A program made the position numbers and the translations under genes. Shown here one piece after another: positions 1-64,000 of a stretch of DNA of 64,000 nucleotides (position 1 is its first letter; the number at the start of each line of letters is the position of its first letter). Below the pieces are notes generated by a model that worked only from the letters and a program-made list of their open reading frames with translations, did no database searches and was not told the DNA's origin. This DNA comes from Umezawaea endophytica. GTDB taxonomy: Bacteria; Actinomycetota; Actinomycetes; Mycobacteriales; Pseudonocardiaceae. The DNA lies in contig NZ_JANYMP010000007.1 in assembly GCF_025061645.1 (NCBI RefSeq), positions 106,383 to 170,382 on the forward strand, given 5' to 3'.

Positions 1-215
1 CCCCCGGGGGGGGTCCGCGGGGCCCCCCCCCACGTCCATCTCCCGGCATCGTCACGGGCGCTGGCTGCTCAACGCGCGCGGCGGGGCCTGGGCAGGCCGT
101 CCTCCGGCCCTACCGGGCTACTTGGTGAACCCGGCCTCACTTACGTACCCCGAACAGATCACTTCACACCTGCCAGAGGGACAACTCCGTTCAACAGCGG
201 TGCCCACCAGACCGT
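1..215. other. Left edge, no gene seen
   Basis: This GC-rich stretch starts with homopolymeric C and G runs and contains no ORF with convincing codon structure. It lies downstream of the minus-strand envelope-stress operon, so it is probably the 3' untranslated region. No clear terminator hairpin was found. The first 40 bases are simple-sequence and could also be an assembly edge. Confidence 0.4.
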
Positions 216-785
216 TCAGAGGGTGCGAGCCCTGGTTCTGCTGGAGAATCTGAACTCGATGGTCACCGGCACGACGTCCAGGTCGAGTGCCTGGCGCAGG
301 CGCGGAAGGCCGACGGTGTCGATCCGGCGGCGGATGTCGGCCAGGTCGCCGTCTTGCTCGGCGCTGACGACCATCGCCAACGCGGGCGCCTCTCTTCGAC
401 CCGCCAGGGTCGCACGCACGGCGTGCACTCCCGGATAGGCCGTGACCTCGTCGACGAACGGGGCAACCGCGGTGCTCGTGGCCAGTTCCGTTCGGCCGAG
501 GGCCGGGTCCTGCTCGAAGCGCCAGGTGCGGGCCTTCGGCGCTCGAGCCAGTTGCGCGAGGATCCAGCGCAGGCACAGCAGTCCGAGCACGATCGCCACG
601 CAGGCGGTCACGACAAACGCCCAGGTGGGCGGCTCGATCAACTCCGGCGCGAGTGGTGCGTCGGCTACGAACACTGTCAGGTCGAAGTGCGTCGCCACCG
701 TGAACGCGCCTGCCGCGAGCAGCACAAAGCCGAGCACACCGAGCAGGACCCGGTTGAGCCGGGCGGGGCGGTTGAGGTTGGTCAC
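216..785 (-). CDS. AmaP-like membrane anchor of Asp23 cluster
   Basis: This 189-residue membrane protein is the last gene of the Asp23 operon. It has two predicted transmembrane helices (about residues 12-30 and 53-72). They are followed by a soluble C-terminal domain (about 85-189) that resembles the alkaline-shock anchor proteins holding Asp23-family proteins at the membrane. The GTG start at 785 overlaps the stop of the upstream DUF6286-type gene in a GTGA, so translation is probably coupled. The AmaP-like name rests on topology and neighbourhood, not on a catalytic motif. The role is inferred to be envelope stress tolerance. Confidence 0.75.
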   Translation of the reverse strand: MTNLNRPARLNRVLLGVLGFVLLAAGAFTVATHFDLTVFVADAPLAPELIEPPTWAFVVTACVAIVLGLLCLRWILAQLARAPKARTWRFEQDPALGRTELATSTAVAPFVDEVTAYPGVHAVRATLAGRREAPALAMVVSAEQDGDLADIRRRIDTVGLPRLRQALDLDVVPVTIEFRFSSRTRARTL

Positions 786-1318
786 GGGTCGCTCCTGGCG
801 GCTTTGATCTTGACCTTGAGTTCAGGACGGGCCTCGGGCGCAATCTGGTCGAGCCGCTGGTCGAGCGACACGCGCACGGCGTCGGCGAGCCCATCAGTCG
901 TGGTCCGGTCGGTGCGCACGACCGCAGCGACCTTGCGCCGCCCCAACGACAGGGTGGCCGCGTTGACACCGTCCACATCGGAGGCCGCGGTCCGCAGCGT
1001 GCTGCGGTAACTCCGCCGAGAGGCACCGGAATCGAACGTGGTCTCCTCGTCTCGCAACGGCACTACTGTGGGTCTGCCGGGCAGGACCGAGGCCAGCAGC
1101 AGGACCAAGCCGACCACAGCGGCCGTCCCGCCCGCGACCAGCGGTACGAGGTCTGCCCACCGGGTGCTGTGCAGCGCGTCGGCCGCAGCGCGATAGGTGA
1201 TCAGCGGGGTCTCCCCCAGGATCGTCTGGATCGCGACCGTGGCGACGAGCGCACACACCACGAGCAGGACAGCAGCGGTGAGGACAGCGGGAGCGCTGCG
1301 ACGGGGACGACGTTTCAC
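782..1318 (-). CDS. DUF6286-type membrane protein, Asp23 operon
   Basis: A 178-residue protein with a basic N-terminus and two hydrophobic helices (about residues 11-33 and 57-78). A soluble region follows that resembles the C-terminal domain of its AmaP-like neighbour. This architecture is typical of DUF6286 proteins found next to Asp23 genes in actinomycetes. The GTG start at 1318 overlaps the stop of the upstream Asp23 gene by four bases (GTGA), and its own stop overlaps the next gene in the same way. It probably acts with the AmaP-like protein as a membrane platform for Asp23 proteins. No enzymatic motif is visible. Confidence 0.75.
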   Translation of the reverse strand: MKRRPRRSAPAVLTAAVLLVVCALVATVAIQTILGETPLITYRAAADALHSTRWADLVPLVAGGTAAVVGLVLLLASVLPGRPTVVPLRDEETTFDSGASRRSYRSTLRTAASDVDGVNAATLSLGRRKVAAVVRTDRTTTDGLADAVRVSLDQRLDQIAPEARPELKVKIKAARSDP

Positions 1319-1701
1319 TGAACCCTCCTGGTGTTGGAGGTGACGCTGGACAGCTCGGTAACCGTGATGTCCACCCGCGCCACCTTGATCCCGGTGAGTT
1401 CCTCGACTCTTTGCACCACATGGGCTCGCGCGGCTTCGGTGGTGTTGGCGACCGACGCGGGGTAGGTCACGGACAGCCGGACGACCAGCGACGCGATGCC
1501 GCCACTGACCGACGCGGTGACCTTGGCGGCCTGATCGGCACCATCACGACCGACCGCGACCCCGAGCATCCGGGTGACTGATCCACCAACACCGTCGACC
1601 TCGCCGAGCGCGGTGGCGGCAATCCGCTCGACGGTGCGATCGGAGATCGTGAGCTTGCCTGGACCGGCGTCCTGCTCCACCGGTTTCGTAGCCATGGTCA
1701 T
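1315..1701 (-). CDS. Asp23/Gls24 envelope stress protein (second copy)
   Basis: A 128-residue Asp23-family protein. The conserved core starts with a 'GKLTISDRTVERIAATAL' type segment. It continues through a beta-rich region and the ending 'VQRVEELTGIKVARVDITV', the pattern by which the family is recognised. Asp23 proteins are abundant cytosolic proteins tethered to the membrane that protect the cell envelope under alkaline or antibiotic stress. The ATG at 1701 was chosen because the family domain starts a few residues in and AGGGG lies upstream; the in-frame region before it has no family similarity. It shares the operon with a larger paralog at 3117-3599. Confidence 0.9.
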   Translation of the reverse strand: MTMATKPVEQDAGPGKLTISDRTVERIAATALGEVDGVGGSVTRMLGVAVGRDGADQAAKVTASVSGGIASLVVRLSVTYPASVANTTEAARAHVVQRVEELTGIKVARVDITVTELSSVTSNTRRVQ

Positions 1702-1706
1702 GGCGT

Positions 1707-1883
1707 TCAGCCCCTGTCGCGACCGGCGAGCTGCGACAGGTCGAGCTTGCCTTCGAGCACACGGCCGACAACCAGCCCGACCGCCCCGAACAGCAGCACG
1801 ACCAGAAACGCGCCAAACCCGCCGAAGGCCGCCGCCGCGCCGAGGACGATGCCGGTCAGCAGACCGACTTGGGTGGGGGTCAT
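1707..1883 (-). CDS. Small DUF2273-like membrane protein
   Basis: A 58-residue protein whose first 40 residues form one or two glycine/alanine-rich hydrophobic helices, followed by a short charged tail (EGKLDLSQLAGRDRG). Tiny DUF2273-type membrane proteins of this shape are standard members of Asp23 clusters. It has a clear AGGAG ribosome binding site before ATG 1883 and stops five bases before the ATG of the following Asp23 gene. Third codon positions are almost all G or C, supporting real coding. The assignment is by size, topology and context. Confidence 0.8.
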   Translation of the reverse strand: MTPTQVGLLTGIVLGAAAAFGGFGAFLVVLLFGAVGLVVGRVLEGKLDLSQLAGRDRG

Positions 1884-1962
1884 GAGTTTCTCCTAGCTGG
1901 GCCGATCGGTCCGCTGCGGACGCGAGCGGGTGGTTCAACGGGTGGTGGAGGTTTGGTTAAGA

Positions 1963-3120
1963 TCATCGATGCGGACATGCACGGGGTCTGTCGACCTTGC
2001 TGGCACCGGTAGGCGCGGATCGCACGGCGCCGACGAGCACCGGCGGCACGACGTGACCGTCGTTGGCAGGAACGGATCGCTCAAGGTCACTGATGCCGAC
2101 AGACACGGGTCCGACGACCTCGCCGGACCGCTCGACGTCACGGATGCCAGCGAGCACGAGGTGCACGACCTCACCAACGTCAGCAGGCACGCACCGCACA
2201 ACCTCATCGCTGGCGACAAACACGAGCCGGACCACATCCCCGCGGTGGGCAGGTATGGGAAGGCCAACTGTCCCTGGAGCGGCCCGAACATCGGCACTGA
2301 CCTTGGCGCAGGAGGCCGAGTGAGGGCCAGTGACCTCGGCGGCGGAGGTCGAGTACGTGCCAGCGACCCTGGCGCCGGGGTAAAAGTAGCTACTGGCGGT
2401 CTCGGCACCAGTAGCCAAGTGCCTGCCGGTGATCTCAGCACCGAAGGCCGAGTGACGGCCAGTGGCCTCGGCGCCGAAGGCTGGATATCTGGCGGTGACC
2501 TCGGTGGTGATCACGTCCGGCCAGCCCCCGGCGGTCAGGAGACCGGGCCAACCCTCAGCAATCCCCCAACCAGGCCGACCGTTGTCAGTCCGACAACCAA
2601 GCCGAGCACCTGCGATCCCGCGACCTGGCCAACCCTCAGCAACTACGCGATCGAGCCGCCCCTCGACACCCCTGCGACCCAACCTGCCGAGCAGCCCCGC
2701 GCCGTCCGGCCGCCCCACAGCCCCCCGGCGACCGGACCAACCCCCAGCAACCCCGCGACCAGACCGCCCCTCGACACCCTCGCGACCCAACCCGCCGAGC
2801 AGACCCGCGCCGTCCAGCCGAGCCTCGGCCACCCAGCGAACGGGCCAAGCCCCAGCAACTCCGCGACCCAGCCCGCCCGACGGACCCGCACCGTCCGGCC
2901 AACCCCCGGCTACCCGGCGACCGAGCCAACCCTCAAGGCCTCCGCGACCCGGCCCACCGGGCAAACCCGCACTACCTGGGCAACCCACGGCCGCCCGGCG
3001 ACCCAGCCGACCCCCAGAGCCACCGCACCCCGACCCGCCACCGGACAAACCCGCACCACCCGACCGCCCCCTCACCGCGGCGGCAAACCGACCGGCGTCG
3101 GACCGGACAACGCCGGTCAC
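1963..3120 (-). CDS. Repeat-rich protein coupled to Asp23 gene, function unknown
   Basis: A 385-residue ORF that starts with GTG at 3120, overlapping the stop of the large Asp23 gene (GTGA), and ends 79 bases before the DUF2273-like gene. The coupling and shared strand favour real translation. The product is repetitive: a Gly/Arg/Trp-rich half with repeats of about 36 residues (approximately residues 50-180), then 11-residue repeats of the type 'ATGRHSAFGAE', then roughly 12-residue units rich in V, D and L. No known domain is recognised. Caution: several frames on both strands are open here, and in the Gly/Arg half the third codon position is not the most GC-rich one. It could therefore be a drifting or non-coding repeat tract. 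Confidence 0.5.
   Translation of the reverse strand: MTGVVRSDAGRFAAAVRGRSGGAGLSGGGSGCGGSGGRLGRRAAVGCPGSAGLPGGPGRGGLEGWLGRRVAGGWPDGAGPSGGLGRGVAGAWPVRWVAEARLDGAGLLGGLGREGVEGRSGRGVAGGWSGRRGAVGRPDGAGLLGRLGRRGVEGRLDRVVAEGWPGRGIAGARLGCRTDNGRPGWGIAEGWPGLLTAGGWPDVITTEVTARYPAFGAEATGRHSAFGAEITGRHLATGAETASSYFYPGARVAGTYSTSAAEVTGPHSASCAKVSADVRAAPGTVGLPIPAHRGDVVRLVFVASDEVVRCVPADVGEVVHLVLAGIRDVERSGEVVGPVSVGISDLERSVPANDGHVVPPVLVGAVRSAPTGASKVDRPRACPHR
2305..2502. repeat. Six tandem 33-bp imperfect repeats
   Basis: Six consecutive 33-base units (starting 2305, 2338, 2371, 2404, 2437 and 2470) share the pattern GGCGC-GAAGGC-GAGT-, then GCCAGTGACCTC, with many substitutions. The period is a multiple of three, so the repeat gives 11-residue units on either strand. 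Longer-period repeats of about 108 bases lie next to it, roughly 2640-2960. The array probably grew by slippage or unequal exchange inside the repeat-rich ORF of the Asp23 operon. Confidence 0.75.
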
Positions 3121-3599
3121 AGCACGCGGCCGGTGTCGGGGGTGTCGGTGGTGTCGTCTTCGCTGGGGATGTGGACGTCGGTCACGTTGATGTTGACCTC
3201 GACGACCTCCAAGCCGGTCATCCGTTCGACCGAGGTGATCACGTTGCGGCGTACCGCGTTGGCCAGGTCGGCGATGGAGACGCCGTACTCGACGAGGATC
3301 TGGACGTCGACCGCTGCCTGCTTTTCGCCGACCTCGACCGACACGCCCTGGCCCGCGCTGGAGGACGCGCCGGGGATGCGCTCGCGGATCGCGCTGAACG
3401 CTCGGGCGGCGCCGCCGCCGAGGGCGTGCACGCCGGAAATCTCCCGTGTCGCCAAGCCCGCGATCTTCTGCACCACGACGTCCGCGATGCTGGTCGAGCC
3501 GTAGGTGGAAGCCTGCGCCTCGCCGTTGGTCTTCGCGATCTCACGGCCCGCGGCGGGACGGGCGGGGGCGGTGGGAGCGGTAGGGGTCGTGTTCGTCAT
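3117..3599 (-). CDS. Asp23/Gls24 envelope stress protein (first copy)
   Basis: A 160-residue Asp23-family protein with a Thr/Ala/Pro-rich N-terminal tail of about 30 residues. The core follows: 'TSIADVVVQKIAGLATREISGV' type start, central beta region, and 'RMTGLEVVEVNINVTDV' near the end. It has a strong AGGAG ribosome binding site before ATG 3599. It is the first gene of the minus-strand operon running to 216, so the intergenic region up to 3740 probably carries the promoter. Its stop overlaps the GTG of the repeat-rich ORF. Members of this family are membrane-associated through AmaP-like partners, which this operon also encodes. Confidence 0.92.
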   Translation of the reverse strand: MTNTTPTAPTAPARPAAGREIAKTNGEAQASTYGSTSIADVVVQKIAGLATREISGVHALGGGAARAFSAIRERIPGASSSAGQGVSVEVGEKQAAVDVQILVEYGVSIADLANAVRRNVITSVERMTGLEVVEVNINVTDVHIPSEDDTTDTPDTGRVL

Positions 3600-3740
3600 G
3601 ACTTCTCCTGTGGCTGCGTGTCCTGGTGGTGGAATTTGTTCCACATCGACTAGGACACGGCAGGGTGGGGAATCGTCACGACCCGATCGTGTGTGTCTCC
3701 CGTCTCCCCCGTTCGGCTTACCCCACGGGACGCACGACGG

Positions 3741-4145
3741 TCAGGCGGTCGGCTCGGGGATCTCCGCCCACACGGTCTTGCGGTCGGTGTAGCGGTCGAC
3801 GCCCCAGGCCGCGCCCATCGACTTGATCAGCACCAGCCCGCGGCCGCGGAATTCGCCCAGCGTGGACGTCCCAGGCTTGGGCAGGACGTCCGGCGCGGCG
3901 TCGTCAACCTCGATGCGCACGATCCCGTCCGAGTCGTCGTGCCCCAGTCGGATCACCCGCGGAGCCTGTGCGTGCTCGAACGCGTTCGCGGCGAGTTCGG
4001 TGGCGATCAGCTCGGTGTCGGCCACGAGGTCGGGGTCCAGGTCGGCCAGCACGGTCCTGATCCACGCCCGCACCTGCGACAGCGGTGGCGTCTCGTGGTC
4101 GTCGAGACGGAACTCGTGCTGCGGGCGGGTGGTCGGCGTGGTCAC
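3741..4145 (-). CDS. RsbW-like anti-sigma factor / histidine-kinase-fold ATPase
   Basis: A 134-residue protein of the HATPase_c_2 type used by anti-sigma serine kinases. The N box is visible as 'ELIATELAANAFEHA', followed by 'VRIEVDDAAPDV' (the D-x-G region, here degenerate) and 'GRGLVLIKSMGAAWGV' near the C-terminus. In RsbW-type switches such proteins bind and inhibit a sigma factor and phosphorylate a STAS-domain antagonist. A STAS protein is encoded divergently 178 bases away, making a plausible partner pair. The GTG start at 4145 is preceded by GAGGAG. No cognate sigma factor gene is adjacent. Confidence 0.85.
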   Translation of the reverse strand: MTTPTTRPQHEFRLDDHETPPLSQVRAWIRTVLADLDPDLVADTELIATELAANAFEHAQAPRVIRLGHDDSDGIVRIEVDDAAPDVLPKPGTSTLGEFRGRGLVLIKSMGAAWGVDRYTDRKTVWAEIPEPTA

Positions 4146-4323
4146 CTGACTCCTCGACTGGTGCTGCCGCGGTCGGTTCGAGGACGGCGGCGATCATCTG
4201 GTGGTGGCTACCCCGGCGGATGGCCCATCACACGTCAGACTGTAGAGCCGACCGGGCCCACACTGCCACGCCCGCACCGGGCGCGCACCCCTAGACTGGG
4301 TCGACCACGAGACGAGGGATCCG

Positions 4324-4719
4324 ATGCCACGCAACTCCGCGCAGGACGCCGGTTCCGACGCCGGGCAGGGCACTCCCCTGCGCGTCGCGACCGAGCAGCA
4401 CGCTTCCGCGCTGGTCGTGCGCGTGATCGGCGAGATCGACATGAACACGGCCCCGGCGTTCGGCGAGCACATGGCCGCCGCGTTCGCCGCCGCGTCGAGT
4501 GCCCGCCCCGCCGTCGTGGTCGACTTCAGCGAGGTCGACTTCCTCGCCTCGGTGGGCCTGTCCGTGCTCGTGGCGCACCACCAGCTCGGCCTCGCGAACG
4601 GGACCCCGTTGCTGCTGGTCGTGTCGTCGCGCGCCGTGCTGCGCTCGATCACGTCGGCCCAGCTCGACCAGCTCTTCACCCTGCACACGACGGTCGAGTC
4701 CGCCCTCGGGGCGCTCTAG
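4324..4719 (+). CDS. STAS-domain anti-sigma factor antagonist
   Basis: A 131-residue protein whose residues 20-130 form a STAS domain. The strand 'ALVVRVIGEIDMNTAP' and the motif 'VVVDFSEVDFLASVGLSVLV' carry the conserved serine region that is phosphorylated in SpoIIAA/RsbV proteins. Unphosphorylated antagonists release a sigma factor by binding the kinase anti-sigma factor, here presumably the divergent gene at 3741-4145. The ATG at 4324 is preceded by a GAGGGAT ribosome binding site. The gene ends tail to tail with the acetyltransferase gene, the two stops overlapping by four bases. Confidence 0.88.
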   Translation: MPRNSAQDAGSDAGQGTPLRVATEQHASALVVRVIGEIDMNTAPAFGEHMAAAFAAASSARPAVVVDFSEVDFLASVGLSVLVAHHQLGLANGTPLLLVVSSRAVLRSITSAQLDQLFTLHTTVESALGAL

Positions 4720-5249
4720 GGGCGTTCGACCCGGTAGACGACGTGGTGGCGGTCGTCGACGGGGTTGTCCGGCTCCAGCTCCCCCTCGGCGACCCGCGTA
4801 AGTCCGGCCTTCTCCAGCGCCCTCCAGGACGCCCGGTTCGCCGCGGCCACCGGCACCACCACGTCGGGCGCGGCCGGGTAGTCCGCCCAGGTGGCCGCGA
4901 TGACGGCGCCGATGATCCGCGGGCCCAGCCCTCGCCCGCAGCGGTCGGGGTCGCCGACCAGGTAGTCGATGCTCACGGACTCCCGGTCCACGGCGAGGGT
5001 CGGCGCCAGTTCCTCCAGGTACTCGGGGTAGTCGCCGTACCGGCTGCGCTGCACGAGCCCGACGGGCGTGCCGTCCTCGAACACCAGCAGGTCCTCCGAC
5101 GGCTCCTTGCGCCTGGCCACGGGCCCGAAGTCGCGTTCGACGGCCTCCGGGGACGTCTCGTGGTTCCACCAGCGCGCCACGTGCGGCTGGAGCAGCCACT
5201 GCCGCAGCAGCGGGAAGTCGTCCTCGGTCAGCCTGCGCCACGTGATCAC
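4716..5249 (-). CDS. GNAT acetyltransferase, AAC(6')-like
   Basis: A 177-residue GNAT-fold protein. The opening 'ITWRRLTEDDFPLLRQWLLQPHVARWW' and the later 'SIDYLVGDPDRCGRGLGPRIIGAVI', with the acetyl-CoA-binding R/Q-x-x-G-x-G/A loop, match the group that includes aminoglycoside 6'-N-acetyltransferases. The true substrate cannot be read from sequence; many chromosomal members do not confer resistance. The GTG start at 5249 overlaps the stop of the CGNR-type gene (GTGA), so the two form an operon. Upstream in-frame residues are Pro-rich read-through of the neighbouring gene and were excluded. Confidence 0.85.
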   Translation of the reverse strand: MITWRRLTEDDFPLLRQWLLQPHVARWWNHETSPEAVERDFGPVARRKEPSEDLLVFEDGTPVGLVQRSRYGDYPEYLEELAPTLAVDRESVSIDYLVGDPDRCGRGLGPRIIGAVIAATWADYPAAPDVVVPVAAANRASWRALEKAGLTRVAEGELEPDNPVDDRHHVVYRVERP

Positions 5250-5770
5250 GGGGACACCTCCTGGCGCCGTCGACGGCGGTAGTAGCGGGCTTGGCGGTCG
5301 CGGTGGCCGCACGAGGGGTTGCACCACCGCCTGCGCGGGTGGTCGCGGACGAAGAACATGGAGCAGCCGGGTGCCGTGCAGCGCCGCAGCGCGTCCGGGC
5401 CGACCAGCAGTTCGATCGCGCAGGCGGCGATCCGAGCGAGCACCGCGGCGCCACCGGTCGCGGAGTCGCGGTGCCGCGCCACGGGCCCATCAGCGGACCA
5501 GTCCAGCTCCAGCCGCGTCGGCGTGGTGAAACCGTTGACGACCTCGACGTCCACCCGGTCCGGTGTGGCGCCCTCCACGGCCGCGGTGAACAGCCGGTGC
5601 GTGCTGTCGCGCAGCGCCCGAGCCCGAGCCGCGTCCACGGCGGGCTGTCCGACCTGCGCGAACCACTCGTCGACCCACGCGCGGGTGCGGAGGAAGTCCT
5701 CGCCGTCGCCGTAGAGCGTGTTCGCCAGCTCCACCGCGAGCGGCTCGGTGCCGAGGATCGGGAACTCCAT
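5246..5770 (-). CDS. ABATE/CGNR zinc-finger domain regulator
   Basis: A 174-residue protein with an N-terminal ABATE-type region ('FPILGTEPLAVELANTLY') and a C-terminal zinc finger. The finger has four cysteines: C-T-A-P-G-C, then 'RRRWCNPSCG'. The name-giving CGNR is CGHR here. These actinobacterial proteins are thought to be transcriptional regulators, often of stress or small-molecule responses. ATG 5770 was chosen because the family starts at the 'FPILG' strand; a TTG nine codons upstream is the only alternative. It is the first gene of a two-gene unit with the GNAT acetyltransferase. Confidence 0.85.
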   Translation of the reverse strand: MEFPILGTEPLAVELANTLYGDGEDFLRTRAWVDEWFAQVGQPAVDAARARALRDSTHRLFTAAVEGATPDRVDVEVVNGFTTPTRLELDWSADGPVARHRDSATGGAAVLARIAACAIELLVGPDALRRCTAPGCSMFFVRDHPRRRWCNPSCGHRDRQARYYRRRRRQEVSP

Positions 5771-5862
5771 GATGCTGACGGTAACTCGATGCTCCAACCG
5801 TCAGCCACCGAGTTTTTCGGCGTGCCGGGGTGGACACTGTGCGACGGACGAGAGGAGCGCAC

Positions 5863-6462
5863 GTGGCGATCGTTTCCCGCGGTTTCCGCGGCCGGGCGCG
5901 TGACGAGGACGTGGCGCTGCCGCCGGGCCAGTACCTCACCGAGGACTTCCCGGTGCTGTCGGCGGGGCCGACCCCGCGGGTCCCCACCGACCGGTGGGAG
6001 TTCACGGTCACCACCGAGGTCGGCGTGAAGCACACGTGGCAGTGGCAGGACCTGCTGGAACTGCCCCACGAGAAGCCCAAGGTCGACCTGCACTGCGTCA
6101 CCAAGTGGTCGAAGCTCGGCACCTCGTGGCAGGGCGTGTCGCTGGACGTGCTGCTGGAGGACGTGGAGACGGCCGCCGACTACGCGCTCGTGCACTCCTA
6201 CGGCGGGTACACCACGAACCTGCCGCTGGAGGACCTGCTCGACGGCCAGGCGTGGATCGTCCACCGCTACGACGGCGAGGACCTCACCCCGGAGCACGGC
6301 GGCCCGGCCCGGCTGCTGGTGCCGCACCTGTACCTGTGGAAGTCGGCGAAGTGGGTGCGCGGCATCAAGCTGCTGCTGGAGGACGAGCCGGGCTTCTGGG
6401 AGACCATCGGCTACCACGAGTACGGCGACCCGTGGCGCGAGCAGCGCTACCAGGGCGACTAG
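5863..6462 (+). CDS. Sulfite-oxidase-type molybdopterin oxidoreductase
   Basis: A 199-residue protein of the sulfite oxidase / YedY superfamily. The molybdenum-ligating cysteine is Cys78 in 'KVDLHCVTKWSKLGT'. The segments 'SYGGYTTNLPLEDL', 'EHGGPARLLVPHLYLWKSAKWVRGI' and the C-terminal 'WETIGYHEYGDPW' are typical of small cytoplasmic members. There is no twin-arginine signal, so it acts in the cytoplasm. GTG 5863 is preceded by AGAGGAG. Three bases after its stop begins a ferredoxin-reductase-type flavoprotein, very likely its electron partner. The substrate is unknown. Confidence 0.9.
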   Translation: MAIVSRGFRGRARDEDVALPPGQYLTEDFPVLSAGPTPRVPTDRWEFTVTTEVGVKHTWQWQDLLELPHEKPKVDLHCVTKWSKLGTSWQGVSLDVLLEDVETAADYALVHSYGGYTTNLPLEDLLDGQAWIVHRYDGEDLTPEHGGPARLLVPHLYLWKSAKWVRGIKLLLEDEPGFWETIGYHEYGDPWREQRYQGD

Positions 6463-6465
6463 CCC

Positions 6466-7185
6466 GTGGTGCGCAGGCTGAACTGGCACGTCGCCGAGGT
6501 CGTCGACGTGCGCGACGAGACCGCCGCCGCCCGCACGCTGGTGCTCGACGTGCCGGACTGGCCCGGCCACCTGCCGGGCCAGCACGTGGACGTGCGCCTC
6601 ACCGCCGAGGACGGCTACAGCACCCAGCGCAGCTACTCCCTCGCCGCGCCCGCCGACGGTTCACGGCTGGAGCTGACCGTGCAGCGGGTGGACGACGGCG
6701 AGGTCTCCCCGTACCTCACCCAGGTGTTGGAGCCGGGCGACCAGCTCGAACTCCGCGGCCCCGTCGGCGGCTGGTTCGTGTGGCGCCCGACGGACACGGC
6801 GCCGGTGCTGCTGGTGGCGGGCGGGTCCGGCATCGTGCCGCTGATGGCGATGATCCGCGCCAGGACCACGCCCGTGCCGTTCCGGCTGCTGTACTCGGTG
6901 CGGACCCCGGAGGACCGCTACTACGCGGCCGACCTGCGCCGTCCCGTGCCCGGCCTGGACGTCACGTACGCCTACACCCGCACCGCGCCTCCGGACTGGC
7001 CCCGTCCACCCGCGCGACTCGGCAAGGCCGACTTCGCCACCGCGGGCTGGCCCGCCGACTTCGCCCCGGACTGCTTCGTGTGCGGCCCGACGGGTTTCGT
7101 GGAGATGGCGGCCGACGCACTGCAAGCACTCGGCCACGACCCCGGCAAGATCAAAACCGAACGCTTCGGCCCCAGCGGAGGCTGA
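6466..7185 (+). CDS. FAD/NAD(P)-binding oxidoreductase, ferredoxin reductase type
   Basis: A 239-residue flavoprotein of the ferredoxin-NADP reductase family. The FAD-binding motif is 'RSYSLAAP' (about residue 52), the nicotinamide-binding loop is 'VAGGSGIVPLMAMI' (about 119-132), and 'CFVCGPTGFVEMAADAL' lies near the C-terminus. No 2Fe-2S cysteine cluster is present. It follows the molybdopterin enzyme by three bases and precedes a zinc-ribbon protein by one base. This is a three-gene arrangement often seen in actinomycetes. It probably passes electrons between NAD(P)H and the molybdoenzyme. Confidence 0.9.
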   Translation: MVRRLNWHVAEVVDVRDETAAARTLVLDVPDWPGHLPGQHVDVRLTAEDGYSTQRSYSLAAPADGSRLELTVQRVDDGEVSPYLTQVLEPGDQLELRGPVGGWFVWRPTDTAPVLLVAGGSGIVPLMAMIRARTTPVPFRLLYSVRTPEDRYYAADLRRPVPGLDVTYAYTRTAPPDWPRPPARLGKADFATAGWPADFAPDCFVCGPTGFVEMAADALQALGHDPGKIKTERFGPSGG

Positions 7186-7186
7186 C

Positions 7187-7450
7187 ATGACCACCCACTT
7201 GGACGGCAACGCGCTGGCAGGCCCGCTGCGGGAGCTGTTCGCCGTCGACATCACCACGGCCACCGCGCAGTGCTCCGGCTGCGGCCGCGGCGGCACCGTC
7301 GCCACCCTGCACGTCTACGCGAGCGCTCCGGGCCTCGTCGCCCGCTGCCCCGGCTGCGAGGACGTCGTGCTGCGCGTGGTCCGCACCCCGGACTCGGCGT
7401 GGCTCGACCTGCGCGGCACGGTCAGCCTGCGGATCCCGTTGGCGGAGTGA
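7187..7450 (+). CDS. DUF6510 zinc-ribbon protein
   Basis: An 87-residue protein with two CxxC pairs ('CSGCGRGG' and 'CPGCED') about 30 residues apart, forming a predicted zinc ribbon. A hydrophobic C-terminal strand pair follows. It matches the DUF6510 family, usually encoded right after a molybdopterin oxidoreductase and its flavin reductase, as here. The biochemical role is unknown; an accessory or regulatory role for the redox pair is inferred from context. Its last 29 bases overlap the convergent TIR-protein gene. Confidence 0.85.
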   Translation: MTTHLDGNALAGPLRELFAVDITTATAQCSGCGRGGTVATLHVYASAPGLVARCPGCEDVVLRVVRTPDSAWLDLRGTVSLRIPLAE

Positions 7451-8333
7451 GCCTCGGACGGCGTGACCGCGGCGGGCTCGGGAACAGGTGCCCCAACGCC
7501 GAGCGGACGAGGGTGCGGACCATCGCCGGGGTGGCGGCGGTGGCCTCGCCCCGGCGGAAGGTCGACCTGGCGAACGACCCGTCCGGGCCGAAGGACTCCA
7601 TCCGCACCTCGATGTCGATCGTCGCGCCGTCGGTGATGCCGACGCGTGCCAGCGGCTCGTCCGGGATGTGGTCGTCGCCGCTCTTGAGCTGGTAGAAGAA
7701 CCTCAGGCCCACCGCGCCGCCGAACCTGGTCTCCTCGTCCGGCAGCGCGAGGGCCGTGCGCACCAGCACGTGCAACTCCTCGCCGGTCGCCTCGGCGGGC
7801 ACGTCGAGCACGTGCGCCACGGACAGCGCACGGTTGCGGACGTGCAAGGAGATCGACGGCCCCCCACCGTCCACGGCGGACGGGACGGGCACCGGGAGCA
7901 CGGTCGCGGCGACGGACGAGTCCGCCTTCCACGCCGCCGTGAGCTGGTCCGCCACCACCGCCCAGTCGTCCTCGGCGTCCAGGTACCTGCGGGTCGAGAG
8001 GAGCGTGGGCGGCACCCGGTCGTCCAGCCGGACGACGAACAGGAACGCCCGCCTGCCCGCCAGTTCGCGGCAGAAGGCGGCGGTCCACTCCGCGTCGACG
8101 AACGGCCGGTCGTCGCAGTGCCGCGACCACAGCAGCACGTAGTAGTCGGACTCGTCGAGGGCGCGGTTGATGGCGAGCACGTAGTCCTCGCCGAGCTTGA
8201 TACCCAGCGCGTCGACGAAGCTGTCGACGCCCCTGGCGCGCAGTTGCTCGGCGAGCAGCACGGCCTTCGGCCGGTCGTCCCCGGCGAAGGACAGGAAGAC
8301 CCGCGGGCGATCAGGGTGTGCGGTCAGCGGCAC
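7422..8333 (-). CDS. TIR-domain protein with ubiquitin-like C-terminal domain
   Basis: A 303-residue protein. Residues 10-135 are a TIR domain: 'RVFLSFAGDD' first strand, the BB-loop region, 'YYVLLWSRHC', then 'FVDAEW', where Glu82 sits at the position of the catalytic glutamate of NAD-cleaving TIR enzymes. Residues about 158-246 look like a beta-grasp, ubiquitin-like domain: 'SISLHVRNRALSV', 'VPAEATGEELHVLVRTAL', 'YQLKSGDDHIPDEPL', then 'GITDGATIDIEV'. The tail is Arg/Pro-rich. GTG 8333 has GGAGG five bases upstream and lies inside the end of the CHAT gene, so translation is coupled. Predicted NADase or signalling effector of the lipoprotein-CHAT-TIR operon. Confidence 0.85.
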   Translation of the reverse strand: MPLTAHPDRPRVFLSFAGDDRPKAVLLAEQLRARGVDSFVDALGIKLGEDYVLAINRALDESDYYVLLWSRHCDDRPFVDAEWTAAFCRELAGRRAFLFVVRLDDRVPPTLLSTRRYLDAEDDWAVVADQLTAAWKADSSVAATVLPVPVPSAVDGGGPSISLHVRNRALSVAHVLDVPAEATGEELHVLVRTALALPDEETRFGGAVGLRFFYQLKSGDDHIPDEPLARVGITDGATIDIEVRMESFGPDGSFARSTFRRGEATAATPAMVRTLVRSALGHLFPSPPRSRRPRLTPPTGSAG

Positions 8334-10890
8334 GGTGCCTCCGTCGGTCGAGTTCACGTCGCAGCAGGCGGCGGACCGGCCCGGCGCCGGTCTGCCGGTC
8401 GGAGGCCCCGCACACCGCCCAGCACGCCCAGCGGGCCGGGTGGTGGGGGTTCTCCAGGTCGGCCGGTGGGTCCCACGCGCCGCGGGCCACGTCGAGCTGG
8501 GCGCGTTGGAGCGCGATGTCGCGCGGCAGGTACCGCAGGTAGCGGTCGAACCGGTCGAGCACCGCGGAGGCCACGGGCTCGTCCGCGATCCACTTGGCCG
8601 CGACCACGGAGGCGGCACCCGCGTGGATCGCGGCCCGCACGAACCCGACGTGCTCGTCCCGGCCACGCGGCTGGGCCATCCCGGTCTCGCAGGCGCCGAG
8701 GACGAACGTCCCGCAGCCGCGCAGGTCCATCCACTGGAGTTGGTCCGGCCGCACCCGGCTGTCGGTCCCCTCCGGGCCGAGCAGCAGCCAGGACCGCGTC
8801 GGGTCGACGTGGTCGTAGAAGCCGTGGGTGTCGACGCGGACCTGGTGGTGCGCCCTGCTCGCCAGCGCGGCCCGCACGTCGTCGGGGGTTACCCGCTCGC
8901 TCTCCAGGACGACGCGACCGGGTAGGTCGGCGGCGTGGGCGAGGCCGGTGCCGGGCGGGCTGACCAGGAGTGCCCGGTCTCCCCGCCGGGCCGCCGAGCG
9001 GTGCCGCAGCGGGCGCCGCGCCGACAGGCACGGCAGGTCGGACAACGCGTACCGGTCGCAGATCCGCTCCGAGGTCCCCGGCACGGTCATGGCGGCGAAC
9101 GGCACCCCGGCCAGCGCGCCGCCCGCGACCAGCGCGATCCGGCGCACGCCTCGCGGCAGGACGTCGAGCACCGCGCCCACGTCGAGTTGGTCGGCGACTC
9201 GGGCCAGGGACCTGTCGAAGTCGCCCGACGCGATGGCCTCGTCCAGCAGCCCCTCGGTCCAGCAGGACATCAGCTCGTCGACCGATCGCCACAGCGCGGC
9301 CCGGTCCAGCGCGACCGAGGAGTGGTGCAGCGAGCCGTGGCCGATCACGGCGTGGTGCACGCGGTGCGGTGTCACGTGGACCATCCAGACGACCTGGGAC
9401 CGGGGCAGGTCGCGGGTCTCCTCGCCCAACCACCGCCAAGCCCCGTCCAGGTCGTGCAGCCGCGGCAGGTTCCTGGGGAACCCCTCCGGCAGGACGCTCC
9501 CGAGGATCGTCGCGCCACGCGCGCTCTCCATGGCGACGACGACCGCCGCCGTCGCCGCGGCCCCGCGCCTGTCGACGGCCGCCGCGGCGGCGCGGACCCG
9601 CTCGTCGTGCTCGTCCGGCGCGGCGAGCTGCATCCCGACCCTGACCTGGTCGGTGACCTGGCGTTCGGCGAACCGCTCCTCGATGGCGTGGGCCTCGATC
9701 CAGCGGTCGCCCGCCTCGTCCTCGGCGCCGAGCGCGAACAACGCGCGGCCTCCCAGCCGCAACGCCACCACCCTGACCTCGGCCAACGCGGTGGTGTTCG
9801 CGCGCGTGGCCGCGGTGTCGAGTTGGACGACGGCGTGGCGGAGGAAGGCGTCGTCGCCGGTGTGCTGGTGCCGGGCCAGTTCCACCTCACCGGCGATCAG
9901 GTGCCACACGGCGACGTCGTGCTCGGCACGGGCCAGGTCGCGGAGTTCGACGAGCAGGGCTTCCGCCTCGTCCAAGCGGGTCGCGGCGAGCAGTCGCCGC
10001 GCCTCCTCGATCCGCCTGCCGAACCGGGTGGAGCCCGAGCCGCCCGGCGCCGTGTCCGGGAACAGGCCGTCCAGGTCCTCCTGCGCGGCCACGGGGTCGG
10101 GCGATTCCGCCACGGCCTCGCGCAGCAGCGGTTCCAGACGGGCCACGACCGCTTCCTGCCTGGTCAACCACAGCAAGGCGGCGATCTCGCGCAACACGGG
10201 CAGCCGCAACGCCGGGTCCACGACGGTGTCGGTCACGCAGCGGATCATGACGTGGAGCGCCTCCTCGTAGCGCAGCTCGCGCTTGAGGGCGACGGCGAGG
10301 AGCAGGTGGTCGGCGACCGTGCGCGGAGCCGCGGCCGACAGCACCTCGGGCACCGCTTCCCCGACGCCCAGCCGAACGGCCGCGCCGAGCCGGTCCCGGT
10401 CGACGATCGCCACTCCCGCGTCGTTGCCCGCCGCCCGGAACGCCGCCCTGGCCCGCTCCCACTTCTCGGCCGCCGCCTCGAACTCGCCCCGGTCCGCGGC
10501 GGCCAAGCCCTCGACCCGCAGCAGCCGCGCCCGGTCGTCGTCGGTCGGCGACCAGTCGCCCAGCGCCGCGATGTCGGCGAGCGCCCCCGCGAGGTCACCG
10601 ACCGAGCCGCGGATCTCCGCCCGCAGCAGGAGGAGGTCGGGGTGCGCTCCCCCGGCCGCGCGCAGGTGTTCGCCGCACCGCGCCAGCGCCGCCGACGCCG
10701 CGCCCAGCTCCAGCAACGTCGCCACGTGGTCCACCGCGAGCGCGTCGCGCGTCCCGGCTTCGGCGAGCGCCACGGCGTCTCGATAAGCCCGGTCCACGGC
10801 CCGCGCGTCCGCCCTGGCGAACGCCTCGCGGCCCGCGGCCACGGCACGTCCGACCGGGCTGCCCGGATCGAGTTCGAACCGGTCGGGCAT
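8311..10890 (-). CDS. CHAT-domain protease with TPR-like helical repeats
   Basis: An 859-residue cytosolic protein. Residues about 1-560 are Ala/Arg/Glu-rich helices resembling tetratricopeptide repeats. The last 300 or so residues form a CHAT (caspase-like) peptidase domain. The catalytic dyad is visible as His689 in 'THGFYDH' and Cys734 in 'VLGACETGMA', with the conserved 'GFVRAAIHAGAASVVAAKW' after it. CHAT proteins are cysteine peptidases used in programmed responses and phage defence. ATG 10890 shares one base with the stop of the upstream lipoprotein gene (TGATG), and the stop at 8311 overlaps the TIR gene by 23 bases. The cleavage target is unknown; the operon partners are candidates. 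Confidence 0.9.
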   Translation of the reverse strand: MPDRFELDPGSPVGRAVAAGREAFARADARAVDRAYRDAVALAEAGTRDALAVDHVATLLELGAASAALARCGEHLRAAGGAHPDLLLLRAEIRGSVGDLAGALADIAALGDWSPTDDDRARLLRVEGLAAADRGEFEAAAEKWERARAAFRAAGNDAGVAIVDRDRLGAAVRLGVGEAVPEVLSAAAPRTVADHLLLAVALKRELRYEEALHVMIRCVTDTVVDPALRLPVLREIAALLWLTRQEAVVARLEPLLREAVAESPDPVAAQEDLDGLFPDTAPGGSGSTRFGRRIEEARRLLAATRLDEAEALLVELRDLARAEHDVAVWHLIAGEVELARHQHTGDDAFLRHAVVQLDTAATRANTTALAEVRVVALRLGGRALFALGAEDEAGDRWIEAHAIEERFAERQVTDQVRVGMQLAAPDEHDERVRAAAAAVDRRGAAATAAVVVAMESARGATILGSVLPEGFPRNLPRLHDLDGAWRWLGEETRDLPRSQVVWMVHVTPHRVHHAVIGHGSLHHSSVALDRAALWRSVDELMSCWTEGLLDEAIASGDFDRSLARVADQLDVGAVLDVLPRGVRRIALVAGGALAGVPFAAMTVPGTSERICDRYALSDLPCLSARRPLRHRSAARRGDRALLVSPPGTGLAHAADLPGRVVLESERVTPDDVRAALASRAHHQVRVDTHGFYDHVDPTRSWLLLGPEGTDSRVRPDQLQWMDLRGCGTFVLGACETGMAQPRGRDEHVGFVRAAIHAGAASVVAAKWIADEPVASAVLDRFDRYLRYLPRDIALQRAQLDVARGAWDPPADLENPHHPARWACWAVCGASDRQTGAGPVRRLLRRELDRRRHRAADRTP

Positions 10891-13800
10891 CAGGCCCCGC
10901 ACCCGACCAGGGTGTCGCCGGTCTCCGGGCAGATCAGCAGGACCAGCCCACCGGCCGCCACCGGGGCGGCGGTCCCGCCGGGCGGCGCCGACGGGGTGGG
11001 CGCCGGGCTCTGGGAGGTGTTGCCGCTCACGGCTCGCGGCGACACGGGGATCCGCAGCCACTCGGCGCCGCGGCCCATCCCGTTGCCCGCGCGGACGTCC
11101 GCGTACGGGACGCTCGTCCGCTTCTCCGCGGTCGCCCTCCGAACCTTCACCTTCGTGTCGCGGGGCAGGGAGCCCGCAATGACCCGACCGTCCTCGAGCG
11201 AGAGCGAAGCGCGGAAGCTCTCGTGCAGGTAGAGGTCGGCGTCGGGCGTCTGTAGCGCCTGACCGAGGTCCATCGCCTCCGCACGGCTGCCGGGCACCTC
11301 CGCCAGGTCGCTCTTGTCGACCACGACGGCGCGGTCGGACGTCAACCGCACCAGCACGGTCTGCTCCGGGTCGGTGCCGATCGCGCGCAGCACCTTCGCG
11401 CTCCACGGGTCGTCACCGGACACGATCCGGACCTCGGTGTCGTTGACGAGCGCGGCACCGTCCTCGCCCAACCGCACCCCGCGCCACAGCCCGTCCTCGG
11501 CCAGCGTGGCGTCCGCGCGGGCGATGACGATCCGGGGCATCTCCCGCAGCACCGCGGCGCCCTCGGCCAGGCCGTTGACACCGAGGATCGGATCGCTCGG
11601 ATCAGCTCGCACGTGGTCGCCGACCAGGTACGCGTCGGCGGACCTGCCGTCCCGCACGGTCACCCGCACCGTCTTGGCGTCGGCGGGCGGTCCGTCCGTG
11701 AACGTCGCGACAGCCGGACCGTCGGGAGTAGCGGGCGCGACGTCCAGCGACCGTCCCGGCGGAACGGTCGGGGGCGCGACCATCTCCCCGTAGAAGAAGC
11801 GCGGTCCGCTCGCACCGGGGTTCGGCGCGCCCAGGCGGAAGACGGGGGCGTCACCGGCAGGGGGAACGTCGCCGCTGATCGACAGCCACGGGGCGTCCGC
11901 ACCGCCGACCCGGTTCACCACCCGGCCCGCCGGGTCCTTCAACGTGTACAGCACCCCGTCCTTCGCGGACGGAACGCCCTCCGGAGCCGCGGCGAGGGTC
12001 TTCTGCACCGAGTCGAGCACGCCTCGGACCCGGTCCACGAAGCCGCGCCGCCACGTGACGGTCACCAGGGTCGCGTCGCGGTCGGCCGTCAATTCCCCGA
12101 ACTCACGCCCTTCGTAGTCGACGCGCTGGGACACGTGACCGTCGTGGGCGTCGATCGTGGTGGACAGCCTGCGCTGCGCGGTGTCGGGCAGCACCAGCTT
12201 GAGGTCGCCGAACCGCACGACCTTCCGCCCCGCCGCCGTGACGTCGACGACCGCCTTGCCGTCGACCGTCCGGAACGCGTGCTCCTGGTTGGCCACGACC
12301 TGGCCCGCGCTGTCGATGGACAGCCGCTTGACGGAGCCGGTGCCGGTCGTCGCGTCGAACGTCGAACTCGCGTCGAGCAGCCCGGCGCGGTTGACCGGTG
12401 CGGGCAGCGTCGCCAGGTAGTCCGCGGTTCCCTTGCGGGCGATGAGGTCGCCGAGCGAGACACCGCCGGAGATCACCCGGTAGCCGCAGCTCTCGTAGCT
12501 CTTGGACGGGGTGACGACCACGGCTTCCTGCTCGGCCGACGGCGGCGTCACGAACCGGACCGGCGCCCGTTCCCGCAGATCGGGGTTCTTCGCGTACCAG
12601 TCGGCGAACGTCAGGGTCGACGGGATCTCCGCGTCCGGCAGGTGCGGGAGCGTGGCGGAAGTCTTGGCAGCCAGCCACTCGAGCGCGCCGCTCCACCGCA
12701 TGATCTGGTCGAGCCGCTGGTACTGCGGCTCGTGGTCGGCGACCGCCTGGTAGTGCTGGTCCCACCACGTCAACCCCCTGCCCGAGGCGAAGCTCGGCTC
12801 GACCTCCGCGCCCGCGGTGCCGTCCGAGCGGGAGAACAGCCGCGTCGACTGCGCCCCGATGCTGATCTTCGCGGAGTCGTAGGAGTACGCGGACTCGTTC
12901 TGCCCGAACCACAGGCGTCCGCTCTCGCTCGCCAGTCCCGTCTCGCAGTGGCTCCACGGCGTCACCGCGTCCGGGTCCGGCACGAACCCCTCGACGGCCT
13001 TGGCGGGCACGCCGTCACCCGTCCCGTTCACCCAGTTCTTGGCCACGTAGTCGGTGTAGAACAACGTCATCCCGACGGCGGTGCCCGCGAGCCCCCCGTC
13101 GTACCGGGCCTGGCTGTACACCGGTCCGCCGTCCAACGCCGACCACAGCCCCCAGAGGGATTCGCGGGTGGTCGGCAGCCCGTGCTGGGCGAGGGCGTCG
13201 GCCTGGCCGTCACCGTGCAGGACGTCGGCCACGACCTCGGCCACCTCCGCGGACGACGTGAAGGCCGTACCGGACCAGTTCCCGGACAGGACCCGCTCGG
13301 CCGTCTCGCCGCTCAGGCCCGGCACTGCGGCCACGAGGTCCGCCGTGGTCTTGGCCGGACGCGGATCGAGCGAGAACGCCGGAGTCGGCCCGCCGGAGGT
13401 CGGTCGATATCCCCGCTGGAGCGCGGACACGTCCGCCAAGGCCAGCGGAGCGCCCTCGTCCGGCCAGGTCCACCCGCCCGCCCACACCTCCGTGCCGCGC
13501 ACCTCCAGCGTGGACAGGGATCGCGTCCGCGCCAGGAACTCCGTCAGCCCGCCCGCCTGGTCGACCCGCGCCGACACGTAGCCGTTCGCCGACCGGGCCT
13601 GGTCCGCCGAGGTGGGCTCCTCGGCCGTGACGTCGACCGTCCTGGAGTCGGCGTGGACGGTGAAGTCGTGCACGCGGACCTGCTCCGGATCACCACCGGC
13701 ATCGGTCCGGTGCTGGTCGAGAAGCTGCCCCACGGTGCGCGCCCGGCGCGGATCGTCGGCCGCCACGAGCAGGTGCAACACCTTCCCGTCGAAGAGCGCG

Positions 13801-14120
13801 CGCCCCGGCCCGGTGGCCTGCCGGGACAGGTCCGAGAACCCGCCGTCCCGCACGGGTACCGCGTCGTACAGCGCGTTCCTCACCTGGCCGGTGTCGAGCC
13901 CCAGGTTGGCCGCCAGCCCGATCCGCGCCCAGTCGAGCACCTGGGCCCGGTCCTCGGTCGCCTCCAGGCCCGCGAGCCGTCCGGCCGCTCCGGCGTAGGA
14001 CACGACGAAATCGGCACCCGCGGCCGTGGGGTCCGTACCGCGAGGGGTTTCGTCGTCACAACCCACCAGGGCCAGGAGAACGCCTGCGAGCACCACCGCG
14101 ATCGCCGATCGAGCACGCAT
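10890..14120 (-). CDS. Large lipoprotein heading the CHAT-TIR operon
   Basis: A 1076-residue protein with a lipoprotein signal: basic start, hydrophobic stretch, lipobox 'LVGC' with Cys21. It should therefore be anchored outside the membrane. A central Trp/Tyr-rich block around residues 340-490 ('LFYTDYVAKNW', 'WWDQHYQAVADHEPQYQRLDQIMRW') suggests a folded domain that I cannot name. Beta-rich segments follow, and a Pro/Ser-rich stretch near 1040 precedes a hydrophobic end with two cysteines ('LLICPETG', 'LVGCGA'). ATG 14120 has AAGGAA upstream. Its stop overlaps the CHAT gene start, tying an extracytoplasmic protein to cytosolic CHAT and TIR proteins. Possible sensor or substrate; function unknown. 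Confidence 0.85.
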   Translation of the reverse strand: MRARSAIAVVLAGVLLALVGCDDETPRGTDPTAAGADFVVSYAGAAGRLAGLEATEDRAQVLDWARIGLAANLGLDTGQVRNALYDAVPVRDGGFSDLSRQATGPGRALFDGKVLHLLVAADDPRRARTVGQLLDQHRTDAGGDPEQVRVHDFTVHADSRTVDVTAEEPTSADQARSANGYVSARVDQAGGLTEFLARTRSLSTLEVRGTEVWAGGWTWPDEGAPLALADVSALQRGYRPTSGGPTPAFSLDPRPAKTTADLVAAVPGLSGETAERVLSGNWSGTAFTSSAEVAEVVADVLHGDGQADALAQHGLPTTRESLWGLWSALDGGPVYSQARYDGGLAGTAVGMTLFYTDYVAKNWVNGTGDGVPAKAVEGFVPDPDAVTPWSHCETGLASESGRLWFGQNESAYSYDSAKISIGAQSTRLFSRSDGTAGAEVEPSFASGRGLTWWDQHYQAVADHEPQYQRLDQIMRWSGALEWLAAKTSATLPHLPDAEIPSTLTFADWYAKNPDLRERAPVRFVTPPSAEQEAVVVTPSKSYESCGYRVISGGVSLGDLIARKGTADYLATLPAPVNRAGLLDASSTFDATTGTGSVKRLSIDSAGQVVANQEHAFRTVDGKAVVDVTAAGRKVVRFGDLKLVLPDTAQRRLSTTIDAHDGHVSQRVDYEGREFGELTADRDATLVTVTWRRGFVDRVRGVLDSVQKTLAAAPEGVPSAKDGVLYTLKDPAGRVVNRVGGADAPWLSISGDVPPAGDAPVFRLGAPNPGASGPRFFYGEMVAPPTVPPGRSLDVAPATPDGPAVATFTDGPPADAKTVRVTVRDGRSADAYLVGDHVRADPSDPILGVNGLAEGAAVLREMPRIVIARADATLAEDGLWRGVRLGEDGAALVNDTEVRIVSGDDPWSAKVLRAIGTDPEQTVLVRLTSDRAVVVDKSDLAEVPGSRAEAMDLGQALQTPDADLYLHESFRASLSLEDGRVIAGSLPRDTKVKVRRATAEKRTSVPYADVRAGNGMGRGAEWLRIPVSPRAVSGNTSQSPAPTPSAPPGGTAAPVAAGGLVLLICPETGDTLVGCGA

Positions 14121-14365
14121 GTGCGATTCCTTCGACTTGCCGGATACGCGTCACCGAATGGCGAACGGCCGGAGCATAACCACGAACGGGAATCCCACAG
14201 AGGCAAGGAGAATGGCTGTCAACTTTGTGTCCTGAAGCTGTCAACCGCGCCTGGTGGGAATCTCGACGACCGTGGCCGAAGGCGAATTATCCGCACATTC
14301 ATCAGCGCATTCTTCGAGCGATCGGGGGTGGTCCGGGCCGCACACCCGCACCACCCCCGCTCCGC

Positions 14366-16225
14366 TCAGGAAGTCGCCGCGAACTGCGCCGAGTACAACC
14401 GGGAGTACGCGCCTTCCGCCGCCAGCAACCGCTCGTGCGTCCCCTGTTCCACGATCCGCCCCGATTCCATCACCAGGATCAGGTCCGCGTCCCGGATCGT
14501 CGACAGCCGGTGCGCGATCACGAAACTCGTCCTGGACGACCGGAGTGCCGCCATCGCGTGCTGCACCAACGACTCCGTGCGCGTGTCGACGGAACTGGTC
14601 GCCTCATCCAGGATCAGCAACGACGGGCTCGCCAGGAACGCCCGCGCGATGGTCAGCAGTTGCTTCTCACCCGCGCTGACGTTCGTGCCCTCCTCGTCGA
14701 TCACGGTGTCGTACCCGTCCGGCAGCGTGCGGACGAACCGGTCCACGAACGTGGCCCGCGCCGCGGCGACGATCTCCTCCTCGGACGCGTCCGGCCGTCC
14801 GTAGGCGATGTTGTCGCGAATGGTCCCGCCGAACAACCAGGTGTCCTGCAACACCATCCCGATCTGCGACCGCAGGTCCTCGCGCCGCAGCGAGGTGACG
14901 TCCACACCGTCCAGCGTGATCCGGCCCGCGTCCAGCTCGTAGAACCGCATGACCAGGTTGACCAGGGTGGTCTTCCCGGCCCCGGTCGGCCCGACGATGG
15001 CCACGGTCTGCCCCGGTTCCGCGACCAGCGACAGGTGCTCGATCAGCGGCTGCTCCGGGCGGTAGGAGAAGCTGACGTCCTCGAACTCCACGCGGCCACG
15101 CCGTTCCGCGGGCAGGGACGCGTCCGCCGGGTCCGGCGACTGCTCCTCCGCGTCGAGCAGCTCGAAGACGCGTTCGGCCGAGGCGACACCGGACTGCATC
15201 AGGTTCGCCATCGACGCGACCTGCGTGAGCGGCTGGGTGAACTGGCGGGAGTACTGGAGGAACGCCTGGACCTCGCCGAGGCTCATCGAGCCGGACGTGA
15301 TGCGCAGGCCACCGACGACGGCGACCACGACGTAGCTGATGTTGGACAGGAACATCATCGTGGGCATGATCAGCCCGGAGATGAACTGCGCGCCCAGCGC
15401 CGCCTCGTAGAGGTCGTCGTTGCGACGCCGGAACTCGGCCTCGGACTCCTCCTGCCGCCCGAAGACCTTGACGACCTGGTGGCCGGTGAACGACTCCTCG
15501 ATGTGGGCGTTGAGCACGCCGGTGTGCTTCCACTGCTGCATGAACAGCTTCTGCGACCGCTTCCCGATCCAGCCGGTGACGAACACCGACACCGGGATCA
15601 CGGCCAGCGCGATGAGCGCCAGCAACGGGGAGATCGAGATCATCATCGCGACGACGCCGATGACGGTCAGCAGCGACGTCAGGAGCTGGCTCAGGGTCTG
15701 CTGGAGGGTGGACGAGACGTTGTCGATGTCGTTGGTGGCCCTGGACAGCAGCTCGCCGCGCGGCTGGCCGTCGAAGTAGCGCAGGGGCAGCCGGTGCAGC
15801 TTCGCCTCGACCTCCTCGCGCAGCGCGTAGACGACGCGCTGCACCACGCCGTTGAGCAGCGCGCCCTGCGCCCAGAAGAACACCGCGGACGCGAGGTACA
15901 GCGCCATCACCCACATCAGCACGGTGGCGAGCGCGGCGAAGTCGATGCCCGCGCCCGGAACACCGCGCATGCGGCCGAGGACGCCGTCGAAGATGATGTC
16001 GGTCGCGTGCCCGAGGATCTTCGGTCCGGCGACGGTGAACGAGACGCTGATGACGCCGAGCGCGGTGACGGCCGCGAAGCCGAAGCGCTCGGGCCGCATC
16101 CGGCCCGCCAGCCGTTTGGCCGACGGTCCGAAGGACTTGGCCTTGCCGACCGGCATGCCCATGCCGGGCAGACCGCGGCCCATCGGCGACGGTTGGGGAC
16201 GTGGACTCGTGGTCGTGGCGGTCAT
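14366..16225 (-). CDS. ABC exporter subunit (permease-ATPase), second half
   Basis: A 619-residue half-transporter. An N-terminal extension with Pro/Gly and basic residues (1-45) precedes six transmembrane helices (about 50-340). The ATPase domain has Walker A '[11 protein letters not shown]', Q-loop '[10 protein letters not shown]', signature '[12 protein letters not shown]' and Walker B '[12 protein letters not shown]'. The signature reads VSAGE, slightly off the usual LSGGQ. ATG 16225 overlaps the stop of the partner gene (ATGA), and together they make a heterodimeric multidrug or lipid exporter of the type often repressed by a divergent TetR gene, as found upstream here. Confidence 0.92.
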
Positions 16226-17967
16226 GCGGCCTGCTCCGGGGTGAGCTGGGACTGGACGATCTCCCGGTACGTGCCGCAGGAGTCCAGCAGTTCGTGGTGG
16301 GTGCCCGTGCCGACGACGGACCCGCCGTCGAGCACGACGATCTCGTCGGCGTCGAGGACGGTGGTGATCCGCTGGGCGACGACGAGCACGGCGGAGCGCT
16401 CGACGTGCGGGCGCAGCGCGGCGCGCAGCCGGGCGTCGGTCGCCAGGTCGAGCGCGGAGAACGAGTCGTCGAACAGGTAGATCTCCGGGCGGCGGACGAG
16501 CGCGCGGGCGATGCACAGCCGTTGGCGCTGCCCACCGGACACGTTCGTGCCGCCCTGCGCGATCGGCGCGTCCAGCCCGTCCGGCATCGCCTCGACGAAG
16601 TCGCGGGCCTGCGCGATCTCCAGCGCCTCCCACAGCTCTTCGTCCGTGGCGTCGGGTTTGCCGTAGCGCAGGTTGCTCGCCACGGTGCCGGTGAACAGGT
16701 AGGGCCGTTGCGGCACCAGGCCGATCCGGTCCCACAGCACGTCCGGGTCCAGGTCGCGGACATCCACGCCGTCGACGAGCACGGCGCCGTCGGTCACGTC
16801 GATCAGCCGCGGGATCAGCGACACCAGCGTCGACTTGCCGGTGCCGGTGCTGCCGACGATCGCGGTGGTCCTGCCCGCCTCGACGCGGAAGGAGATGTCG
16901 CGCAGCACGGGTTCCGCCGCTCCGGGGTAGCGGAACCCGGTGCCGCGGAACTCCACCGAGGCCCGCGCGGGCAGGTCGCGCACGGGCGTCGCGGGCGGGA
17001 CGACGGACGACTCGGTGTCGAGGACCTCGTTGATCCGCTCGGCGCACACCGACGCGCGCGGGATCATGGTCGCGATGAACGTCGCCATCATCACCGACAT
17101 CAGGATCTGCATCAGGTAGTTGAGGAACGCGGTCATCGAGCCGATCCGCATCTCCCCCGCGTCGACCTGGTGCGCCCCGAACCACAGGACGGCGACGCAG
17201 GACGCGTTGAGGATCAGGATCACCGTCGGGAAGATCAGCGCCTGGAGCCTGCCGACGCGCAGCGCGGTGTCGGTCAGCGAGGCGTTGGCCTCGGCGAACC
17301 GGCGGGACTCGGCGGGTTCGCGGACGAACGCGCGCACCACGCGGATGCCGGAGAGCTGTTCGCGCAGCACGCGGTTGACCCGGTCGATCCGGGTCTGCAT
17401 CAGGCGGAACTGCGGCACCATGCGCCGGACGAGCGCTCCGATCGCCAGCAGCAGCGCGGGAACGCACACCAGCAGCAGCCACGAGAGGCCGACGTCCTCG
17501 TTGAGCGCCATGACGATGCCCACCACGCACATGATCGGCGCGGTGACGAGCATGGTGCACATCAGCACCACCAGGAGCTGCACCTGCTGCACGTCGTTCG
17601 TGGTGCGGGTGATCAGCGACGGCGGACCGAACCCGGCCACCTCGCGGGCGGAGAACTCGCCGACGCGGTGGAAGATGGCGGCCCGGACGTCGCGCCCGAA
17701 CGCCATGGCGCTGCGGGACGCGTAGTACACGGCGGCGCCGGAGCAGGTGATCTGCACCAGCGTGACCGCGAGCATCCACCCACCGGTGGACACGATGTAA
17801 CCGCCGTCGCCCTTGGCGACGCCGAAGTCGATGATGTCGGCGTTCAGGCTGGGCAGGTAGAGCGACGCGGTCGTGCCGACGAGTTGGAGCACGAGCACTA
17901 TCCAGAGTTCGCGCCGGTACGGGCGCAGGTAGGTGAGCATCAGGCGGTACAGCAACGAAGCCCCCAC
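16222..17967 (-). CDS. ABC exporter subunit (permease-ATPase), first half
   Basis: A 581-residue half-transporter with six membrane helices in residues 15-330. The ATPase has Walker A '[11 protein letters not shown]', signature '[12 protein letters not shown]', Walker B '[11 protein letters not shown]' and switch His replaced in 'VVAQRITTV'. The Walker B ends in D-D-S rather than D-E, so this is probably the degenerate ATP site of the heterodimer; the partner keeps the DEATS glutamate. The GTG start at 17967 lacks an obvious ribosome binding site; an ATG nine codons later is the alternative. It is transcribed divergently from a TetR gene 77 bases away that probably represses it. Confidence 0.92.
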
Positions 17968-17980
17968 AGAAGAAACTTGC

Positions 17981-18023
17981 CGTATCTAATGGCCGGTACC
18001 GTAGGCTACCCAGATAAGATACG
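17981..18023. promoter_or_regulatory. Putative TetR operator in divergent promoter
   Basis: The 77-base gap between the ABC exporter and the TetR gene contains a nested dyad. CGTATCT at 17981-17987 pairs with AGATACG at 18017-18023, and an inner GGTA/TACC pair flanks the centre. Palindromes in a divergent TetR-exporter promoter are the usual autoregulatory operators. The outer arms are 29 bases apart, so two half-sites or two overlapping sites are possible. Confidence 0.5.
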
Positions 18024-18044
18024 CAACGTACTTAAGGGGCAAGG

Positions 18045-18650
18045 GTGCCGGAGCCGAAGACTCGCCGCCGCGGAACGGAACTCGAGCAGGCGATCCTCGA
18101 CGCCGCGTGGGCCGAGCTGCGGGATGTCGGCTATGCCCGGTTCAGCATCGAGTCGGTGGCCGCACGGGCCGGGACCAGCAAACCGGTGATCTACCGCCGG
18201 TGGTCCAACCGCGCGGAACTCGTGTTCGCGTCCTGGGGTGCCCAGGCGCCCATCGAGCACTTCTCCCCCGACACCGGCGCGCTCCGCACCGACCTGCTCG
18301 TGCTGTTCACCAGGATCGCCCGCCGGGCCGACGCGATGATGAACGAGGTGATCGCGGGCGTCATGAGCGAGGTCTTCCGGCACCCCGAGGTCGCCGAGCT
18401 GCTGCGCGCCCGACTGCACGGAGCGCCGGTCGCCGCGGTCGTGCAGACGATCGTGGAACGGGCCGTCGAACGCGGCGAGATCCCGCCGGTCGAGTTGACG
18501 CCGCGAGCGGGACGGCTGCCGTTCGACCTCGTGCGCAACGACTCCGTGCTGTGCCGCGCCCCGATGTCGAACGACGCGATCGTGGAACTGGTCGACGGCG
18601 TGTACCTGCCGCTGCTGCGCGGACTGGCACTCGCCCGCGACGATGGGTGA
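18045..18650 (+). CDS. TetR/AcrR family transcriptional repressor
   Basis: A 201-residue regulator. The N-terminal helix-turn-helix (about residues 12-60: 'AILDAAWAELRDVGYARFSIESVAARAGTS' region followed by 'KPVIYRRWSNRAELV') is the classic TetR DNA-binding domain, and the rest is an alpha-helical ligand domain. The GTG start at 18045 follows AAGGGG. It lies divergent to the two-subunit ABC exporter, which it probably controls together with itself. Its stop overlaps the start region of the M20 peptidase gene, so that gene may be co-transcribed. Confidence 0.92.
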   Translation: MPEPKTRRRGTELEQAILDAAWAELRDVGYARFSIESVAARAGTSKPVIYRRWSNRAELVFASWGAQAPIEHFSPDTGALRTDLLVLFTRIARRADAMMNEVIAGVMSEVFRHPEVAELLRARLHGAPVAAVVQTIVERAVERGEIPPVELTPRAGRLPFDLVRNDSVLCRAPMSNDAIVELVDGVYLPLLRGLALARDDG

Positions 18651-19737
18651 CATGGACTTCCTCCCGCTGGCCGAAGAACTGCTCGCCGTGCGCTCGACCG
18701 CGGACAGGCCCGCCGACCTGCGCCGCGCGCTGGACTTCGTGCTGGACGTGGTCGGCCCCGGCTTCACCGTCGAGCGGTTCGAGTCGAACGGCAAACCCAG
18801 CGCCCTGGTGTACTCCGGCGCGACGCGCCCCGACTTCCGGGTGATCCTGAACGGCCACCTCGACGTCGTGCCCGGCGCGGACGAGCAGTTCGCCCCGAGG
18901 CGCGACGGCGACCGCCTGATCGCCCGCGGCGCCCAGGACATGAAGCTCTCCGCGCTCGTCCAGGCGCAGGTGTTCCGCGACACGGCCGCGACCTCGCCGT
19001 TCCCGATCGGCCTGCAACTGGTCACCGACGAGGAGGTCGGTGGACGGGATGGCACCCTGCACCAGATCGAGCAGGGCGTCACGGCGGGGTTCGTGGTGAT
19101 CGGCGAGCACAGCGGGCTGCGGGTCGTGGCCGAGTCCAAGGGCATCGCGGGCGTTCGCCTGCACGCCACCGGTCACGCCGCCCACAGCGCCTACCAGTGG
19201 CTCGGCGACAACGCCCTGGTCACCCTCGTGCGCGCCGTCGACTCCGTCCTCGCCGCGTACCCCGTCGCCACCGCGGAGGCGTGGCGCACCACGGTGAACG
19301 TCGCCCGGATCGCCACGACCAACGTGGCCACCAACCAGGTCCCCGCCGACGCGACCGCGTGGCTCGACGTCCGCTTCCCGCCCGAGGACGGCGACTTCAC
19401 CGGCCGCACGACCGACGAGGTCGCCGCCCACTTCACCGCCCTGTGCCCGCCGGGCGTCACCGCGACCGTCGACCACGTCGAACCCCCGCACCGCGCGGAC
19501 CCCGACAGCCCTGAGGTCCTTGCGCTGCAACGTGCCGCGCGGGACCAGGGGTACTCGGGCGACCTCCTGCGCAAGCACGGCGCGGCGGACTCGCGGTTCT
19601 ACTTCCGGCAGGGCGTCGACGCGGTGATCTTCGGCGTCGGGGGCGACGGCCAGCACGGGCCGGACGAGCACGCGGACCTCACGACGGTGGAACCCTACCG
19701 CCGGGCCCTGCTGGGATTCCTCGCGTCGCTCAGGTGA
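18643..19737 (+). CDS. M20-family metallopeptidase (ArgE/DapE type)
   Basis: A 364-residue zinc peptidase/deacylase. Metal and catalytic motifs are 'NGHLDVVPG' (His-x-Asp), 'GAQDMK', 'TDEEVGG' with the catalytic and ligand glutamates, and a late 'GPDEHADL' histidine. A central dimerisation domain contains 'ATGHAAHSAYQ'. The family hydrolyses N-acyl amino acids or dipeptides; the substrate here is not determined. ATG 18643 overlaps the TetR stop; an ATG three codons later (18652) is equally possible. It ends tail to tail with the next minus-strand gene with no gap. Confidence 0.9.
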   Translation: MGDMDFLPLAEELLAVRSTADRPADLRRALDFVLDVVGPGFTVERFESNGKPSALVYSGATRPDFRVILNGHLDVVPGADEQFAPRRDGDRLIARGAQDMKLSALVQAQVFRDTAATSPFPIGLQLVTDEEVGGRDGTLHQIEQGVTAGFVVIGEHSGLRVVAESKGIAGVRLHATGHAAHSAYQWLGDNALVTLVRAVDSVLAAYPVATAEAWRTTVNVARIATTNVATNQVPADATAWLDVRFPPEDGDFTGRTTDEVAAHFTALCPPGVTATVDHVEPPHRADPDSPEVLALQRAARDQGYSGDLLRKHGAADSRFYFRQGVDAVIFGVGGDGQHGPDEHADLTTVEPYRRALLGFLASLR

Positions 19738-20823
19738 TCAGGCAGAGGGAATTCCGGCGATACCGGTCTCGCCCTTCAACGCCTGCCTGCCGCGCGCGGG
19801 TCCGAACTGCTGCACGGCGCACACGAGCCAGCCCGCGGCGACGACTCCGACGAGGCTGAGCAGGCGGTACAGGACGACGACCGGCAACGCCTGGGCGGCG
19901 GGGATTCCGCCCGCGACGAGCGTGAGGACGAGCGCGGCGTCGACGACGCCCAGTCCGCCGGGCAGCGGCGAGAGGCCCGAGGTGGTCATGCCCGCCGTGT
20001 ACACCAGGAGCAGCAGCGGCAGCGTCAGGCCGTGCACGCCGAGCGCCGCGGCGCACGCGGCGAGACAGGCGGCGTCGAACGCCCAGTTGAGCAGCGCGAG
20101 CCCGGTGGCGGCGCTCCAGTCGCGACCGCGGGGACGCACGGTGCCGAGTTGGGCCACCAACTCGTCCAGCGCGGTGACGCCGGTGTCCTCCGGGCGACGG
20201 CGGAGCCGGTTCACCCGCCGCAACGCCCAGCCCGCGGCGGTGACGAGGGGTTGGGGGCGGCGCACGAACTCGCGGGCGATGGCCGTCACCACGACCAGTC
20301 CGGCGGCGCTGAGCACCACCTGCGTCCAACTCGGGCTGCCGCCCACCGACAGCGTCGCGCCCAGGCCGACCAGGCCGAGCGACGCGGTCGACACGAGCCC
20401 GCCCGCGACGAGGCACCAGGTCGCGACCGCGTTGCCCGCCCCTTCGCCGCGCATCCAGCGGAACGTGTAGGCCGTCGAGAACGCGGGACCGCCGGGCAGG
20501 GTGGCGTGCAGCGAGTTCGCCACGAGCGCGGCGGCGACCGAACTGCCGACCGACGCGTGGACGCCCGCGGCGAGCAGCAGCCTGCGGCGGGTGAGGGCGA
20601 ACATGCCCATCGACGCCGCGATGGCGAGGACCGCGACGGAGAACCAGGTCACGTCGGCGTTCGAGAGCGACTCCACGGCCGACTCGATCGTCGGCGCGAA
20701 CACGACGGCCTCGACCACCAGCAGTCCGATCACGACGGCCGCGGCGACCAGTCGGAACCGTCCCGCTTTGCCCGATTGCCGGTGCATCACGTCCGTCATG
20801 CCCGGATCGTCCCAGCCGGACAT
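19738..20823 (-). CDS. YbhN/UPF0104 family integral membrane protein
   Basis: A 361-residue protein with about eight hydrophobic helices. It fits the lysylphosphatidylglycerol-synthase transmembrane region family (YbhN/AglD2). The conserved 'SLHATLPGGPAFSTAYTFRWMR' and 'LSPLPGGLGVVDAALVLTL' segments are typical. Such proteins occur in lipid or glycoconjugate handling as likely flippase-type components, but a specific role cannot be assigned. ATG 20823 has AGGAA eight bases upstream. The gene stands alone between two convergent or separate units. Confidence 0.85.
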   Translation of the reverse strand: MSGWDDPGMTDVMHRQSGKAGRFRLVAAAVVIGLLVVEAVVFAPTIESAVESLSNADVTWFSVAVLAIAASMGMFALTRRRLLLAAGVHASVGSSVAAALVANSLHATLPGGPAFSTAYTFRWMRGEGAGNAVATWCLVAGGLVSTASLGLVGLGATLSVGGSPSWTQVVLSAAGLVVVTAIAREFVRRPQPLVTAAGWALRRVNRLRRRPEDTGVTALDELVAQLGTVRPRGRDWSAATGLALLNWAFDAACLAACAAALGVHGLTLPLLLLVYTAGMTTSGLSPLPGGLGVVDAALVLTLVAGGIPAAQALPVVVLYRLLSLVGVVAAGWLVCAVQQFGPARGRQALKGETGIAGIPSA

Positions 20824-21109
20824 GTGGTGTTCCTGTGCGTCCTCACGCCGCTATCTTCCACGGCCGGCGGAAAGCCGAAGGTGGCAACGCTCTTTAAGGT
20901 CCGGACGTTCAGGAACTCCACAGGTCCGGCCGAGCCGAACCACCGCTCCGAGCCGGGTGCCACGGCTCAGCGGAACCCGTGCCGGCACAACGGTTGCCGC
21001 GTCGATCGCCTGCCTTGAGACGCCGGGCTCGACGGCTGTGCTCAACGTCGCTCTTTTGCCTTCGTGATGGCCGGTTCGGACCGAAGGCTGGTTTCGGTCA
21101 ACACTGAAG

Positions 21110-21823
21110 CTACTGAGAATGCTGCGCCAGCAGGCCGTCGATGATCACCCGGAGCTTCCAGGACGCCCGGTCGCCGCCCCCACCGCCGGTCAGCAGCGGC
21201 GCGAGCGCGTGGATCGTCGGGTACTCCTCCGGCGACAGCGAGCGGTAGACGGTGTCGAGCCGGGCGGAGAACTCAGCGGACATCACGGCCGCCGTCGCGC
21301 GTCCCGGTTCGGCGGTGCGCCGCAACTCGCGCTGGGCGCGGAGCCGGGCGGCGATCTCCAGCGCGGACGACGCGATGTACTGGCCGAGCAGGTCGGCGGC
21401 CAACGCGCACGCGGCGTCGTCGACGCCGCCGAGCCGGAGCAGCCGGAGCATCTCCTCCATCACCCGGAGGGTGTGCGGTCCGGTCGGCACGTCGACCAGG
21501 GCGACGGACGCGATGTCGTCGTGAGAGCCCAGCGTGGCGACGATCCGGTCCACCAGCACCTCCAGGCGCGCGCGCCAGTCGCCGTCGGCCTCGTCAGGCA
21601 GGACCACCTCGCCCACGGCCAGGTCGTAGGCCAAGGCCATCAGCTCGCGGCGGTCGCGGACGTAGACGTAGAGCGACGCCGGTCCGGTCTCCAGGGCCAG
21701 GGAGACGCGCCGCATGCTCACCGCCTCGAAACCCAGTTCGTCGACCAGGGCGAGCGTCGTGGCGACGATCGCGTCCAGGCTCAGCGTGGACTTCTCGGGA
21801 CGGGCACGAGGAGTGGCGGGCAC
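21110..21823 (-). CDS. TetR family regulator of adjacent MFS exporter
   Basis: A 237-residue regulator. The N-terminal helix-turn-helix is 'LSLDAIVATTLALVDELGFEAVSMRRVS' type, followed by a TetR_C-like helical domain. The GTG at 21823 is the start nearest the domain. It is divergent from a DHA2-type MFS exporter, with two dyad operators in between. Autorepression and drug-responsive derepression of the exporter are the expected behaviour. It has an unusually Gly-rich loop (TGGGGGD) near the C-terminus. Confidence 0.9.
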   Translation of the reverse strand: MPATPRARPEKSTLSLDAIVATTLALVDELGFEAVSMRRVSLALETGPASLYVYVRDRRELMALAYDLAVGEVVLPDEADGDWRARLEVLVDRIVATLGSHDDIASVALVDVPTGPHTLRVMEEMLRLLRLGGVDDAACALAADLLGQYIASSALEIAARLRAQRELRRTAEPGRATAAVMSAEFSARLDTVYRSLSPEEYPTIHALAPLLTGGGGGDRASWKLRVIIDGLLAQHSQ

Positions 21824-21840
21824 AACGCGAACCCTACCTT

Positions 21841-21856
21841 GACGAACACCGTTCGC
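21841..21856. promoter_or_regulatory. TetR operator, copy 1 (core only)
   Basis: The core CGAACACCGTTCG (21843-21855) is a dyad of CGAAC and GTTCG around ACC. It is the same core as in the larger palindrome 22 bases away. It sits just upstream of the TetR start codon, so binding would block the regulator's own promoter. Confidence 0.7.
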
Positions 21857-21864
21857 TAGTGCAG

Positions 21865-21895
21865 GGTTCTTCACGAACACCGTTCGTGAAGAACC
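21865..21895. promoter_or_regulatory. TetR operator, copy 2 (perfect palindrome)
   Basis: A perfect inverted repeat of 14-base arms (GGTTCTTCACGAAC and its complement) separated by ACC. It ends ten bases before the MFS start codon and overlaps the expected ribosome-binding/promoter zone. It shares its core with the first copy. It is very likely the operator through which the divergent TetR protein controls the exporter. Confidence 0.85.
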
Positions 21896-21905
21896 AGGAG
21901 CCCGG

Positions 21906-23276
21906 ATGACCACCACCAGTCCCCCGACCACCACCCACCCCTGGCGCTGGCGCGTCCTCGCCGTCGTGCTGCTCGCCGAGATCATGGACCTGCTCGACTC
22001 GACGGTGATGACCGTCGCCGCCCCCTCCGTCCAAGCCGGACTCGGCGGTGGCGCGGCCACCCTCCAGTGGCTCACCGCCGGGTACACGCTCGCGTTCGGC
22101 GTGCTGCTGGTGGTGGGCGGGCGGCTCGGTGACCGCTGGGGCCGCCGACGGCTGTTCATCCTCGGCGCCGTCGGCTTCACCGCCGCCTCCGCGCTGTGCG
22201 CGCTCGCCCCGTCCCCCGAGGTGCTGATCGCGGCACGGGTGGCGCAGGGCGCGTTCGGCGCGCTGATGATCCCGCAGGGCTTCGGCGTGCTTGCCTCGGT
22301 GTTCGGCCAGGACGAGCGCGCCAGGGCGTTCTCGCTGTTCGGACCGGTCATGGGCCTCGCGGCGATCGGCGGGCCGATCTTCGCCGGCGGCCTGATCTCA
22401 CTCGACCCCGGCGGCCTCGACTGGCGGTTGGTCTTCCTGGTCAACCTGCCGATCGGAGCGCTGGTCGTCGCGGGCGCGCTGCGCTGGATGCCCGCCGACA
22501 GCGGGGATGCCGCCGTCCGGATCGACCCGATCGGGGCCGTGCTGGTCGCGGCCGGATCAGCGCTCCTGGTGCACCCGCTCATCCAGGGTCGCGAGGCGGG
22601 CTGGCCGTGGTGGACGTTCGCCGAACTGGCCGCCGGGGTCGTGGCGTTCCTGGCGCTGGGCCGCCGTCAGCGCACCAGCCCGTCGCCGATCCTGGTGCCG
22701 AGCCTGCTGCGCAAGCGGGCGTTCGTCAGCAGTCTCGTCGTCGCCGTCTCGTTCTTCACCGGGGTCGGCGGGCTGACACTGGTGCTGTCGCTGCACCTCC
22801 AGCTCGACCTGGGGCACTCCGCGCTGGGCACGGCGCTGGCCCTGTCGCCGATGGCGGTGGGCATCGTGCTCAGCTCGATCGCCGCTCCCGCGCTGGCGGG
22901 CAGGCACGGCCGGTCGGTGCTGCACCTCGGCCTCGGTGTGGAGGCGGTCGGCGTGCTCGGCCTGGCCGCCGTCGTGGCCGCCCACCACCCCGCGTGGGCG
23001 CTGCTGGTCCCGACCCTGGTCGTGGGTCTCGGGTTGGGGCTGCTGTTCGGCACGCTGATCCAGTCGGTGCTGGCGGCTGCCTCCCCCGCCGAGGTCGGCA
23101 GCGCTTCCGGCGCGCTCAACGCGGTGCAGCAGCTCGCGACGGCGTTGGGCGTCGCCGTGCTCGGCACGCTGTTCTTCACCACCGGACTGGTGGCGGGTCT
23201 GCTGGTCGTCATGGCCCTGTGCCTGGTCAGCGCCGCACTGGTCGTCCTTCTTCCCCGGTCAGGAGTGTCGTCGTGA
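21906..23276 (+). CDS. MFS drug exporter, DHA2 (14-helix) type
   Basis: A 456-residue major facilitator protein of the DHA2/EmrB-QacA group with about 14 hydrophobic helices. Motif A appears as 'GGRLGDRWGRRRLF' and motif C-like glycines lie in helix five. Early acidic residues in 'LAEIMDLLDSTVM' are typical of proton-coupled drug efflux. ATG 21906 has AGGAG upstream, within the end of the palindromic operator. Its stop overlaps the next gene by four bases. The substrate is unknown; the TetR repressor suggests an inducing toxic compound. Confidence 0.92.
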   Translation: MTTTSPPTTTHPWRWRVLAVVLLAEIMDLLDSTVMTVAAPSVQAGLGGGAATLQWLTAGYTLAFGVLLVVGGRLGDRWGRRRLFILGAVGFTAASALCALAPSPEVLIAARVAQGAFGALMIPQGFGVLASVFGQDERARAFSLFGPVMGLAAIGGPIFAGGLISLDPGGLDWRLVFLVNLPIGALVVAGALRWMPADSGDAAVRIDPIGAVLVAAGSALLVHPLIQGREAGWPWWTFAELAAGVVAFLALGRRQRTSPSPILVPSLLRKRAFVSSLVVAVSFFTGVGGLTLVLSLHLQLDLGHSALGTALALSPMAVGIVLSSIAAPALAGRHGRSVLHLGLGVEAVGVLGLAAVVAAHHPAWALLVPTLVVGLGLGLLFGTLIQSVLAAASPAEVGSASGALNAVQQLATALGVAVLGTLFFTTGLVAGLLVVMALCLVSAALVVLLPRSGVSS

Positions 23277-23875
23277 AGGTCGTCGTCTTGGGTGCCGCCG
23301 GGCGTACCGGTCGTCTCGTGGTCGAGGAGGCGGTGCGCGCGGGTCATGAGGTGACGGCGGCGGTGCGCTCGCCGGCAGCGTTCACCGGCGGCGGTCTCGT
23401 CGTCCGGGCGGACGTGCGCGACCCGGACAGCGTGCGGGCGGCCGTGGCGGGGCACGACGTCGTGGTCTCGGCCATCGGCCCCTCGGGCAGGCACGCGCAC
23501 GGCCTGTACTCGGACTGCGCCCGCGCGCTGGTGTCGGCGGACGTCGACCGGGTCGTCGCCATCACCTCGGGCGGCGTCCGCGACGACGACCCGAACTTCT
23601 CGTTCTGGTACCGCCACCTCGTCCGTCCACTCGCGAGGGACCTCTACGGCGACATGCGGCTCATGGAGGCGGTCCTCCGCGACTCCCGTGCCGAGTGGAC
23701 GTTCGTCCGCCCCGCCCGGCTGCTCGACGAGGAGCCGACCGGCGTCTACCGGGTGCTCGACGGTGAGACCCCGAAGGGTGGCTGGCAGGTCCCGCGCGCC
23801 GACGTGGCCCGATTCGTGGTCGAGGAGTTGGACGCCCGCCGGTGGTCGAAGGCGGCACCGACCATCGCCCGGTGA
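23273..23875 (+). CDS. NAD(P)H-binding protein, YwnB/SDR-a type
   Basis: A 200-residue Rossmann-fold protein with the nucleotide-binding motif 'VVVLGAAGRTGRLVVEEA' at the very N-terminus and an 'AITSGGV' segment mid-protein. It matches atypical short-chain dehydrogenases (NAD(P)-binding, NmrA-like), which often act as redox-sensing or flavin-reductase-like proteins. The GTG start overlaps the MFS stop (GTGA), so it is co-transcribed with the exporter under the TetR regulator. It may modify the exported compound, but that is inference. Confidence 0.88.
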   Translation: MKVVVLGAAGRTGRLVVEEAVRAGHEVTAAVRSPAAFTGGGLVVRADVRDPDSVRAAVAGHDVVVSAIGPSGRHAHGLYSDCARALVSADVDRVVAITSGGVRDDDPNFSFWYRHLVRPLARDLYGDMRLMEAVLRDSRAEWTFVRPARLLDEEPTGVYRVLDGETPKGGWQVPRADVARFVVEELDARRWSKAAPTIAR

Positions 23876-24149
23876 ATCGCGTACCCCGAAAAGACCCCGT
23901 TCAGTGATGAACAGCCCCTATCGGAACGCCAGCGTCATCCACAAGTTTGTCCTCGACGGTACAAAACCCGACTCCCGGTAACGCCGGGGACACCTTTGCA
24001 TCAATTCCCACTCTTCGCCGCACCGGTGTGGTTTCATCGCGGAACTACCACTCCCGAGTGGCGGCGACGGAAATCCGTTTATCACGGAATACCGCCGGGA
24101 ATCCGCCCATCAGCGCACTTCTCGTCACCGCCGATGCGAAGGAGTTCCG

Positions 24150-25697
24150 ATGGCACGGATGACCGCCGCGGTAGCCGCACTCGTCCTGACGAGTGCTATC
24201 GGAGTTCCGGCCCACGCGGATCCGGCCGACACGGCGATCCTGACGAGTTCCACCATTCCGACGAGCACCGAGATCCCGACGGGGTCGGTGGATCCGGTCA
24301 CCACGACGGACCCCCCGACCCCCGCGGCTTCGGCGGACCCGATCACCCCGACCACCGCGGCGGTCCCCACGACCACGACCACACCCACCAGCTCAGCCGA
24401 CCCCACCACCACGACCGGCCCGACCACCCTGACCGGCACCACCACCATCATCACCACCACCGTCACGACCGCCCCGACCGGTCCGACCACCACGACCGGC
24501 TCCACGACCTCGACCGGCCTCACGACTCCCACGGGCCCGTCCCGTCCCGAAGGCGACCCCGGCAAGGCCCAGTCGTTCTGGCTGCACCTGGACAGCTCGC
24601 CCATCAGCGACAGCGAGATCACCCAGCACGCGAAGAAACTGGCCTACGTCGTGCTCAACGCGTGGGAAGGCAACCTCTCGGCGAAGTTCAAGAAGGCGAA
24701 TCCGGCGATCAAGGTCTTCGTGTACAAAGACCTGTCGTCGACGCGGAGCTACGCGTGCCGCAACGGCGCGGACGACAAGCAGATCCCGACCGGCGTCGGG
24801 TACTGCGAGGCGGCGTCGCACCCCGAGTGGTTCCTCACCGACACCCGCGGAAAGCGGTTCGAGTACAGCGGGTACACCGGCCATTGGCAGATGGACGTCG
24901 GCAACGCGGAATACCGGAGGCGGTGGGGCGACAACGTCATCGCGAGCGTCAAAGCGGGCGGTTTCGACGGTGTGCTGATGGACAACGCCCTGTTCGGGTG
25001 CGACACCTACCACGACGGCCGGTGCCCGAAGGCGTACCAGACCGACCAGGCGTTCCAGGTGGCGTACCAGGGGATGTTCGCCGCCCTCCGCCCCAGGTTC
25101 GCCGCCGCGGGCATCCTCACGGTGGCGAACCTGGCGAACGCCCGCCTGTACCCCGGCACCTGGAACGCCTACACCGAGTACCTCGACGGCGGCTTCGACG
25201 AGTGGTGGGTCGCGTTCAGCGGGACCAACCTGCTGCCCGCGGGAGCGGACGGGTGGACCAGCCAGGCGGAGCAGATCGCCTCGAACGAGGCGCGCGGCAA
25301 GATCACCTGGGTGCAGCCGCACCTCTCCCCCGGTGACCACCGGGCCTTCCGGTACGCGCTGGCCAGCTACTTCCTGGTCAAGGGCGGCAAGAGCGCCATC
25401 GCCGAAACGGTCGGCACGGACAACTACGGCGACCTCGCTCCGCAACGCCCGGAGTACGGGTGGGACCTCGGCAAGCCGACCGGGCCGTACAAGTCGGTCG
25501 GCAAGAACCTGCTCCGCCGCGACTTCGCCTGCGGCGCGGTCGTGGTCAACACCAACAAGACCGGCGCGGGCCAGTTGAAGGTCGACCTCGGCCGGACGTA
25601 CTCCGACGAGCAGGGCTCGTCGGTGCTGTCGATCTCACTGGGCGGCACGACCGGCTCGGTCCTGCGAAAACCGTGCACGGCCGCGTCAAGCCAGTGA
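24150..25697 (+). CDS. Secreted GHL15-type putative glycoside hydrolase
   Basis: A 515-residue secreted protein with a signal peptide (residues 1-23, ending A-H-A). A long Thr/Pro/Ser-rich low-complexity linker covers about residues 25-130. The catalytic-type domain (about 135-510) has a TIM-barrel look: 'LAYVVLNAWEG', 'VFVYKDLSST', 'WQMDVGN', 'FDGVLMDNALF', 'TVANLAN'. This pattern matches the hypothetical glycosyl hydrolase 15 family (GHL15). The aspartate in 'GVLMDN' is a candidate catalytic residue. ATG 24150 follows AAGGAG. The gene is monocistronic and convergent, by 12 bases, with the catabolic operon. The substrate is unknown. Confidence 0.8.
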   Translation: MARMTAAVAALVLTSAIGVPAHADPADTAILTSSTIPTSTEIPTGSVDPVTTTDPPTPAASADPITPTTAAVPTTTTTPTSSADPTTTTGPTTLTGTTTIITTTVTTAPTGPTTTTGSTTSTGLTTPTGPSRPEGDPGKAQSFWLHLDSSPISDSEITQHAKKLAYVVLNAWEGNLSAKFKKANPAIKVFVYKDLSSTRSYACRNGADDKQIPTGVGYCEAASHPEWFLTDTRGKRFEYSGYTGHWQMDVGNAEYRRRWGDNVIASVKAGGFDGVLMDNALFGCDTYHDGRCPKAYQTDQAFQVAYQGMFAALRPRFAAAGILTVANLANARLYPGTWNAYTEYLDGGFDEWWVAFSGTNLLPAGADGWTSQAEQIASNEARGKITWVQPHLSPGDHRAFRYALASYFLVKGGKSAIAETVGTDNYGDLAPQRPEYGWDLGKPTGPYKSVGKNLLRRDFACGAVVVNTNKTGAGQLKVDLGRTYSDEQGSSVLSISLGGTTGSVLRKPCTAASSQ

Positions 25698-26366
25698 CGC
25701 CCCGGCGCACACGACGAGCGTCTGGCCGGTCATGTTCCGCGCGTCCGGCCCGAGCAGGAACAGCACCGTCCCCGCGATCTCGGCCGGGTCGATCAGCGCC
25801 CCCATCGGCGGTAGTCGGGGAGGTGTGGCGGCCCGGCCGGGATCGCGCAGCATCGGGGTGTCGGTCGGACCGGGTGCCACGACGTTGACGGTGATGGCCC
25901 GCCCAACCAACTCCGAGGCCCACGACCGCGCGAGACCCACCAGCGCGGCCTTCGTCGCGGCGTACTGACTCTTGCCCGGCACACCCGTCATGGTGCGGCT
26001 GCCGATCAGCACCACGCGAGCGCCACGCGGCATCCGGTCGACGGCGGCATCGACCAGAACGGTGGCCGCCTCCACGTGCACCCGCCACATGTCGGCCCCG
26101 TCCGGTGTGGACAGTGATCCGAGCGGCGCGGAACGCTGGAGCCCGGCCGCGTGCACGACGGCGTCCACAGCGGACAGCGACCGCACGGCCGACCGCAGCG
26201 CGGGCGGGTCCCCCAGGTCGACGGGGTGCCACGTGAGCAGGTCGTGGCGCAGCGGCGGTTCGCTCCGGCTGAGTCCGGTCACGGCCCAGCCCTCGGCCAG
26301 CAGCCTGCGCGCGGTGGCGAGCCCGATGCCGGAGCTGACGCCGGTGACCAGGGCGTGCCGGGTCAC
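25686..26366 (-). CDS. Short-chain dehydrogenase/reductase, end of catabolic operon
   Basis: A 226-residue SDR with cofactor motif 'VTGVSSGIGLATARRL', the 'VVHAAGLQRSAP' strand (N-A-G variant), and the active-site Y-x-x-x-K in 'SQYAATKAALVGLARSWA'. The C-terminus is standard ('GQTLVVCAGASLA'). GTG 26366 overlaps the stop of the sialidase-like gene. It is the last member of a nine-gene operon for uptake and breakdown of an unidentified substrate and probably oxidises or reduces a hydroxyl/keto group. Confidence 0.92.
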   Translation of the reverse strand: MTRHALVTGVSSGIGLATARRLLAEGWAVTGLSRSEPPLRHDLLTWHPVDLGDPPALRSAVRSLSAVDAVVHAAGLQRSAPLGSLSTPDGADMWRVHVEAATVLVDAAVDRMPRGARVVLIGSRTMTGVPGKSQYAATKAALVGLARSWASELVGRAITVNVVAPGPTDTPMLRDPGRAATPPRLPPMGALIDPAEIAGTVLFLLGPDARNMTGQTLVVCAGASLA

Positions 26367-27541
26367 CGGATCCACGAGACGGGCACGCGGACGTGCTCGA
26401 TCGTCTGCCGGAAGTAGGTGAACGCGATGTCCAGCGCCCCGTCGGCGGCCTGGTGGATCGACGGGTAGGAGAACTCGCGGTTGAGGCCGTCGCGGGAGTT
26501 GTTGGTCAGGCAGTAGCCGTCGCCGACCTCGATGTTCCGGCGCACCGGCCACGTCAGCCCGCCGTCGGACGACAGCGCGACGGTCATCGGCGCGCGGGGA
26601 GCGCCCCAGAACGCGGTGCCGAACTCCTCCGGCACCGCCGCCTGCTCGGCGAGCCCGTCGTCGTCGATCTCGTCGTACAGCGACAGCCTGCGTTCGGTGG
26701 CGTCGCGAGCGCTGCTGTCGTTGAACACCACCGCGAGCCGGTCGTCGACCAGCCGGACGACCTGGACGGACGAGTTGTTGTTCGGCAGGTCCGGCACCGG
26801 CTGGGGCGCGGTCCACGTCTCGCCGTCGTCGGCGGACGTGGAGCGGTACACGAAGTCGGCCCACCGGCTGCGGTAGAACGCGGCGAGCGTGCCGTCGGGC
26901 AGCGGCACCACGTTCATGTGCACTCGCCCCGTGCTGTCCGGCACGGCCGACTCCCGCCAGGTCACCCCGGTGTCGTCGGAGATCAGCACGGCACTGGTGT
27001 CCTGGTCCCCCACCCACTTCCGGCCCGGCACGGACACGCAGTGGAACACCGGCAGCAGCCACCGGCCGGAGTCCAGCACCACGATCGGCTGACGGACGAA
27101 CACCCCACCGGTGTCGCTGGCCGGGATCAGCGTCGCGGTCGGGCCCCACGTGCGGCCGCCGTCGGACGAGATCCGACGGCGCACCTCGGACGTGTCCTGG
27201 TTGCCGGCGATCTGCGCGGTCCACAGCAGCCAGACGTCGCCGCCGGGCGCGACGAACAGCACCGGGTTCTGCTCGGACCGGGTGCCGTCGTCGGAGAGCC
27301 GGACGGGCGCGGACCACGTGTCCGCGCCGACGGGCAGCCGGGAGAACCAGACGCTGATGTCCGGCACCCCCTCCTGGGTACCGCCGAACCACACGCAGCC
27401 GAGGTCGCCACCGGCGGGCAGCGTGGCCAGGTTCGCGGCGTGGTTCTGCACGGCGGGAGCGGGCAGCATCGCGTCCGACCGCTCCGGGTCGTCGGCACGG
27501 GGCCGCAGGACTCCGTCGAACGCGACGGCCGACACCGTCAC
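26363..27541 (-). CDS. Sialidase-like BNR-repeat protein, no signal peptide
   Basis: A 392-residue six-bladed propeller protein with four Asp-box repeats of the S-x-D-x-G-x-T-W kind, near residues 125-132 (SSDGGRTW), 188-195 (SDDTGVTW), 236-243 (SADDGETW) and 324-331 (SSDGGLTW). This matches the BNR/sialidase superfamily (PF13088 type). No signal peptide is visible, so it acts in the cytoplasm on an imported molecule. Conserved arginines and the Tyr/Glu nucleophile pair of true sialidases were not verified. GTG 27541 overlaps the aldolase stop and the gene overlaps the SDR by four bases. Confidence 0.88.
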   Translation of the reverse strand: MTVSAVAFDGVLRPRADDPERSDAMLPAPAVQNHAANLATLPAGGDLGCVWFGGTQEGVPDISVWFSRLPVGADTWSAPVRLSDDGTRSEQNPVLFVAPGGDVWLLWTAQIAGNQDTSEVRRRISSDGGRTWGPTATLIPASDTGGVFVRQPIVVLDSGRWLLPVFHCVSVPGRKWVGDQDTSAVLISDDTGVTWRESAVPDSTGRVHMNVVPLPDGTLAAFYRSRWADFVYRSTSADDGETWTAPQPVPDLPNNNSSVQVVRLVDDRLAVVFNDSSARDATERRLSLYDEIDDDGLAEQAAVPEEFGTAFWGAPRAPMTVALSSDGGLTWPVRRNIEVGDGYCLTNNSRDGLNREFSYPSIHQAADGALDIAFTYFRQTIEHVRVPVSWIR

Positions 27542-28305
27542 GACTCGCCCAGCGAAGCGGCGAGGTGGGCGGCGGCGGACGCCTCCAGGTGCGTCAGGTC
27601 CGAGGAGATCGACGCGAACGTGTACCCCTCGGCCAGCCGCTTCGCGGCCGTGGCGCCGTCCGGGGTGTGGATGCCCCCCGCGATCCCGGCCGCGGCGGCG
27701 GCTTCGCGGACGCGGGTCAGCGCCGCCTCGAACTCCGCCGCGAGCGCCGGGTCGCCGGGGAAGGACCCGCCGAGCGCGAGCATCAGGTCGGACGGGCCGA
27801 CGTACACGCCGTCCAGACCGGGGGTCGCGCAGATCTCCTCGACGTTGGCCAGGCCCTGCGCGGTCTCGATCATCACCAGCACGACCGTCGAGGCGTTGGC
27901 GTCCGCCGGGGTGGGGCCGATCCGCAGCGCCGACCGCATGGGCCCGTAGGACCGCTTGCCCTCCGGGCCGTACTTCGCCGCGGCCACCGCGGCGGCGGCG
28001 TCCGCCGCGGTGTCGACCAGCGGCACGATCACGCCACCCGCTCCCGCGTCCAGCGCCCGGCCGATGGGCGTGGCGTCGTTCGCCTCGACCCGCACCAGGC
28101 CGGTGGACGCGCCGCCCGCGTCGATCGCGGTCAGCCCGGAGAGGAGGCCCGAGTAGCCGAGCAGGCCGTGCTGGCCGTCGAGGCACACGTAGTCGTAGCC
28201 GAGGCGGGCGATCCGCTCGGTCGCCACGGGCGCGTCCAGGACGCACCAGTAGCCGAGCACCCGTTCACGGGCACGGATCTTGCGGGCGAACTCGCTCGCG
28301 GACAT
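27538..28305 (-). CDS. HpcH/HpaI-family aldolase
   Basis: A 255-residue class II pyruvate aldolase-like enzyme. Motifs include 'DYVCLDGQHGLLGY' (the usual D-x-E-H is D-G-Q-H here), 'VRVEANDATPIGRALDAGAGGVIVP', the metal ligand glutamate in 'VLVMIETAQGL', and aspartate in 'VYVGPSDLMLALG'. The family cleaves or forms 2-keto-3-deoxy or 4-hydroxy-2-oxo acids to pyruvate or oxaloacetate plus an aldehyde. It starts 19 bases after the aldo/keto reductase gene and overlaps the sialidase-like gene (GTGA). It is likely the carbon-carbon cleavage step of the pathway. Confidence 0.9.
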   Translation of the reverse strand: MSASEFARKIRARERVLGYWCVLDAPVATERIARLGYDYVCLDGQHGLLGYSGLLSGLTAIDAGGASTGLVRVEANDATPIGRALDAGAGGVIVPLVDTAADAAAAVAAAKYGPEGKRSYGPMRSALRIGPTPADANASTVVLVMIETAQGLANVEEICATPGLDGVYVGPSDLMLALGGSFPGDPALAAEFEAALTRVREAAAAAGIAGGIHTPDGATAAKRLAEGYTFASISSDLTHLEASAAAHLAASLGES

Positions 28306-28324
28306 TCCAGCTCCTCCAGGGGTT

Positions 28325-29281
28325 TCAGCGGTTGTAGGCGGGCATGGGGCCGCGCAGGGCGGCCCCGACCTCGTCGCACGCGGCCAGCACGTCGGCGGGC
28401 AGCGGACCGGCGGAGGCGGCCTCGACGTTGGCGACGAGGTGTTCGACGCGAGAGCCGCCGAGCAGCACCGAGCCGACGTCGGCCTGGCTGAGCAGCCACC
28501 GCAGCGACAGCTCGGTCAACGGGATCCCGGCGCCCGCGGCGACACCCGACAGCGCGGAGACGGCCGCGAACAGCCGGTCGTCCCAATACCGCTGGGTGTA
28601 CATCGCGGCCAGCCGGGAGTCTCCGAACCGGCCCTCGCTCGGCTTCTCCTCGAACGTGTGCCTGCCGGTCAGCAGTCCACCGCCGAGCGGGTTGTAGACG
28701 ACGGTGAGCAGCCCCGTCACGCGGGCGAACTCCAGGTACTCGTCCTCGACCCGACGGGCCAGCAGGTTGTAGAGCTGCTGCGCCGCGACGGGCCGGGGCA
28801 CGCCCTGCGCGTCGCACTCGCGGTTCAGCTCGGCAATCTGCCACGCGGCGAAGTTGGACACCCCGATCGCGGAGATGAGCCCTTCGGCGATCGACTTGCC
28901 GAGTTCGGCGACCGTCTCGGCGATCGGCGTCGACCGGTCGGGCTGGTGAAGGTAGAAGAGGTCGACGTGGTCGACGCCGAGCCGCTCCAGGCTGCCCCGC
29001 AGGGACTTGCGCAGGCCGATCGCGGACAGCGGACCGACGCCCTCGGCGTCGGGGTGCGGGATGCCGGCCTTGGTCGCCAGCACGACGCGGTCGCGGCGGC
29101 CGGGCAGCAGGCCGCGCAGGATCTCCTCCGACGCGCCGCCCGCGTAGCCGTTCGCCGTGTCGACACCGGTGATCCCGGCGTCGAGCGCCGCGTCCAGCAT
29201 GCGGCGCGCGCCGTCGGCGTCGACGGTGTCGCCGAACGTCATCGTGCCCAGCACCAGCCGGGACAGGGCGAACGAGCTCAC
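28325..29281 (-). CDS. Aldo/keto reductase
   Basis: A 318-residue NADPH-dependent TIM-barrel oxidoreductase. The tetrad is visible as Asp and Tyr in 'GVDTANGYAGGASEEIL', Lys in 'VVLATKAG' and His in 'DLFYLHQPD'. The C-terminal 'SVLLGGSRVEHL' binds the cofactor. It resembles the YajO/oxidoreductase subgroup that handles sugar or sugar-acid carbonyls. GTG 29281 overlaps the upstream ATPase gene stop. It belongs to the catabolic half of the transport operon. Confidence 0.92.
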   Translation of the reverse strand: MSSFALSRLVLGTMTFGDTVDADGARRMLDAALDAGITGVDTANGYAGGASEEILRGLLPGRRDRVVLATKAGIPHPDAEGVGPLSAIGLRKSLRGSLERLGVDHVDLFYLHQPDRSTPIAETVAELGKSIAEGLISAIGVSNFAAWQIAELNRECDAQGVPRPVAAQQLYNLLARRVEDEYLEFARVTGLLTVVYNPLGGGLLTGRHTFEEKPSEGRFGDSRLAAMYTQRYWDDRLFAAVSALSGVAAGAGIPLTELSLRWLLSQADVGSVLLGGSRVEHLVANVEAASAGPLPADVLAACDEVGAALRGPMPAYNR

Positions 29282-30105
29282 GCGGGGATCTCCTCTCGGG
29301 CCGTGACGAACGAGCGCGGCTTGCGCCCGGTCATGGCGGTGGGGTCGAGCGCGGCCCGGCGCAGCGCACGGGTGTACGGCTCCTTGGGAGCGGCCAGCAC
29401 GTCTGCGGTGGGACCGGACTCGACGACCTTGCCCGCTCTCATCACCACCACGTCCGCGCTGATCTGCCTCACCACGCCCAGGTTGTGCGAGATGACGATG
29501 CAGGTCAGGCCGGTGTCGCGCTGGAGGTCCTCCAGCAGCGCCAGCACCTGCGCCTGCACAGACACGTCGAGCGCACTGGTCGCCTCGTCGCACACCAGCA
29601 GTTCGGGGCTGCTGGCCAGTGCCCGCGCGATGCCGATCCGCTGGCGCTGGCCGCCGGAGAACTCGGCGGGGCGCCGCTCCAGCGCGCTGGACGGCAGGCC
29701 GACCCGGTCGATCAGCTCGGCGGCCTGCGCCCTGCGGTCCGCCGCGGAGCGGACTCCGCGCAGCCGCAGCGGTTCCGCGACGATGTCCTGCGCGTTCAGG
29801 TGCGGGTCCAGGGAGGCGTACGGGTCCTGGAACACCATCTGCACGCGTGAGCGCAGCGGGCGCATGCGCCGTTCCGACAGGCCCGCGATGTCCGTGCCGT
29901 CCAGGAGGATCTCGCCGGAACTCGGCTTGAGCAGCCGCACGATCGCGCAGGCGATGGTGGACTTGCCGCAACCGGATTCACCGACAATGGCCAGCGTCCG
30001 GCCCCGGTGGACGGTGAAGCTGACGTTGTCGACCGCGCGGAACGAACCGCCGCGGACGTGGTACTCCACCACGAGGTCGCGCACGTCGAGCAGCGGAGTG
30101 GTCAT
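29278..30105 (-). CDS. ABC importer ATPase, OppF/DppF type
   Basis: A 275-residue ATPase with Walker A '[11 protein letters not shown]', Q-loop '[12 protein letters not shown]', signature '[12 protein letters not shown]', and Walker B '[18 protein letters not shown]'. The peptide/nickel importer subfamily is evident from 'DPYASLDP' and the C-terminal 'PKEPYTRAL'. ATG 30105 overlaps the stop of the OppD-type gene. Together with that ATPase, two permeases and a solute-binding protein it forms a complete importer. The substrate is probably not a peptide, given the sugar-acid enzymes in the same operon. Confidence 0.95.
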
Positions 30106-30929
30106 CGGTCTCCTCCGGCGGTGTCGTCCTCGTCCCACGGCCCCAGCACGGGCACGGCGGACAGCAGCTTGCGGGTGTACTCGTGGCTCGGGTGGTCCAC
30201 GACGGACTCGACGTCGCCGGACTCGACGAACCGGCCGTCGCGCATCACGTGGATGCGGTCGGACACCAGCCGCGCCACGCCCAGGTCGTGGGTGATCATC
30301 AGGATGCCGATGCCGGTGCTCTCCTGGAGTTCCAGCAGCAGCCCCAGGATTCCGGCCTGGACGGTCACGTCCAGCGCGCTGGTCGGCTCGTCGGCCACCA
30401 GCAGCCGGGGCTCCCCCGCCAGCGCGATGGCGATCAGCACCCGCTGGAGCATCCCGCCGGACAACTGGTGCGGGTAGCGACCGAGCTGGTCGGCCGAGCG
30501 CGGCACGTGGACCAGGTCCAGCAGTTCCACGGCCCGCGCCTCGGCAGCGTGCTTGGCGAGGTCCGGCTTGCGCAGCCGCACGGCCTCGACCAGTTGCCGC
30601 CCGATCGTGTGCACCGGGCTGAGCGCGGTCATGGGGTCCTGCGGGATCAGCGACACGGTCCGCCCGCGCACACCGCGCAGGGCCTTGGGATCGGCGATGA
30701 CGTCGGTGTCGCCGAAGCGGACCGAGCCCGACAGGACGGCCAGGTCGTCCGGGAGCAGGCCGAGCACGGCCATCGCCGTGGTCGACTTGCCCGAGCCGGA
30801 CTCACCGATGACGGTCACGGTCTCGCCTTCGCCGATGGTGAAGCTGACGCCGTCCACGGCGCGGACGACACCCCCGGCGGTGATCAGCTCGACCTGGAGG
30901 TCCTCGACGTCCAGCAGCGCGGTGCTCAC
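30102..30929 (-). CDS. ABC importer ATPase, OppD/DppD type
   Basis: A 275-residue ATPase with Walker A '[11 protein letters not shown]', Q-loop '[13 protein letters not shown]', signature '[15 protein letters not shown]', and Walker B '[18 protein letters not shown]'. The C-terminal '[15 protein letters not shown]' is typical of the Opp/Dpp family. GTG 30929 overlaps the permease stop in a GTGA. It is the partner of the OppF-type ATPase in the same operon. Confidence 0.95.
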
Positions 30930-31849
30930 GAGGTGCTCGCCTTCCGACGGCGCGCGCGGTCGCGGAGGCCGTCTCCCAGCAGGTTCACGCCCACGACGAG
31001 GGCGACGATGACGAGGCCGGGCAGGGTGACCATCCACCAGGAGGTGGTGATGTAGTCCTGCCCGTCGGAGATGATCCGACCCCAGGTGGCGAACGGCCGC
31101 TGCGGACCGGCGCCGAGGTAGGACAGCGCGCTCTCCAGCAGCACCGCCTGCGCCAGCAGCAGGAGCACGACCAGGCTGGCCTGCTTCACGACGTTCGGCA
31201 GCACGTGCCGCAGCAGGATCGCGAACCGGTGCAGGCCCAGCACCCTGGCGGCGGCCACGTATGGCTTCTCCCGCTCCACCAGCACGAGCGACCGGGTCAG
31301 CCGGGCGACCTCGGGCCACTGCGCGATGGCGATGACGAACGTGATGACCGGGATGGACGGTCCGAACAGCGCCACCACGAGGAGCAGCATCATCAGCAGC
31401 GGCAACGACAACTGCGCTTCCAGCAGCCGCGACACGACCGTGTCGATCCACCCGCCGAAGTACCCGGCCGCCGCGCCGAGCACGACGCCGATCACACCGG
31501 ACACCACGACCGCGAGCAGGCCGACGAGCAGCGACACCTGGCCGCCGTGCAGGACGCGGGACAGCAGGTCGCGGCCGAGCTGGTCGGTGCCGAACAGGTG
31601 CCCGTCGGTGAACGGCGCCAGGCGGCGGCTCGCGAGGTCCTGCTGGTCGGGGCCGGGCAGCGGCAGCACGCGGGCCAGCGCCACGGGGATGACGACGATC
31701 AGCGTGCAGACCAGTCCGGCCCACAGCTTGAGCTTCGAGCCCCGGCGCTGGCGGGTGACCTTGGCGCGGGCCAGGTGCTTCGCGGTGACGGCGCTGGGTC
31801 TGGGCTCGGACCGCTGCACGCGGGCCGGTCCGGGGTGGGTGGTGCTCAC
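30926..31849 (-). CDS. ABC importer permease, DppC type
   Basis: A 307-residue membrane protein. It has one N-terminal helix (about residues 42-62), a conserved 'HLFGTDQLGRDLLSRVLHGGQVSLLVG' region, and five more helices. The EAA loop is 'REKPYVAAARVLGLHRFAILLRHVLPNV'. The layout matches DppC/OppC permeases. GTG 31849 overlaps the DppB-type stop. A basic N-terminal tail of about 35 residues is longer than usual and lies in the cytoplasm. Confidence 0.93.
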   Translation of the reverse strand: MSTTHPGPARVQRSEPRPSAVTAKHLARAKVTRQRRGSKLKLWAGLVCTLIVVIPVALARVLPLPGPDQQDLASRRLAPFTDGHLFGTDQLGRDLLSRVLHGGQVSLLVGLLAVVVSGVIGVVLGAAAGYFGGWIDTVVSRLLEAQLSLPLLMMLLLVVALFGPSIPVITFVIAIAQWPEVARLTRSLVLVEREKPYVAAARVLGLHRFAILLRHVLPNVVKQASLVVLLLLAQAVLLESALSYLGAGPQRPFATWGRIISDGQDYITTSWWMVTLPGLVIVALVVGVNLLGDGLRDRARRRKASTS

Positions 31850-32781
31850 GCGGACACCTTCTTCCCGAGGCGCACCCGCGGGTCGAGCAGCGGGTAGGCG
31901 AGGTCGACCAGGAGTTGGACGGTGACGGCGAGCGCCGCCGTGACGAGGACGGTGGCCTGGATCAGCGGGTAGTCGCGCGTTTCGAGCGCGCGGACCACCA
32001 GCGAGCCGACCCCCGGCCAGGCGAACACGACCTCCACGACGACCACGCCGTTCAGCATGGACGCGAAGCGCGTTCCCAGCGCGGTGACGACCGGGATGGA
32101 CGAGTTGGTCATGGCGTACCGCCACACCAGCGCCCGTTCCGACACCCCGCGCGAGCGGGCGACCGTGAGGTAGGGGGCGGTGAGGTTCTTGGCCATCTCG
32201 CTGCGCACCAACCGCGAGATGAGGGCGATCTGGAGGATGGCGACCGTGAGCGCGGGCAGCACCAGGCCGCCCCACGTGGCGAAGCCGGACGCCGGGAGCA
32301 CCGGGATCAGCACCGCGAAGACCGTGAGCAGCATGATGCCGCTCCAGAAGTCCGGCATGGACTGACCGGCGATCGTCACGACGTTCGCGCCGAGCTCGCG
32401 GGTCGTGTCGGCGCGGCGGGCCATCCACACGCCCAGCGGGACGGACACGACCGTGGTGATCAGGATCGCGGCGACCGCGAGGGTGATGGTGAACGGCAGC
32501 CGCTCCAGCACCACGTCCAGCGCGGGCGAGCGGAAGGAGTAGCTCGTACCGAGGTCGCCGGTGAGGATGCCCTTGAGAAACAGCAGGTACTGCTCGACCA
32601 CGGACCGGTCGAGGCCGAAGGAGGCGCGGATCTTCGCCAGGTCCTCGGTCGTGGCGAGCGGACCCGCGTACGCGGCGGCCGGGTCGCCGGGCGCCATGCG
32701 GATCAGCACGAACACGGTGGAGATCGTGAGGAACACCGTGAGGACGCTCTGGCCGAGGCGCTTGAACAGGTAGGGCGCCAC
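31846..32781 (-). CDS. ABC importer permease, DppB type
   Basis: A 311-residue membrane protein with six predicted helices. It opens with 'YLFKRLGQSVLTVFLTISTVFVLIRMAPGDPAAAYAG', typical of DppB/OppB. An EAA loop is seen in 'YLTVARSRGVSERALVWRYAMTNSSIPV'. GTG 32781 is preceded by GGAGGG and lies three bases after the solute-binding protein stop. It pairs with the DppC-type permease to form the channel. Confidence 0.93.
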   Translation of the reverse strand: MAPYLFKRLGQSVLTVFLTISTVFVLIRMAPGDPAAAYAGPLATTEDLAKIRASFGLDRSVVEQYLLFLKGILTGDLGTSYSFRSPALDVVLERLPFTITLAVAAILITTVVSVPLGVWMARRADTTRELGANVVTIAGQSMPDFWSGIMLLTVFAVLIPVLPASGFATWGGLVLPALTVAILQIALISRLVRSEMAKNLTAPYLTVARSRGVSERALVWRYAMTNSSIPVVTALGTRFASMLNGVVVVEVVFAWPGVGSLVVRALETRDYPLIQATVLVTAALAVTVQLLVDLAYPLLDPRVRLGKKVSA

Positions 32782-32784
32782 CGG

Positions 32785-34362
32785 TCAGCCCTCCAGTCGC
32801 GCGGACGCGAGGTCGTAGGAGTTGGTGGGCGCGAGCGAGATGTCGCCGACCCGGTCGCGGCTGGCGAGCACGGCGTTCGGCACGAACGCCCACAGGCACG
32901 GCCAGGTCGCCCACACGGCCTTCTGCGCGTCGCTGAGCAGTTGCGCGCGGCGGGCCGCGTCGGGTTCGGCGGAGGCGTCGGCGATCTGCGCGGCGATCGA
33001 CGGGACCACGTAGCCCTGGTAGGTGTCGCGGGTCTGCTCCTTCTCCGGGGTGCCCGCGTACATGCCTTGCAGGATGCTCACGGCCAGGCCCGTCGGGCTG
33101 GAGAAGCCGTTGCCGAGCACGTCCCAGTCGCCCGCCTTGCCCTGCCGCCACGACAGGATGTCGCCGCCGGGCTCGAACTGCTGGAGCGTGGAGCGCACGC
33201 CGACCTGGCCGAGCATCTGGAGCACGGCCTCCATGACGGAGGTGTCGCTGGCGAACTCGCCGCTCTCCCAGATGATCTTCAGTTCGAGGTCGCGCACGCC
33301 CAGCGCGTCGAGCCGCTGCTTGGCCTGCTGGGGGTCGTAGACGTACTCGCCCGTCTTGACCGCGCCCTCCAGCCCGGTCGGCACGACGCCGTCCGCCTGG
33401 GTGACCGAGCCGACGAGGACGTCCTGGACCAGCGCCCGGCCGTCGATGGCGTAGGTCAACGCCTCGCGCACCCTCGGGTCGGCCAGCGGGTGGCCCTGCG
33501 GCTTGCGGAAGTTGTAGAAGAGCTGGTTGATGCGGGTGCTCGGGGTGCGGGTGATCCGCACGCCCGGCAGGCCAGCGAGCTGGTCGGCCGAGTCCGGGGT
33601 GATCGAGTCGATCACGTCGACCTCGCCGCTGCGCAGCGACACGACCCGGCTCGACTCCTCGGGCACGAACCGGACCTGCACGTTCGGCACGCGCGGCTTG
33701 GTGCCCCAGTAGTTCTCGTTGACCGCGAGGGAGTAGTTGCCGGTGCCGCGGTTGCCGGAGCGCATCACGTACGGGCCGGAGCCGATGCCCTCCTGCAACT
33801 CCTCGGGGCGGTTGCTCCCCGAAGGGGTGACCAGGATGTTCGCCATCAGGTAGTCCAGGACCGGGATGGGCCGCTCGGTCTGGAGCACGAACGTGGCGTC
33901 GTCGACCGGCACGACGGTGGGGAATTCGGAGAAGAAGCCCGCGATGAACGACCCGTTCACCTGCTGGTACATCTCCAGCGCGGTGGTGACGTCCTGGACC
34001 GTGACCGGCGAGCCGTCCGAGTAGCGCACACCGTCGCGCAGGTGCACCGTCCACTGCGTGGGCGCTGTCAGCTCGAACCGGTCGGCCAGCACGAGCCGGG
34101 GCTTCAGGTCCTGGCCGACCATCGTGAGCGCCTGGCGGACGCCGCGCTGGACGGTGACGGCCGCGTCGAACTGGTTCAGCTTGTTGTCCAGGCTGATCAG
34201 CGAGCGGTTGAGCGCGAGGGTCAGTGTGCCGGGACCGGGGGTCCCGGTGGGACCGGCGCACGCGTTCAGCAGCGGGCCCAGCGTCACGCCCGCTCCGGCT
34301 ATCGCACCCCATCTCAACAGGGTGCGGCGGGAGAGCTCCGGGCCGCTTCCGGATCGGGTCAT
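32785..34362 (-). CDS. Solute-binding lipoprotein of ABC importer (SBP family 5)
   Basis: A 525-residue extracytoplasmic binding protein. The N-terminus carries a twin-arginine-like 'SRRTLLRWGAIAGAGVTLG' and a lipobox-like 'LLNACAG' (Cys near residue 36), so it may be a Tat-exported lipoprotein. The body shows SBP_bac_5 features: 'WTVHLRDGVRYSDGSPVTVQDV', 'GSGPYVM', 'VREALTYAIDGRALV'. ATG 34362 has GAGAGG upstream. It is the first gene of the nine-gene operon, divergent from the kinase-PdxA fusion. The ligand is unknown. Confidence 0.93.
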   Translation of the reverse strand: MTRSGSGPELSRRTLLRWGAIAGAGVTLGPLLNACAGPTGTPGPGTLTLALNRSLISLDNKLNQFDAAVTVQRGVRQALTMVGQDLKPRLVLADRFELTAPTQWTVHLRDGVRYSDGSPVTVQDVTTALEMYQQVNGSFIAGFFSEFPTVVPVDDATFVLQTERPIPVLDYLMANILVTPSGSNRPEELQEGIGSGPYVMRSGNRGTGNYSLAVNENYWGTKPRVPNVQVRFVPEESSRVVSLRSGEVDVIDSITPDSADQLAGLPGVRITRTPSTRINQLFYNFRKPQGHPLADPRVREALTYAIDGRALVQDVLVGSVTQADGVVPTGLEGAVKTGEYVYDPQQAKQRLDALGVRDLELKIIWESGEFASDTSVMEAVLQMLGQVGVRSTLQQFEPGGDILSWRQGKAGDWDVLGNGFSSPTGLAVSILQGMYAGTPEKEQTRDTYQGYVVPSIAAQIADASAEPDAARRAQLLSDAQKAVWATWPCLWAFVPNAVLASRDRVGDISLAPTNSYDLASARLEG

Positions 34363-34538
34363 CGTCGACCTCTCACAGTGCTCGGGGGATTCGGCGCTGC
34401 GGCCCTGCACGGCCGGGGTCACCGGTGTTACCCGAGCCACAGTGGCACGGTCTGCACGTTTCGCGCAAGTCCTCTGGCATTTTCAGCGCGTTCTGTGCAA
34501 TCCTTTCGTCACAGCGTTGCCGAGGAGGTGGGTCAGAA

Positions 34539-36710
34539 GTGCCGAATGTCCTTGTTGTCGCTGATGATCTGTCCGGGGCGGCCGAGGTGGCGTCCGTGAT
34601 CCCGATGCGCACAACGCGCAACCTGGTGCTGCTCGGCGTGGACGCCACGTTGCCGGTGGATGACCGGGAGGTGATCGTCGTGGACCTCGACACGCGCTCC
34701 GGGCCCGCTCCGGCTGCCGAGGCGGAGACCGCGCGGGCCGTCGCCACCCTCGGCGCGTCCCGGCAGGTGTTCGTCAAGGTCGACTCGCAGCTCCGCGGCC
34801 ACGTCGCCGCGGCCGTGCGCGGCGCGGGCGGCTTCGCCGTCGTGTGCCCCGCGCTCCCCCGTCTCGGCCGGGTCGTGCGCGGCGGCGTCGTGCACCTGGA
34901 CGGCGTGCCGCTGCACGAGACGGACGCGTGGCGGGTCGAGCCCGTGCCACCACCGCGGTCGATCGCCGACCTGCTCGCGCTCGAACCCGTCCGGGTGATT
35001 CCGCTGACCGAGGTGCGCGGCCCCGAACTGGTCGCACGGTTGCGCGCGATCCGCGCGGAGGGCGCCGTCGCCGTGTGCGACGCGGAGACCGACGCCGACC
35101 TCGACCTGATCGCGGCAGCCGGGACGTCGATCAGAGCCGTGCTGGTGGGATCAGCCGGGCTCGCCGCCGCGCTCGGCCGCGAAGACCACTCGTTCGTGGA
35201 GGTTCCCGCGCCCGGTGACGGCGTGCTTGTCGTCGTCGGCTCGGCGGCGGCCTCGGCGCAGGTCGAGCACCTCCGAGCGGCGGGCGCGCACGTCGTCGCG
35301 CTGAACCCGACCACGTTGGCCCCGGTTCTCCCCCACCCGGCAGACCTGGTCGTCCTGACCATCGACGCCGCCGCCGGGATCGTGCCCGGAGCGGCCCGCA
35401 CACTGGTCGCCGCGCTCGCCGACACGGCCGCGGCAGCCGCGCGCTCGTCCACCTCCGACCTCGTCCTCACCGGAGGCGAGACCGCCCGAGCGGTCCTCGA
35501 CCGGCTCGGCGTCACCCGGCTCACCGTCCACGGCCCCCTCCCCGGCCACCACGGGGCGGTCCTCAGCACCACACCCGACGGCCGCAGGGTCGTCACCCGG
35601 CCGGGCAGCTTCGGCACACCCGGCTCACTCACCGACATCGCGGCCGCGCTGCGGTCCGACCACGAACGCCACGGAGGCAGTCACGTGAGCACCACCAGTC
35701 CCGACACCCGCCCGTACATCGCCGTGACCATGGGCGACGGCGCGGGCATCGGCCCAGAGGTCGTCGTCGGCGCGCTGCTCGACGAAGGCCTCGCCACCGA
35801 GTGCCGTCCGGTGGTGGTCGGCGACGCCGCCCGGTTGCGACTGGGCGCGGAGGCGCTCGGCGTGACCGCCGACGTCGTCACGGTGGAGTCGGTCGAGGAC
35901 GCCGAGTTCGTGCCCGGCCGGGTCAACGTGATCGACCTCGGGCTGCTGCCCGCCGACCTCCAGTGGGGCGAGCTGTCCGCCGTCGCGGGCGACGCCGCGT
36001 TCCACTACATCCGCGTGGCGGCCGAGTTGGCGATGTCCGGCGAGGTGCAGGGCATCTGCACGGCGCCGCTGAACAAGGAGGCCCTGCACGCCGGCGGCCA
36101 CGTCTACCCCGGCCACACCGAACTCCTCGCGCACCTGACCGGGACCGAGGAGGTGTCGATGATGCTGTCGACGCCCAAGGTCAAGGTCATCCACGTGACC
36201 ACGCACATCGGCCTGGTGGACGCCATCCGCAAGATCGAGCCCGGTCTCGTCGAGCGCACCGTCCGGCGCGGTCACGAGGCGCTGGTCCGCGCGGGCGTCC
36301 CGGCACCCAAGATCGGCGTGTGCGCGATCAACCCGCACGCGGGCGAGAACGGCCTGTTCGGCCAGGGCGAGGAAGCGGAGAAGATCACGCCCGCCATCGA
36401 GGTGCTCCAGGCGGCGGGCATCGACGCGCGCGGCCCGCTGCCCGCCGACACCGCGTTCTTCCTCGCCGGGCGCGGCGACTACGACCTCATCGTCGCGATG
36501 TACCACGACCAGGGCCACGGCCCGGTCAAGGTGCTCGGCATCGAGGCGGGCGTCAACATCACCGTCGGCCTCCCGGTGATCCGCACGTCGGTCGACCACG
36601 GCACGGCGTTCGACATCGCGGGCAAGGGTGTGGCGGACATCCGCAGCATGATCGAGGCGCTGCACCAGGCGGCCCGCATGTCGCCCAGCCCCGCCGCGGT
36701 GCCCGCCTGA
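34539..36710 (+). CDS. Fused four-carbon sugar-acid kinase and PdxA-type dehydrogenase
   Basis: A 723-residue ORF joining two enzymes. Residues about 1-375 resemble the DUF1537 four-carbon acid sugar kinases (DtnK/OtnK/DenD group): 'VVADDLSGAAEVA', 'VFVKVDSQLRGHV', 'LVLTGGETARAVL'. Residues about 390-715 are PdxA/PdxA2-like: 'VTMGDGAGIGPE', 'CTAPLNKEALHAGGHVYPGHTE', 'NPHAGENGLFG', 'MYHDQGHGPVK'. Such pairs phosphorylate and then oxidise threonate- or erythronate-like acids. No stop separates them. A GTG at 35685 with GGAGG seven bases upstream could also give a free dehydrogenase. GTG 34539 is the likely start after AGGAGG. Divergent from the importer operon. Confidence 0.88.
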   Translation: MPNVLVVADDLSGAAEVASVIPMRTTRNLVLLGVDATLPVDDREVIVVDLDTRSGPAPAAEAETARAVATLGASRQVFVKVDSQLRGHVAAAVRGAGGFAVVCPALPRLGRVVRGGVVHLDGVPLHETDAWRVEPVPPPRSIADLLALEPVRVIPLTEVRGPELVARLRAIRAEGAVAVCDAETDADLDLIAAAGTSIRAVLVGSAGLAAALGREDHSFVEVPAPGDGVLVVVGSAAASAQVEHLRAAGAHVVALNPTTLAPVLPHPADLVVLTIDAAAGIVPGAARTLVAALADTAAAAARSSTSDLVLTGGETARAVLDRLGVTRLTVHGPLPGHHGAVLSTTPDGRRVVTRPGSFGTPGSLTDIAAALRSDHERHGGSHVSTTSPDTRPYIAVTMGDGAGIGPEVVVGALLDEGLATECRPVVVGDAARLRLGAEALGVTADVVTVESVEDAEFVPGRVNVIDLGLLPADLQWGELSAVAGDAAFHYIRVAAELAMSGEVQGICTAPLNKEALHAGGHVYPGHTELLAHLTGTEEVSMMLSTPKVKVIHVTTHIGLVDAIRKIEPGLVERTVRRGHEALVRAGVPAPKIGVCAINPHAGENGLFGQGEEAEKITPAIEVLQAAGIDARGPLPADTAFFLAGRGDYDLIVAMYHDQGHGPVKVLGIEAGVNITVGLPVIRTSVDHGTAFDIAGKGVADIRSMIEALHQAARMSPSPAAVPA

Positions 36711-36756
36711 AGATAGTGTTCGGACGCTCGGACAACGACGGCACCGGAGGCAGCGC

Positions 36757-37539
36757 ATGGCGGGGATGCGGACGAACGACCGTCGCGAAGAGATCGTCCG
36801 GATGGCGACGACGACGGGGCTCGCCAGCGTGGACGAGCTCGCCATCACGTTCGAGGTCACAGCGTCGACGATCCGCCGCGACCTCGCGCGACTGACCGAC
36901 GAGGGCAGGGTGGCGCGCACGTACGGCGGCGCGATAGCCCTGATGGTGCACCAGGAGCTGTCGGTGCGGCAGCGGATCCTGGAGGCGTTCGCCGAGAAGG
37001 CCGCCATCGCGAAGTGGGCGGCCTCGGAGGTCAAGTCCGGCGAGACGGTCCTGCTGGACTCGGGCACGACCGTCGGCGCGCTCGCGCACGAGCTGCGGAA
37101 CGTGCCGAAGCTGACCGTGGCCACCACCGGGCTGACCGCGTTGCAGGAACTGGCGGGTTCCGAGTCGGTGCACGTGGAGTGCCTCGGCGGCACGCTGCGG
37201 CACCTCAGCCAGGGGTTCGTCGGCCCGCTGACCGAGGCCGCGCTGGAACGCATGACGTTCGACCGCGCCTACCTCGGCGCGGACGCCGTCACGCCGGAGA
37301 ACGGCCTGTGCGAGGCGGACCTCCAGCAGACCAGGCTGAAGGAGCTGATGATGCGCCGGGCGGACGAGGTGTACGTGCTGGCCCACGCCGAGAAGCTCGG
37401 CCGCAGCCCGTTCCACTCGTGGGTCCGCATGCCGTCCCGCTGGACCCTGGTCACCGACGACAGCGTCGACCCCCGCCTGGTCGACCAGTTCACCAAGCGC
37501 GGCGCGCAGGTGGTGACGGTGGACCCGAACGAGGACTAG
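36757..37539 (+). CDS. DeoR family transcriptional regulator
   Basis: A 260-residue repressor. The N-terminal winged helix (residues 8-60: 'NDRREEIVRMATTTG', 'VDELAITFEVTASTIRRDLARL', 'GRVARTYGGA') is classic DeoR. The rest is the sugar-phosphate-sensing DeoRC domain with 'VLLDSGTTVGALAHEL' and 'ADAVTPENGLCEADLQQTRLK'. It follows the kinase-PdxA gene by 46 bases, and probably controls that gene and the divergent importer operon. DeoR proteins usually sense a phosphorylated pathway intermediate. Confidence 0.93.
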   Translation: MAGMRTNDRREEIVRMATTTGLASVDELAITFEVTASTIRRDLARLTDEGRVARTYGGAIALMVHQELSVRQRILEAFAEKAAIAKWAASEVKSGETVLLDSGTTVGALAHELRNVPKLTVATTGLTALQELAGSESVHVECLGGTLRHLSQGFVGPLTEAALERMTFDRAYLGADAVTPENGLCEADLQQTRLKELMMRRADEVYVLAHAEKLGRSPFHSWVRMPSRWTLVTDDSVDPRLVDQFTKRGAQVVTVDPNED

Positions 37540-37575
37540 GTCCTGCTCCGCCGTGGCTTGTCACCTTCGCCGTGT

Positions 37576-37603
37576 CCGGGGGATCACCTCTGTGAGCCCC
37601 CGG
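37576..37603. terminator. Hairpin after deoR-type gene
   Basis: CCGGGGG (37576-37582) pairs with CCCCCGG (37597-37603), and an inner TCAC/GTGA pair extends the stem. There is no T tract, as is common in actinomycetes. It could end the DeoR transcript or lie in the leader of the sigma factor gene that starts at 37621. Confidence 0.5.
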
Positions 37604-37620
37604 CGATGGAACGGTGATGG

Positions 37621-38454
37621 ATGAACGAGAACGAGTGGTTGGCCGCGCGGTTCGAGGAGCACCGAGACCGGCTGCGCGCGGTGGCGTACCGGATGCTCGG
37701 CTCGGCGGCCGACGCGGACGACGCCGTCCAGGACGCCTGGCTGCGGCTGAGCCGGTCCGACGCGGACGAGATCGACAACCTCGGCGGATGGCTGACCACC
37801 GTCGTCGCCCGTGAGTGCCTGCACGTGCTGCGCTCCCGCCGACGCCGCCGGGAGGACCCGTTCACCGCGCACCTGCCCGACCTGGTCGTCATCCCGGACG
37901 GGGACCTCGACCCCGAGCAGGAGGCGGTGCTGGCCGACTCGGTGAGCCTGGCCCTGCTCGTCGTGCTCGACCAGCTCTCCCCCGCCGAACGGGTGGCGTT
38001 CGTGCTGCACGACCTGTTCGGCCTGCCCTTCGACGAGGTGGCCCGCGTCGCGGGCCGCACCCCGGCTGCCGCGCGGCAGCTCGCCAGCCGGGCCCGACGC
38101 CGGGTGCACGACGCCCGGATCCCACCGCCTGGCCAGGATCTGGCGCGCAAGAGGCAGGTCGTCCGCGCCTTCTACGCAGCCGCGTGGACCGGCGACTTCG
38201 ACGCCCTGGTCCAGGTCCTCGACCCCGATGTCGTGCTGCGCACCGACTTCGGCGCCTCGCGGCCACCCACCGTCGTTCGCGGCGCGCACGCCGTGGCCAA
38301 GCAGGCGCGCGCGCCGCACGACGGTCAACTACGTCCTGTCCTGGTCAACGGCGCGATCGGAACGGTGATCACCCGCGGCGGGCGGCCGTTCTCCGTCATG
38401 GCCTTCACCGTGACGGAGGACAGGATCGTCAGGATCGACGTGGTCCGCTCTTGA
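37621..38454 (+). CDS. ECF41-like sigma factor with SnoaL-type C-terminal domain
   Basis: A 277-residue SigJ/ECF41-type sigma factor. Region 2 is 'HRDRLRAVAYRMLGSAADADDAVQDAWLRL', region 4 is 'LSPAERVAFVLHDLFGLPFDEVARVAGRTPAAARQLASRARRRV'. Residues about 175-277 form the SnoaL/NTF2-like extension that modulates these sigma factors. ECF41 factors normally have an adjacent carboxymuconolactone decarboxylase-, oxidoreductase- or epimerase-type target. Here an ankyrin gene and an SDR follow on opposite strands. A TGTCAC at 37559 could be the -35 of a self-recognised promoter, but its downstream element is poor. Confidence 0.88.
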   Translation: MNENEWLAARFEEHRDRLRAVAYRMLGSAADADDAVQDAWLRLSRSDADEIDNLGGWLTTVVARECLHVLRSRRRRREDPFTAHLPDLVVIPDGDLDPEQEAVLADSVSLALLVVLDQLSPAERVAFVLHDLFGLPFDEVARVAGRTPAAARQLASRARRRVHDARIPPPGQDLARKRQVVRAFYAAAWTGDFDALVQVLDPDVVLRTDFGASRPPTVVRGAHAVAKQARAPHDGQLRPVLVNGAIGTVITRGGRPFSVMAFTVTEDRIVRIDVVRS

Positions 38455-38469
38455 CCGGCCGTGGCGCAG

Positions 38470-38829
38470 TCAGGACAGGGATTCGAGGTACTCCCGCACC
38501 TCCGGCTTCTTGAAGTACCGCGCCCACCCCGCGGGCCGCGCCTCGAACCCCGGTTCGGTGGCGGTGTGGTCGGCACCGTGCTCGACCAGCAGCCGCGTGA
38601 TCGCCAACTCACCTGCCGCCGCCGCGTGGTGCAGGGCGGTGGCGCCCGCGGCGGTGACCCCGTTGACGTCGAAACCGAGTTCGACCAGCAGCCGGACGGC
38701 GGGCCAGGCGCGCGCTTCGGCCATCCGCGTCACCAGGTCCCCGTGCCGATCACGCAGTCCCGGATCGGCGGCCAGCATCGATCGCACCGTCGCCTCGTCC
38801 GCGGCCTCGACGGCGTCTTCGAACTTCAT
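38470..38829 (-). CDS. Small ankyrin-repeat protein
   Basis: A 119-residue protein consisting of about three ankyrin-like units. They include 'EARAWPAVRLLVELGFDVNGVTAAGATALHHAAAAGELAITRLLVEHGADHT', where the TALHHAA core and the 'LLVEHGAD' helix are diagnostic. Ankyrin proteins mediate protein-protein contacts; no partner is evident. ATG 38829 has GAGGAGG upstream. It lies between a sigma factor gene and an SDR, with short spacers on both sides. Confidence 0.88.
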   Translation of the reverse strand: MKFEDAVEAADEATVRSMLAADPGLRDRHGDLVTRMAEARAWPAVRLLVELGFDVNGVTAAGATALHHAAAAGELAITRLLVEHGADHTATEPGFEARPAGWARYFKKPEVREYLESLS

Positions 38830-38950
38830 CGTGTCCTCCTCGTGTGGTCGCACTCGTACCCATGAGCCCGGACGACGCCTCGATGTGACGTCGGCCCGGT
38901 CGATCGACGGCACGACCACGCACCATCCCCTCCAAGAGGACCCTGGTCGC

Positions 38951-39862
38951 ATGACCACTCCTGCTTGGACGACCGCCGACATGCCGGACCAGACCGGACG
39001 GACGGTCGTCGTGACCGGCGGCAACAGCGGACTCGGCTTCGAGACGTGCAAGGCGTTCGCGGAGCGCGGCGCGACGGTGGTCATGGCCTCGCGTGACGAG
39101 GAGCGCGGCCGGGCGGCGGCCGGGCGGCTGAGTGGGCGGGTGGACGTGCTGCGGCTGGACCTGGCCGACCTCGATTCCGTGCGCGCGTTCGCCGCCGAGA
39201 TGGCGGGGCGTGGGTCGCCGGTCGACGTGCTGGTGAACAACGCGGGGATCGGGATGGCCGCGCACTCCCTGACCGCGCAAGGGGTCGAGTCGCAGTTCGC
39301 GGTGAACCACCTGGGGCACTTCGCGTTGACCGGTCTGCTGCTGCCGCTGCTGCGGCGAGGGACCGGGGCGCGGGTGGTGACGGTCAGCTCGAACGCCTAC
39401 CGGCACGGGTCGATCGACTTCGACAACCTCTCCGGGGAACGGTCCTACAGCGCGCCCAAGTTCTACGAGCAGTCCAAGGTCGCCAACGTGGTGTTCGGCA
39501 TCGACCTGGACCGGCGGCTGCGGGCGGCCGGGGTGCCGGTGGCGAGCCTGGTGGCGCATCCCGGTTTCGCCGAGACGAACCTGCCGAACTCCAGTGGCGG
39601 CGGGTTCGTCGCGTTCGTGCTGAAGCTGGGGAACTCGTGGATCGCGCAGCCCGCCGAGCACGGCGCGTGGAGCCAACTGCACGCCGCCACCGCGCCCGGC
39701 GCCGAGGGCGGGCAGTTCTACGGGCCTGGTCCGCGGACCTGGATGCGCGGCCACCCGGTCCTGCTCCACCCCGGTCCCGCGCTCACCGATCCGGAGACCG
39801 CCCGACGGCTGTGGGACGTGTCCACCGAGCTGTCGGGCGTCGTTTACCCGTTCCGACCTTGA
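38951..39862 (+). CDS. Short-chain dehydrogenase/reductase (retinol-dehydrogenase type)
   Basis: A 303-residue SDR with cofactor motif 'VVVTGGNSGLGFETCKAF', 'VDVLVNNAGIGM', 'VNHLGHFALTGLLLPLL', and the active-site Y-x-x-x-K in 'FYEQSKVANVVFG'. The longer C-terminus is typical of the retinol dehydrogenase/WWOX-like oxidoreductases common in actinomycetes. ATG 38951 follows AGAGGA. An SDR near an ECF41 factor would be a plausible regulon member, but no shared promoter motif is clear. Confidence 0.9.
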   Translation: MTTPAWTTADMPDQTGRTVVVTGGNSGLGFETCKAFAERGATVVMASRDEERGRAAAGRLSGRVDVLRLDLADLDSVRAFAAEMAGRGSPVDVLVNNAGIGMAAHSLTAQGVESQFAVNHLGHFALTGLLLPLLRRGTGARVVTVSSNAYRHGSIDFDNLSGERSYSAPKFYEQSKVANVVFGIDLDRRLRAAGVPVASLVAHPGFAETNLPNSSGGGFVAFVLKLGNSWIAQPAEHGAWSQLHAATAPGAEGGQFYGPGPRTWMRGHPVLLHPGPALTDPETARRLWDVSTELSGVVYPFRP

Positions 39863-39883
39863 CACTGTCACGATTGCAGTGTC
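39861..39883. promoter_or_regulatory. Putative MerR operator and promoter
   Basis: GACACTG (39861-39867) and CAGTGTC (39877-39883) form a perfect 7-base dyad with a nine-base spacer. The left arm overlaps a TTGACA hexamer (39859-39864), which would place the palindrome between the -35 and -10 elements, the geometry used by MerR regulators. The following MerR gene starts 12 bases downstream. Confidence 0.6.
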
Positions 39884-39894
39884 ACCATTACCCC

Positions 39895-40503
39895 ATGTGG
39901 ACCATCGACGAGCTCGTGGAGCGGGTAGGCGCGGCGCTGACCGCGGAATACCCCGGCGCGCCCAACGGCCGGGTCCGCGACGTGCCCGATCGGCGCGCCG
40001 TCCGGTGGTACGCCACCACGGGCCTGGTGGACAGACCGTCCGCGATGAGGGGGCGGACCGCGCTCTACGAGACCCGTCACCTGCTGCAACTCGTGGCGGT
40101 GAAGAGACTCCAGGCGGACGGGCGCACGCTCGCCGAGATCCAGGCCGAGCTCGCAGGCGCCACCGACGACCGGTTGGCGGCGGTCGCCCGTGTCCCCGAG
40201 GGGCTGCTGCCGGGGGGTGAACAGCCCCTCGAGGACACGGCGCGGCCCAGGTTCTGGGCCACCCCGCCGACCTCGGGATCGAGTTCCGACCCGGCCTGGG
40301 ACGTCGGCCGCACCAGTCCGAGCGTGACGGTCGACGTGGCACCGCCCGCCGCGCTCACCGGGGTGGTGCTGCCGGGTGGCGTGGTGCTGCTGGTGCCCGG
40401 CACGCCCTCCCCCGCCGATCGGGTCGCCATCGCCACTGCGGCGCGGCCTCTGCTCGACCTGCTCTCCACCCGTGGCCTCACCGATGAAAGGGACTCGTCA
40501 TGA
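39895..40503 (+). CDS. MerR-like regulator coupled to VIT/VWA protein
   Basis: A 202-residue protein. The N-terminal winged helix is 'MWTIDELVERVGAALTAEY' followed by 'VRDVPDRRAVRWYATTGLVDRP' and 'YETRHLLQLVAVKRLQADGRTLAEI', the MerR pattern with the R-W-Y-A-T-T-G-L variant of R-Y-Y. The C-terminal half (about 120-202) is Pro/Val-rich with no known ligand cysteines, so a metal sensor is unlikely. Its stop overlaps the ATG of the VIT/VWA gene (ATGA), and a promoter dyad lies just upstream. It probably regulates its own two-gene operon. Confidence 0.85.
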   Translation: MWTIDELVERVGAALTAEYPGAPNGRVRDVPDRRAVRWYATTGLVDRPSAMRGRTALYETRHLLQLVAVKRLQADGRTLAEIQAELAGATDDRLAAVARVPEGLLPGGEQPLEDTARPRFWATPPTSGSSSDPAWDVGRTSPSVTVDVAPPAALTGVVLPGGVVLLVPGTPSPADRVAIATAARPLLDLLSTRGLTDERDSS

Positions 40504-42920
40504 CCTTCTCGATCGCTCCGATGGACGTGTCCGAACTCGACCGGATCGGCCGGGTCGCGGGTGAGGGCGGGGTCGGCGCGCTGCGCACCGAACGCGGAAA
40601 CCTGCCCCTGGAGCGGATAGACGTGCGGGCGGCGGTCACCGGGCTGGTCGGGCGGGTGGTGTTGACGACGGATTTCGTCAACCCGCACGACACCGCGCTC
40701 GAGGCCACGTATGTGTTCCCATTGCCCGACCGCGCGGCCGTGACGGGCATGACGATGACCGCCGACGGGCGCACCGTGGAGGCGGAACTCCAGGAGCGGG
40801 GTGCGGCGAGGCAGCAGTACGACGAGGCCATCGCGGCGGGGAAACGGGCATCGATCGCCGAGGAGGAAAGACCTGATGTGTTCACGATGCGCGTCGGGAA
40901 CATCCTGCCGGGCGAGCGGGTCAGCGTCGCGCTGACGCTGGTGGGGCCGCTGGTGTTCGAGGACGGGGCGGCGACGTTCCGGTTCCCGCTCGTGGTGGCG
41001 CCGCGGTACGTGCCTGGCACTCCCCTGTCCGGCGAGTCGGTGGGCGACGGCCACGCGCAGGACACCGACCAGGTGCCGGATGCGTCGCGGATCACGCCTC
41101 CGGTGCTGCTGGCCGGTTTCCCCAACCCGGTGCGGCTGTCGATCGGGGTCGAGGTCGACCCGGCCGGGTTGGAACTCGGCGAGGTGCGGTCGAGCCTGCA
41201 CGCCGTGAACCAGGAGGGGAACCTGATCACGGTGGTGCCCGGCGAGCGCGCGGACCGGGACTTCGTGCTGCGCCTGGTCTACGTGGGCCACGGCTCGGCG
41301 GCGGTGTGCGTGCCGGACGAGCCCGACGGCGCGGAGGGCACCTACCAGGTGACGGTGCTGCCGCCGGAGTCCGTCGCGCCGGTGCGACCTCGGGACGTGG
41401 TGCTGCTGCTCGACCGCTCGGGCAGCATGCACGGCTGGAAGATGGTCGCCGCGCGGCGGGCGGCCGCGCGGATCGTGGACACGCTGACGGCGGACGACCG
41501 GTTCGCGGTGGTGACGTTCGACCACGAGGTCGGCCACCCGGAAGACTTGGGCGCAGGGCTGGTCCCGGCGACGGACCGCAACCGGTACCGGGCCGTCGAG
41601 CACCTGGCGGGCGTGCAGGCCCGTGGTGGCACGGAACTCCTGGCGCCGATCCGCGACGGCCTGGGGCTGCTCGGGCGGTCGGACGATCAGCGCGACCGCA
41701 CGCTGGTGCTGGTGACGGATGGCCAGGTGGGCAACGAGGACCAGATCCTGCACGACATCGCGCCGCTCGTCGGGCGGACGCGGGTGCACGCGGTCGGGGT
41801 CGACACGGCGGTCAACGCGGGCTTCCTGGGGAGGCTCGCGGCGACCGGCGCCGGGCGGTGTGAACTGGTGGAGAGCGAGGACAGGCTGGACGACGCCATG
41901 GAGCACATCCAGCGCCGCATCGCCGCGCCCGTCGTCACCGAGGTCGTGCTGACCGCGGACGGGGTGTCGTTCGTGGACGAGTCGGCTCGCCCGACAGCGA
42001 TCTACCCCGGTGTGCCGCTGGTCGTGTCCGGCCGGTACCGAGGTGAGGCGTCCGGCTCGTTCACCGTGCGCGGTCGCACGCGGGACGAGCAGGCGTGGGA
42101 AGCCGTGGTGCCCGCGGTGGTCCGGGCCGAGCCCGCGATCACCGCCCAGTGGGCGCGGTCGGAGTTGCGGCGCTTGGAAGACGCGTACGTGGCGGGGAAC
42201 TCCGGGTTGGAGTCGACGATCGTGTCGACGTCCTTGAAGTTCGGGGTGCTGTGCCGCTTCACCGCGTTCGTCGCGGTCGACTCGGAGGTCGTGTCGGACG
42301 GCACCGTACACCGCGTGGTGCAGCCCGTCGAACTACCCGCCGGCTGGGAGTCCGCGCCACCGGTCCAGGCGATGTCGTTCGGTGCACCGCAGTTCATGGT
42401 CCGCGCGCCGGCGAACATGCCACTCGCGGCTCCGGCCCCCTCCTTCGGAGCACCACCATCCGCACCGATGCCCGTACCCTTCGCAGGCGGGGCACCCGCA
42501 GGTCCGCCACCCCCACCCGCAGCCGCCCCGAAGCGCCGATCCGCTCCGGCCAGGACGGGCAACGCCCAGCCCGAGTCGCTGCGAATCCTGCCGGACAACG
42601 GCCTCGCCGACCTCACCGCGATCGTGGCGACCGAGGCGGGTCGACTACGGGACGCCGAAGGCCTACCCGCCTACGAACGCCGCGACCTGCTGGCAGATCT
42701 GGCCAGCAGACTGGACACCCTGCTGGCCCGTCTGACCGGCCCCGTGTACGAGCCGCTACGACGACTAGTGGCGGGCCTGCTAGCGGGCGGCGACGTGAAC
42801 GCCCTCTGGACCAAGGCCCGTCAGGTACTCGACGAGTTCGCCCAGACCAAGTCCACGACGAACAGCTCAACACCAGACGAGTCCACCCCAAAGCGCCGCA
42901 CATCCTTCTGGCGCCGCTGA
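40500..42920 (+). CDS. VIT and von Willebrand factor A domain protein
   Basis: An 806-residue protein. Residues about 20-165 are a VIT domain ('VFPLPDRAAVTGMTM', 'ERGAARQQYDEAIAAGKRASIAEEERPDVFTMRVGNILPGE'). Residues about 298-470 are a VWA domain with a perfect metal-adhesion motif 'LDRSGSMHGWKM' and later Thr/Asp ligands ('ARGGTELLAPI', 'LVTDGQVGNE'). A Pro/Ala-rich linker (about 630-680) leads to a helical C-terminus. No signal peptide or transmembrane helix is visible, so it is probably cytosolic. Together with the MerR gene it forms a recurrent actinobacterial pair of unknown function. Confidence 0.9.
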   Translation: MTFSIAPMDVSELDRIGRVAGEGGVGALRTERGNLPLERIDVRAAVTGLVGRVVLTTDFVNPHDTALEATYVFPLPDRAAVTGMTMTADGRTVEAELQERGAARQQYDEAIAAGKRASIAEEERPDVFTMRVGNILPGERVSVALTLVGPLVFEDGAATFRFPLVVAPRYVPGTPLSGESVGDGHAQDTDQVPDASRITPPVLLAGFPNPVRLSIGVEVDPAGLELGEVRSSLHAVNQEGNLITVVPGERADRDFVLRLVYVGHGSAAVCVPDEPDGAEGTYQVTVLPPESVAPVRPRDVVLLLDRSGSMHGWKMVAARRAAARIVDTLTADDRFAVVTFDHEVGHPEDLGAGLVPATDRNRYRAVEHLAGVQARGGTELLAPIRDGLGLLGRSDDQRDRTLVLVTDGQVGNEDQILHDIAPLVGRTRVHAVGVDTAVNAGFLGRLAATGAGRCELVESEDRLDDAMEHIQRRIAAPVVTEVVLTADGVSFVDESARPTAIYPGVPLVVSGRYRGEASGSFTVRGRTRDEQAWEAVVPAVVRAEPAITAQWARSELRRLEDAYVAGNSGLESTIVSTSLKFGVLCRFTAFVAVDSEVVSDGTVHRVVQPVELPAGWESAPPVQAMSFGAPQFMVRAPANMPLAAPAPSFGAPPSAPMPVPFAGGAPAGPPPPPAAAPKRRSAPARTGNAQPESLRILPDNGLADLTAIVATEAGRLRDAEGLPAYERRDLLADLASRLDTLLARLTGPVYEPLRRLVAGLLAGGDVNALWTKARQVLDEFAQTKSTTNSSTPDESTPKRRTSFWRR

Positions 42921-42930
42921 CACACCGGCC

Positions 42931-42965
42931 GGTCTGCCGGATCCCCAACCGGACTCCGGCAGACC
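42931..42965 (+). terminator. Hairpin after VIT/VWA gene
   Basis: GGTCTGCCGGA at 42931-42941 pairs perfectly with TCCGGCAGACC at 42955-42965 across a 13-base loop, ten bases after the stop codon. A CT-rich stretch follows instead of a T run. Its position and stem strength support an intrinsic terminator. Confidence 0.75.
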
Positions 42966-43156
42966 TCCTTCCCCACAGGGCAAGGTCTCCGGCAGTCGGC
43001 TTAGCAACCCCGCACCACCGGACACCTCGTGGCTAGCGCAGCGACGACGTGCCGGACCGACTCGACCGACACGCGGTGGGCACTACCGCAACCGCTGCTG
43101 CCCATCAGGAGGAAGCCAGCCAGGTGGCGCCCATAGCGGGACATCCCGCCCGCTCG

Positions 43157-43540
43157 TGGGCCCTGGTAGACCAGGACGTGAGCGTGGATTCCACGATCAT
43201 GCACACGCGCCAGCATGCCGCCGGAGCGCGGAAAGGAGGCTGCGGCAGCGACAGCGAAGCCCTCGCGGTCGTCGGGGAAGGGCTCGACCAGTCCTGTGGT
43301 GGGTTGAGTACGAAGATCCATCCGGTGGTCGACGGGCGTGGCCTGCCGATGTGGGTGCTGCTCGATCCGGGACAGGCCGGGGACAATCCGCAGTTGCTGC
43401 CGCTGCTGGACGGTACCCGTGTTCGCCGCGACGGGCCGGGGCGTCCGCGGTCACGGCCGGACGCGGTGATCGCGAATAGGGCCTATTCGCATCCCTCGAC
43501 CCGTCGGACGTTGCGTCGGTGCGGGGTGGTGTTCGTCAGC
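43157..43540 (+). pseudogene. IS5-family transposase remnant
   Basis: The frame reads 'WALVDQDVSVDSTIMHTRQHAAGARKGG', then 'GLSTKIHPVVDGRG', 'DPGQAGDNPQLLPLL' and 'GRPRSRPDAVIANRAYSHPSTRRTLRR'. These are hallmarks of IS5-type DDE transposases. The usual 'IADKAYSHPS' reads IANRAYSHPS, so the second catalytic Asp is Asn. The N-terminal part and the C-terminal region with the catalytic Glu are missing. No terminal inverted repeats were found. This is a dead fragment marking an old insertion next to the XRE/ImmA-like cluster. Confidence 0.8.
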
Positions 43541-43936
43541 GGGTCTGGTCACGGTCCAGAAATGGCGCCCGGCAGTCGTTTCCTGGCCGCTGGGTTCGAC
43601 GACAACAAGGAGGTGCTTTCCGCTTGGCGTATTAGGGTGCGGCCGTGGGTTGGCACTGCGGTGACCAGGCCGGGGTGTGGGTCTGGTTCACCACCAAGCG
43701 TTCTCACCTGCGCGATTGGACTTGCAGGCATGGGGTGCTGATCTTGTGGAAGGTCGGTGCGCGGCGGCTGGGTTGGTGTCTTCTGGTGTTGGTGCTGTCC
43801 ATGAAACATGACCCATTCCGTTTTCCGATGACAGGAGGTCGTTTCGGGTCGTCAACTGAGATCAGGGCTTATGCTTGTTCTGCGCCACGAGAGTTGACGG
43901 ACTGGTATACTTCCCACCTCCGTTTGAGGAGGATGC
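43541..43936. other. Region between transposase remnant and XRE gene
   Basis: About 400 bases with lower GC than the surroundings and no convincing gene. ORFs on the plus strand continue past the transposase homology without family similarity. The last 80 bases contain a TATACT hexamer and a TTGACG, which may be promoter parts for the XRE gene, followed by GAGGAGG before ATG 43937. Confidence 0.5.
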
Positions 43937-44389
43937 ATGCCGGACGAAGTGTCCGCGGTGAACCCTGACGCCGTTGAGCCCCTCGCGGCCAGGGTCGATC
44001 ACCTTTTTCGGACCATCAAGCCGCGTGGTGGGCGTGAGTACTCGTTCGAAGAGGTTGCCGAGGCGATCCGGACCCGTGGTGGTCCTACTATTTCCGCGAC
44101 TTACATATGGCAATTGCGGCGCGGTCTGCGGAATAATCCGACCATGAAGCACGTCGAGGCGCTCGCCGGGTTCTTCGGTGTGCCGCCCGCGTACTTCTTC
44201 GACGATGACACGACGCACCGCATCGACGCTGAGCTAGCGCTGCTCACGGCTGTGCGGGACAGCTCGGTGCGGCAGATCGCGCTCCGTGCCTCGGGGTTGT
44301 CGGCCAAGAGTCTCGTCGCGATCACGGAGATGGTCGAGCGCGTGCGCGAACTGGAGGGCCTGCCGGATCTTCCGGAGCCGGACCTCTGA
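43937..44389 (+). CDS. XRE-type helix-turn-helix regulator
   Basis: A 150-residue protein. Residues about 20-95 contain an XRE-like DNA-binding fold: 'HLFRTIKPRGGREYSFEEVAEAIRTRGGPTISATYIWQLRRG', then 'MKHVEALAGFFGVPPAYFFDDD'. The C-terminal helix pair is 'ALRASGLSAKSLVAITEMVERVREL'. It is the first gene of a recurrent actinomycete trio: XRE regulator, ImmA/IrrE-like metallopeptidase and MAB_1171c-type membrane protein. By analogy with ImmA/ImmR, the peptidase might cleave this regulator; that is inference. The ATG has a strong GAGGAGG. Confidence 0.88.
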   Translation: MPDEVSAVNPDAVEPLAARVDHLFRTIKPRGGREYSFEEVAEAIRTRGGPTISATYIWQLRRGLRNNPTMKHVEALAGFFGVPPAYFFDDDTTHRIDAELALLTAVRDSSVRQIALRASGLSAKSLVAITEMVERVRELEGLPDLPEPDL

Positions 44390-44940
44390 CAAGCTCGGCC
44401 ACTGACCTTGGGGGCACCATCACCGCCAGTTTTCGGCGACTGCGCCGTCGTTGTGAGCTCATCGCGTCGACGCTGCCGCTTCCACGACCGTTCGACGTCC
44501 GGGCGCTGTGCGAACTGGTGGCCGAGCGAAGATCTCGGGCGATCATCCTGGTGCCGACCAGTGACTTCCCGGACGTGATGGGGATGTGGGTCGCCACCGA
44601 CACCATGGACCTGATCCTGTACGAGCAGGCGACCACGCCGCCGCACCAGGACCACATCATCCTGCACGAGCTGAGTCACCTGCTCTGCGACCACTTCCGC
44701 GACACGCTGCCGGAAGCCGACCACATGCGGGCGCTGCTGCCGGACCTCGACCCGGCGATGGTTCGCCGGGTGCTGGAACGGACCGGGTACAGCGCGGAGG
44801 AGGAGCGGGAGGCGGAGCTGCTGGCGTCGCTGATCGCGCACCGCGCGATGAGCGCGGGTGACGGCGGGCGGACGGGGACCGCGCTGGACGACCGGGTCGG
44901 CGACGCGCTGTTCTGGCCGGAGGCTCCCAAGCGTGGGTGA
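44386..44940 (+). CDS. ImmA/IrrE-like metallopeptidase, probable CTG start
   Basis: A predicted 184-residue zinc peptidase with 'HIILHELSHLLCDH' (H-E-x-x-H). The family N-terminus 'LRRRCELIASTLPLPRPFDVRALCELVAERRSRAIILV' is present and in frame, but the first ordinary start (GTG 44518) would cut it off. In the open stretch from 44233 to 44518 the only plausible initiator is CTG 44386. It overlaps the XRE stop as CTGA and lies eight bases after GGAG. The coupling mirrors the GTGA overlaps used elsewhere. The peptidase would be cytosolic and act with its XRE neighbour. Confidence 0.75.
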   Translation: MTSSATDLGGTITASFRRLRRRCELIASTLPLPRPFDVRALCELVAERRSRAIILVPTSDFPDVMGMWVATDTMDLILYEQATTPPHQDHIILHELSHLLCDHFRDTLPEADHMRALLPDLDPAMVRRVLERTGYSAEEEREAELLASLIAHRAMSAGDGGRTGTALDDRVGDALFWPEAPKRG

Positions 44941-46162
44941 AGCCGCACGGGTATACGGCCCGCCGGTCCTGGCGTGGGTGGCGTTGATCGGCAGGCTCGT
45001 GATCAACCGCGGGCGGAACGCGGTGGAGGCGCGGAGCAACCGCCTCGTCCTGACCTACCTGGGGGCGTTGGCGATCTCGTTCACCCTCCAGGCGCCCGGC
45101 ACCTACGAGGCGGCGGGTGACCTGCTGGGCATTCCGAACGTCGCGAAGCCGTTGAGCCACTGGACGGTGCTGATCGCGGCGTGGGCCGCGCGGAATCTGC
45201 TGCTGTGGATGCGCGAGGGCGGCGAACCCGTGCGGCTGTCGTGGCGGCTCCGGCTGCTGGTGGCCGGTTCCATGGTCGGCACGGGTGTGCTGTTCGCGCT
45301 CGCCGAGACCCCGAAGAACGACGTCAAGTTCAACATCTTCTACGGGCACGTGCCGCTGGTGCTGGAGTACTGGTTGGTCTACCTCGTCGGCCTGATGCCC
45401 GCACTGGTCGAACTGGCCAGGCTGAGCTGGCTCAACCTGTGCGACGCCGAACGGCCCGCGGTCCGGTTGCGGCTGTGGATGAGCACCATCGGCGTCGTGG
45501 CGATCACCGTCTACCACGTCCACAAAGGTCTGTTCTTCACCGCGAAGCGGTTCGGCCTGCCGTATTCGGACGCGTTCTCGGCCGTCATGGACAAGTACCT
45601 CACGCTCGTCGCGTTCGTGCTGGTGCTGCTGTCCGCGTCCCTGCCGCGGCTGCGCGTGTCCGGTGACGGGGCGGTCGCCGGGTGGGTCCACCGGTTCGTG
45701 ACCTACCAGCGGCTGACGCCGTTGTGGCTGGCCCTCTACCGCGCCAACCCGCAGATCGCGCTGTCGCCACCGCGGTCGCCGCTGCTGGACCGACTCGACC
45801 CCCGCGACCTCGACCTGCGGCTGTACCGCCGGGTCGTGGAGATCCGCGACGGTCGGCTGGCACTCCAGGCCTACCTCGACCCCGACGCGGTGGCGCGGCT
45901 GCGGGAGGAGGCCGTGCGCGAGGGCAAGACGGGACACCAGTTGGACGCGGCCGTGGAGGCGGCGATCCTGAAAGCGGGTCTGCGGGCCCGTTCGGCAGGT
46001 GAATCACCCCCGAACGGACCGTCCCACGCCGCGATCCACGGCGGCCGCGACCTGGACAGCGACACCGCGTTCCTGGTCGAGGTCGCGGATGCCTTCACCG
46101 CCACCCGCCCGGTTCGCCCGTGGTCACGGTCGCGCGGCGGAACATCCACAACGTCCGGCTGA
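44933..46162 (+). CDS. MAB_1171c-type membrane protein, seven helices
   Basis: A 409-residue protein with seven predicted transmembrane helices in residues 8-245 and a soluble Arg-rich C-terminal part. The layout and the pairing with XRE and ImmA-like genes match the MAB_1171c family of putative transporters. The GTG at 44933 overlaps the peptidase stop by eight bases and follows GGAGG at a spacing of ten. No transport signature motif is visible, so the function is open. The final 40 residues, Ser/Thr/Arg-rich, are poorly conserved in appearance. Confidence 0.82.
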   Translation: MGEAARVYGPPVLAWVALIGRLVINRGRNAVEARSNRLVLTYLGALAISFTLQAPGTYEAAGDLLGIPNVAKPLSHWTVLIAAWAARNLLLWMREGGEPVRLSWRLRLLVAGSMVGTGVLFALAETPKNDVKFNIFYGHVPLVLEYWLVYLVGLMPALVELARLSWLNLCDAERPAVRLRLWMSTIGVVAITVYHVHKGLFFTAKRFGLPYSDAFSAVMDKYLTLVAFVLVLLSASLPRLRVSGDGAVAGWVHRFVTYQRLTPLWLALYRANPQIALSPPRSPLLDRLDPRDLDLRLYRRVVEIRDGRLALQAYLDPDAVARLREEAVREGKTGHQLDAAVEAAILKAGLRARSAGESPPNGPSHAAIHGGRDLDSDTAFLVEVADAFTATRPVRPWSRSRGGTSTTSG

Positions 46163-46210
46163 GAGCACCGCCAACCACAGTCACCTACCACCCAGCCGAC
46201 TCGCCTGTAG

Positions 46211-46375
46211 TCACGATCGCGCGAGCACGTCGTCCCACTGATAGTCGAACCGCACGGACGCCGCGTGGTAGCACGTGCGCAGGTGGTTCTCGTCGACCCG
46301 CTCGGCCACCACGCCGTTGCAGTACTCGACGGTCTTGGCGCGGTCGTTGGTGGTGAAGGCCTCCTGCCATGGCAT
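46211..46375 (-). CDS. Small orphan peptide of 54 residues
   Basis: A 54-residue reading frame starting at ATG 46375 with almost every third codon position G or C. It contains the segments 'MPWQEAFTTNDRAKTVEYCN', 'VAERVDENHLRTCYHAASV' and 'FDYQWDDVLARS'. No family is recognised. The frame stays open with coding-like composition upstream to a stop at 46433-46435 but has no start there, so it may be the 3' remnant of a longer gene truncated near mbtH. It follows mbtH on the same strand after 46 bases. Confidence 0.55.
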   Translation of the reverse strand: MPWQEAFTTNDRAKTVEYCNGVVAERVDENHLRTCYHAASVRFDYQWDDVLARS

Positions 46376-46421
46376 GCCGAACTTGTCGCCGCAGTTGCGG
46401 ACAGTGCTGGTGCGGCGGTCA

Positions 46422-46637
46422 TCACCAGTCGCTCATCGCGCGGACGAGGCTCTTGGGGCGCATGTCCCGCCAGTGCAGCTCGACGTGGTCCAGCGCAGCC
46501 TGGCGGGTGGACGCGGTCAGCGCGATCGACCAGCCCTCGGGCACGTCGACGAACGACGGCCACAGCGAGTGCTGGCCCTCGTCGTTCACCAGCACGAGGA
46601 ATGTGCCGTTCTCGTCGTCGAACGGGTTTGTGCTCAT
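46422..46637 (-). CDS. mbtH: MbtH-family NRPS accessory protein
   Basis: A 71-residue MbtH-like protein with the family pattern 'NPFDDENGTFLVLVNDEGQH', 'SLWPSFVDVPEGW' and 'HWRDMRPKSLV', including the conserved tryptophans. MbtH proteins bind and activate adenylation domains of nonribosomal peptide synthetases. No synthetase gene is in the window, so this is a solitary copy that would act in trans or is a relic of a lost cluster. ATG 46637 has GAGGAG upstream. It lies in a patch of broken genes. Confidence 0.9.
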   Translation of the reverse strand: MSTNPFDDENGTFLVLVNDEGQHSLWPSFVDVPEGWSIALTASTRQAALDHVELHWRDMRPKSLVRAMSDW

Positions 46638-46771
46638 CCTTGGCTCCTCGGGATCGGTTGGGGTGTCGGAAGGTGCCGAGTCGGCGCAGTCGCGGCCAGG
46701 TGGCGACCACGGCTCGCGGGGACCTTGGCAGACCAGGACGCCTTCCTCGGGCCACAGCGGTCGCTCGCCCA

Positions 46772-47068
46772 GGTGAACACCTGGTAGGTCCGCCACTGCG
46801 AGCGGCGGATCAGCGTCACCAGGCCGACGACCCACAGCGGGGTCAGCAGCGGGCCGATCATCAAGACTTGCCTGGCGAGCAGGTTGACCGGCGAACCGAC
46901 CACCGGCTGTTCGGGCAGGCTCTGGGCCATGTCGAACTGCGGCCAACCGTTCACCCCCCGCCAGACCAGGCCGGGCACGTTCAGCACCAGCGCGAGCTGA
47001 CGGCTAACAATCAGTCGAGGCACAAGAACGAATACTGGCAAGACGGTGATCCGTCCCTCCAGGTCTTT
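46772..47068 (-). pseudogene. Glycosyltransferase (GT39-like) C-terminal fragment
   Basis: About 99 residues of membrane-protein sequence ('VLPVFVLVPRL', 'ALVLNVPGLVWRGVNGWPQF', 'EQPVVGSPVNLLARQVLMIGPLLTPLWVVGLVTLI') resemble the middle of actinobacterial dolichyl-phosphate-mannose-type or ArnT-like glycosyltransferases. Both ends lack family sequence: upstream codons are unrelated and no start is near. It is therefore a decayed fragment. It lies directly upstream of mbtH and adds to the signs of deletion in this zone. Confidence 0.65.
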
Positions 47069-47436
47069 GACCCAGGGGCAAAACAGCGGTGTCGTTTGTC
47101 CGCCCGAGTTCCACGCGAAGATCATCCTGAAAGGAGGCTTCCGACTACGACGAGGATCGGCACAGTCACCTCGCGTGACAATGTCTCCTGAGGACTGACC
47201 CGGCGGCGAAGTTCCGGTGGGACGGTGGGACCGCGTCGTCGAAGTGGAGGCAGAGGTGGCGAGGCTGCGCGAGGCGAACGCGGGGCGAGGGACGAGAGAC
47301 CCAGGACGAGGGACGAGAGACGAGGGACACGAGCAGAACCAGTGGCCCCCGGATACGCGGAAGGGCGGTCGGGTGCGTACCCGACCGCCCTTCCGGTACA
47401 ACGGCTTCAGCGCCCCTCAGGCGCCGCCCGATCAGC
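47069..47436. other. Gene-free stretch with short direct repeats
   Basis: This 368-base region holds no supported gene. Around 47284-47335 there are degenerate direct repeats of the kind GGACGAGAGAC / GGACGAGGGAC. They are followed by the terminator hairpin at 47359-47394 that probably serves the ArsR-type gene on the minus strand. A plus-strand ORF here lacks family features. Confidence 0.5.
47359..47394. terminator. Strong perfect hairpin
   Basis: GGAAGGGCGGTCGGG at 47359-47373 pairs perfectly with its complement at 47380-47394 across the loop TGCGTA, giving a 15-bp GC-rich stem. It lies 43 bases downstream of the ArsR-type gene stop on the minus strand. It is most likely a terminator, active without a T tract. 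Confidence 0.8.
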
Positions 47437-48366
47437 TCACGCGGACGCGATGATCCCCGCCGGGCTGACCGATCTCGGTCCGACGGACAACCCGGTCCGC
47501 CGAAGCAGAGCTATCCCCAGCGGGGTCAGCGTGTGCAGCACCGTGTTGCGGTTGCGCGCGGACCTGATCAGCCCGGCCTCCCGCAGCACGGTCGCGTGCT
47601 TGCTGGCCCCCGCTATCGAGATCCCCAGCCGCTGGGCCAGTTCACTCGTGCTGCAGCTGTCGTCGAGCACTTGCAGGGCCGCGGCCCTCGTGTGCCCGAC
47701 CAACGCGCCCAGCGCCTGTCCACCCGCTTCGTCCGGGTGGTCCACATCGGACACCGAACCCGCGTTGGCGTTCGTGGAGAACGCGAGGATGGGAGCGTCC
47801 GCTCCCCCGCGGTCGATGAACAGGCACGTTTTCGGAGCGAGGAACAGGGCTGGACTCAACAGCAGACCACGGTCGTCGAGGTGCACGTCCCGGTCGTCGT
47901 CGCCGGGCACGTGCAGCACCGGCGACTCCCACCGCAGGGCGGGGTGCAGCGTGCCGAACAGCCCGTCCATGCCACCGGAGATCGCTATGCGCCCCCGGTC
48001 GTCCCGCTCCGCGCGCAGGTGCTTGAGCGCCTGGTCCCAGTACGGGACCACAGCGGCGTTCCCGAACTCGAACACCGCTTCGGCCACCTGGCGCCGCCAG
48101 GGCTCGGCGGGCTCCTGACCCGATTCGGAATCGGATCGCCCGACCAGCCACAAGAGCTCCGACAAGGGTTTTCGCCGGAACGTCATCCGCTCGATACCAC
48201 CAAGTCGACCACCCAAACGCACCCGCACGCGACTGCGCCAGGCGCTGAAACCACCTCCCGGTCGGTTGAACAGGTCGAGCGCGAACACACTTTCGGCGAC
48301 CACGCCCAGTCCGGTCACCATCCTGACGCGAGCCAAATCTTCAACGCTGAAATGGATCCTCGGCAC
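47437..48366 (-). CDS. ArsR-type winged-helix regulator
   Basis: A 309-residue protein beginning 'MPRIHFSVEDLARVRMVTGLGVVAES', typical of a large actinobacterial ArsR-like group. It ends with a winged helix-turn-helix at about 220-290: 'ALQVLDDSCSTSELAQRLGISIAGASKHATVLREAGLIRSARN'. No metal-binding cysteine pair is visible, so it is probably not a metal sensor. GTG 48366 starts the protein. It is monocistronic between a strong terminator and a long intergenic region. Confidence 0.88.
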   Translation of the reverse strand: MPRIHFSVEDLARVRMVTGLGVVAESVFALDLFNRPGGGFSAWRSRVRVRLGGRLGGIERMTFRRKPLSELLWLVGRSDSESGQEPAEPWRRQVAEAVFEFGNAAVVPYWDQALKHLRAERDDRGRIAISGGMDGLFGTLHPALRWESPVLHVPGDDDRDVHLDDRGLLLSPALFLAPKTCLFIDRGGADAPILAFSTNANAGSVSDVDHPDEAGGQALGALVGHTRAAALQVLDDSCSTSELAQRLGISIAGASKHATVLREAGLIRSARNRNTVLHTLTPLGIALLRRTGLSVGPRSVSPAGIIASA

Positions 48367-48749
48367 TTGTCCCCCAGGACAATCTCGTGCAAAAGCGTTC
48401 CCAAACCCCAGTTCAGGCGGAATGCCAGGCTAGGCCCAGACCCCACCGGCGTCAACTCTGGTCAAGCGTCCAAATCGGGTGTATCCATACTAGTTGACGG
48501 ACAGGTTTCGGGGCTCTTCACCAGCGCCGATGCGGACCCACTCGGACAGCATCCCGCCAACGGCCTATCGGGCGATTCGGCCGAACAGCCGAATCCCGTT
48601 CCACGGCCCGGTTCCGGACCACCGCGAAAACGCGGGAAGCCGAGCCGGCCCGTCCCCGTGGAGGCGGACGGACCGGTTCGGCTTCCCGCAGAACCCTTCC
48701 CGGCGGAACGGGGTCACGGGTGACCTGCCGCCCGACGGGGCACGAGCGA
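48367..48749. other. Intergenic region with ArsR promoter
   Basis: A 383-base spacer. The part near 48367-48500 should contain the promoter of the ArsR-type gene; TACTAGT at about 48488 is an AT-rich patch. The right part holds the terminator hairpin of the ABC-2 exporter operon. No coding signal was found. Confidence 0.5.
48632..48689 (-). terminator. Hairpin after ABC-2 exporter operon
   Basis: The arm from 48632 (GCGGGAAGCCGAGCCGG) pairs with the arm ending at 48689 (CCGGTTCGGCTTCCCGC) with few mismatches, giving a stem of more than 20 pairs around a ten-base loop. It lies about 60 bases beyond the stop of the ABC-2 permease gene and fits a strong terminator. Confidence 0.8.
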
Positions 48750-49832
48750 TCAGTCCGCGTGCCTCCAGGCCTTCGCCAGCCCCACCTTGCCCGAGGTCTG
48801 CAACAGCGAGCCCGAGTACACCCGGCTGGCCCCCAGCACGATCGCCACGACGGAAGCCGCCAGCAGCCCCATCGACAGCAGCGCCTCCCACACGGCCGCG
48901 TCCCCGGTGAACATCCGCACGGGCATCGCGACCGCCGCGGAGAACGGCACGTACGACAGGACCGTCATCACGGCGGGGTTGTCCGAGAAGAACTGCACGC
49001 CGAAGTACGGGCCCATCACCAGCAGCATGGCCAACCCCATGGTGGACCCCAGGTCCTCCTGCCGGGAGACCAGCGCGCCCGCGACCGCCCACATGGCCGC
49101 CAGCAGCACGAACCCGAGGCACAGGAACGGCACGAACCACGCCAGCGCGGGCGCGACCACGGCCAGCAGCTCGCCCTGGTCACCGAGCCGCAACGCGATG
49201 GGCGCGGCGAGCGCGAGCACCACCACCTGCCCCATCGTCAGCAGCACGTGCCCGAGGATCTTGCCTGCGAGCAGCGCCCTGATGGGCACGGTCGACACCA
49301 GGATCTCGACGATCCGGGTCTGCTTCTCCGTCACCGTGCTCTGGGCGATGGCCGCGCCGCCCATCCCGAACAGCAGGAAGAACAGGGCGAAGACCAGGAT
49401 CACCACCTGCCGGACACCGGAGTTCACGGCGGACGCGTCCAGCAGGTCCACCGGGGGCGCCGCCACCAGCGCGCTGATCACGTCGTCCGGCGGGTCGTTG
49501 AGGGCCACGACCCGCACCCCGAGCGCCGACTCCCCCGTCGTGTCCGGCACCACGGCCGCCTCGACCTCGTCGGACCGCACCAGCGCCTCGGCCGCGGCCC
49601 GGTCGGGAACGGTCCGGACCTCCAGCTCCTCGCCGTCCAGGATGGACGCGACCGAGTCCACCGCGGCCACGACCGGCTTGTCGCCGCCGAACACCGTGGG
49701 CAGCACGACCAGCGCGAACAACCCCACGATGGTCACCACGAAGCTGATCCAGAAGCCCTTGGTGCGCACCAGGACGTTCATCTCCCGCTCGGCCACCAAC
49801 CACGTGGCCGACGTGAACGAAGCCCGACTCAT
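48750..49832 (-). CDS. ABC-2 type exporter permease (NatB-like)
   Basis: A 360-residue permease with one N-terminal helix (about residues 27-47), a large extracytoplasmic region (48-150), and five or six C-terminal helices. The sequence 'STVTEKQTRIVEILVSTVPIRALLAGKILG' is the typical ABC-2/NatB signature. It shares one base with the ATPase gene (TGATG). It may export sodium, a peptide or a drug; the substrate is unknown. It is the last gene of the cluster with ATPase, response regulator and histidine kinase. Confidence 0.9.
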   Translation of the reverse strand: MSRASFTSATWLVAEREMNVLVRTKGFWISFVVTIVGLFALVVLPTVFGGDKPVVAAVDSVASILDGEELEVRTVPDRAAAEALVRSDEVEAAVVPDTTGESALGVRVVALNDPPDDVISALVAAPPVDLLDASAVNSGVRQVVILVFALFFLLFGMGGAAIAQSTVTEKQTRIVEILVSTVPIRALLAGKILGHVLLTMGQVVVLALAAPIALRLGDQGELLAVVAPALAWFVPFLCLGFVLLAAMWAVAGALVSRQEDLGSTMGLAMLLVMGPYFGVQFFSDNPAVMTVLSYVPFSAAVAMPVRMFTGDAAVWEALLSMGLLAASVVAIVLGASRVYSGSLLQTSGKVGLAKAWRHAD

Positions 49833-50713
49833 CAGATCACTTCCTTGAAGATCTCGTCCAACGTGGGAACGACCGGGCTGAACGCGCGAACCGCGCCACG
49901 CCGGAGCGCGTCGGCCAGCACCGCCTGCTCCCCGTCCGGCGCGGAGACCTCGAACACCGCGCGCGGTCCGTCGAGTTCGACGATCCGCACGCCGGGCAGG
50001 TCCCGGACCCACCCGGCGTCGGCCGCCACCACCAGTTCGAACCGCGAGGTCCCGTGCTCGGCGCGCAATTCCTCCCGCGACCCGCTCGCGGCGATCACAC
50101 CCTTGGAGATGATCACCACGTCGTCGCACAACTGCTCCACCACGGCCAACTGGTGACTGGAGAACAGCACCGGCACCCCGGCGGCGGCGCGCTTCCGCAG
50201 CACCTCCAGCACGATCTCCACGGCGATCGGGTCCAGCCCGGAGAACGGCTCGTCGAGGATCAGCACGGCCGGGTCGTGCACCAGCGCGGCGGCGATCTGC
50301 ACGCGCTGCTGGTTGCCCAGCGACAGCGCCTCCAGCTTGTCCCCGGCGCGCTCGGTCAGCTCCAGCTCGGCCAGCAGGCGGTCGGTGTTCTCCTTCGCCG
50401 TGGCCCGGTCCAGCCCGTGCAGCCGTCCGAGCCAGGTGATCTGCTCGGCGATCTTCATCTTCGGGTAGAGACCGCGTTCCTCGGGCATGTACCCGAACAT
50501 CGGCCGCTGCTCGGTGGACAGGGGGCTGCCGTTCCAGCTCACCGTCCCGCCGTGCGGCGCGAGCACGCCGAGGATGATCCGCATCATGGTGGTCTTGCCG
50601 GACCCGTTCGCACCGAGGAACCCGGTCATCCGCCCTGGACGGACGTCGAAGGACACCTCGTCGAGCACCCGGTTGTCACCGAAGCTCCGACTGATCGAGG
50701 TCATTGTCAGCAT
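49832..50713 (-). CDS. ABC exporter ATPase (NatA-like)
   Basis: A 293-residue ATPase with Walker A 'GANGSGKTTMM', Q-loop-like 'FGYMPEERGLYP', signature 'LSLGNQQRVQIA' and Walker B 'VLILDEPFSGLDP'. The signature LSLGNQQ is the variant found in NatA-like exporters. A C-terminal DUF4162-type region follows. It pairs with the ABC-2 permease and is preceded, 76 bases upstream on the same strand, by a response regulator gene. The start ATG 50713 lacks a strong ribosome binding site; a second ATG lies three codons later. Confidence 0.93.
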   Translation of the reverse strand: MLTMTSISRSFGDNRVLDEVSFDVRPGRMTGFLGANGSGKTTMMRIILGVLAPHGGTVSWNGSPLSTEQRPMFGYMPEERGLYPKMKIAEQITWLGRLHGLDRATAKENTDRLLAELELTERAGDKLEALSLGNQQRVQIAAALVHDPAVLILDEPFSGLDPIAVEIVLEVLRKRAAAGVPVLFSSHQLAVVEQLCDDVVIISKGVIAASGSREELRAEHGTSRFELVVAADAGWVRDLPGVRIVELDGPRAVFEVSAPDGEQAVLADALRRGAVRAFSPVVPTLDEIFKEVI

Positions 50714-50789
50714 GCCGGGAACGCTAATCGGCGGAGATCATCCGCGCGTCCTGCGCGCGACCCACCCGAGGGTCATCCTCGCGACCCCC

Positions 50790-51452
50790 TCAGGCGCTGC
50801 CGGGAGCGACGACCCCGTTCTCGTAGGCGAACACCACGGCGTGCGTCCGGTCCCGCAGCCCGAGCTTCGCGAGCACGCGGGACACGTGCGTCTTCACCGT
50901 GGTCTCCCCCAGGTGCAGGGTCCGCGCGATCTCGGTGTTGCTGGCGCCGCGGGCCAGTTCCACCAGCACCTCGAACTCCCGGTCGGTCAGCTCGGGCGGC
51001 CGGGTCTGGGCGACCGCGGCCGGGGTGTTGAACCGGGCGATCACCCGGCGGGTGACCTCCGGCCACAGCAGGGCGTCCCCCCTGGCCACGACCCGCACCG
51101 ACTCGACCAGGTCCTCCGGCGAGGCGTTCTTCAGCAGGAACCCGCTCGCCCCGGCGCGCAGCGCCTCGAAGAGGTAGTCCTCGCGGTCGAACGTCGTCAG
51201 GATCACCACCTTCACCGCGCTCGACGACGGCCGCGCCCCCAGGATCCGCCGGGTCGCCTCCAGCCCGTCGACCCTCGGCATCTGGACGTCCATCAGCACG
51301 ACGTCCGGCCGCAGGCGCGCGACCAGGTCCACGGCCTGCTCGCCGTCACCGGCCTCGCCGACGACCTCGATGTCGGGCTCCGTCCCGAGGATGACCCGGA
51401 ACCCCGCTCGCACGAGGTCCTGGTCGTCCGCGAGCACCACGCGCAGGGTCAC
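50790..51452 (-). CDS. NarL/LuxR-family response regulator
   Basis: A 220-residue regulator. The receiver domain has the acidic pair Asp9/Asp10, phospho-acceptor Asp55 in 'VVLMDVQMPR', and Lys in 'GFLLKNAS'. The C-terminal LuxR helix-turn-helix is 'LTDREFEVLVELARGASNTEIARTLHLGETTVKTHVSRVLAKL'. GTG 51452 overlaps the histidine kinase stop (GTGA). It probably activates the ABC-2 exporter genes just downstream. Confidence 0.95.
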   Translation of the reverse strand: MTLRVVLADDQDLVRAGFRVILGTEPDIEVVGEAGDGEQAVDLVARLRPDVVLMDVQMPRVDGLEATRRILGARPSSSAVKVVILTTFDREDYLFEALRAGASGFLLKNASPEDLVESVRVVARGDALLWPEVTRRVIARFNTPAAVAQTRPPELTDREFEVLVELARGASNTEIARTLHLGETTVKTHVSRVLAKLGLRDRTHAVVFAYENGVVAPGSA

Positions 51453-52738
51453 GCCCCACCGTCCTTCCCGGACTGATCGACTCCACTGGTCGGCAGGCTC
51501 GCCCGCACCAGGTACCCCGAGCCCCGCCGCGGCCCGGCCTCGAACTCGCCGCCGTGCACCGAGACCCGCTCCCTCATGCCCACGAGACCGAACCCGGAGC
51601 CGTTCGGCGCGGACCGGCCGCGACCGTCGTCGGTCACCTCGACCTCCAGCGCGGTGTCGAGGTAGCGCACCCGCACGTCGACCTTCGTCGCGGCGGCGTG
51701 CTTCACCACGTTCGTCAGTGCTTCCTGCACGACCCGGTACGCCGACAGCGCCACACCGGGCGGCACCGGCCGCGGCTCACCGTACGTCCCGTGCTCCACG
51801 ACGAGGCCGGCGGACCTGGCGTTCGCGACCAGGTCGGGCACCTGCTCCAGACCGGGCGCCGCCGACACGTCGGTGCCGGTGTCCGCCTCGGCCCGCAGCA
51901 CGCCCAGCAGCCCGCGCAGTTCACCGATCGACGTGCGCGCGGTCTGCTCGACCGTCTCCAGCGCCGTGCGGGCCAGGTCGCGGTCCGTGTCGAGGACCCG
52001 CCTCGCGGCGCCGGCCTGGATGCCCATGACCGAGACGTGGTGGGCGACGACGTCGTGCAGGTCGCGGGCGATGCGCATGCGTTCGGCGACGAGTGCGCCG
52101 CGGGTGTTCTGCTCCTGTGACAGGCGGAGTTGTTCCGTGCGGAACTCCAGTTCGGCGAGCCTGCGGGCGGCCAGCCAGGTGAGTTCGCCGAAGAAGTACG
52201 CGGAGAGGAAGTAGAGGAGGTTCAGGCCGAGGCTGTAGAGGACCCAGGCGAGGACCGGGTCGAGGGGGCCCGCGGCGTCTTCGAAGGCCGGTTTCGGGCC
52301 TGCCAGGAGGCCGGTGAGCGCCAGGCCCAGCCAGGCGAACATGACCACGATGACGCCTATTCGGGCGTAGGTGGCGGCGCGGTGGTTGGGGGCCCAGCCT
52401 CCTGCGGTGAAGATCGCGAAGAAGAGGACGACGGAGGGGCTGAAGTTGTCGCCGATCTGGCGGGATTGGGCGGCGATGAAGAGGGCGCCTACCAGGAGCA
52501 TGACGATCATGGGATAGCGGCGGCGGAGGATGAGGGGGATGGTGAGTGCGACGCTCCACGCCAGTTGTTCGGTGAGGTGGGGGGTTTTGTCGGAGGTGAA
52601 AGCGCCCATGCTGTTGGTCAGCACGGTCATCGCTACGGCTCCGGCGGCTACGGCCAGAGCTGTGGCGATGTCCTGGCGGCGTTGGGTGGGGGTGGGTGGG
52701 GGGCGCCGCCATTCGCTCCAGATCGGCTCCGTGGTCAT
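51449..52738 (-). CDS. Sensor histidine kinase (NarX/DesK type)
   Basis: A 429-residue kinase with five or six N-terminal membrane helices (about residues 25-180). The HisKA_3 dimerisation motif is 'ERMRIARDLHDVVAHHVSVMGIQAG', with the phosphorylated His in D-L-H-D. The ATPase lobe has 'ALTNVVKHAAA', 'VTDDGRG' and 'GSGFGLVGMRERV'. It forms a two-component pair with the following response regulator. ATG 52738 was preferred to a TTG three codons earlier; neither has a clear ribosome binding site, so a leaderless transcript is possible. Confidence 0.93.
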   Translation of the reverse strand: MTTEPIWSEWRRPPPTPTQRRQDIATALAVAAGAVAMTVLTNSMGAFTSDKTPHLTEQLAWSVALTIPLILRRRYPMIVMLLVGALFIAAQSRQIGDNFSPSVVLFFAIFTAGGWAPNHRAATYARIGVIVVMFAWLGLALTGLLAGPKPAFEDAAGPLDPVLAWVLYSLGLNLLYFLSAYFFGELTWLAARRLAELEFRTEQLRLSQEQNTRGALVAERMRIARDLHDVVAHHVSVMGIQAGAARRVLDTDRDLARTALETVEQTARTSIGELRGLLGVLRAEADTGTDVSAAPGLEQVPDLVANARSAGLVVEHGTYGEPRPVPPGVALSAYRVVQEALTNVVKHAAATKVDVRVRYLDTALEVEVTDDGRGRSAPNGSGFGLVGMRERVSVHGGEFEAGPRRGSGYLVRASLPTSGVDQSGKDGGA

Positions 52739-52795
52739 GTGGGTCAAGATAGCTCGGAGGTCCGGTATTGCGTGGGGATCGGGGTGGGTGGCGGG

Positions 52796-53170
52796 TCAGG
52801 TCTCGCCTGTGCGGAACTTGTCGAGGACGCGGCGTTCTCGTTTGGTTGGGCGGCCTGCGCCTCGGTCTCGGCGGGCTACCGGGGCGGCTGTGATGGGGGG
52901 AGGTGGGGGTGTGCGGTCGATCAGGCAGGTGGCCGCGTCTGCTGCGCCTACGCGTTTTTGGATTACTTTGACGACCTCTACGATTTTGGTGGTGTCGCCT
53001 ACGCGGGCTCGGACCTCGTCGCCTGGGGAGACTGTGGTGGCGGGTTTGGCTGGGCGGTCGTTGACGCGTACGTGACCGCCTCGGCAGGCCGCTGCTGCGT
53101 CGGATCGGGTCTTGGTCAGTCGGACCGCCCATAGCCAGCGATCCACACGGGTGGACTCCACGTGGTCCAT
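52796..53170 (-). CDS. S4-domain RNA-binding protein (Hsp15-like)
   Basis: A 124-residue protein with an S4 RNA-binding fold at the N-terminus: 'TRVDRWLWAVRLTKTRSDAAAACRGGHVRVNDRPAKPATTVSPGDEV'. This is the Hsp15/HslR pattern. A basic C-terminal tail follows. Hsp15 proteins bind stalled 50S subunits carrying nascent chains. ATG 53170 starts just before the domain. It is monocistronic, with a long AT-containing intergenic element upstream. Confidence 0.9.
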   Translation of the reverse strand: MDHVESTRVDRWLWAVRLTKTRSDAAAACRGGHVRVNDRPAKPATTVSPGDEVRARVGDTTKIVEVVKVIQKRVGAADAATCLIDRTPPPPPITAAPVARRDRGAGRPTKRERRVLDKFRTGET

Positions 53171-53550
53171 GATGGCCTGTTGTGGGGGATGGTGCTGGTG
53201 GGGGGTGGGTTGGGTACCGAGGTTGCGTTGGTGGGGTGGCCGATTTGACTTGGGGCCCCTAGATTTGCCCCTTCGTCGGACAATAAAGGGCAGAGGTGAA
53301 GCTGCCGTCCGACGCGAGTTTAAGGGGCAAATCCCCCAAGTAAAATCGGCCACGGTTGCGTAGGCGGCGTGGCGGGTCGTAGGTGGCTGGGACGATCGAA
53401 GTGCTGTTGGTGGTTCGATTTGTTGATTGGTTGACATCGGGAAATCCGATGATTCTGAGGTGGGTGGGAGTTGGGGTATCTCGGTGTGGGGGTTGTGCTT
53501 CTTAACCTGCGCCGCGTGTGAGCGCGGTTTCCTAGGAAGGGAAGTGCGAC
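53171..53550. other. Intergenic region with structured element
   Basis: A 380-base gap between the S4-domain gene and the divergent S1 protease. Its middle carries the long inverted repeat at 53236-53353, listed separately. The last 200 bases, with lower GC, should hold the protease promoter. No gene is supported. Confidence 0.6.
53236..53353. repeat. Long imperfect inverted repeat, MITE-like
   Basis: The left arm (53236-53281, starting GTGGCCGATTT and ending GTCGGAC) and right arm (53307-53353, starting GTCCGAC and ending AATCGGCCAC) are imperfect complements over about 46 bases with small indels. They enclose about 25 bases, and GGCAG/CTGCC forms a smaller inner hairpin across the centre. 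The base composition is more AT-rich than the neighbours. This is the shape of a miniature inverted-repeat element or a stable RNA hairpin. The octamer GGTTGCGT occurs on both flanks (53221 and 53354), though not immediately next to the left arm. Confidence 0.7.
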
Positions 53551-54549
53551 GTGCGACTACTGAGACCTGTACTGGCCTCCCTCGCTGCGGTATCCCTGGC
53601 TCTTGCGCTGGGTGCTGCTCCCGCTGGTGCTTCGGGGCCGAAGCCTGACGGTGACAAGGACAAAGCCGGTGTGCAGCGTGTTGTCGCTGAGGATGCCGGT
53701 CGTAACTCGGCGATGACCAGCCAGGCCGTCAACTCGGCTTCTGCTGCGATCCAGGCTCGGATTGTGGACTACGTGAAGGGCAACGGCACCAAGTACACGT
53801 TTGGTGCGTACGCGGACGCGACCACGGGCAAGGTCGTTGTCGAGACGGATGCGCCGTCCGAGGTCGTGGCCTCGGTGGTGGGTGTTGATCGTGGTGTGGT
53901 GGATGTGCGCAAGCAGGGTGTTGCGGACAACTTCAGTCGGCGGGACGACGTGCCGTCGTTCTGGGGTGGGGCCGGGATCACGTTGAGTGCGCCGAGTGCT
54001 CGGTGTTCGTCCGGGTACACGGTGCAGGACTCGGTTGGCACGCGGTTCCAGGTGACGGCCGGGCACTGCTTCACCAATGGGCAGACCGCGGTCACCGAGC
54101 TGGGTGGTCGGGTTGTCGGCACGATCAGCGGCAACGGGTTGCCGTCGCAGGACATGGAGTTGATCAGCGGTCAGTCCTACGGCTCGTTCATCTACATCGG
54201 TGGGGTCGACAGCGGCACCGGTGCGCACGTGGCCTCGGCCGGTGACCCGGTCGTCGGGTTCGCCAACTACTGCCACAGCGGTCGTACCACCGGTGAGAAC
54301 TGCGGTCACACGGCCACCAGTGTCACGGCCACGGTCTGCACGTCCAGCGGGTGCAAGTCGCCGGTGATCGCGTTCACCGGTGGCGTGCTGCCGCAGGGTG
54401 GTGACTCCGGGTCGCCGTTCTACGTGAACAGCGTTTCGGCGCCTGACAAGCACATTCGCGGGCACGTCATCGCCATCGGCGGTGGGACCGCGTACGCCGA
54501 ACTGTGGAGCCGTGTCTCCGCGCGGTTCGGCGTTTCGATCGCCACCTGA
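53551..54549 (+). CDS. Secreted S1-family serine protease (streptogrisin-like)
   Basis: A 332-residue secreted chymotrypsin-fold protease. It has a signal peptide (1-28), a propeptide-like region (about 29-135), then the mature domain. The triad is His172 in 'TAGHCF', Asp201 in 'SQDMELI' and Ser286 in 'GGDSGSPF'. Cysteines near 152/173 and in the later loops suggest disulfides. The GTG start has GGAAGGGAAG upstream. It is monocistronic with a downstream hairpin. It probably acts in extracellular protein digestion. Confidence 0.93.
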   Translation: MRLLRPVLASLAAVSLALALGAAPAGASGPKPDGDKDKAGVQRVVAEDAGRNSAMTSQAVNSASAAIQARIVDYVKGNGTKYTFGAYADATTGKVVVETDAPSEVVASVVGVDRGVVDVRKQGVADNFSRRDDVPSFWGGAGITLSAPSARCSSGYTVQDSVGTRFQVTAGHCFTNGQTAVTELGGRVVGTISGNGLPSQDMELISGQSYGSFIYIGGVDSGTGAHVASAGDPVVGFANYCHSGRTTGENCGHTATSVTATVCTSSGCKSPVIAFTGGVLPQGGDSGSPFYVNSVSAPDKHIRGHVIAIGGGTAYAELWSRVSARFGVSIAT

Positions 54550-54565
54550 GTCCGGGGGTGACGAA

Positions 54566-54596
54566 GGCCGGGGGCGGAGTCCACCCGCCCCCGGCC
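54566..54596. terminator. Bidirectional hairpin
   Basis: GGCCGGGGGCGG (54566-54577) pairs perfectly with CCGCCCCCGGCC (54585-54596) around a seven-base loop. It lies between the stops of the S1 protease (plus) and the small lipoprotein (minus), so it can serve both. Confidence 0.85.
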
Positions 54597-54599
54597 CTG

Positions 54600-55136
54600 T
54601 CATGTGATGTCGAGTCGGTAGGGGCCGCCCGCAGCTCGCACCGTGGTCGAGCCCTGCGCGATCGACACCACAGCATAGAGTTCGTAAGTGCCTGGGGGCA
54701 GTGGTTGTCCGCCGTCGCACGCGTGCAGGTCGGCGGGTGCGGGGAAGTCTGCTTCGGCGCCCGTTGTGAGGTCGAACGGTTGCGCGATCAGGTCTTTCGG
54801 TGGCGGGGTGGCGACGATCCGGTCCTCGTGCGCCACGTAGACGTCGGCCAGCGGGGACGTGTCGCCCTTCGTCGGTGGGCCGGTGTTGGTCACGGTCACC
54901 GTTCCCTCGACCGTGCCGGTCGTTCGGCTCGTGGTGGTGGGGAAACGAGCCTCCAGGGTCAGTGAACCGGTGGTGCGCAAGGTGTTCGTACCACCGCCGC
55001 ACTGCGGAACGTCTGGGGTGCGCGACATTTCCGGCACGGTTCCGTCCTCCGTCGTCGTCGGGGGTGCGCCGCACGCCGCGAGCACGGCGGCGCACGCCAG
55101 CGCGAGCGCGGGCCGGATCGATCGTCTGTCCTCCAT
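54600..55136 (-). CDS. Small lipoprotein, unknown function
   Basis: A 178-residue exported protein with lipobox 'LAAC' (Cys near residue 22) after a hydrophobic signal, then a Thr/Pro-rich linker and a beta-rich domain ('VEGTVTVTNTG', 'GTYELYAVVSIAQG'). The repeated 'TVTVTNTG' type strands suggest an immunoglobulin-like or fibronectin-like fold. No family name can be given. It is convergent with the S1 protease and shares a terminator with it. Confidence 0.8.
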   Translation of the reverse strand: MEDRRSIRPALALACAAVLAACGAPPTTTEDGTVPEMSRTPDVPQCGGGTNTLRTTGSLTLEARFPTTTSRTTGTVEGTVTVTNTGPPTKGDTSPLADVYVAHEDRIVATPPPKDLIAQPFDLTTGAEADFPAPADLHACDGGQPLPPGTYELYAVVSIAQGSTTVRAAGGPYRLDIT

Positions 55137-55200
55137 GGGTACCTCGCTCTCGTCCCACGGACGGAAGTCTGGGCGCCGCCGGTTGCACGGCGCGGCGACG

Positions 55201-56427
55201 TCACCGGTCGCCCACCACGAAGCTGACCGTCGTGGTGGTGCTGCCGCCGATGTTGAGCGTCGCCACGCGGCGGGCTCCGGGGACCTGGTAGCCAGCCGCC
55301 TGGCCGGTCACCTGCTTGAGCGCGTCGACCAGCATCCGCACGCCCGTCGCGCCCACGGGGTGGCCGCCGCCCAGCAGGCCGCCGCCGGGGTTGACCGGGA
55401 TGCGGCCGCCGATCTCCAGGTCGCCCGATTCGACGGCCTGCCAGCTCTCGCCGGGTCGGGTGATGCCGAAGTGGTCGATGGCCGCGTACTCGCTCATGGT
55501 GAAGCAGTCGTGCGTCTCGATGAGGTCCAGGTCGTCCACGCCGCCGATGCCCGCGCGGCCGAACGCGTCCTGGATCGTGGCCCGGACGTGGGGCAGGACC
55601 AGGGGGTCGTGGGCGCTGCGGGTGAGCTTCTGCTCCAGTGACAGCCCCACCGTTCGGTGGCCCCAGCCCAGGATTCGGGCGCGTGGGCGGGCGGCGATCT
55701 CCGGGTGGTCGGCGAGGAAGCGGCCGGTCACCAGCACGACTCCCGCCGCGCCGTCGGTCATCGGGCCGCAGTCGGTCTTGCGCAGCCTGCCCTCCACCAG
55801 CGGGTTCGCCTCGTCGTCGGTGGTGAAGCTCCGGTCGGTGAACTTCCAGTCCCTGGTCTGCGCCAACGGGTTCGCCCTCGCGTTGCGGGTGTTCAGCTCC
55901 GCGATGGCCAGCAGGTGGTCGGCGTTCAGCCCATAGCGCCGGTCGTACTCGTCGGCCAGCGCGCTGAACATGTGCGGCCACAGGTACTTCGCGTCCTGCC
56001 CCTCGTGCCCGACCCAGGCCGCCGCGCCCATGTGCCGGGTGCCGACGTCACCCGGCACGGTCTTCTCCACCTCGACGCCGAGCACCAGCGCGCAGTCGTA
56101 GCGCCCGGACTCCAGGTCGGCCATCGCCGCGAGCGCCGCCAGCGAACCGGACGCGCACGCGCCCTCGTGCCGGGACGCGGGCACACCCCACAGGTCCGGC
56201 TCGACGGTCGCGGGCAGCGCGCCGAAGTGGCCCTGGCCGGTGAAGAGCTGGCCGAACGCGTTGCCGACGTGCACGACGCCGACGTGCGCGGGCGTGAGGT
56301 GGGCCGCCGCCAGGGTTTCGCGCACCGCCTCGCCCGCGAGGTCCGCCACGTCGAGGCCCTCGCGGGTCAGGTTCCTGGCGAAGTCGGTCTGGTAGCCGCC
56401 GACCAGCCAGATCTCGTCCACGGCCAT
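55201..56427 (-). CDS. SCP2-type thiolase / acetyl-CoA acetyltransferase
   Basis: A 408-residue thiolase-superfamily protein. The nucleophile is Cys91 in 'HEGACASGSLA'. The later histidine is in 'GGGHPVGATG' and the acidic 'LIETHDCFT' contains another conserved cysteine/His. The divergent layout matches the SCP2-thiolase-like group acting in lipid or polyketide-related beta-oxidation. ATG 56427 starts the gene. It is solitary: no acyl-CoA dehydrogenase or OB-fold partner is next to it. Confidence 0.9.
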   Translation of the reverse strand: MAVDEIWLVGGYQTDFARNLTREGLDVADLAGEAVRETLAAAHLTPAHVGVVHVGNAFGQLFTGQGHFGALPATVEPDLWGVPASRHEGACASGSLAALAAMADLESGRYDCALVLGVEVEKTVPGDVGTRHMGAAAWVGHEGQDAKYLWPHMFSALADEYDRRYGLNADHLLAIAELNTRNARANPLAQTRDWKFTDRSFTTDDEANPLVEGRLRKTDCGPMTDGAAGVVLVTGRFLADHPEIAARPRARILGWGHRTVGLSLEQKLTRSAHDPLVLPHVRATIQDAFGRAGIGGVDDLDLIETHDCFTMSEYAAIDHFGITRPGESWQAVESGDLEIGGRIPVNPGGGLLGGGHPVGATGVRMLVDALKQVTGQAAGYQVPGARRVATLNIGGSTTTTVSFVVGDR

Positions 56428-56550
56428 CGGCGTCCCTCCACGGTGAGCAGCGTCGTCCCACGGTAGTGGACGTAGCGGGTGGTTCGCCGTGATCGAGCAT
56501 CCCGGTGACCTGTCAAACGATCAGGAGAGGGCCACTGGGATGATGGTCCC

Positions 56551-59500
56551 GTGATCAGTGCGGACGGGGAGTTACCGGGAGTCGCCAACCAGCTCGATGG
56601 AGTCGTCCACGGGCACGTGGTGCAAGCGGGCTCGATCCAGCACGCCAACCTCGGGGTGCACGTGGGTGACGTAAACCTGTTCACCGGTGTTCCGGTGACG
56701 ACCCGGTACCACAAGCAGGTGCTGCGGATCGCGCCGAAGGAACTGGTTGGGCGAGAGACCGAACTGGCCGAACTCGCCGCGTTCTGCACGTCACCCACCG
56801 GCGGCTACGCCTGGTGGCGCGCCTCGGCGTGGTCCGGGAAGACCGCGCTGATGTCGTGGTTCGTGCTGCACCCTCCGCCGGGCGTGCGGCTGGTGTCGTT
56901 CTTCATCACGGCGCGGCTGTCCGGGCAGAGTACGCGGACCGCGTTCATCGACAACGTGATGGGGCAGTTGCTCGATCTGACCAGCCAGCAACAACCGGCG
57001 TTCCTGACCGACGCCAATCGCGAGGCCCACCTGCTGGGCCTGTTCGACGACGCCGCAGCAGCCTGCGCGGACCGGGGTGAGCACTTGGTGCTGCTGGTCG
57101 ACGGCCTAGACGAGGATCGCGGCGTACACACCGGATTCGACGCGTACAGCATCGCCGCGCTGCTCCCGGAGGAGATGCGGGTCGTCGTAGCCGGGCGTCC
57201 CGATCCGGAACTGCCCGCCGACGTGCCCGAGCACCACCCGTTGCGGAATCCCGCGATCATCCGCCCCTTGGGCCCATCCCCCAGGGCACAGGTCATCAGG
57301 GTCGAGGCGGAACGGGAACTCCGGGCGCTGCTGAAAGGCGACCCGGTAGGCGTCGACCTCCTCGGACTCGTCGCGAGCGCGGGCGGCGGTTTGACTGCGG
57401 CTGACCTCGCTGTCCTCACGGCCACGTCGGAGTGGGCGGTGAAGGACCTCCTCGGCACCGTCGCGGGCCGGAGCTTCGCCCGCCGCCGAACCTCCGCGCA
57501 AGCAGCGGACATCTACCTGCTCGGTCACGAAGAACTCCAGGCCATCGCGGTGGCAGCGCTCGGCCTGTCGAAGTTGGAGCACTACCGGGCGCGCTTGCAC
57601 GCGTGGGCTGACGGCTACCGAGAGCAGGGGTGGCCCGTGAGCACACCGGACTACCTGTTGCGTGGCTACTTCGCAGTCCTCGTCGAGACCGACGACGTAC
57701 CGCGGATGGTCGCTTGTGCGACCGATCCTGCTCGCCAGGACCGCGTCCTGGCGCAGTCCGGCGGGGACGCCTCGTCGCTCGACGAGATCGCCGCTGCCCA
57801 GTCCACCAGCACCGATCTGGTCGCCTCGACCCGGCTCGCGGTGCACCGCGACTACCTAGGCCACCGCAACGCCAGGATCCCCAGGGACCTCCCGGCTGCC
57901 TGGTTGGCCGCCGGGCACGCCGATCGGGCCACCGCCACAGCCCGCTCCATCGTCGATCCGGTTGGCCGGGCGGAAACCCTCGTCTCGATGGCGGCGCAGT
58001 CCACCGACCACCCCGGCTCGATCGACGCACAAGCCGAAGCGCAGGCCGTGATCGCATCGATCACCGACGTCCACGCCAGGTCGAAGCTCTTGGCGGCGTT
58101 GGCCGTCGTCGTTGCCGAACAGGGCGACCTCGACCATGCCGAATTGCTGTTCGGCCTCGCCCCCACTGTGCCAGAGCGCGAGGCGGTGGCCACGCTGCTC
58201 TCACTCGCTCGTGGGGCCATGCGGCTTGGTGACCAGCGATGGGGGCGTCTGCTCACCACGGCAAGCAGGGCGGTGAAGTCGCCCTACGACCCGCACCTGG
58301 GCAGGCGGCGGATGACCTCGGTGATCAGGACGGCTGCCGAACTGGGTGATCTCGATCGGGTCGTCTCGCTGGTGGCCGGTCGTTCCCGCGCCGAGGCGTT
58401 GCCGTTCCTGACGGTCGCCGCCGTCCAGCGCGGCGACTACGACCATGCCGAGGTGCTGGTGCGGGCCGTCGCCGATCCCGCGGATCGAGCGGATCTGCTG
58501 ATGGGCATGGCGAAAACGGGATCAGGGCCTGTCGACCGGTGGATCTCCGACGTGCGCGAGACAGCTCACGAGATCGGCGATCCAGGCCATCGGGCGCGAA
58601 TCCTGTTCACCGTGGCGACGGCCGTGCACGACGAGGCGGCGTTCGCCGCGGGCAAAGCTCTAGCCGACGCCTCGACCGACGAGTGGCTGAGGCGACTCAC
58701 CCTTGAAACGGCGACGGCGATGGGGAACTTCACCTTTGCCGCAGAGCTGATCAAGAGCGTTCGTAACCACTACGCGGCAGCTGTGCAGTACACGGCGTTG
58801 GCCGCAGCCGTGGCGAAAGCGGGCGAGGCTGACCATGCCGCAGAACTGCTCTTCTGCGCAGAGATTCGGGCAAGGCTCGTCACTGGAATCCCGTTCACCG
58901 CGGCGGAAACTCTCACAGAGGTCGCCAGGGCCGTTGCCGAGTTCGGCGACGTCGAGAACGCCACTCGGATCGCACAAGAAGTCGGGTATGACAGCGGTGT
59001 CCCTGAACTGCTGGTGATGAGCGCGAGGGCGACCATCCGGGCTGGTGATTCCGCTCGTGCCGCCACCATCCTGGCAGACGCCGAGCGACTGGTGCGGAAC
59101 GACACCGGCCGCACCTGGCACGCGACAACCGTGAAGACCCTGGCCGACTCGCTTGCGAGCGCGGCCAACCTCGACGACGCGGTCGCGCTCGTCTCCGCGT
59201 CGGGTGCCGACTGGCGGTCGCGCCGGTGGACGGGACTGGTGACGTCGATCGCGCAGAAGTTCGCCACGGCAGGTGGAACCCACCTTGCGGACGAGGCGCG
59301 CTTCCGCACGTTGAACGGGGCGGGGGCCTTGGCCGTCAGCGCAAGTGCGGTGTACGAGATCGGCTACAACGGCCTGGCCCTCCGATTGCTCGACCAAGCT
59401 GAGCGCATCGCGGCGTCGCTCCAGGATCAGCACCAGCTCGTGGCCCTCACGCTGATCAGGGACACGGCGGTGGACGTCGGTGATCGGCGACGAGCCACCG

Positions 59501-59757
59501 CGGTGTGGGCACGGCGCAACGAGCTGGCTCATTCCCCATACCGCAGGTCTCCGATGCCCGTGCTCCCACTTCGCCGACCTCGGAACGAGATCCTGGTGAC
59601 AGCAGCAGTTCTTCCAGGCCCGGTGGACGAGGTGTTGCGGTCGGAGGCCTGGCACCTCGCGGTGCCCGCCGTGCTGAAAGCGGACCCGGCGGCAATCGAC
59701 GTGGTGATCGCCGAACTGTCGATCGCCGCCAGAGTGTCGCCCGTCAGATCCCCATAG
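56551..59757 (+). CDS. NACHT/STAND-like ATPase with helical repeats
   Basis: A 1068-residue protein. Residues 13-30 carry a short peptide motif 'NQLDGVVHGHVVQAGSIQ'. Then 'LVGRETELAEL' begins a P-loop domain with Walker A at 91-98 (A-S-A-W-S-G-K-T, the usual Gly replaced) and Walker B 'LVLLVDGLDED' at 179-189. The rest (about 340-1000) is Ala-rich helical repeats resembling TPRs. STAND ATPases act as regulated switches, often in defence or signalling. Start GTG 56551. Its end overlaps the convergent small secreted protein gene by 14 bases. No separate effector gene is adjacent. Confidence 0.85.
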   Translation: MISADGELPGVANQLDGVVHGHVVQAGSIQHANLGVHVGDVNLFTGVPVTTRYHKQVLRIAPKELVGRETELAELAAFCTSPTGGYAWWRASAWSGKTALMSWFVLHPPPGVRLVSFFITARLSGQSTRTAFIDNVMGQLLDLTSQQQPAFLTDANREAHLLGLFDDAAAACADRGEHLVLLVDGLDEDRGVHTGFDAYSIAALLPEEMRVVVAGRPDPELPADVPEHHPLRNPAIIRPLGPSPRAQVIRVEAERELRALLKGDPVGVDLLGLVASAGGGLTAADLAVLTATSEWAVKDLLGTVAGRSFARRRTSAQAADIYLLGHEELQAIAVAALGLSKLEHYRARLHAWADGYREQGWPVSTPDYLLRGYFAVLVETDDVPRMVACATDPARQDRVLAQSGGDASSLDEIAAAQSTSTDLVASTRLAVHRDYLGHRNARIPRDLPAAWLAAGHADRATATARSIVDPVGRAETLVSMAAQSTDHPGSIDAQAEAQAVIASITDVHARSKLLAALAVVVAEQGDLDHAELLFGLAPTVPEREAVATLLSLARGAMRLGDQRWGRLLTTASRAVKSPYDPHLGRRRMTSVIRTAAELGDLDRVVSLVAGRSRAEALPFLTVAAVQRGDYDHAEVLVRAVADPADRADLLMGMAKTGSGPVDRWISDVRETAHEIGDPGHRARILFTVATAVHDEAAFAAGKALADASTDEWLRRLTLETATAMGNFTFAAELIKSVRNHYAAAVQYTALAAAVAKAGEADHAAELLFCAEIRARLVTGIPFTAAETLTEVARAVAEFGDVENATRIAQEVGYDSGVPELLVMSARATIRAGDSARAATILADAERLVRNDTGRTWHATTVKTLADSLASAANLDDAVALVSASGADWRSRRWTGLVTSIAQKFATAGGTHLADEARFRTLNGAGALAVSASAVYEIGYNGLALRLLDQAERIAASLQDQHQLVALTLIRDTAVDVGDRRRATAVWARRNELAHSPYRRSPMPVLPLRRPRNEILVTAAVLPGPVDEVLRSEAWHLAVPAVLKADPAAIDVVIAELSIAARVSPVRSP

Positions 59758-60178
59758 ACGCCAGTTCGATCGCCGTTCGGTAGTTGGCCGCGGCCGTCAC
59801 GACGCACGCGCGGTAGGTGCGGTTGTCCCTGACGACGAGGAAGTAGTCGTAGAGGTTGCGGGCGTACAGGACCAGGTACAGCAGGCCGGGGATGAAGCCC
59901 GGTGGCCTGGGGACGAGTGCGAAGCGTTCGGAGCACTGGAGGATCTGCCCGGTCGCCGTGGAGATGACGTCGGCGACGTCGCTGTTCATGTTCCAGCCCG
60001 CCGCCAGTTCCGGTGTCCAGATGACGCCCGCCACCAGGCGGAGGCTCTCCTGCTCCTCCGGGGTCGGATCGCTCGCGATCGAGACCGGTGACGGGGTGCC
60101 CGCGGTGGCCGGGACGGCGGTCATGCCGATCATCCCGAGCACCGCGGCGAGCACCACGAGGAAACGTGACCAGGTCAT
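59744..60178 (-). CDS. Small secreted protein, unknown function
   Basis: A 144-residue protein with a cleavable signal peptide (residues 1-26, ending A-T-A). The mature part contains two cysteines and a hydrophobic 'GLLYLVLYARNLYDYFLVV' segment that could be an amphipathic or membrane-associated helix, then 'NRTYRACVVTAAANYRTAIEL'. No family is recognised. ATG 60178 has AAGGA upstream. It is convergent with the NACHT-like gene. Confidence 0.7.
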   Translation of the reverse strand: MTWSRFLVVLAAVLGMIGMTAVPATAGTPSPVSIASDPTPEEQESLRLVAGVIWTPELAAGWNMNSDVADVISTATGQILQCSERFALVPRPPGFIPGLLYLVLYARNLYDYFLVVRDNRTYRACVVTAAANYRTAIELASMGI

Positions 60179-60277
60179 GGTTTTCCTTTCCACACGGGGA
60201 AGTCCGCTCCCAGACAACCACGTCACCGGGAGTCGGACAGCCTCCGAATGGCTAGATCAACTCTGCTGCGCCCGGCC

Positions 60278-61362
60278 TCACGGGGTGGCGTGCAACGGCG
60301 CGTGGTTGACCTTGACCAGCTTCGTCCCCACGGTCCGCACGACGAGGTTGCGCACCGGGGTCGGGAGGTTGCGGGCGCGGTCGCGGCGGTGGTTCTGCGC
60401 GATCACCCAGCGCACGCGCTCCTCGCGGCGGGCGGTGAACGCCTCCACCGCCTCGGTGACATCGCGGTCGCGCACCAGTTCGCCGAGCACGACCGCGTCC
60501 TCCAGCGCCAGCGCGCCGCCCTGGGCCATGCTCGGTGAGCACGCGTGGGCGGCGTCGCCGATCAGCACCAGCCCCGGCCTCGTCCACCGGGTGTCGTCGA
60601 TCTCCGCCAGCGGGGCGAAGTAGGCATCGGTCGCCCGTTCCAGCAGGCGGGGCACCGGGTCGGCGAAGTCGGCGAACCGGTCGCGCCAGTCGCCGTCCGG
60701 GGCGGTCGCGGTGGTGCTGTTCGTGTCGGCGTAGCAGTAGACGCGGCCGTCTCCGAGGCCGACGGTCAGGAAGGTGCGGCCGTTCGGGCCGAGGCGGGCC
60801 GTCCAGCCCTCCAGGTCGGGTTCGCCGTCCAGGACGAACCGCCAGCACACCTGGCCGAGGAACCTCGGCCGCACGTCGGGGAAGGCGGCGCCGCGAACGG
60901 TGGAGTCGATGTCGTCGGCGCCGACGACCAGGTCGTAGGAACGCGTCGAACCGTCGTCGAACGTCACCAGACCGTCCGGTCCGACGGCGGTGACCCCGAC
61001 GCCGAGCCGCGCGACGCCGTCGGCGAGGGACCCGCGCAGCACCTCGTGCAGGTCGGTGCGGGAGATGGCCACGCAGTCCGCGACGTCGCCCCAGACCTCG
61101 CGCGCGGAGACGTCCATGAGCACCCTGCCGCGGTGGTCCAGCGTGCGCTGCCGGGTGATCGGCGCCGCCCGGCGCACGACCTCCTCCCCACGCCCAGCGC
61201 GTGCAGCGAGCGGACCGCGTTGGCGGGCAGGTAGAGGCCCGTGCCGCCCGGCCGCCACTCGGCGGCGCGTTCGACCAGGTCGACCTCGCCGTCCCGCAGG
61301 GCGATGGCGGCGGCCACCCCCGCGATCCCGCCTCCGACGACCAGCACCCGCGACCGCGTCAC
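60278..61362 (-). pseudogene. FAD-dependent monooxygenase with frameshift
   Basis: The N-terminal part, in one frame, starts at GTG 61362 with GAGGGGAAG upstream and reads 'VLVVGGGIAGVAAAIAL', the FAD-binding motif. It ends near 61190. The remaining 300 or so residues, in another frame, include 'GADDIDSTVRG' and 'VLIGDAAHACSPSMAQGGALALED', the GD motif of class A flavin monooxygenases. The switch is at GTGGGGAGGAGG, where one G appears to be missing: adding one G would restore a normal full-length protein. It may be a real pseudogene or a sequencing error in a G run. Confidence 0.8.
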
Positions 61363-61544
61363 CGCACTTCCCCTCCCCGACCAGGATCCGTCCACAAGGG
61401 ATGGTGGCGTGCCCGGCCCGCCGAGTCCACCTCGAACGGCGCTTTCCCGTAGGCGGAAAGCGTGTTCCACCTCACAAGTGGAAACATCCGGCCCGCAGAC
61501 TGCAATTGTGCCGGGTGGACCACCATTCCTAGCGCGGGAGAACG

Positions 61545-62762
61545 ATGAGCACCACGGCCGAACGTCCCCTGGTCGCGCCGACGGTGTTCAAGCTGGCGCT
61601 CGTGCTCGGCGGGCTCACCGCGTTCGGGCCGCTGTCGATCGACATGTACCTGCCCGCGATGCCGCAGATGGCCGGTGAACTGCACGCCGCGGACGCGACC
61701 GTGCAGCTCACGCTGACCTCGTTCATCGTCGGCCTGGCTGCGGGCCAACTGCTCGTCGGGCCGCTGTCGGACGCGCTGGGCAGGCGCCGTCCCCTGCTCG
61801 TCGGGCTCGCGCTGTACGTCGTCGGCTCCGTGCTCTGCGCGATCAGCCCCACGAGCGGTGTGCTCATCGGGGCCCGCGCCGTCCAGGCCGCGGGCGCGGC
61901 GGCGGGTCTGGTGATCGCCAGGGCGGTCGTGCGCGACCGGTACTCCGGCGTCGAGATGACCCGGTTCTTCTCCACCCTCATGCTGGTCAACGGACTCGCC
62001 CCGGTACTGGCACCGGTCATCGGCGCCCAACTGCTGACCTTCACGTCCTGGCGCGGCGTGTTCGTCACCCTCGCCGTGCTCGGCTCCGCGCTGCTGGCCG
62101 TCGTCGCGCTGGTGCTGCCCGAGTCGCTCCCCGCCGACCGACGCACCCCCGCGCGGCCCGCCGCCGCGCTCCGCACGTACGCCCGCCTGCTCACCGAGCG
62201 CACGTTCATCGGCTACGCCCTCGCGTCGGGCCTGATGTTCGCCTCGCTGTTCGCGTACGTCTCCGGTTCCTCGTTCGCCCTCCAGGGCGTCTACGACCTC
62301 AGCCCGCAGCAGTTCAGCCTGGTGTTCGGCCTCAACGGCATCGGCATCATCCTCGCGGGCGCCGTCAACAGGAGGCTGGTGGGCCGGTTCGGCGAGCACG
62401 CCATGCTCCGCTCCGGCCTCCTGCTCGCCGCGGTGTCCGGTCTCCTCGTCCTGGCCGCGGTGCTCTTCGGCTTCGGCCTGATCGGCCTGCTGGTCCCGCT
62501 GTTCTTCCTCGTGTCCTCCTTCGGCCTGGTGATGCCGAACGCCTCGTCGCTCGCGCTCGCCGACCAGGCACGGGCGGCGGGGTCCGCCTCGGCGCTGCTG
62601 GGCGTGCTCCAGTTCCTCATCGGCGGCGGTCTGGCCACCCCGCTGGTGGGGCTGGGCGGTCCGGGGACCGCGCTGCCGATGGCGGCCGTGGTCGCCGGGT
62701 TCAGCGCCCTCGCGCTGCTCGTCTCGCTCGTGCTCAACCGACCGCGGCCCGCACTCGGCTAA
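61545..62762 (+). CDS. Bcr/CflA-family MFS drug exporter
   Basis: A 405-residue, 12-helix major facilitator. The opening 'TAFGPLSIDMYLPAMPQMAGELHA' and 'LTLTSFIVGLAAGQLLVGPLSDALGRRRPLLVG' are diagnostic of the Bcr/CflA group, which exports bicyclomycin, chloramphenicol or similar compounds. ATG 61545 starts the gene. The 182-base upstream gap contains a partial dyad (TGTTCCAC, GTGGAAACA) that might be an operator. The gene is divergent from the broken monooxygenase; the two may once have formed a resistance or tailoring pair. Confidence 0.92.
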   Translation: MSTTAERPLVAPTVFKLALVLGGLTAFGPLSIDMYLPAMPQMAGELHAADATVQLTLTSFIVGLAAGQLLVGPLSDALGRRRPLLVGLALYVVGSVLCAISPTSGVLIGARAVQAAGAAAGLVIARAVVRDRYSGVEMTRFFSTLMLVNGLAPVLAPVIGAQLLTFTSWRGVFVTLAVLGSALLAVVALVLPESLPADRRTPARPAAALRTYARLLTERTFIGYALASGLMFASLFAYVSGSSFALQGVYDLSPQQFSLVFGLNGIGIILAGAVNRRLVGRFGEHAMLRSGLLLAAVSGLLVLAAVLFGFGLIGLLVPLFFLVSSFGLVMPNASSLALADQARAAGSASALLGVLQFLIGGGLATPLVGLGGPGTALPMAAVVAGFSALALLVSLVLNRPRPALG

Positions 62763-63559
62763 CGCCCCTGGTTCAGGCCGCCGTGCAGGGTGCCGACCTG
62801 GACGACCGGCGCGTTGCTGGTGCCCGAGAACGTGTTGGTCGTGACGTGCCCCAACGGTGGCGGGGCGGGTTCGGGCGTTACGGCGTCCACCACGGCCTGG
62901 TAGCCGGACCCGAACCCGTCGCGCAGCAGGTCGCCGCTCGGCTTGGGGACGTACAGGTAGACCGTGCCGCTGAACTCCTTCACCGACACGGGCACCGGCG
63001 CCACGCGGGACGGCGACAGCGTCGCGTACCCGCTGACGAGCACGTCCTCGAACACGCGCTGGGAGAGCACGGCGGACACGAACGTCTGCTCGGGATCGGA
63101 GCCGCTCAGCGCCGCGCGGACGGGGGCCGTGTCGAGCATCCGGTGCGCGGTGATGACGGTGCTGCCGACCACCGCCGACCTGCCGTCCGGGCCGGGGTCG
63201 GACACCGGGCCGACGTTGAGGCTCGCCCGCATGCGCAGGGACGCCGTGCGGCGGAACACCCGCATCCGCGAGTCCTGCTCGGCCAGTTCCTGCTGGAGCG
63301 CGTCGAAGAAGCGGCTGACCACGGCGGGCAGGTACCGGGTGTCGAACCCCATGCCGACGCCGTCACCGGTGAGGTGGGGGAACAGCGGCGCCTCCACCAC
63401 GTGCGCGAGACCCGCCCGCCCGAAGGCGCGGGTGAGGATGTCGTAGATCGATTCGGCCATGACGGTCTGCACGACGTCGTCGTTGCTGCCGAAGTCCTTC
63501 GTGTCGACGACGAGCACCGCGCGGTACGGCGGCAGGTCGAGGGGTTCACTGCTGGGCAC
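62759..63559 (-). CDS. Nucleotide-cyclase-like protein with VVQ-G tail motif
   Basis: A 266-residue protein. The first 180 residues resemble the class III nucleotide cyclase/GGDEF fold: 'RAVLVVDTKDFG' with Asp19 and Asp22, 'HLTGDGVGMGFD' with Gly-Asp-Gly at 65-67, and a later 'VVGSTVITAHRMLD'. Which base it could cyclise, or whether it is active, cannot be told. The last 25 residues carry 'TFSGTSNAPVVQVGTLHGG', similar to a motif in the NACHT-like ATPase of this window. The stop overlaps the Bcr/CflA stop by four bases, tail to tail. Confidence 0.75.
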   Translation of the reverse strand: MPSSEPLDLPPYRAVLVVDTKDFGSNDDVVQTVMAESIYDILTRAFGRAGLAHVVEAPLFPHLTGDGVGMGFDTRYLPAVVSRFFDALQQELAEQDSRMRVFRRTASLRMRASLNVGPVSDPGPDGRSAVVGSTVITAHRMLDTAPVRAALSGSDPEQTFVSAVLSQRVFEDVLVSGYATLSPSRVAPVPVSVKEFSGTVYLYVPKPSGDLLRDGFGSGYQAVVDAVTPEPAPPPLGHVTTNTFSGTSNAPVVQVGTLHGGLNQGR

Positions 63560-63732
63560 TGTTCTCCACGCTCCGGGGCGGCGAAGGGGTACGGGAGGAC
63601 CAGTGTCCCCTGAGATCAGCGGCCGGACTCCCTCGTTCGGCGGTTTCGGCGCAACCGGTTCACCCGTTCGCGCGGTGGGCCGGCCACCGGTGCGAAGTGC
63701 TCATCGGATGTCTCCTCGGAGACCAATTCTTC

Positions 63733-63746
63733 TGGGAGCGCTCCCA
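63733..63746. promoter_or_regulatory. CebR-type LacI operator, copy 1
   Basis: TGGGAGCGCTCCCA is a perfect 14-base palindrome identical to the CebR box of streptomycetes, where the cellobiose-responsive LacI regulator represses cellulose-utilisation genes. The gene it controls is not visible here. Confidence 0.85.
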
Positions 63747-63970
63747 GAGTTGATCGACGCGGGACGGCGATATCCGCCTCCATCCGGAGGACCGCCGAGT
63801 ACTCCCTCCGGGCGCACGACCCGCCGATCGGATGCGACCGAAAGGGCTGTTCGCCAACAAAAGCAGCCATTCGCCGACGTCGACCGGAGTTGACCATCCA
63901 CAGTGGACTCCAGACCACCGCCCGAAAATGCGGTCTGTACACCGCGTAACACTGCCGTTACCCTCCTGTC

Positions 63971-63984
63971 TGGGAGCGCTCCCA
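63971..63984. promoter_or_regulatory. CebR-type LacI operator, copy 2
   Basis: A second perfect TGGGAGCGCTCCCA, 16 bases before the window end. Two copies in one intergenic region suggest strong sugar-dependent control, most likely of a cellulase, beta-glucosidase or sugar transporter gene starting just beyond the window. Confidence 0.85.
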
Positions 63985-64000
63985 GACGCGGTCGTCCGGA

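Follow-up and report, generated by a model that had tools for sequence, protein, structure and literature searches.

A D-threonate kinase (DtnK) and a D-threonate-4-phosphate dehydrogenase (PdxA2) were reportedly described as separate enzymes by Zhang and colleagues in 2016. A DUF1537 kinase fused to a gene of the PLP pathway appears as an entry in Table 4 of Henry et al. (2016; PMC4921024), where a kinase function was predicted from it. Internal in-frame translation products have been reported for Cas11b (PMC11899642) and RpnS (PMC10327210). Gene overlaps of 4 nt are discussed as translational coupling devices (PMC10666635), and frame transitions between neighbouring genes have also been treated, in a paper whose main text does not include pdxA (PMC3711429).

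The locus described here lies in a 64,000-nucleotide stretch of the Umezawaea endophytica genome (the window, from the first letter of which all positions are counted). Sequence comparisons lead us to regard a working internal start in this fused kinase-dehydrogenase gene as probable, with both the fusion protein and free dehydrogenase as products. Gene fusions are usually read as two enzymes working in a 1:1 chain, and databases list only the long protein. This gene family offers a testable case in which two enzymes of a short catabolic pathway would occur in one chain together with a free partner.

The gene occupies one uninterrupted frame of 723 codons on the forward strand (34539-36710), beginning with GTG at 34539 and ending with a stop codon at 36708-36710. 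There is no stop codon between the kinase and dehydrogenase parts. Pfam domains of both enzymes were identified, each exceeding its curated cut-off: SBD_N (PF07005, residues 5-212, 123.1 bits against 25), NBD_C (PF17042, residues 277-362, 47.9 against 28.3 bits) and PdxA (PF04166, residues 421-711, 346.1 against 27 bits). The dehydrogenase part also passes TIGR00557 (354 against 290.35 bits). An in-frame fusion had been proposed in an earlier note on this DNA, and the frame and domains confirm it. The same note had pointed to a GTG with GGAGG at the junction; this is indeed present, with GGAGG at 35673-35677, a spacer of 7 nt and GTG at 35685-35687, which is in-frame codon 383. The gene is present in a single copy, as a search of the genome with the fused protein returned no other match.

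Both domains were modelled in a predicted structure of the fusion (mean pLDDT 81.7, pTM 0.54). The solved chain nearest to the dehydrogenase part is 4jqp, and 6e85, named as a D-threonate 4-phosphate dehydrogenase, is also among the nearest. For the kinase part the nearest solved chain, 4xfm, is more distant; its model additionally matches 5dmh, a DUF1537 structure. Compared with the kinases of 21 aligned fused relatives, the kinase part is compact and does not have stretches near residues 225-230 and 264-270 that are present in most of them. Its NBD_C match begins only at profile position 82.

Table 1. Features of the kinase-dehydrogenase locus and its neighbourhood, in window positions
Feature	Position	Strand	Basis or remarks
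ABC ATPase, weak oligo_HPY match	29278..30102	-	Pfam
ABC permease	30926..31852	-	Range submitted to Pfam; start provisional
ABC permease	31846..32781	-	Pfam
Solute-binding protein, family 5 (Opp/Dpp type), divergent	32785..34362	-	Pfam; start codon provisional
AGGAGG, Shine-Dalgarno match ahead of GTG 34539	34523..34528	+	Sequence reading
DUF1537-type four-carbon acid sugar kinase fused to PdxA2-type dehydrogenase	34539..36710	+	723 aa, calculated 73.8 kDa
Kinase part, codons 1-382, SBD_N and NBD_C	34539..35684	+	Pfam; fold match to DUF1537 crystal structures, e.g. 5dmh
Flexible linker, residues 375-387	35661..35699	+	pLDDT < 50 in predicted model
GGAGG, internal Shine-Dalgarno match	35673..35677	+	7 nt spacer to internal GTG
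Free dehydrogenase, predicted, from internal GTG	35685..36710	+	341 aa, calculated 35.2 kDa
DeoR-family regulator, probably same locus	36757..37539	+	Pfam; same order in 3/3 relatives inspected

The NCBIfam equivalog cut-offs for D-threonate kinase and 3-oxo-tetronate kinase were not reached (114.3 against 450 and 77.1 against 350 bits), and neither was that for D-threonate 4-phosphate dehydrogenase (PRK03371; 342.2 against 583 bits). Thus, the substrate is assigned only to the level of a four-carbon sugar acid. The pairing of enzyme families suggests that it may be D-threonate or a close relative. A role of the PdxA part in vitamin B6 synthesis was considered and rejected. A search of the same genome gave no match for PdxJ, the partner enzyme, and PdxS was found. 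Thus, the PdxA part is not needed for production of vitamin B6.

The gene order around the fusion is also found in Nonomuraea (L034), Klenkia (L038) and Paeniglutamicibacter (L047). In all three the DeoR gene is located 3' of the fusion, and a solute-binding protein of the same type with at least one permease (two checked in the Nonomuraea locus, one in each of the others) is encoded divergently from it. Fused gene, transporter and DeoR gene together look like a small catabolic unit comprising uptake, kinase-dehydrogenase and regulator. An apparent second ATPase gene directly upstream of the one in Table 1 was noticed on reading the translations. Downstream of the DeoR gene, at 37621-38454, is a gene for a sigma-70 family factor with a weak C-terminal match to SnoaL_2 that falls below the cut-off.

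We classified 166 related loci: 59 with a fused junction, 97 with two genes and 10 with no adjacent kinase. The sample is ordered by similarity to the fused query, so 59 of 166 is not a frequency, and fused refers to the junction only, with the kinase frame further upstream outside the criterion. The family search, with the window included, contributed 12 fused loci, 13 separate pairs and 5 loci without a kinase, and a scan of named genomes contributed 80 loci (23 fused, 52 separate and 5 without a kinase). The class search added 2 fused and 26 separate loci and the search of a second family 22 fused and 6 separate, none without a kinase in either case. Only fetched loci were classified. Matches of any kind, counted separately, were obtained for the family (98 of 297 genomes), the class (62 of 394) and the second family (71 of 295). 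Left out of the set were L001 to L004 (duplicates of the Umezawaea endophytica gene, L032 and L033) and L170 (PdxS). The earlier note took the two enzymes to be normally encoded by separate genes. This describes 97 of the 166 loci in this similarity-ranked sample and does not describe the 59 fused ones. Separate genes in relatives had been named there as evidence against the fusion; some relatives have them and others do not, and both states coexist.

A whole-protein search identified the fusion in all three searched genomes of the genus, that is, in both of those besides the genome studied here, where the earlier note had suggested looking for it. The next relative outside the genus (G162) is also fused, with 86.5% identity in the dehydrogenase. 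Among Actinomycetota, fusions occur in Nonomuraea, Streptomyces, Klenkia, Rhodococcus, Arthrobacter, Sinomonas, Frigoribacterium and others. Outside this phylum they were found in Burkholderia, Paraburkholderia, Salinicola and one Acidobacteriales MAG. Some individual loci are unusual. Two (L013, in genome G046, and L049) are fused at the junction and have a kinase frame that is interrupted upstream, by error or decay, with dehydrogenase and inner start intact. A fusion on a MAG contig labelled Bordetella parapertussis (L057) clusters with rows from Acidobacteriota (support 88 in the tree), and the label looks doubtful. In Cupriavidus sp. UYMMa02A (L099) the kinase match stops at residue 186, with a stop codon 475 nt before the dehydrogenase, and this kinase appears truncated or frame-shifted.

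The linker of every one of the 59 fused loci contains an in-frame ATG or GTG with a Shine-Dalgarno (SD) duplex of -5 kcal/mol or better, and -6 is reached in 49 of them. Counted over different junctions, an in-frame start with an SD of at least this strength (-5) is present in 49 of 49, compared with 226 of 882 equally long control stretches elsewhere in the same genes; the two remaining frames at the junction give 1 and 0 of 49. Cluster representatives at 85% identity have it in 18 of 18 cases (binomial test against the control rate, p 2e-11). No difference in SD strength was seen between fused genes and separate ones (p 0.09). The SD match falls in all three codon phases (30, 9 and 10 of the 49 junctions) and thus encodes different residue pairs. 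An A follows the internal start codon in 45 of 49 junctions, giving ATGA or GTGA. When SD energy alone was compared with synonymous recodings, p < 0.05 was obtained in 2 of 49 genes (Fisher p 5e-4, with kinship ignored); this test is weak, as the amino acids are to a large extent dictated by the SD match. In the predicted structure the internal start falls in the low-confidence linker, outside both domains. Thus, the short product would be a whole dehydrogenase.

Other established fusions served as controls, with RibBA and CoaBC each inspected in 30 genomes of the same family, at loci on their reported strands. An in-frame start with a comparable SD was present in the linker in 5 of 30 RibBA and 6 of 30 CoaBC loci. 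Of the loci with any start, 1 of 22 (RibBA) and 0 of 21 (CoaBC) have an unusually open one, as measured over 450 nt on each side compared with up to about 1000 for the kinase-dehydrogenase genes, so that the measures are close and not identical. We conclude from these counts that fusion linkers in these GC-rich genomes do not have the feature in general.

The mRNA around the internal start is predicted to be weakly folded, and this evidence is stronger than that from the SD test. The 50 nt at this position are within the 10% most open windows of their own gene in 46 of 49 fused genes. In a scan with 40-nt windows, mean folding energy is weakest where the offset from the start is 0 or +10; it is back at gene level within about 50 nt downstream and more gradually, over about 100 nt, upstream. 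Compared with their synonymous recodings, start windows are more open in 45 of 49 genes (p < 0.05 in 28 of 49; mean z +1.7), and 245 control windows give a mean z of -0.25 in the same test. Cluster representatives are positive in 16 of 18 cases (p 4e-5). For the Umezawaea endophytica gene p is 0.006 to 0.01, and for its two congeners 0.002 each. No excess over synonymous recoding was detected in the G162 locus (L005; z 0.1, p 0.49), L042 or L048. With downstream codons only, separate and fused genes do not differ in openness (z 1.0 and 1.2), and the inner start of the fused genes looks as if it were used no less than that of a genuine separate gene. The internal SD and start codon are thus conserved and appear to be under nucleotide-level constraint.

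These results bear on whether the fusion might be the sole product, with the internal SD and GTG an undecayed remnant of the ancestral second gene. In favour of a remnant, a start of this kind is found in most of the separate relatives (overlap of 4 nt in 69 of 97); some fusions also appear young on the tree, and there the start could be a leftover. We nevertheless consider this explanation unlikely, given that the start is retained in every one of the 59 fused loci, including clades in which every inspected member is fused (the genus together with G162, and three Nonomuraea). In these clades identity at four-fold sites is only 0.61 to 0.76, linker length and codon phase vary around it, and the openness described above is in 45 of 49 genes greater than expected from synonymous recoding. 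The earlier note had suggested that the locus may make both a fusion and a free dehydrogenase, and retention of the start in 59 of 59 loci, with signs of nucleotide-level selection, makes this the better supported of the options it offered.

There could also be three products, the additional one being a free kinase formed when ribosomes slip by one base in the linker and terminate at the TGA of GTGA, which overlaps the internal start. NTGA is present at the internal start in 45 of 49 different junctions, and the same TGA is the kinase stop in separate relatives. It may, however, simply be inherited, an A is common after start codons anyway, and no common slippery motif was noticed by eye in the aligned, hypervariable linkers; we regard a slip product as improbable. 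Finally, the genome is a draft of 65 contigs, and single-base errors are common at GC-rich junctions in general, so that the fused frame might be an error of sequencing or assembly, or else mark a gene heading for decay. This is almost certainly not so, as the same fusion is present in both other searched genomes of the genus (G001, a single contig, and G002), which were independently assembled, and conserved motifs are intact in both domains of the fused protein. Sequencing error was rejected on the former ground.

Production of both the fusion and free dehydrogenase thus remains our preferred reading. Probably the internal start is in use and under selection, giving a bifunctional protein of 73.8 kDa and a free dehydrogenase of 35.2 kDa; these calculated masses correct the estimates of about 73 and about 35 kDa in the earlier note. 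Ribosomes starting at 34539 would make one bifunctional chain. Its kinase part would phosphorylate a sugar acid of four carbons, either D-threonate or a closely related one, and its dehydrogenase part would convert the phosphorylated product to dihydroxyacetone phosphate by oxidative decarboxylation. Other ribosomes would start at GTG 35685, where the mRNA containing GGAGG is open, and would produce only the dehydrogenase. PdxA enzymes are dimers whose active site lies between the two subunits. Free dehydrogenase chains could pair with the dehydrogenase part of the fusion, and probably also with each other, which would place dehydrogenase in excess over kinase. Fusion would then very likely leave the ratio of the two enzymes unfixed, as the second one would also be made by itself. 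The sequences show the fused frame and its relatives, the retained and open internal start and, on a gene tree, the repeated interchange of states; initiation in the cell, its strength, the mixed dimers and the substrate are our inference.

How the fusion arose is a separate question. The earlier note had raised a recent fusion by stop loss; this is unsupported for the locus and was rejected, as the fusion is common to the three genomes of the genus and extends beyond it to G162. Kinase stop and dehydrogenase start overlap by exactly 4 nt in 69 of 97 separate loci, which places the two genes in different frames, so loss of the stop codon alone would not fuse such a pair. The typical event is instead likely to be a frame change in the kinase tail, upstream of a start that is left untouched. 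This is illustrated by two Frigoribacterium genomes, one with fused (L048) and one with separate genes (L061). Their 30-nt start regions are identical, and a one-base length difference in the linker sets the state; both are draft contigs, so a sequencing error in one of them is possible. In a tree of 128 dehydrogenases (37 fused, 91 separate, second-family loci left out), 14 changes of fused state are needed, 12 of them forced by well supported branches; this is a quick tree with no bootstrap, from which the direction of change was not inferred. On the basis of this gene tree, fused and separate states have been interchanged many times. The four nearest genomes are all fused, and the fusion event itself is therefore unseen for the lineage of Umezawaea endophytica.

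The fusion studied here would thus be derived from, and able to return to, a pair of genes overlapping by 4 bases, through a frame change in the kinase tail that leaves the start of the second gene untouched. More generally, and only tentatively, as we would sooner bet against this than for it, fusion may be a reversible state of an overlapping gene pair, in which one-base linker changes merge or split the frames and an inner start under constant selection ensures a supply of the free second enzyme. If this were true beyond the present family, many annotated bacterial fusions would also make their C-terminal enzyme alone, missed by annotation, and losing the free subunit would be no barrier to fusion. 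The family supplies many natural contrasts of fused and separate genes for study of the origin of fusions.

The type of fusion is already on record, and a conserved internal start was not found in print: no description of one in a DUF1537-PdxA fusion was found in the open-access literature, a scope outside which most subscription papers fall. The entry of Henry et al. (2016; PMC4921024) is of the same kind, joining a DUF1537 kinase to a PLP-pathway type gene. Its partner is named there only as PLP pathway, and the terms internal, start codon, stop codon and frameshift do not occur in the main text of that paper. DtnK and PdxA2 reportedly represent the same two enzyme families, catalyzing consecutive steps and encoded by adjacent genes; in contrast, here there is one reading frame with an internal start, and both equivalog cut-offs are missed. 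The separate relatives of the fused gene (69 of 97) have the arrangement considered as a coupling device in PMC10666635. There is no termination at the fused junction, however, and the inner start must therefore work by fresh initiation, unlike in 4-nt coupling. As far as described in the sources cited above, Cas11b and RpnS likewise have one frame and two products, the shorter from an internal in-frame start. Their inner products are small subunits or antitoxins, whereas here the predicted inner product is a complete metabolic enzyme inside a two-enzyme fusion and, unlike in those systems, relatives encode the two enzymes in separate genes.
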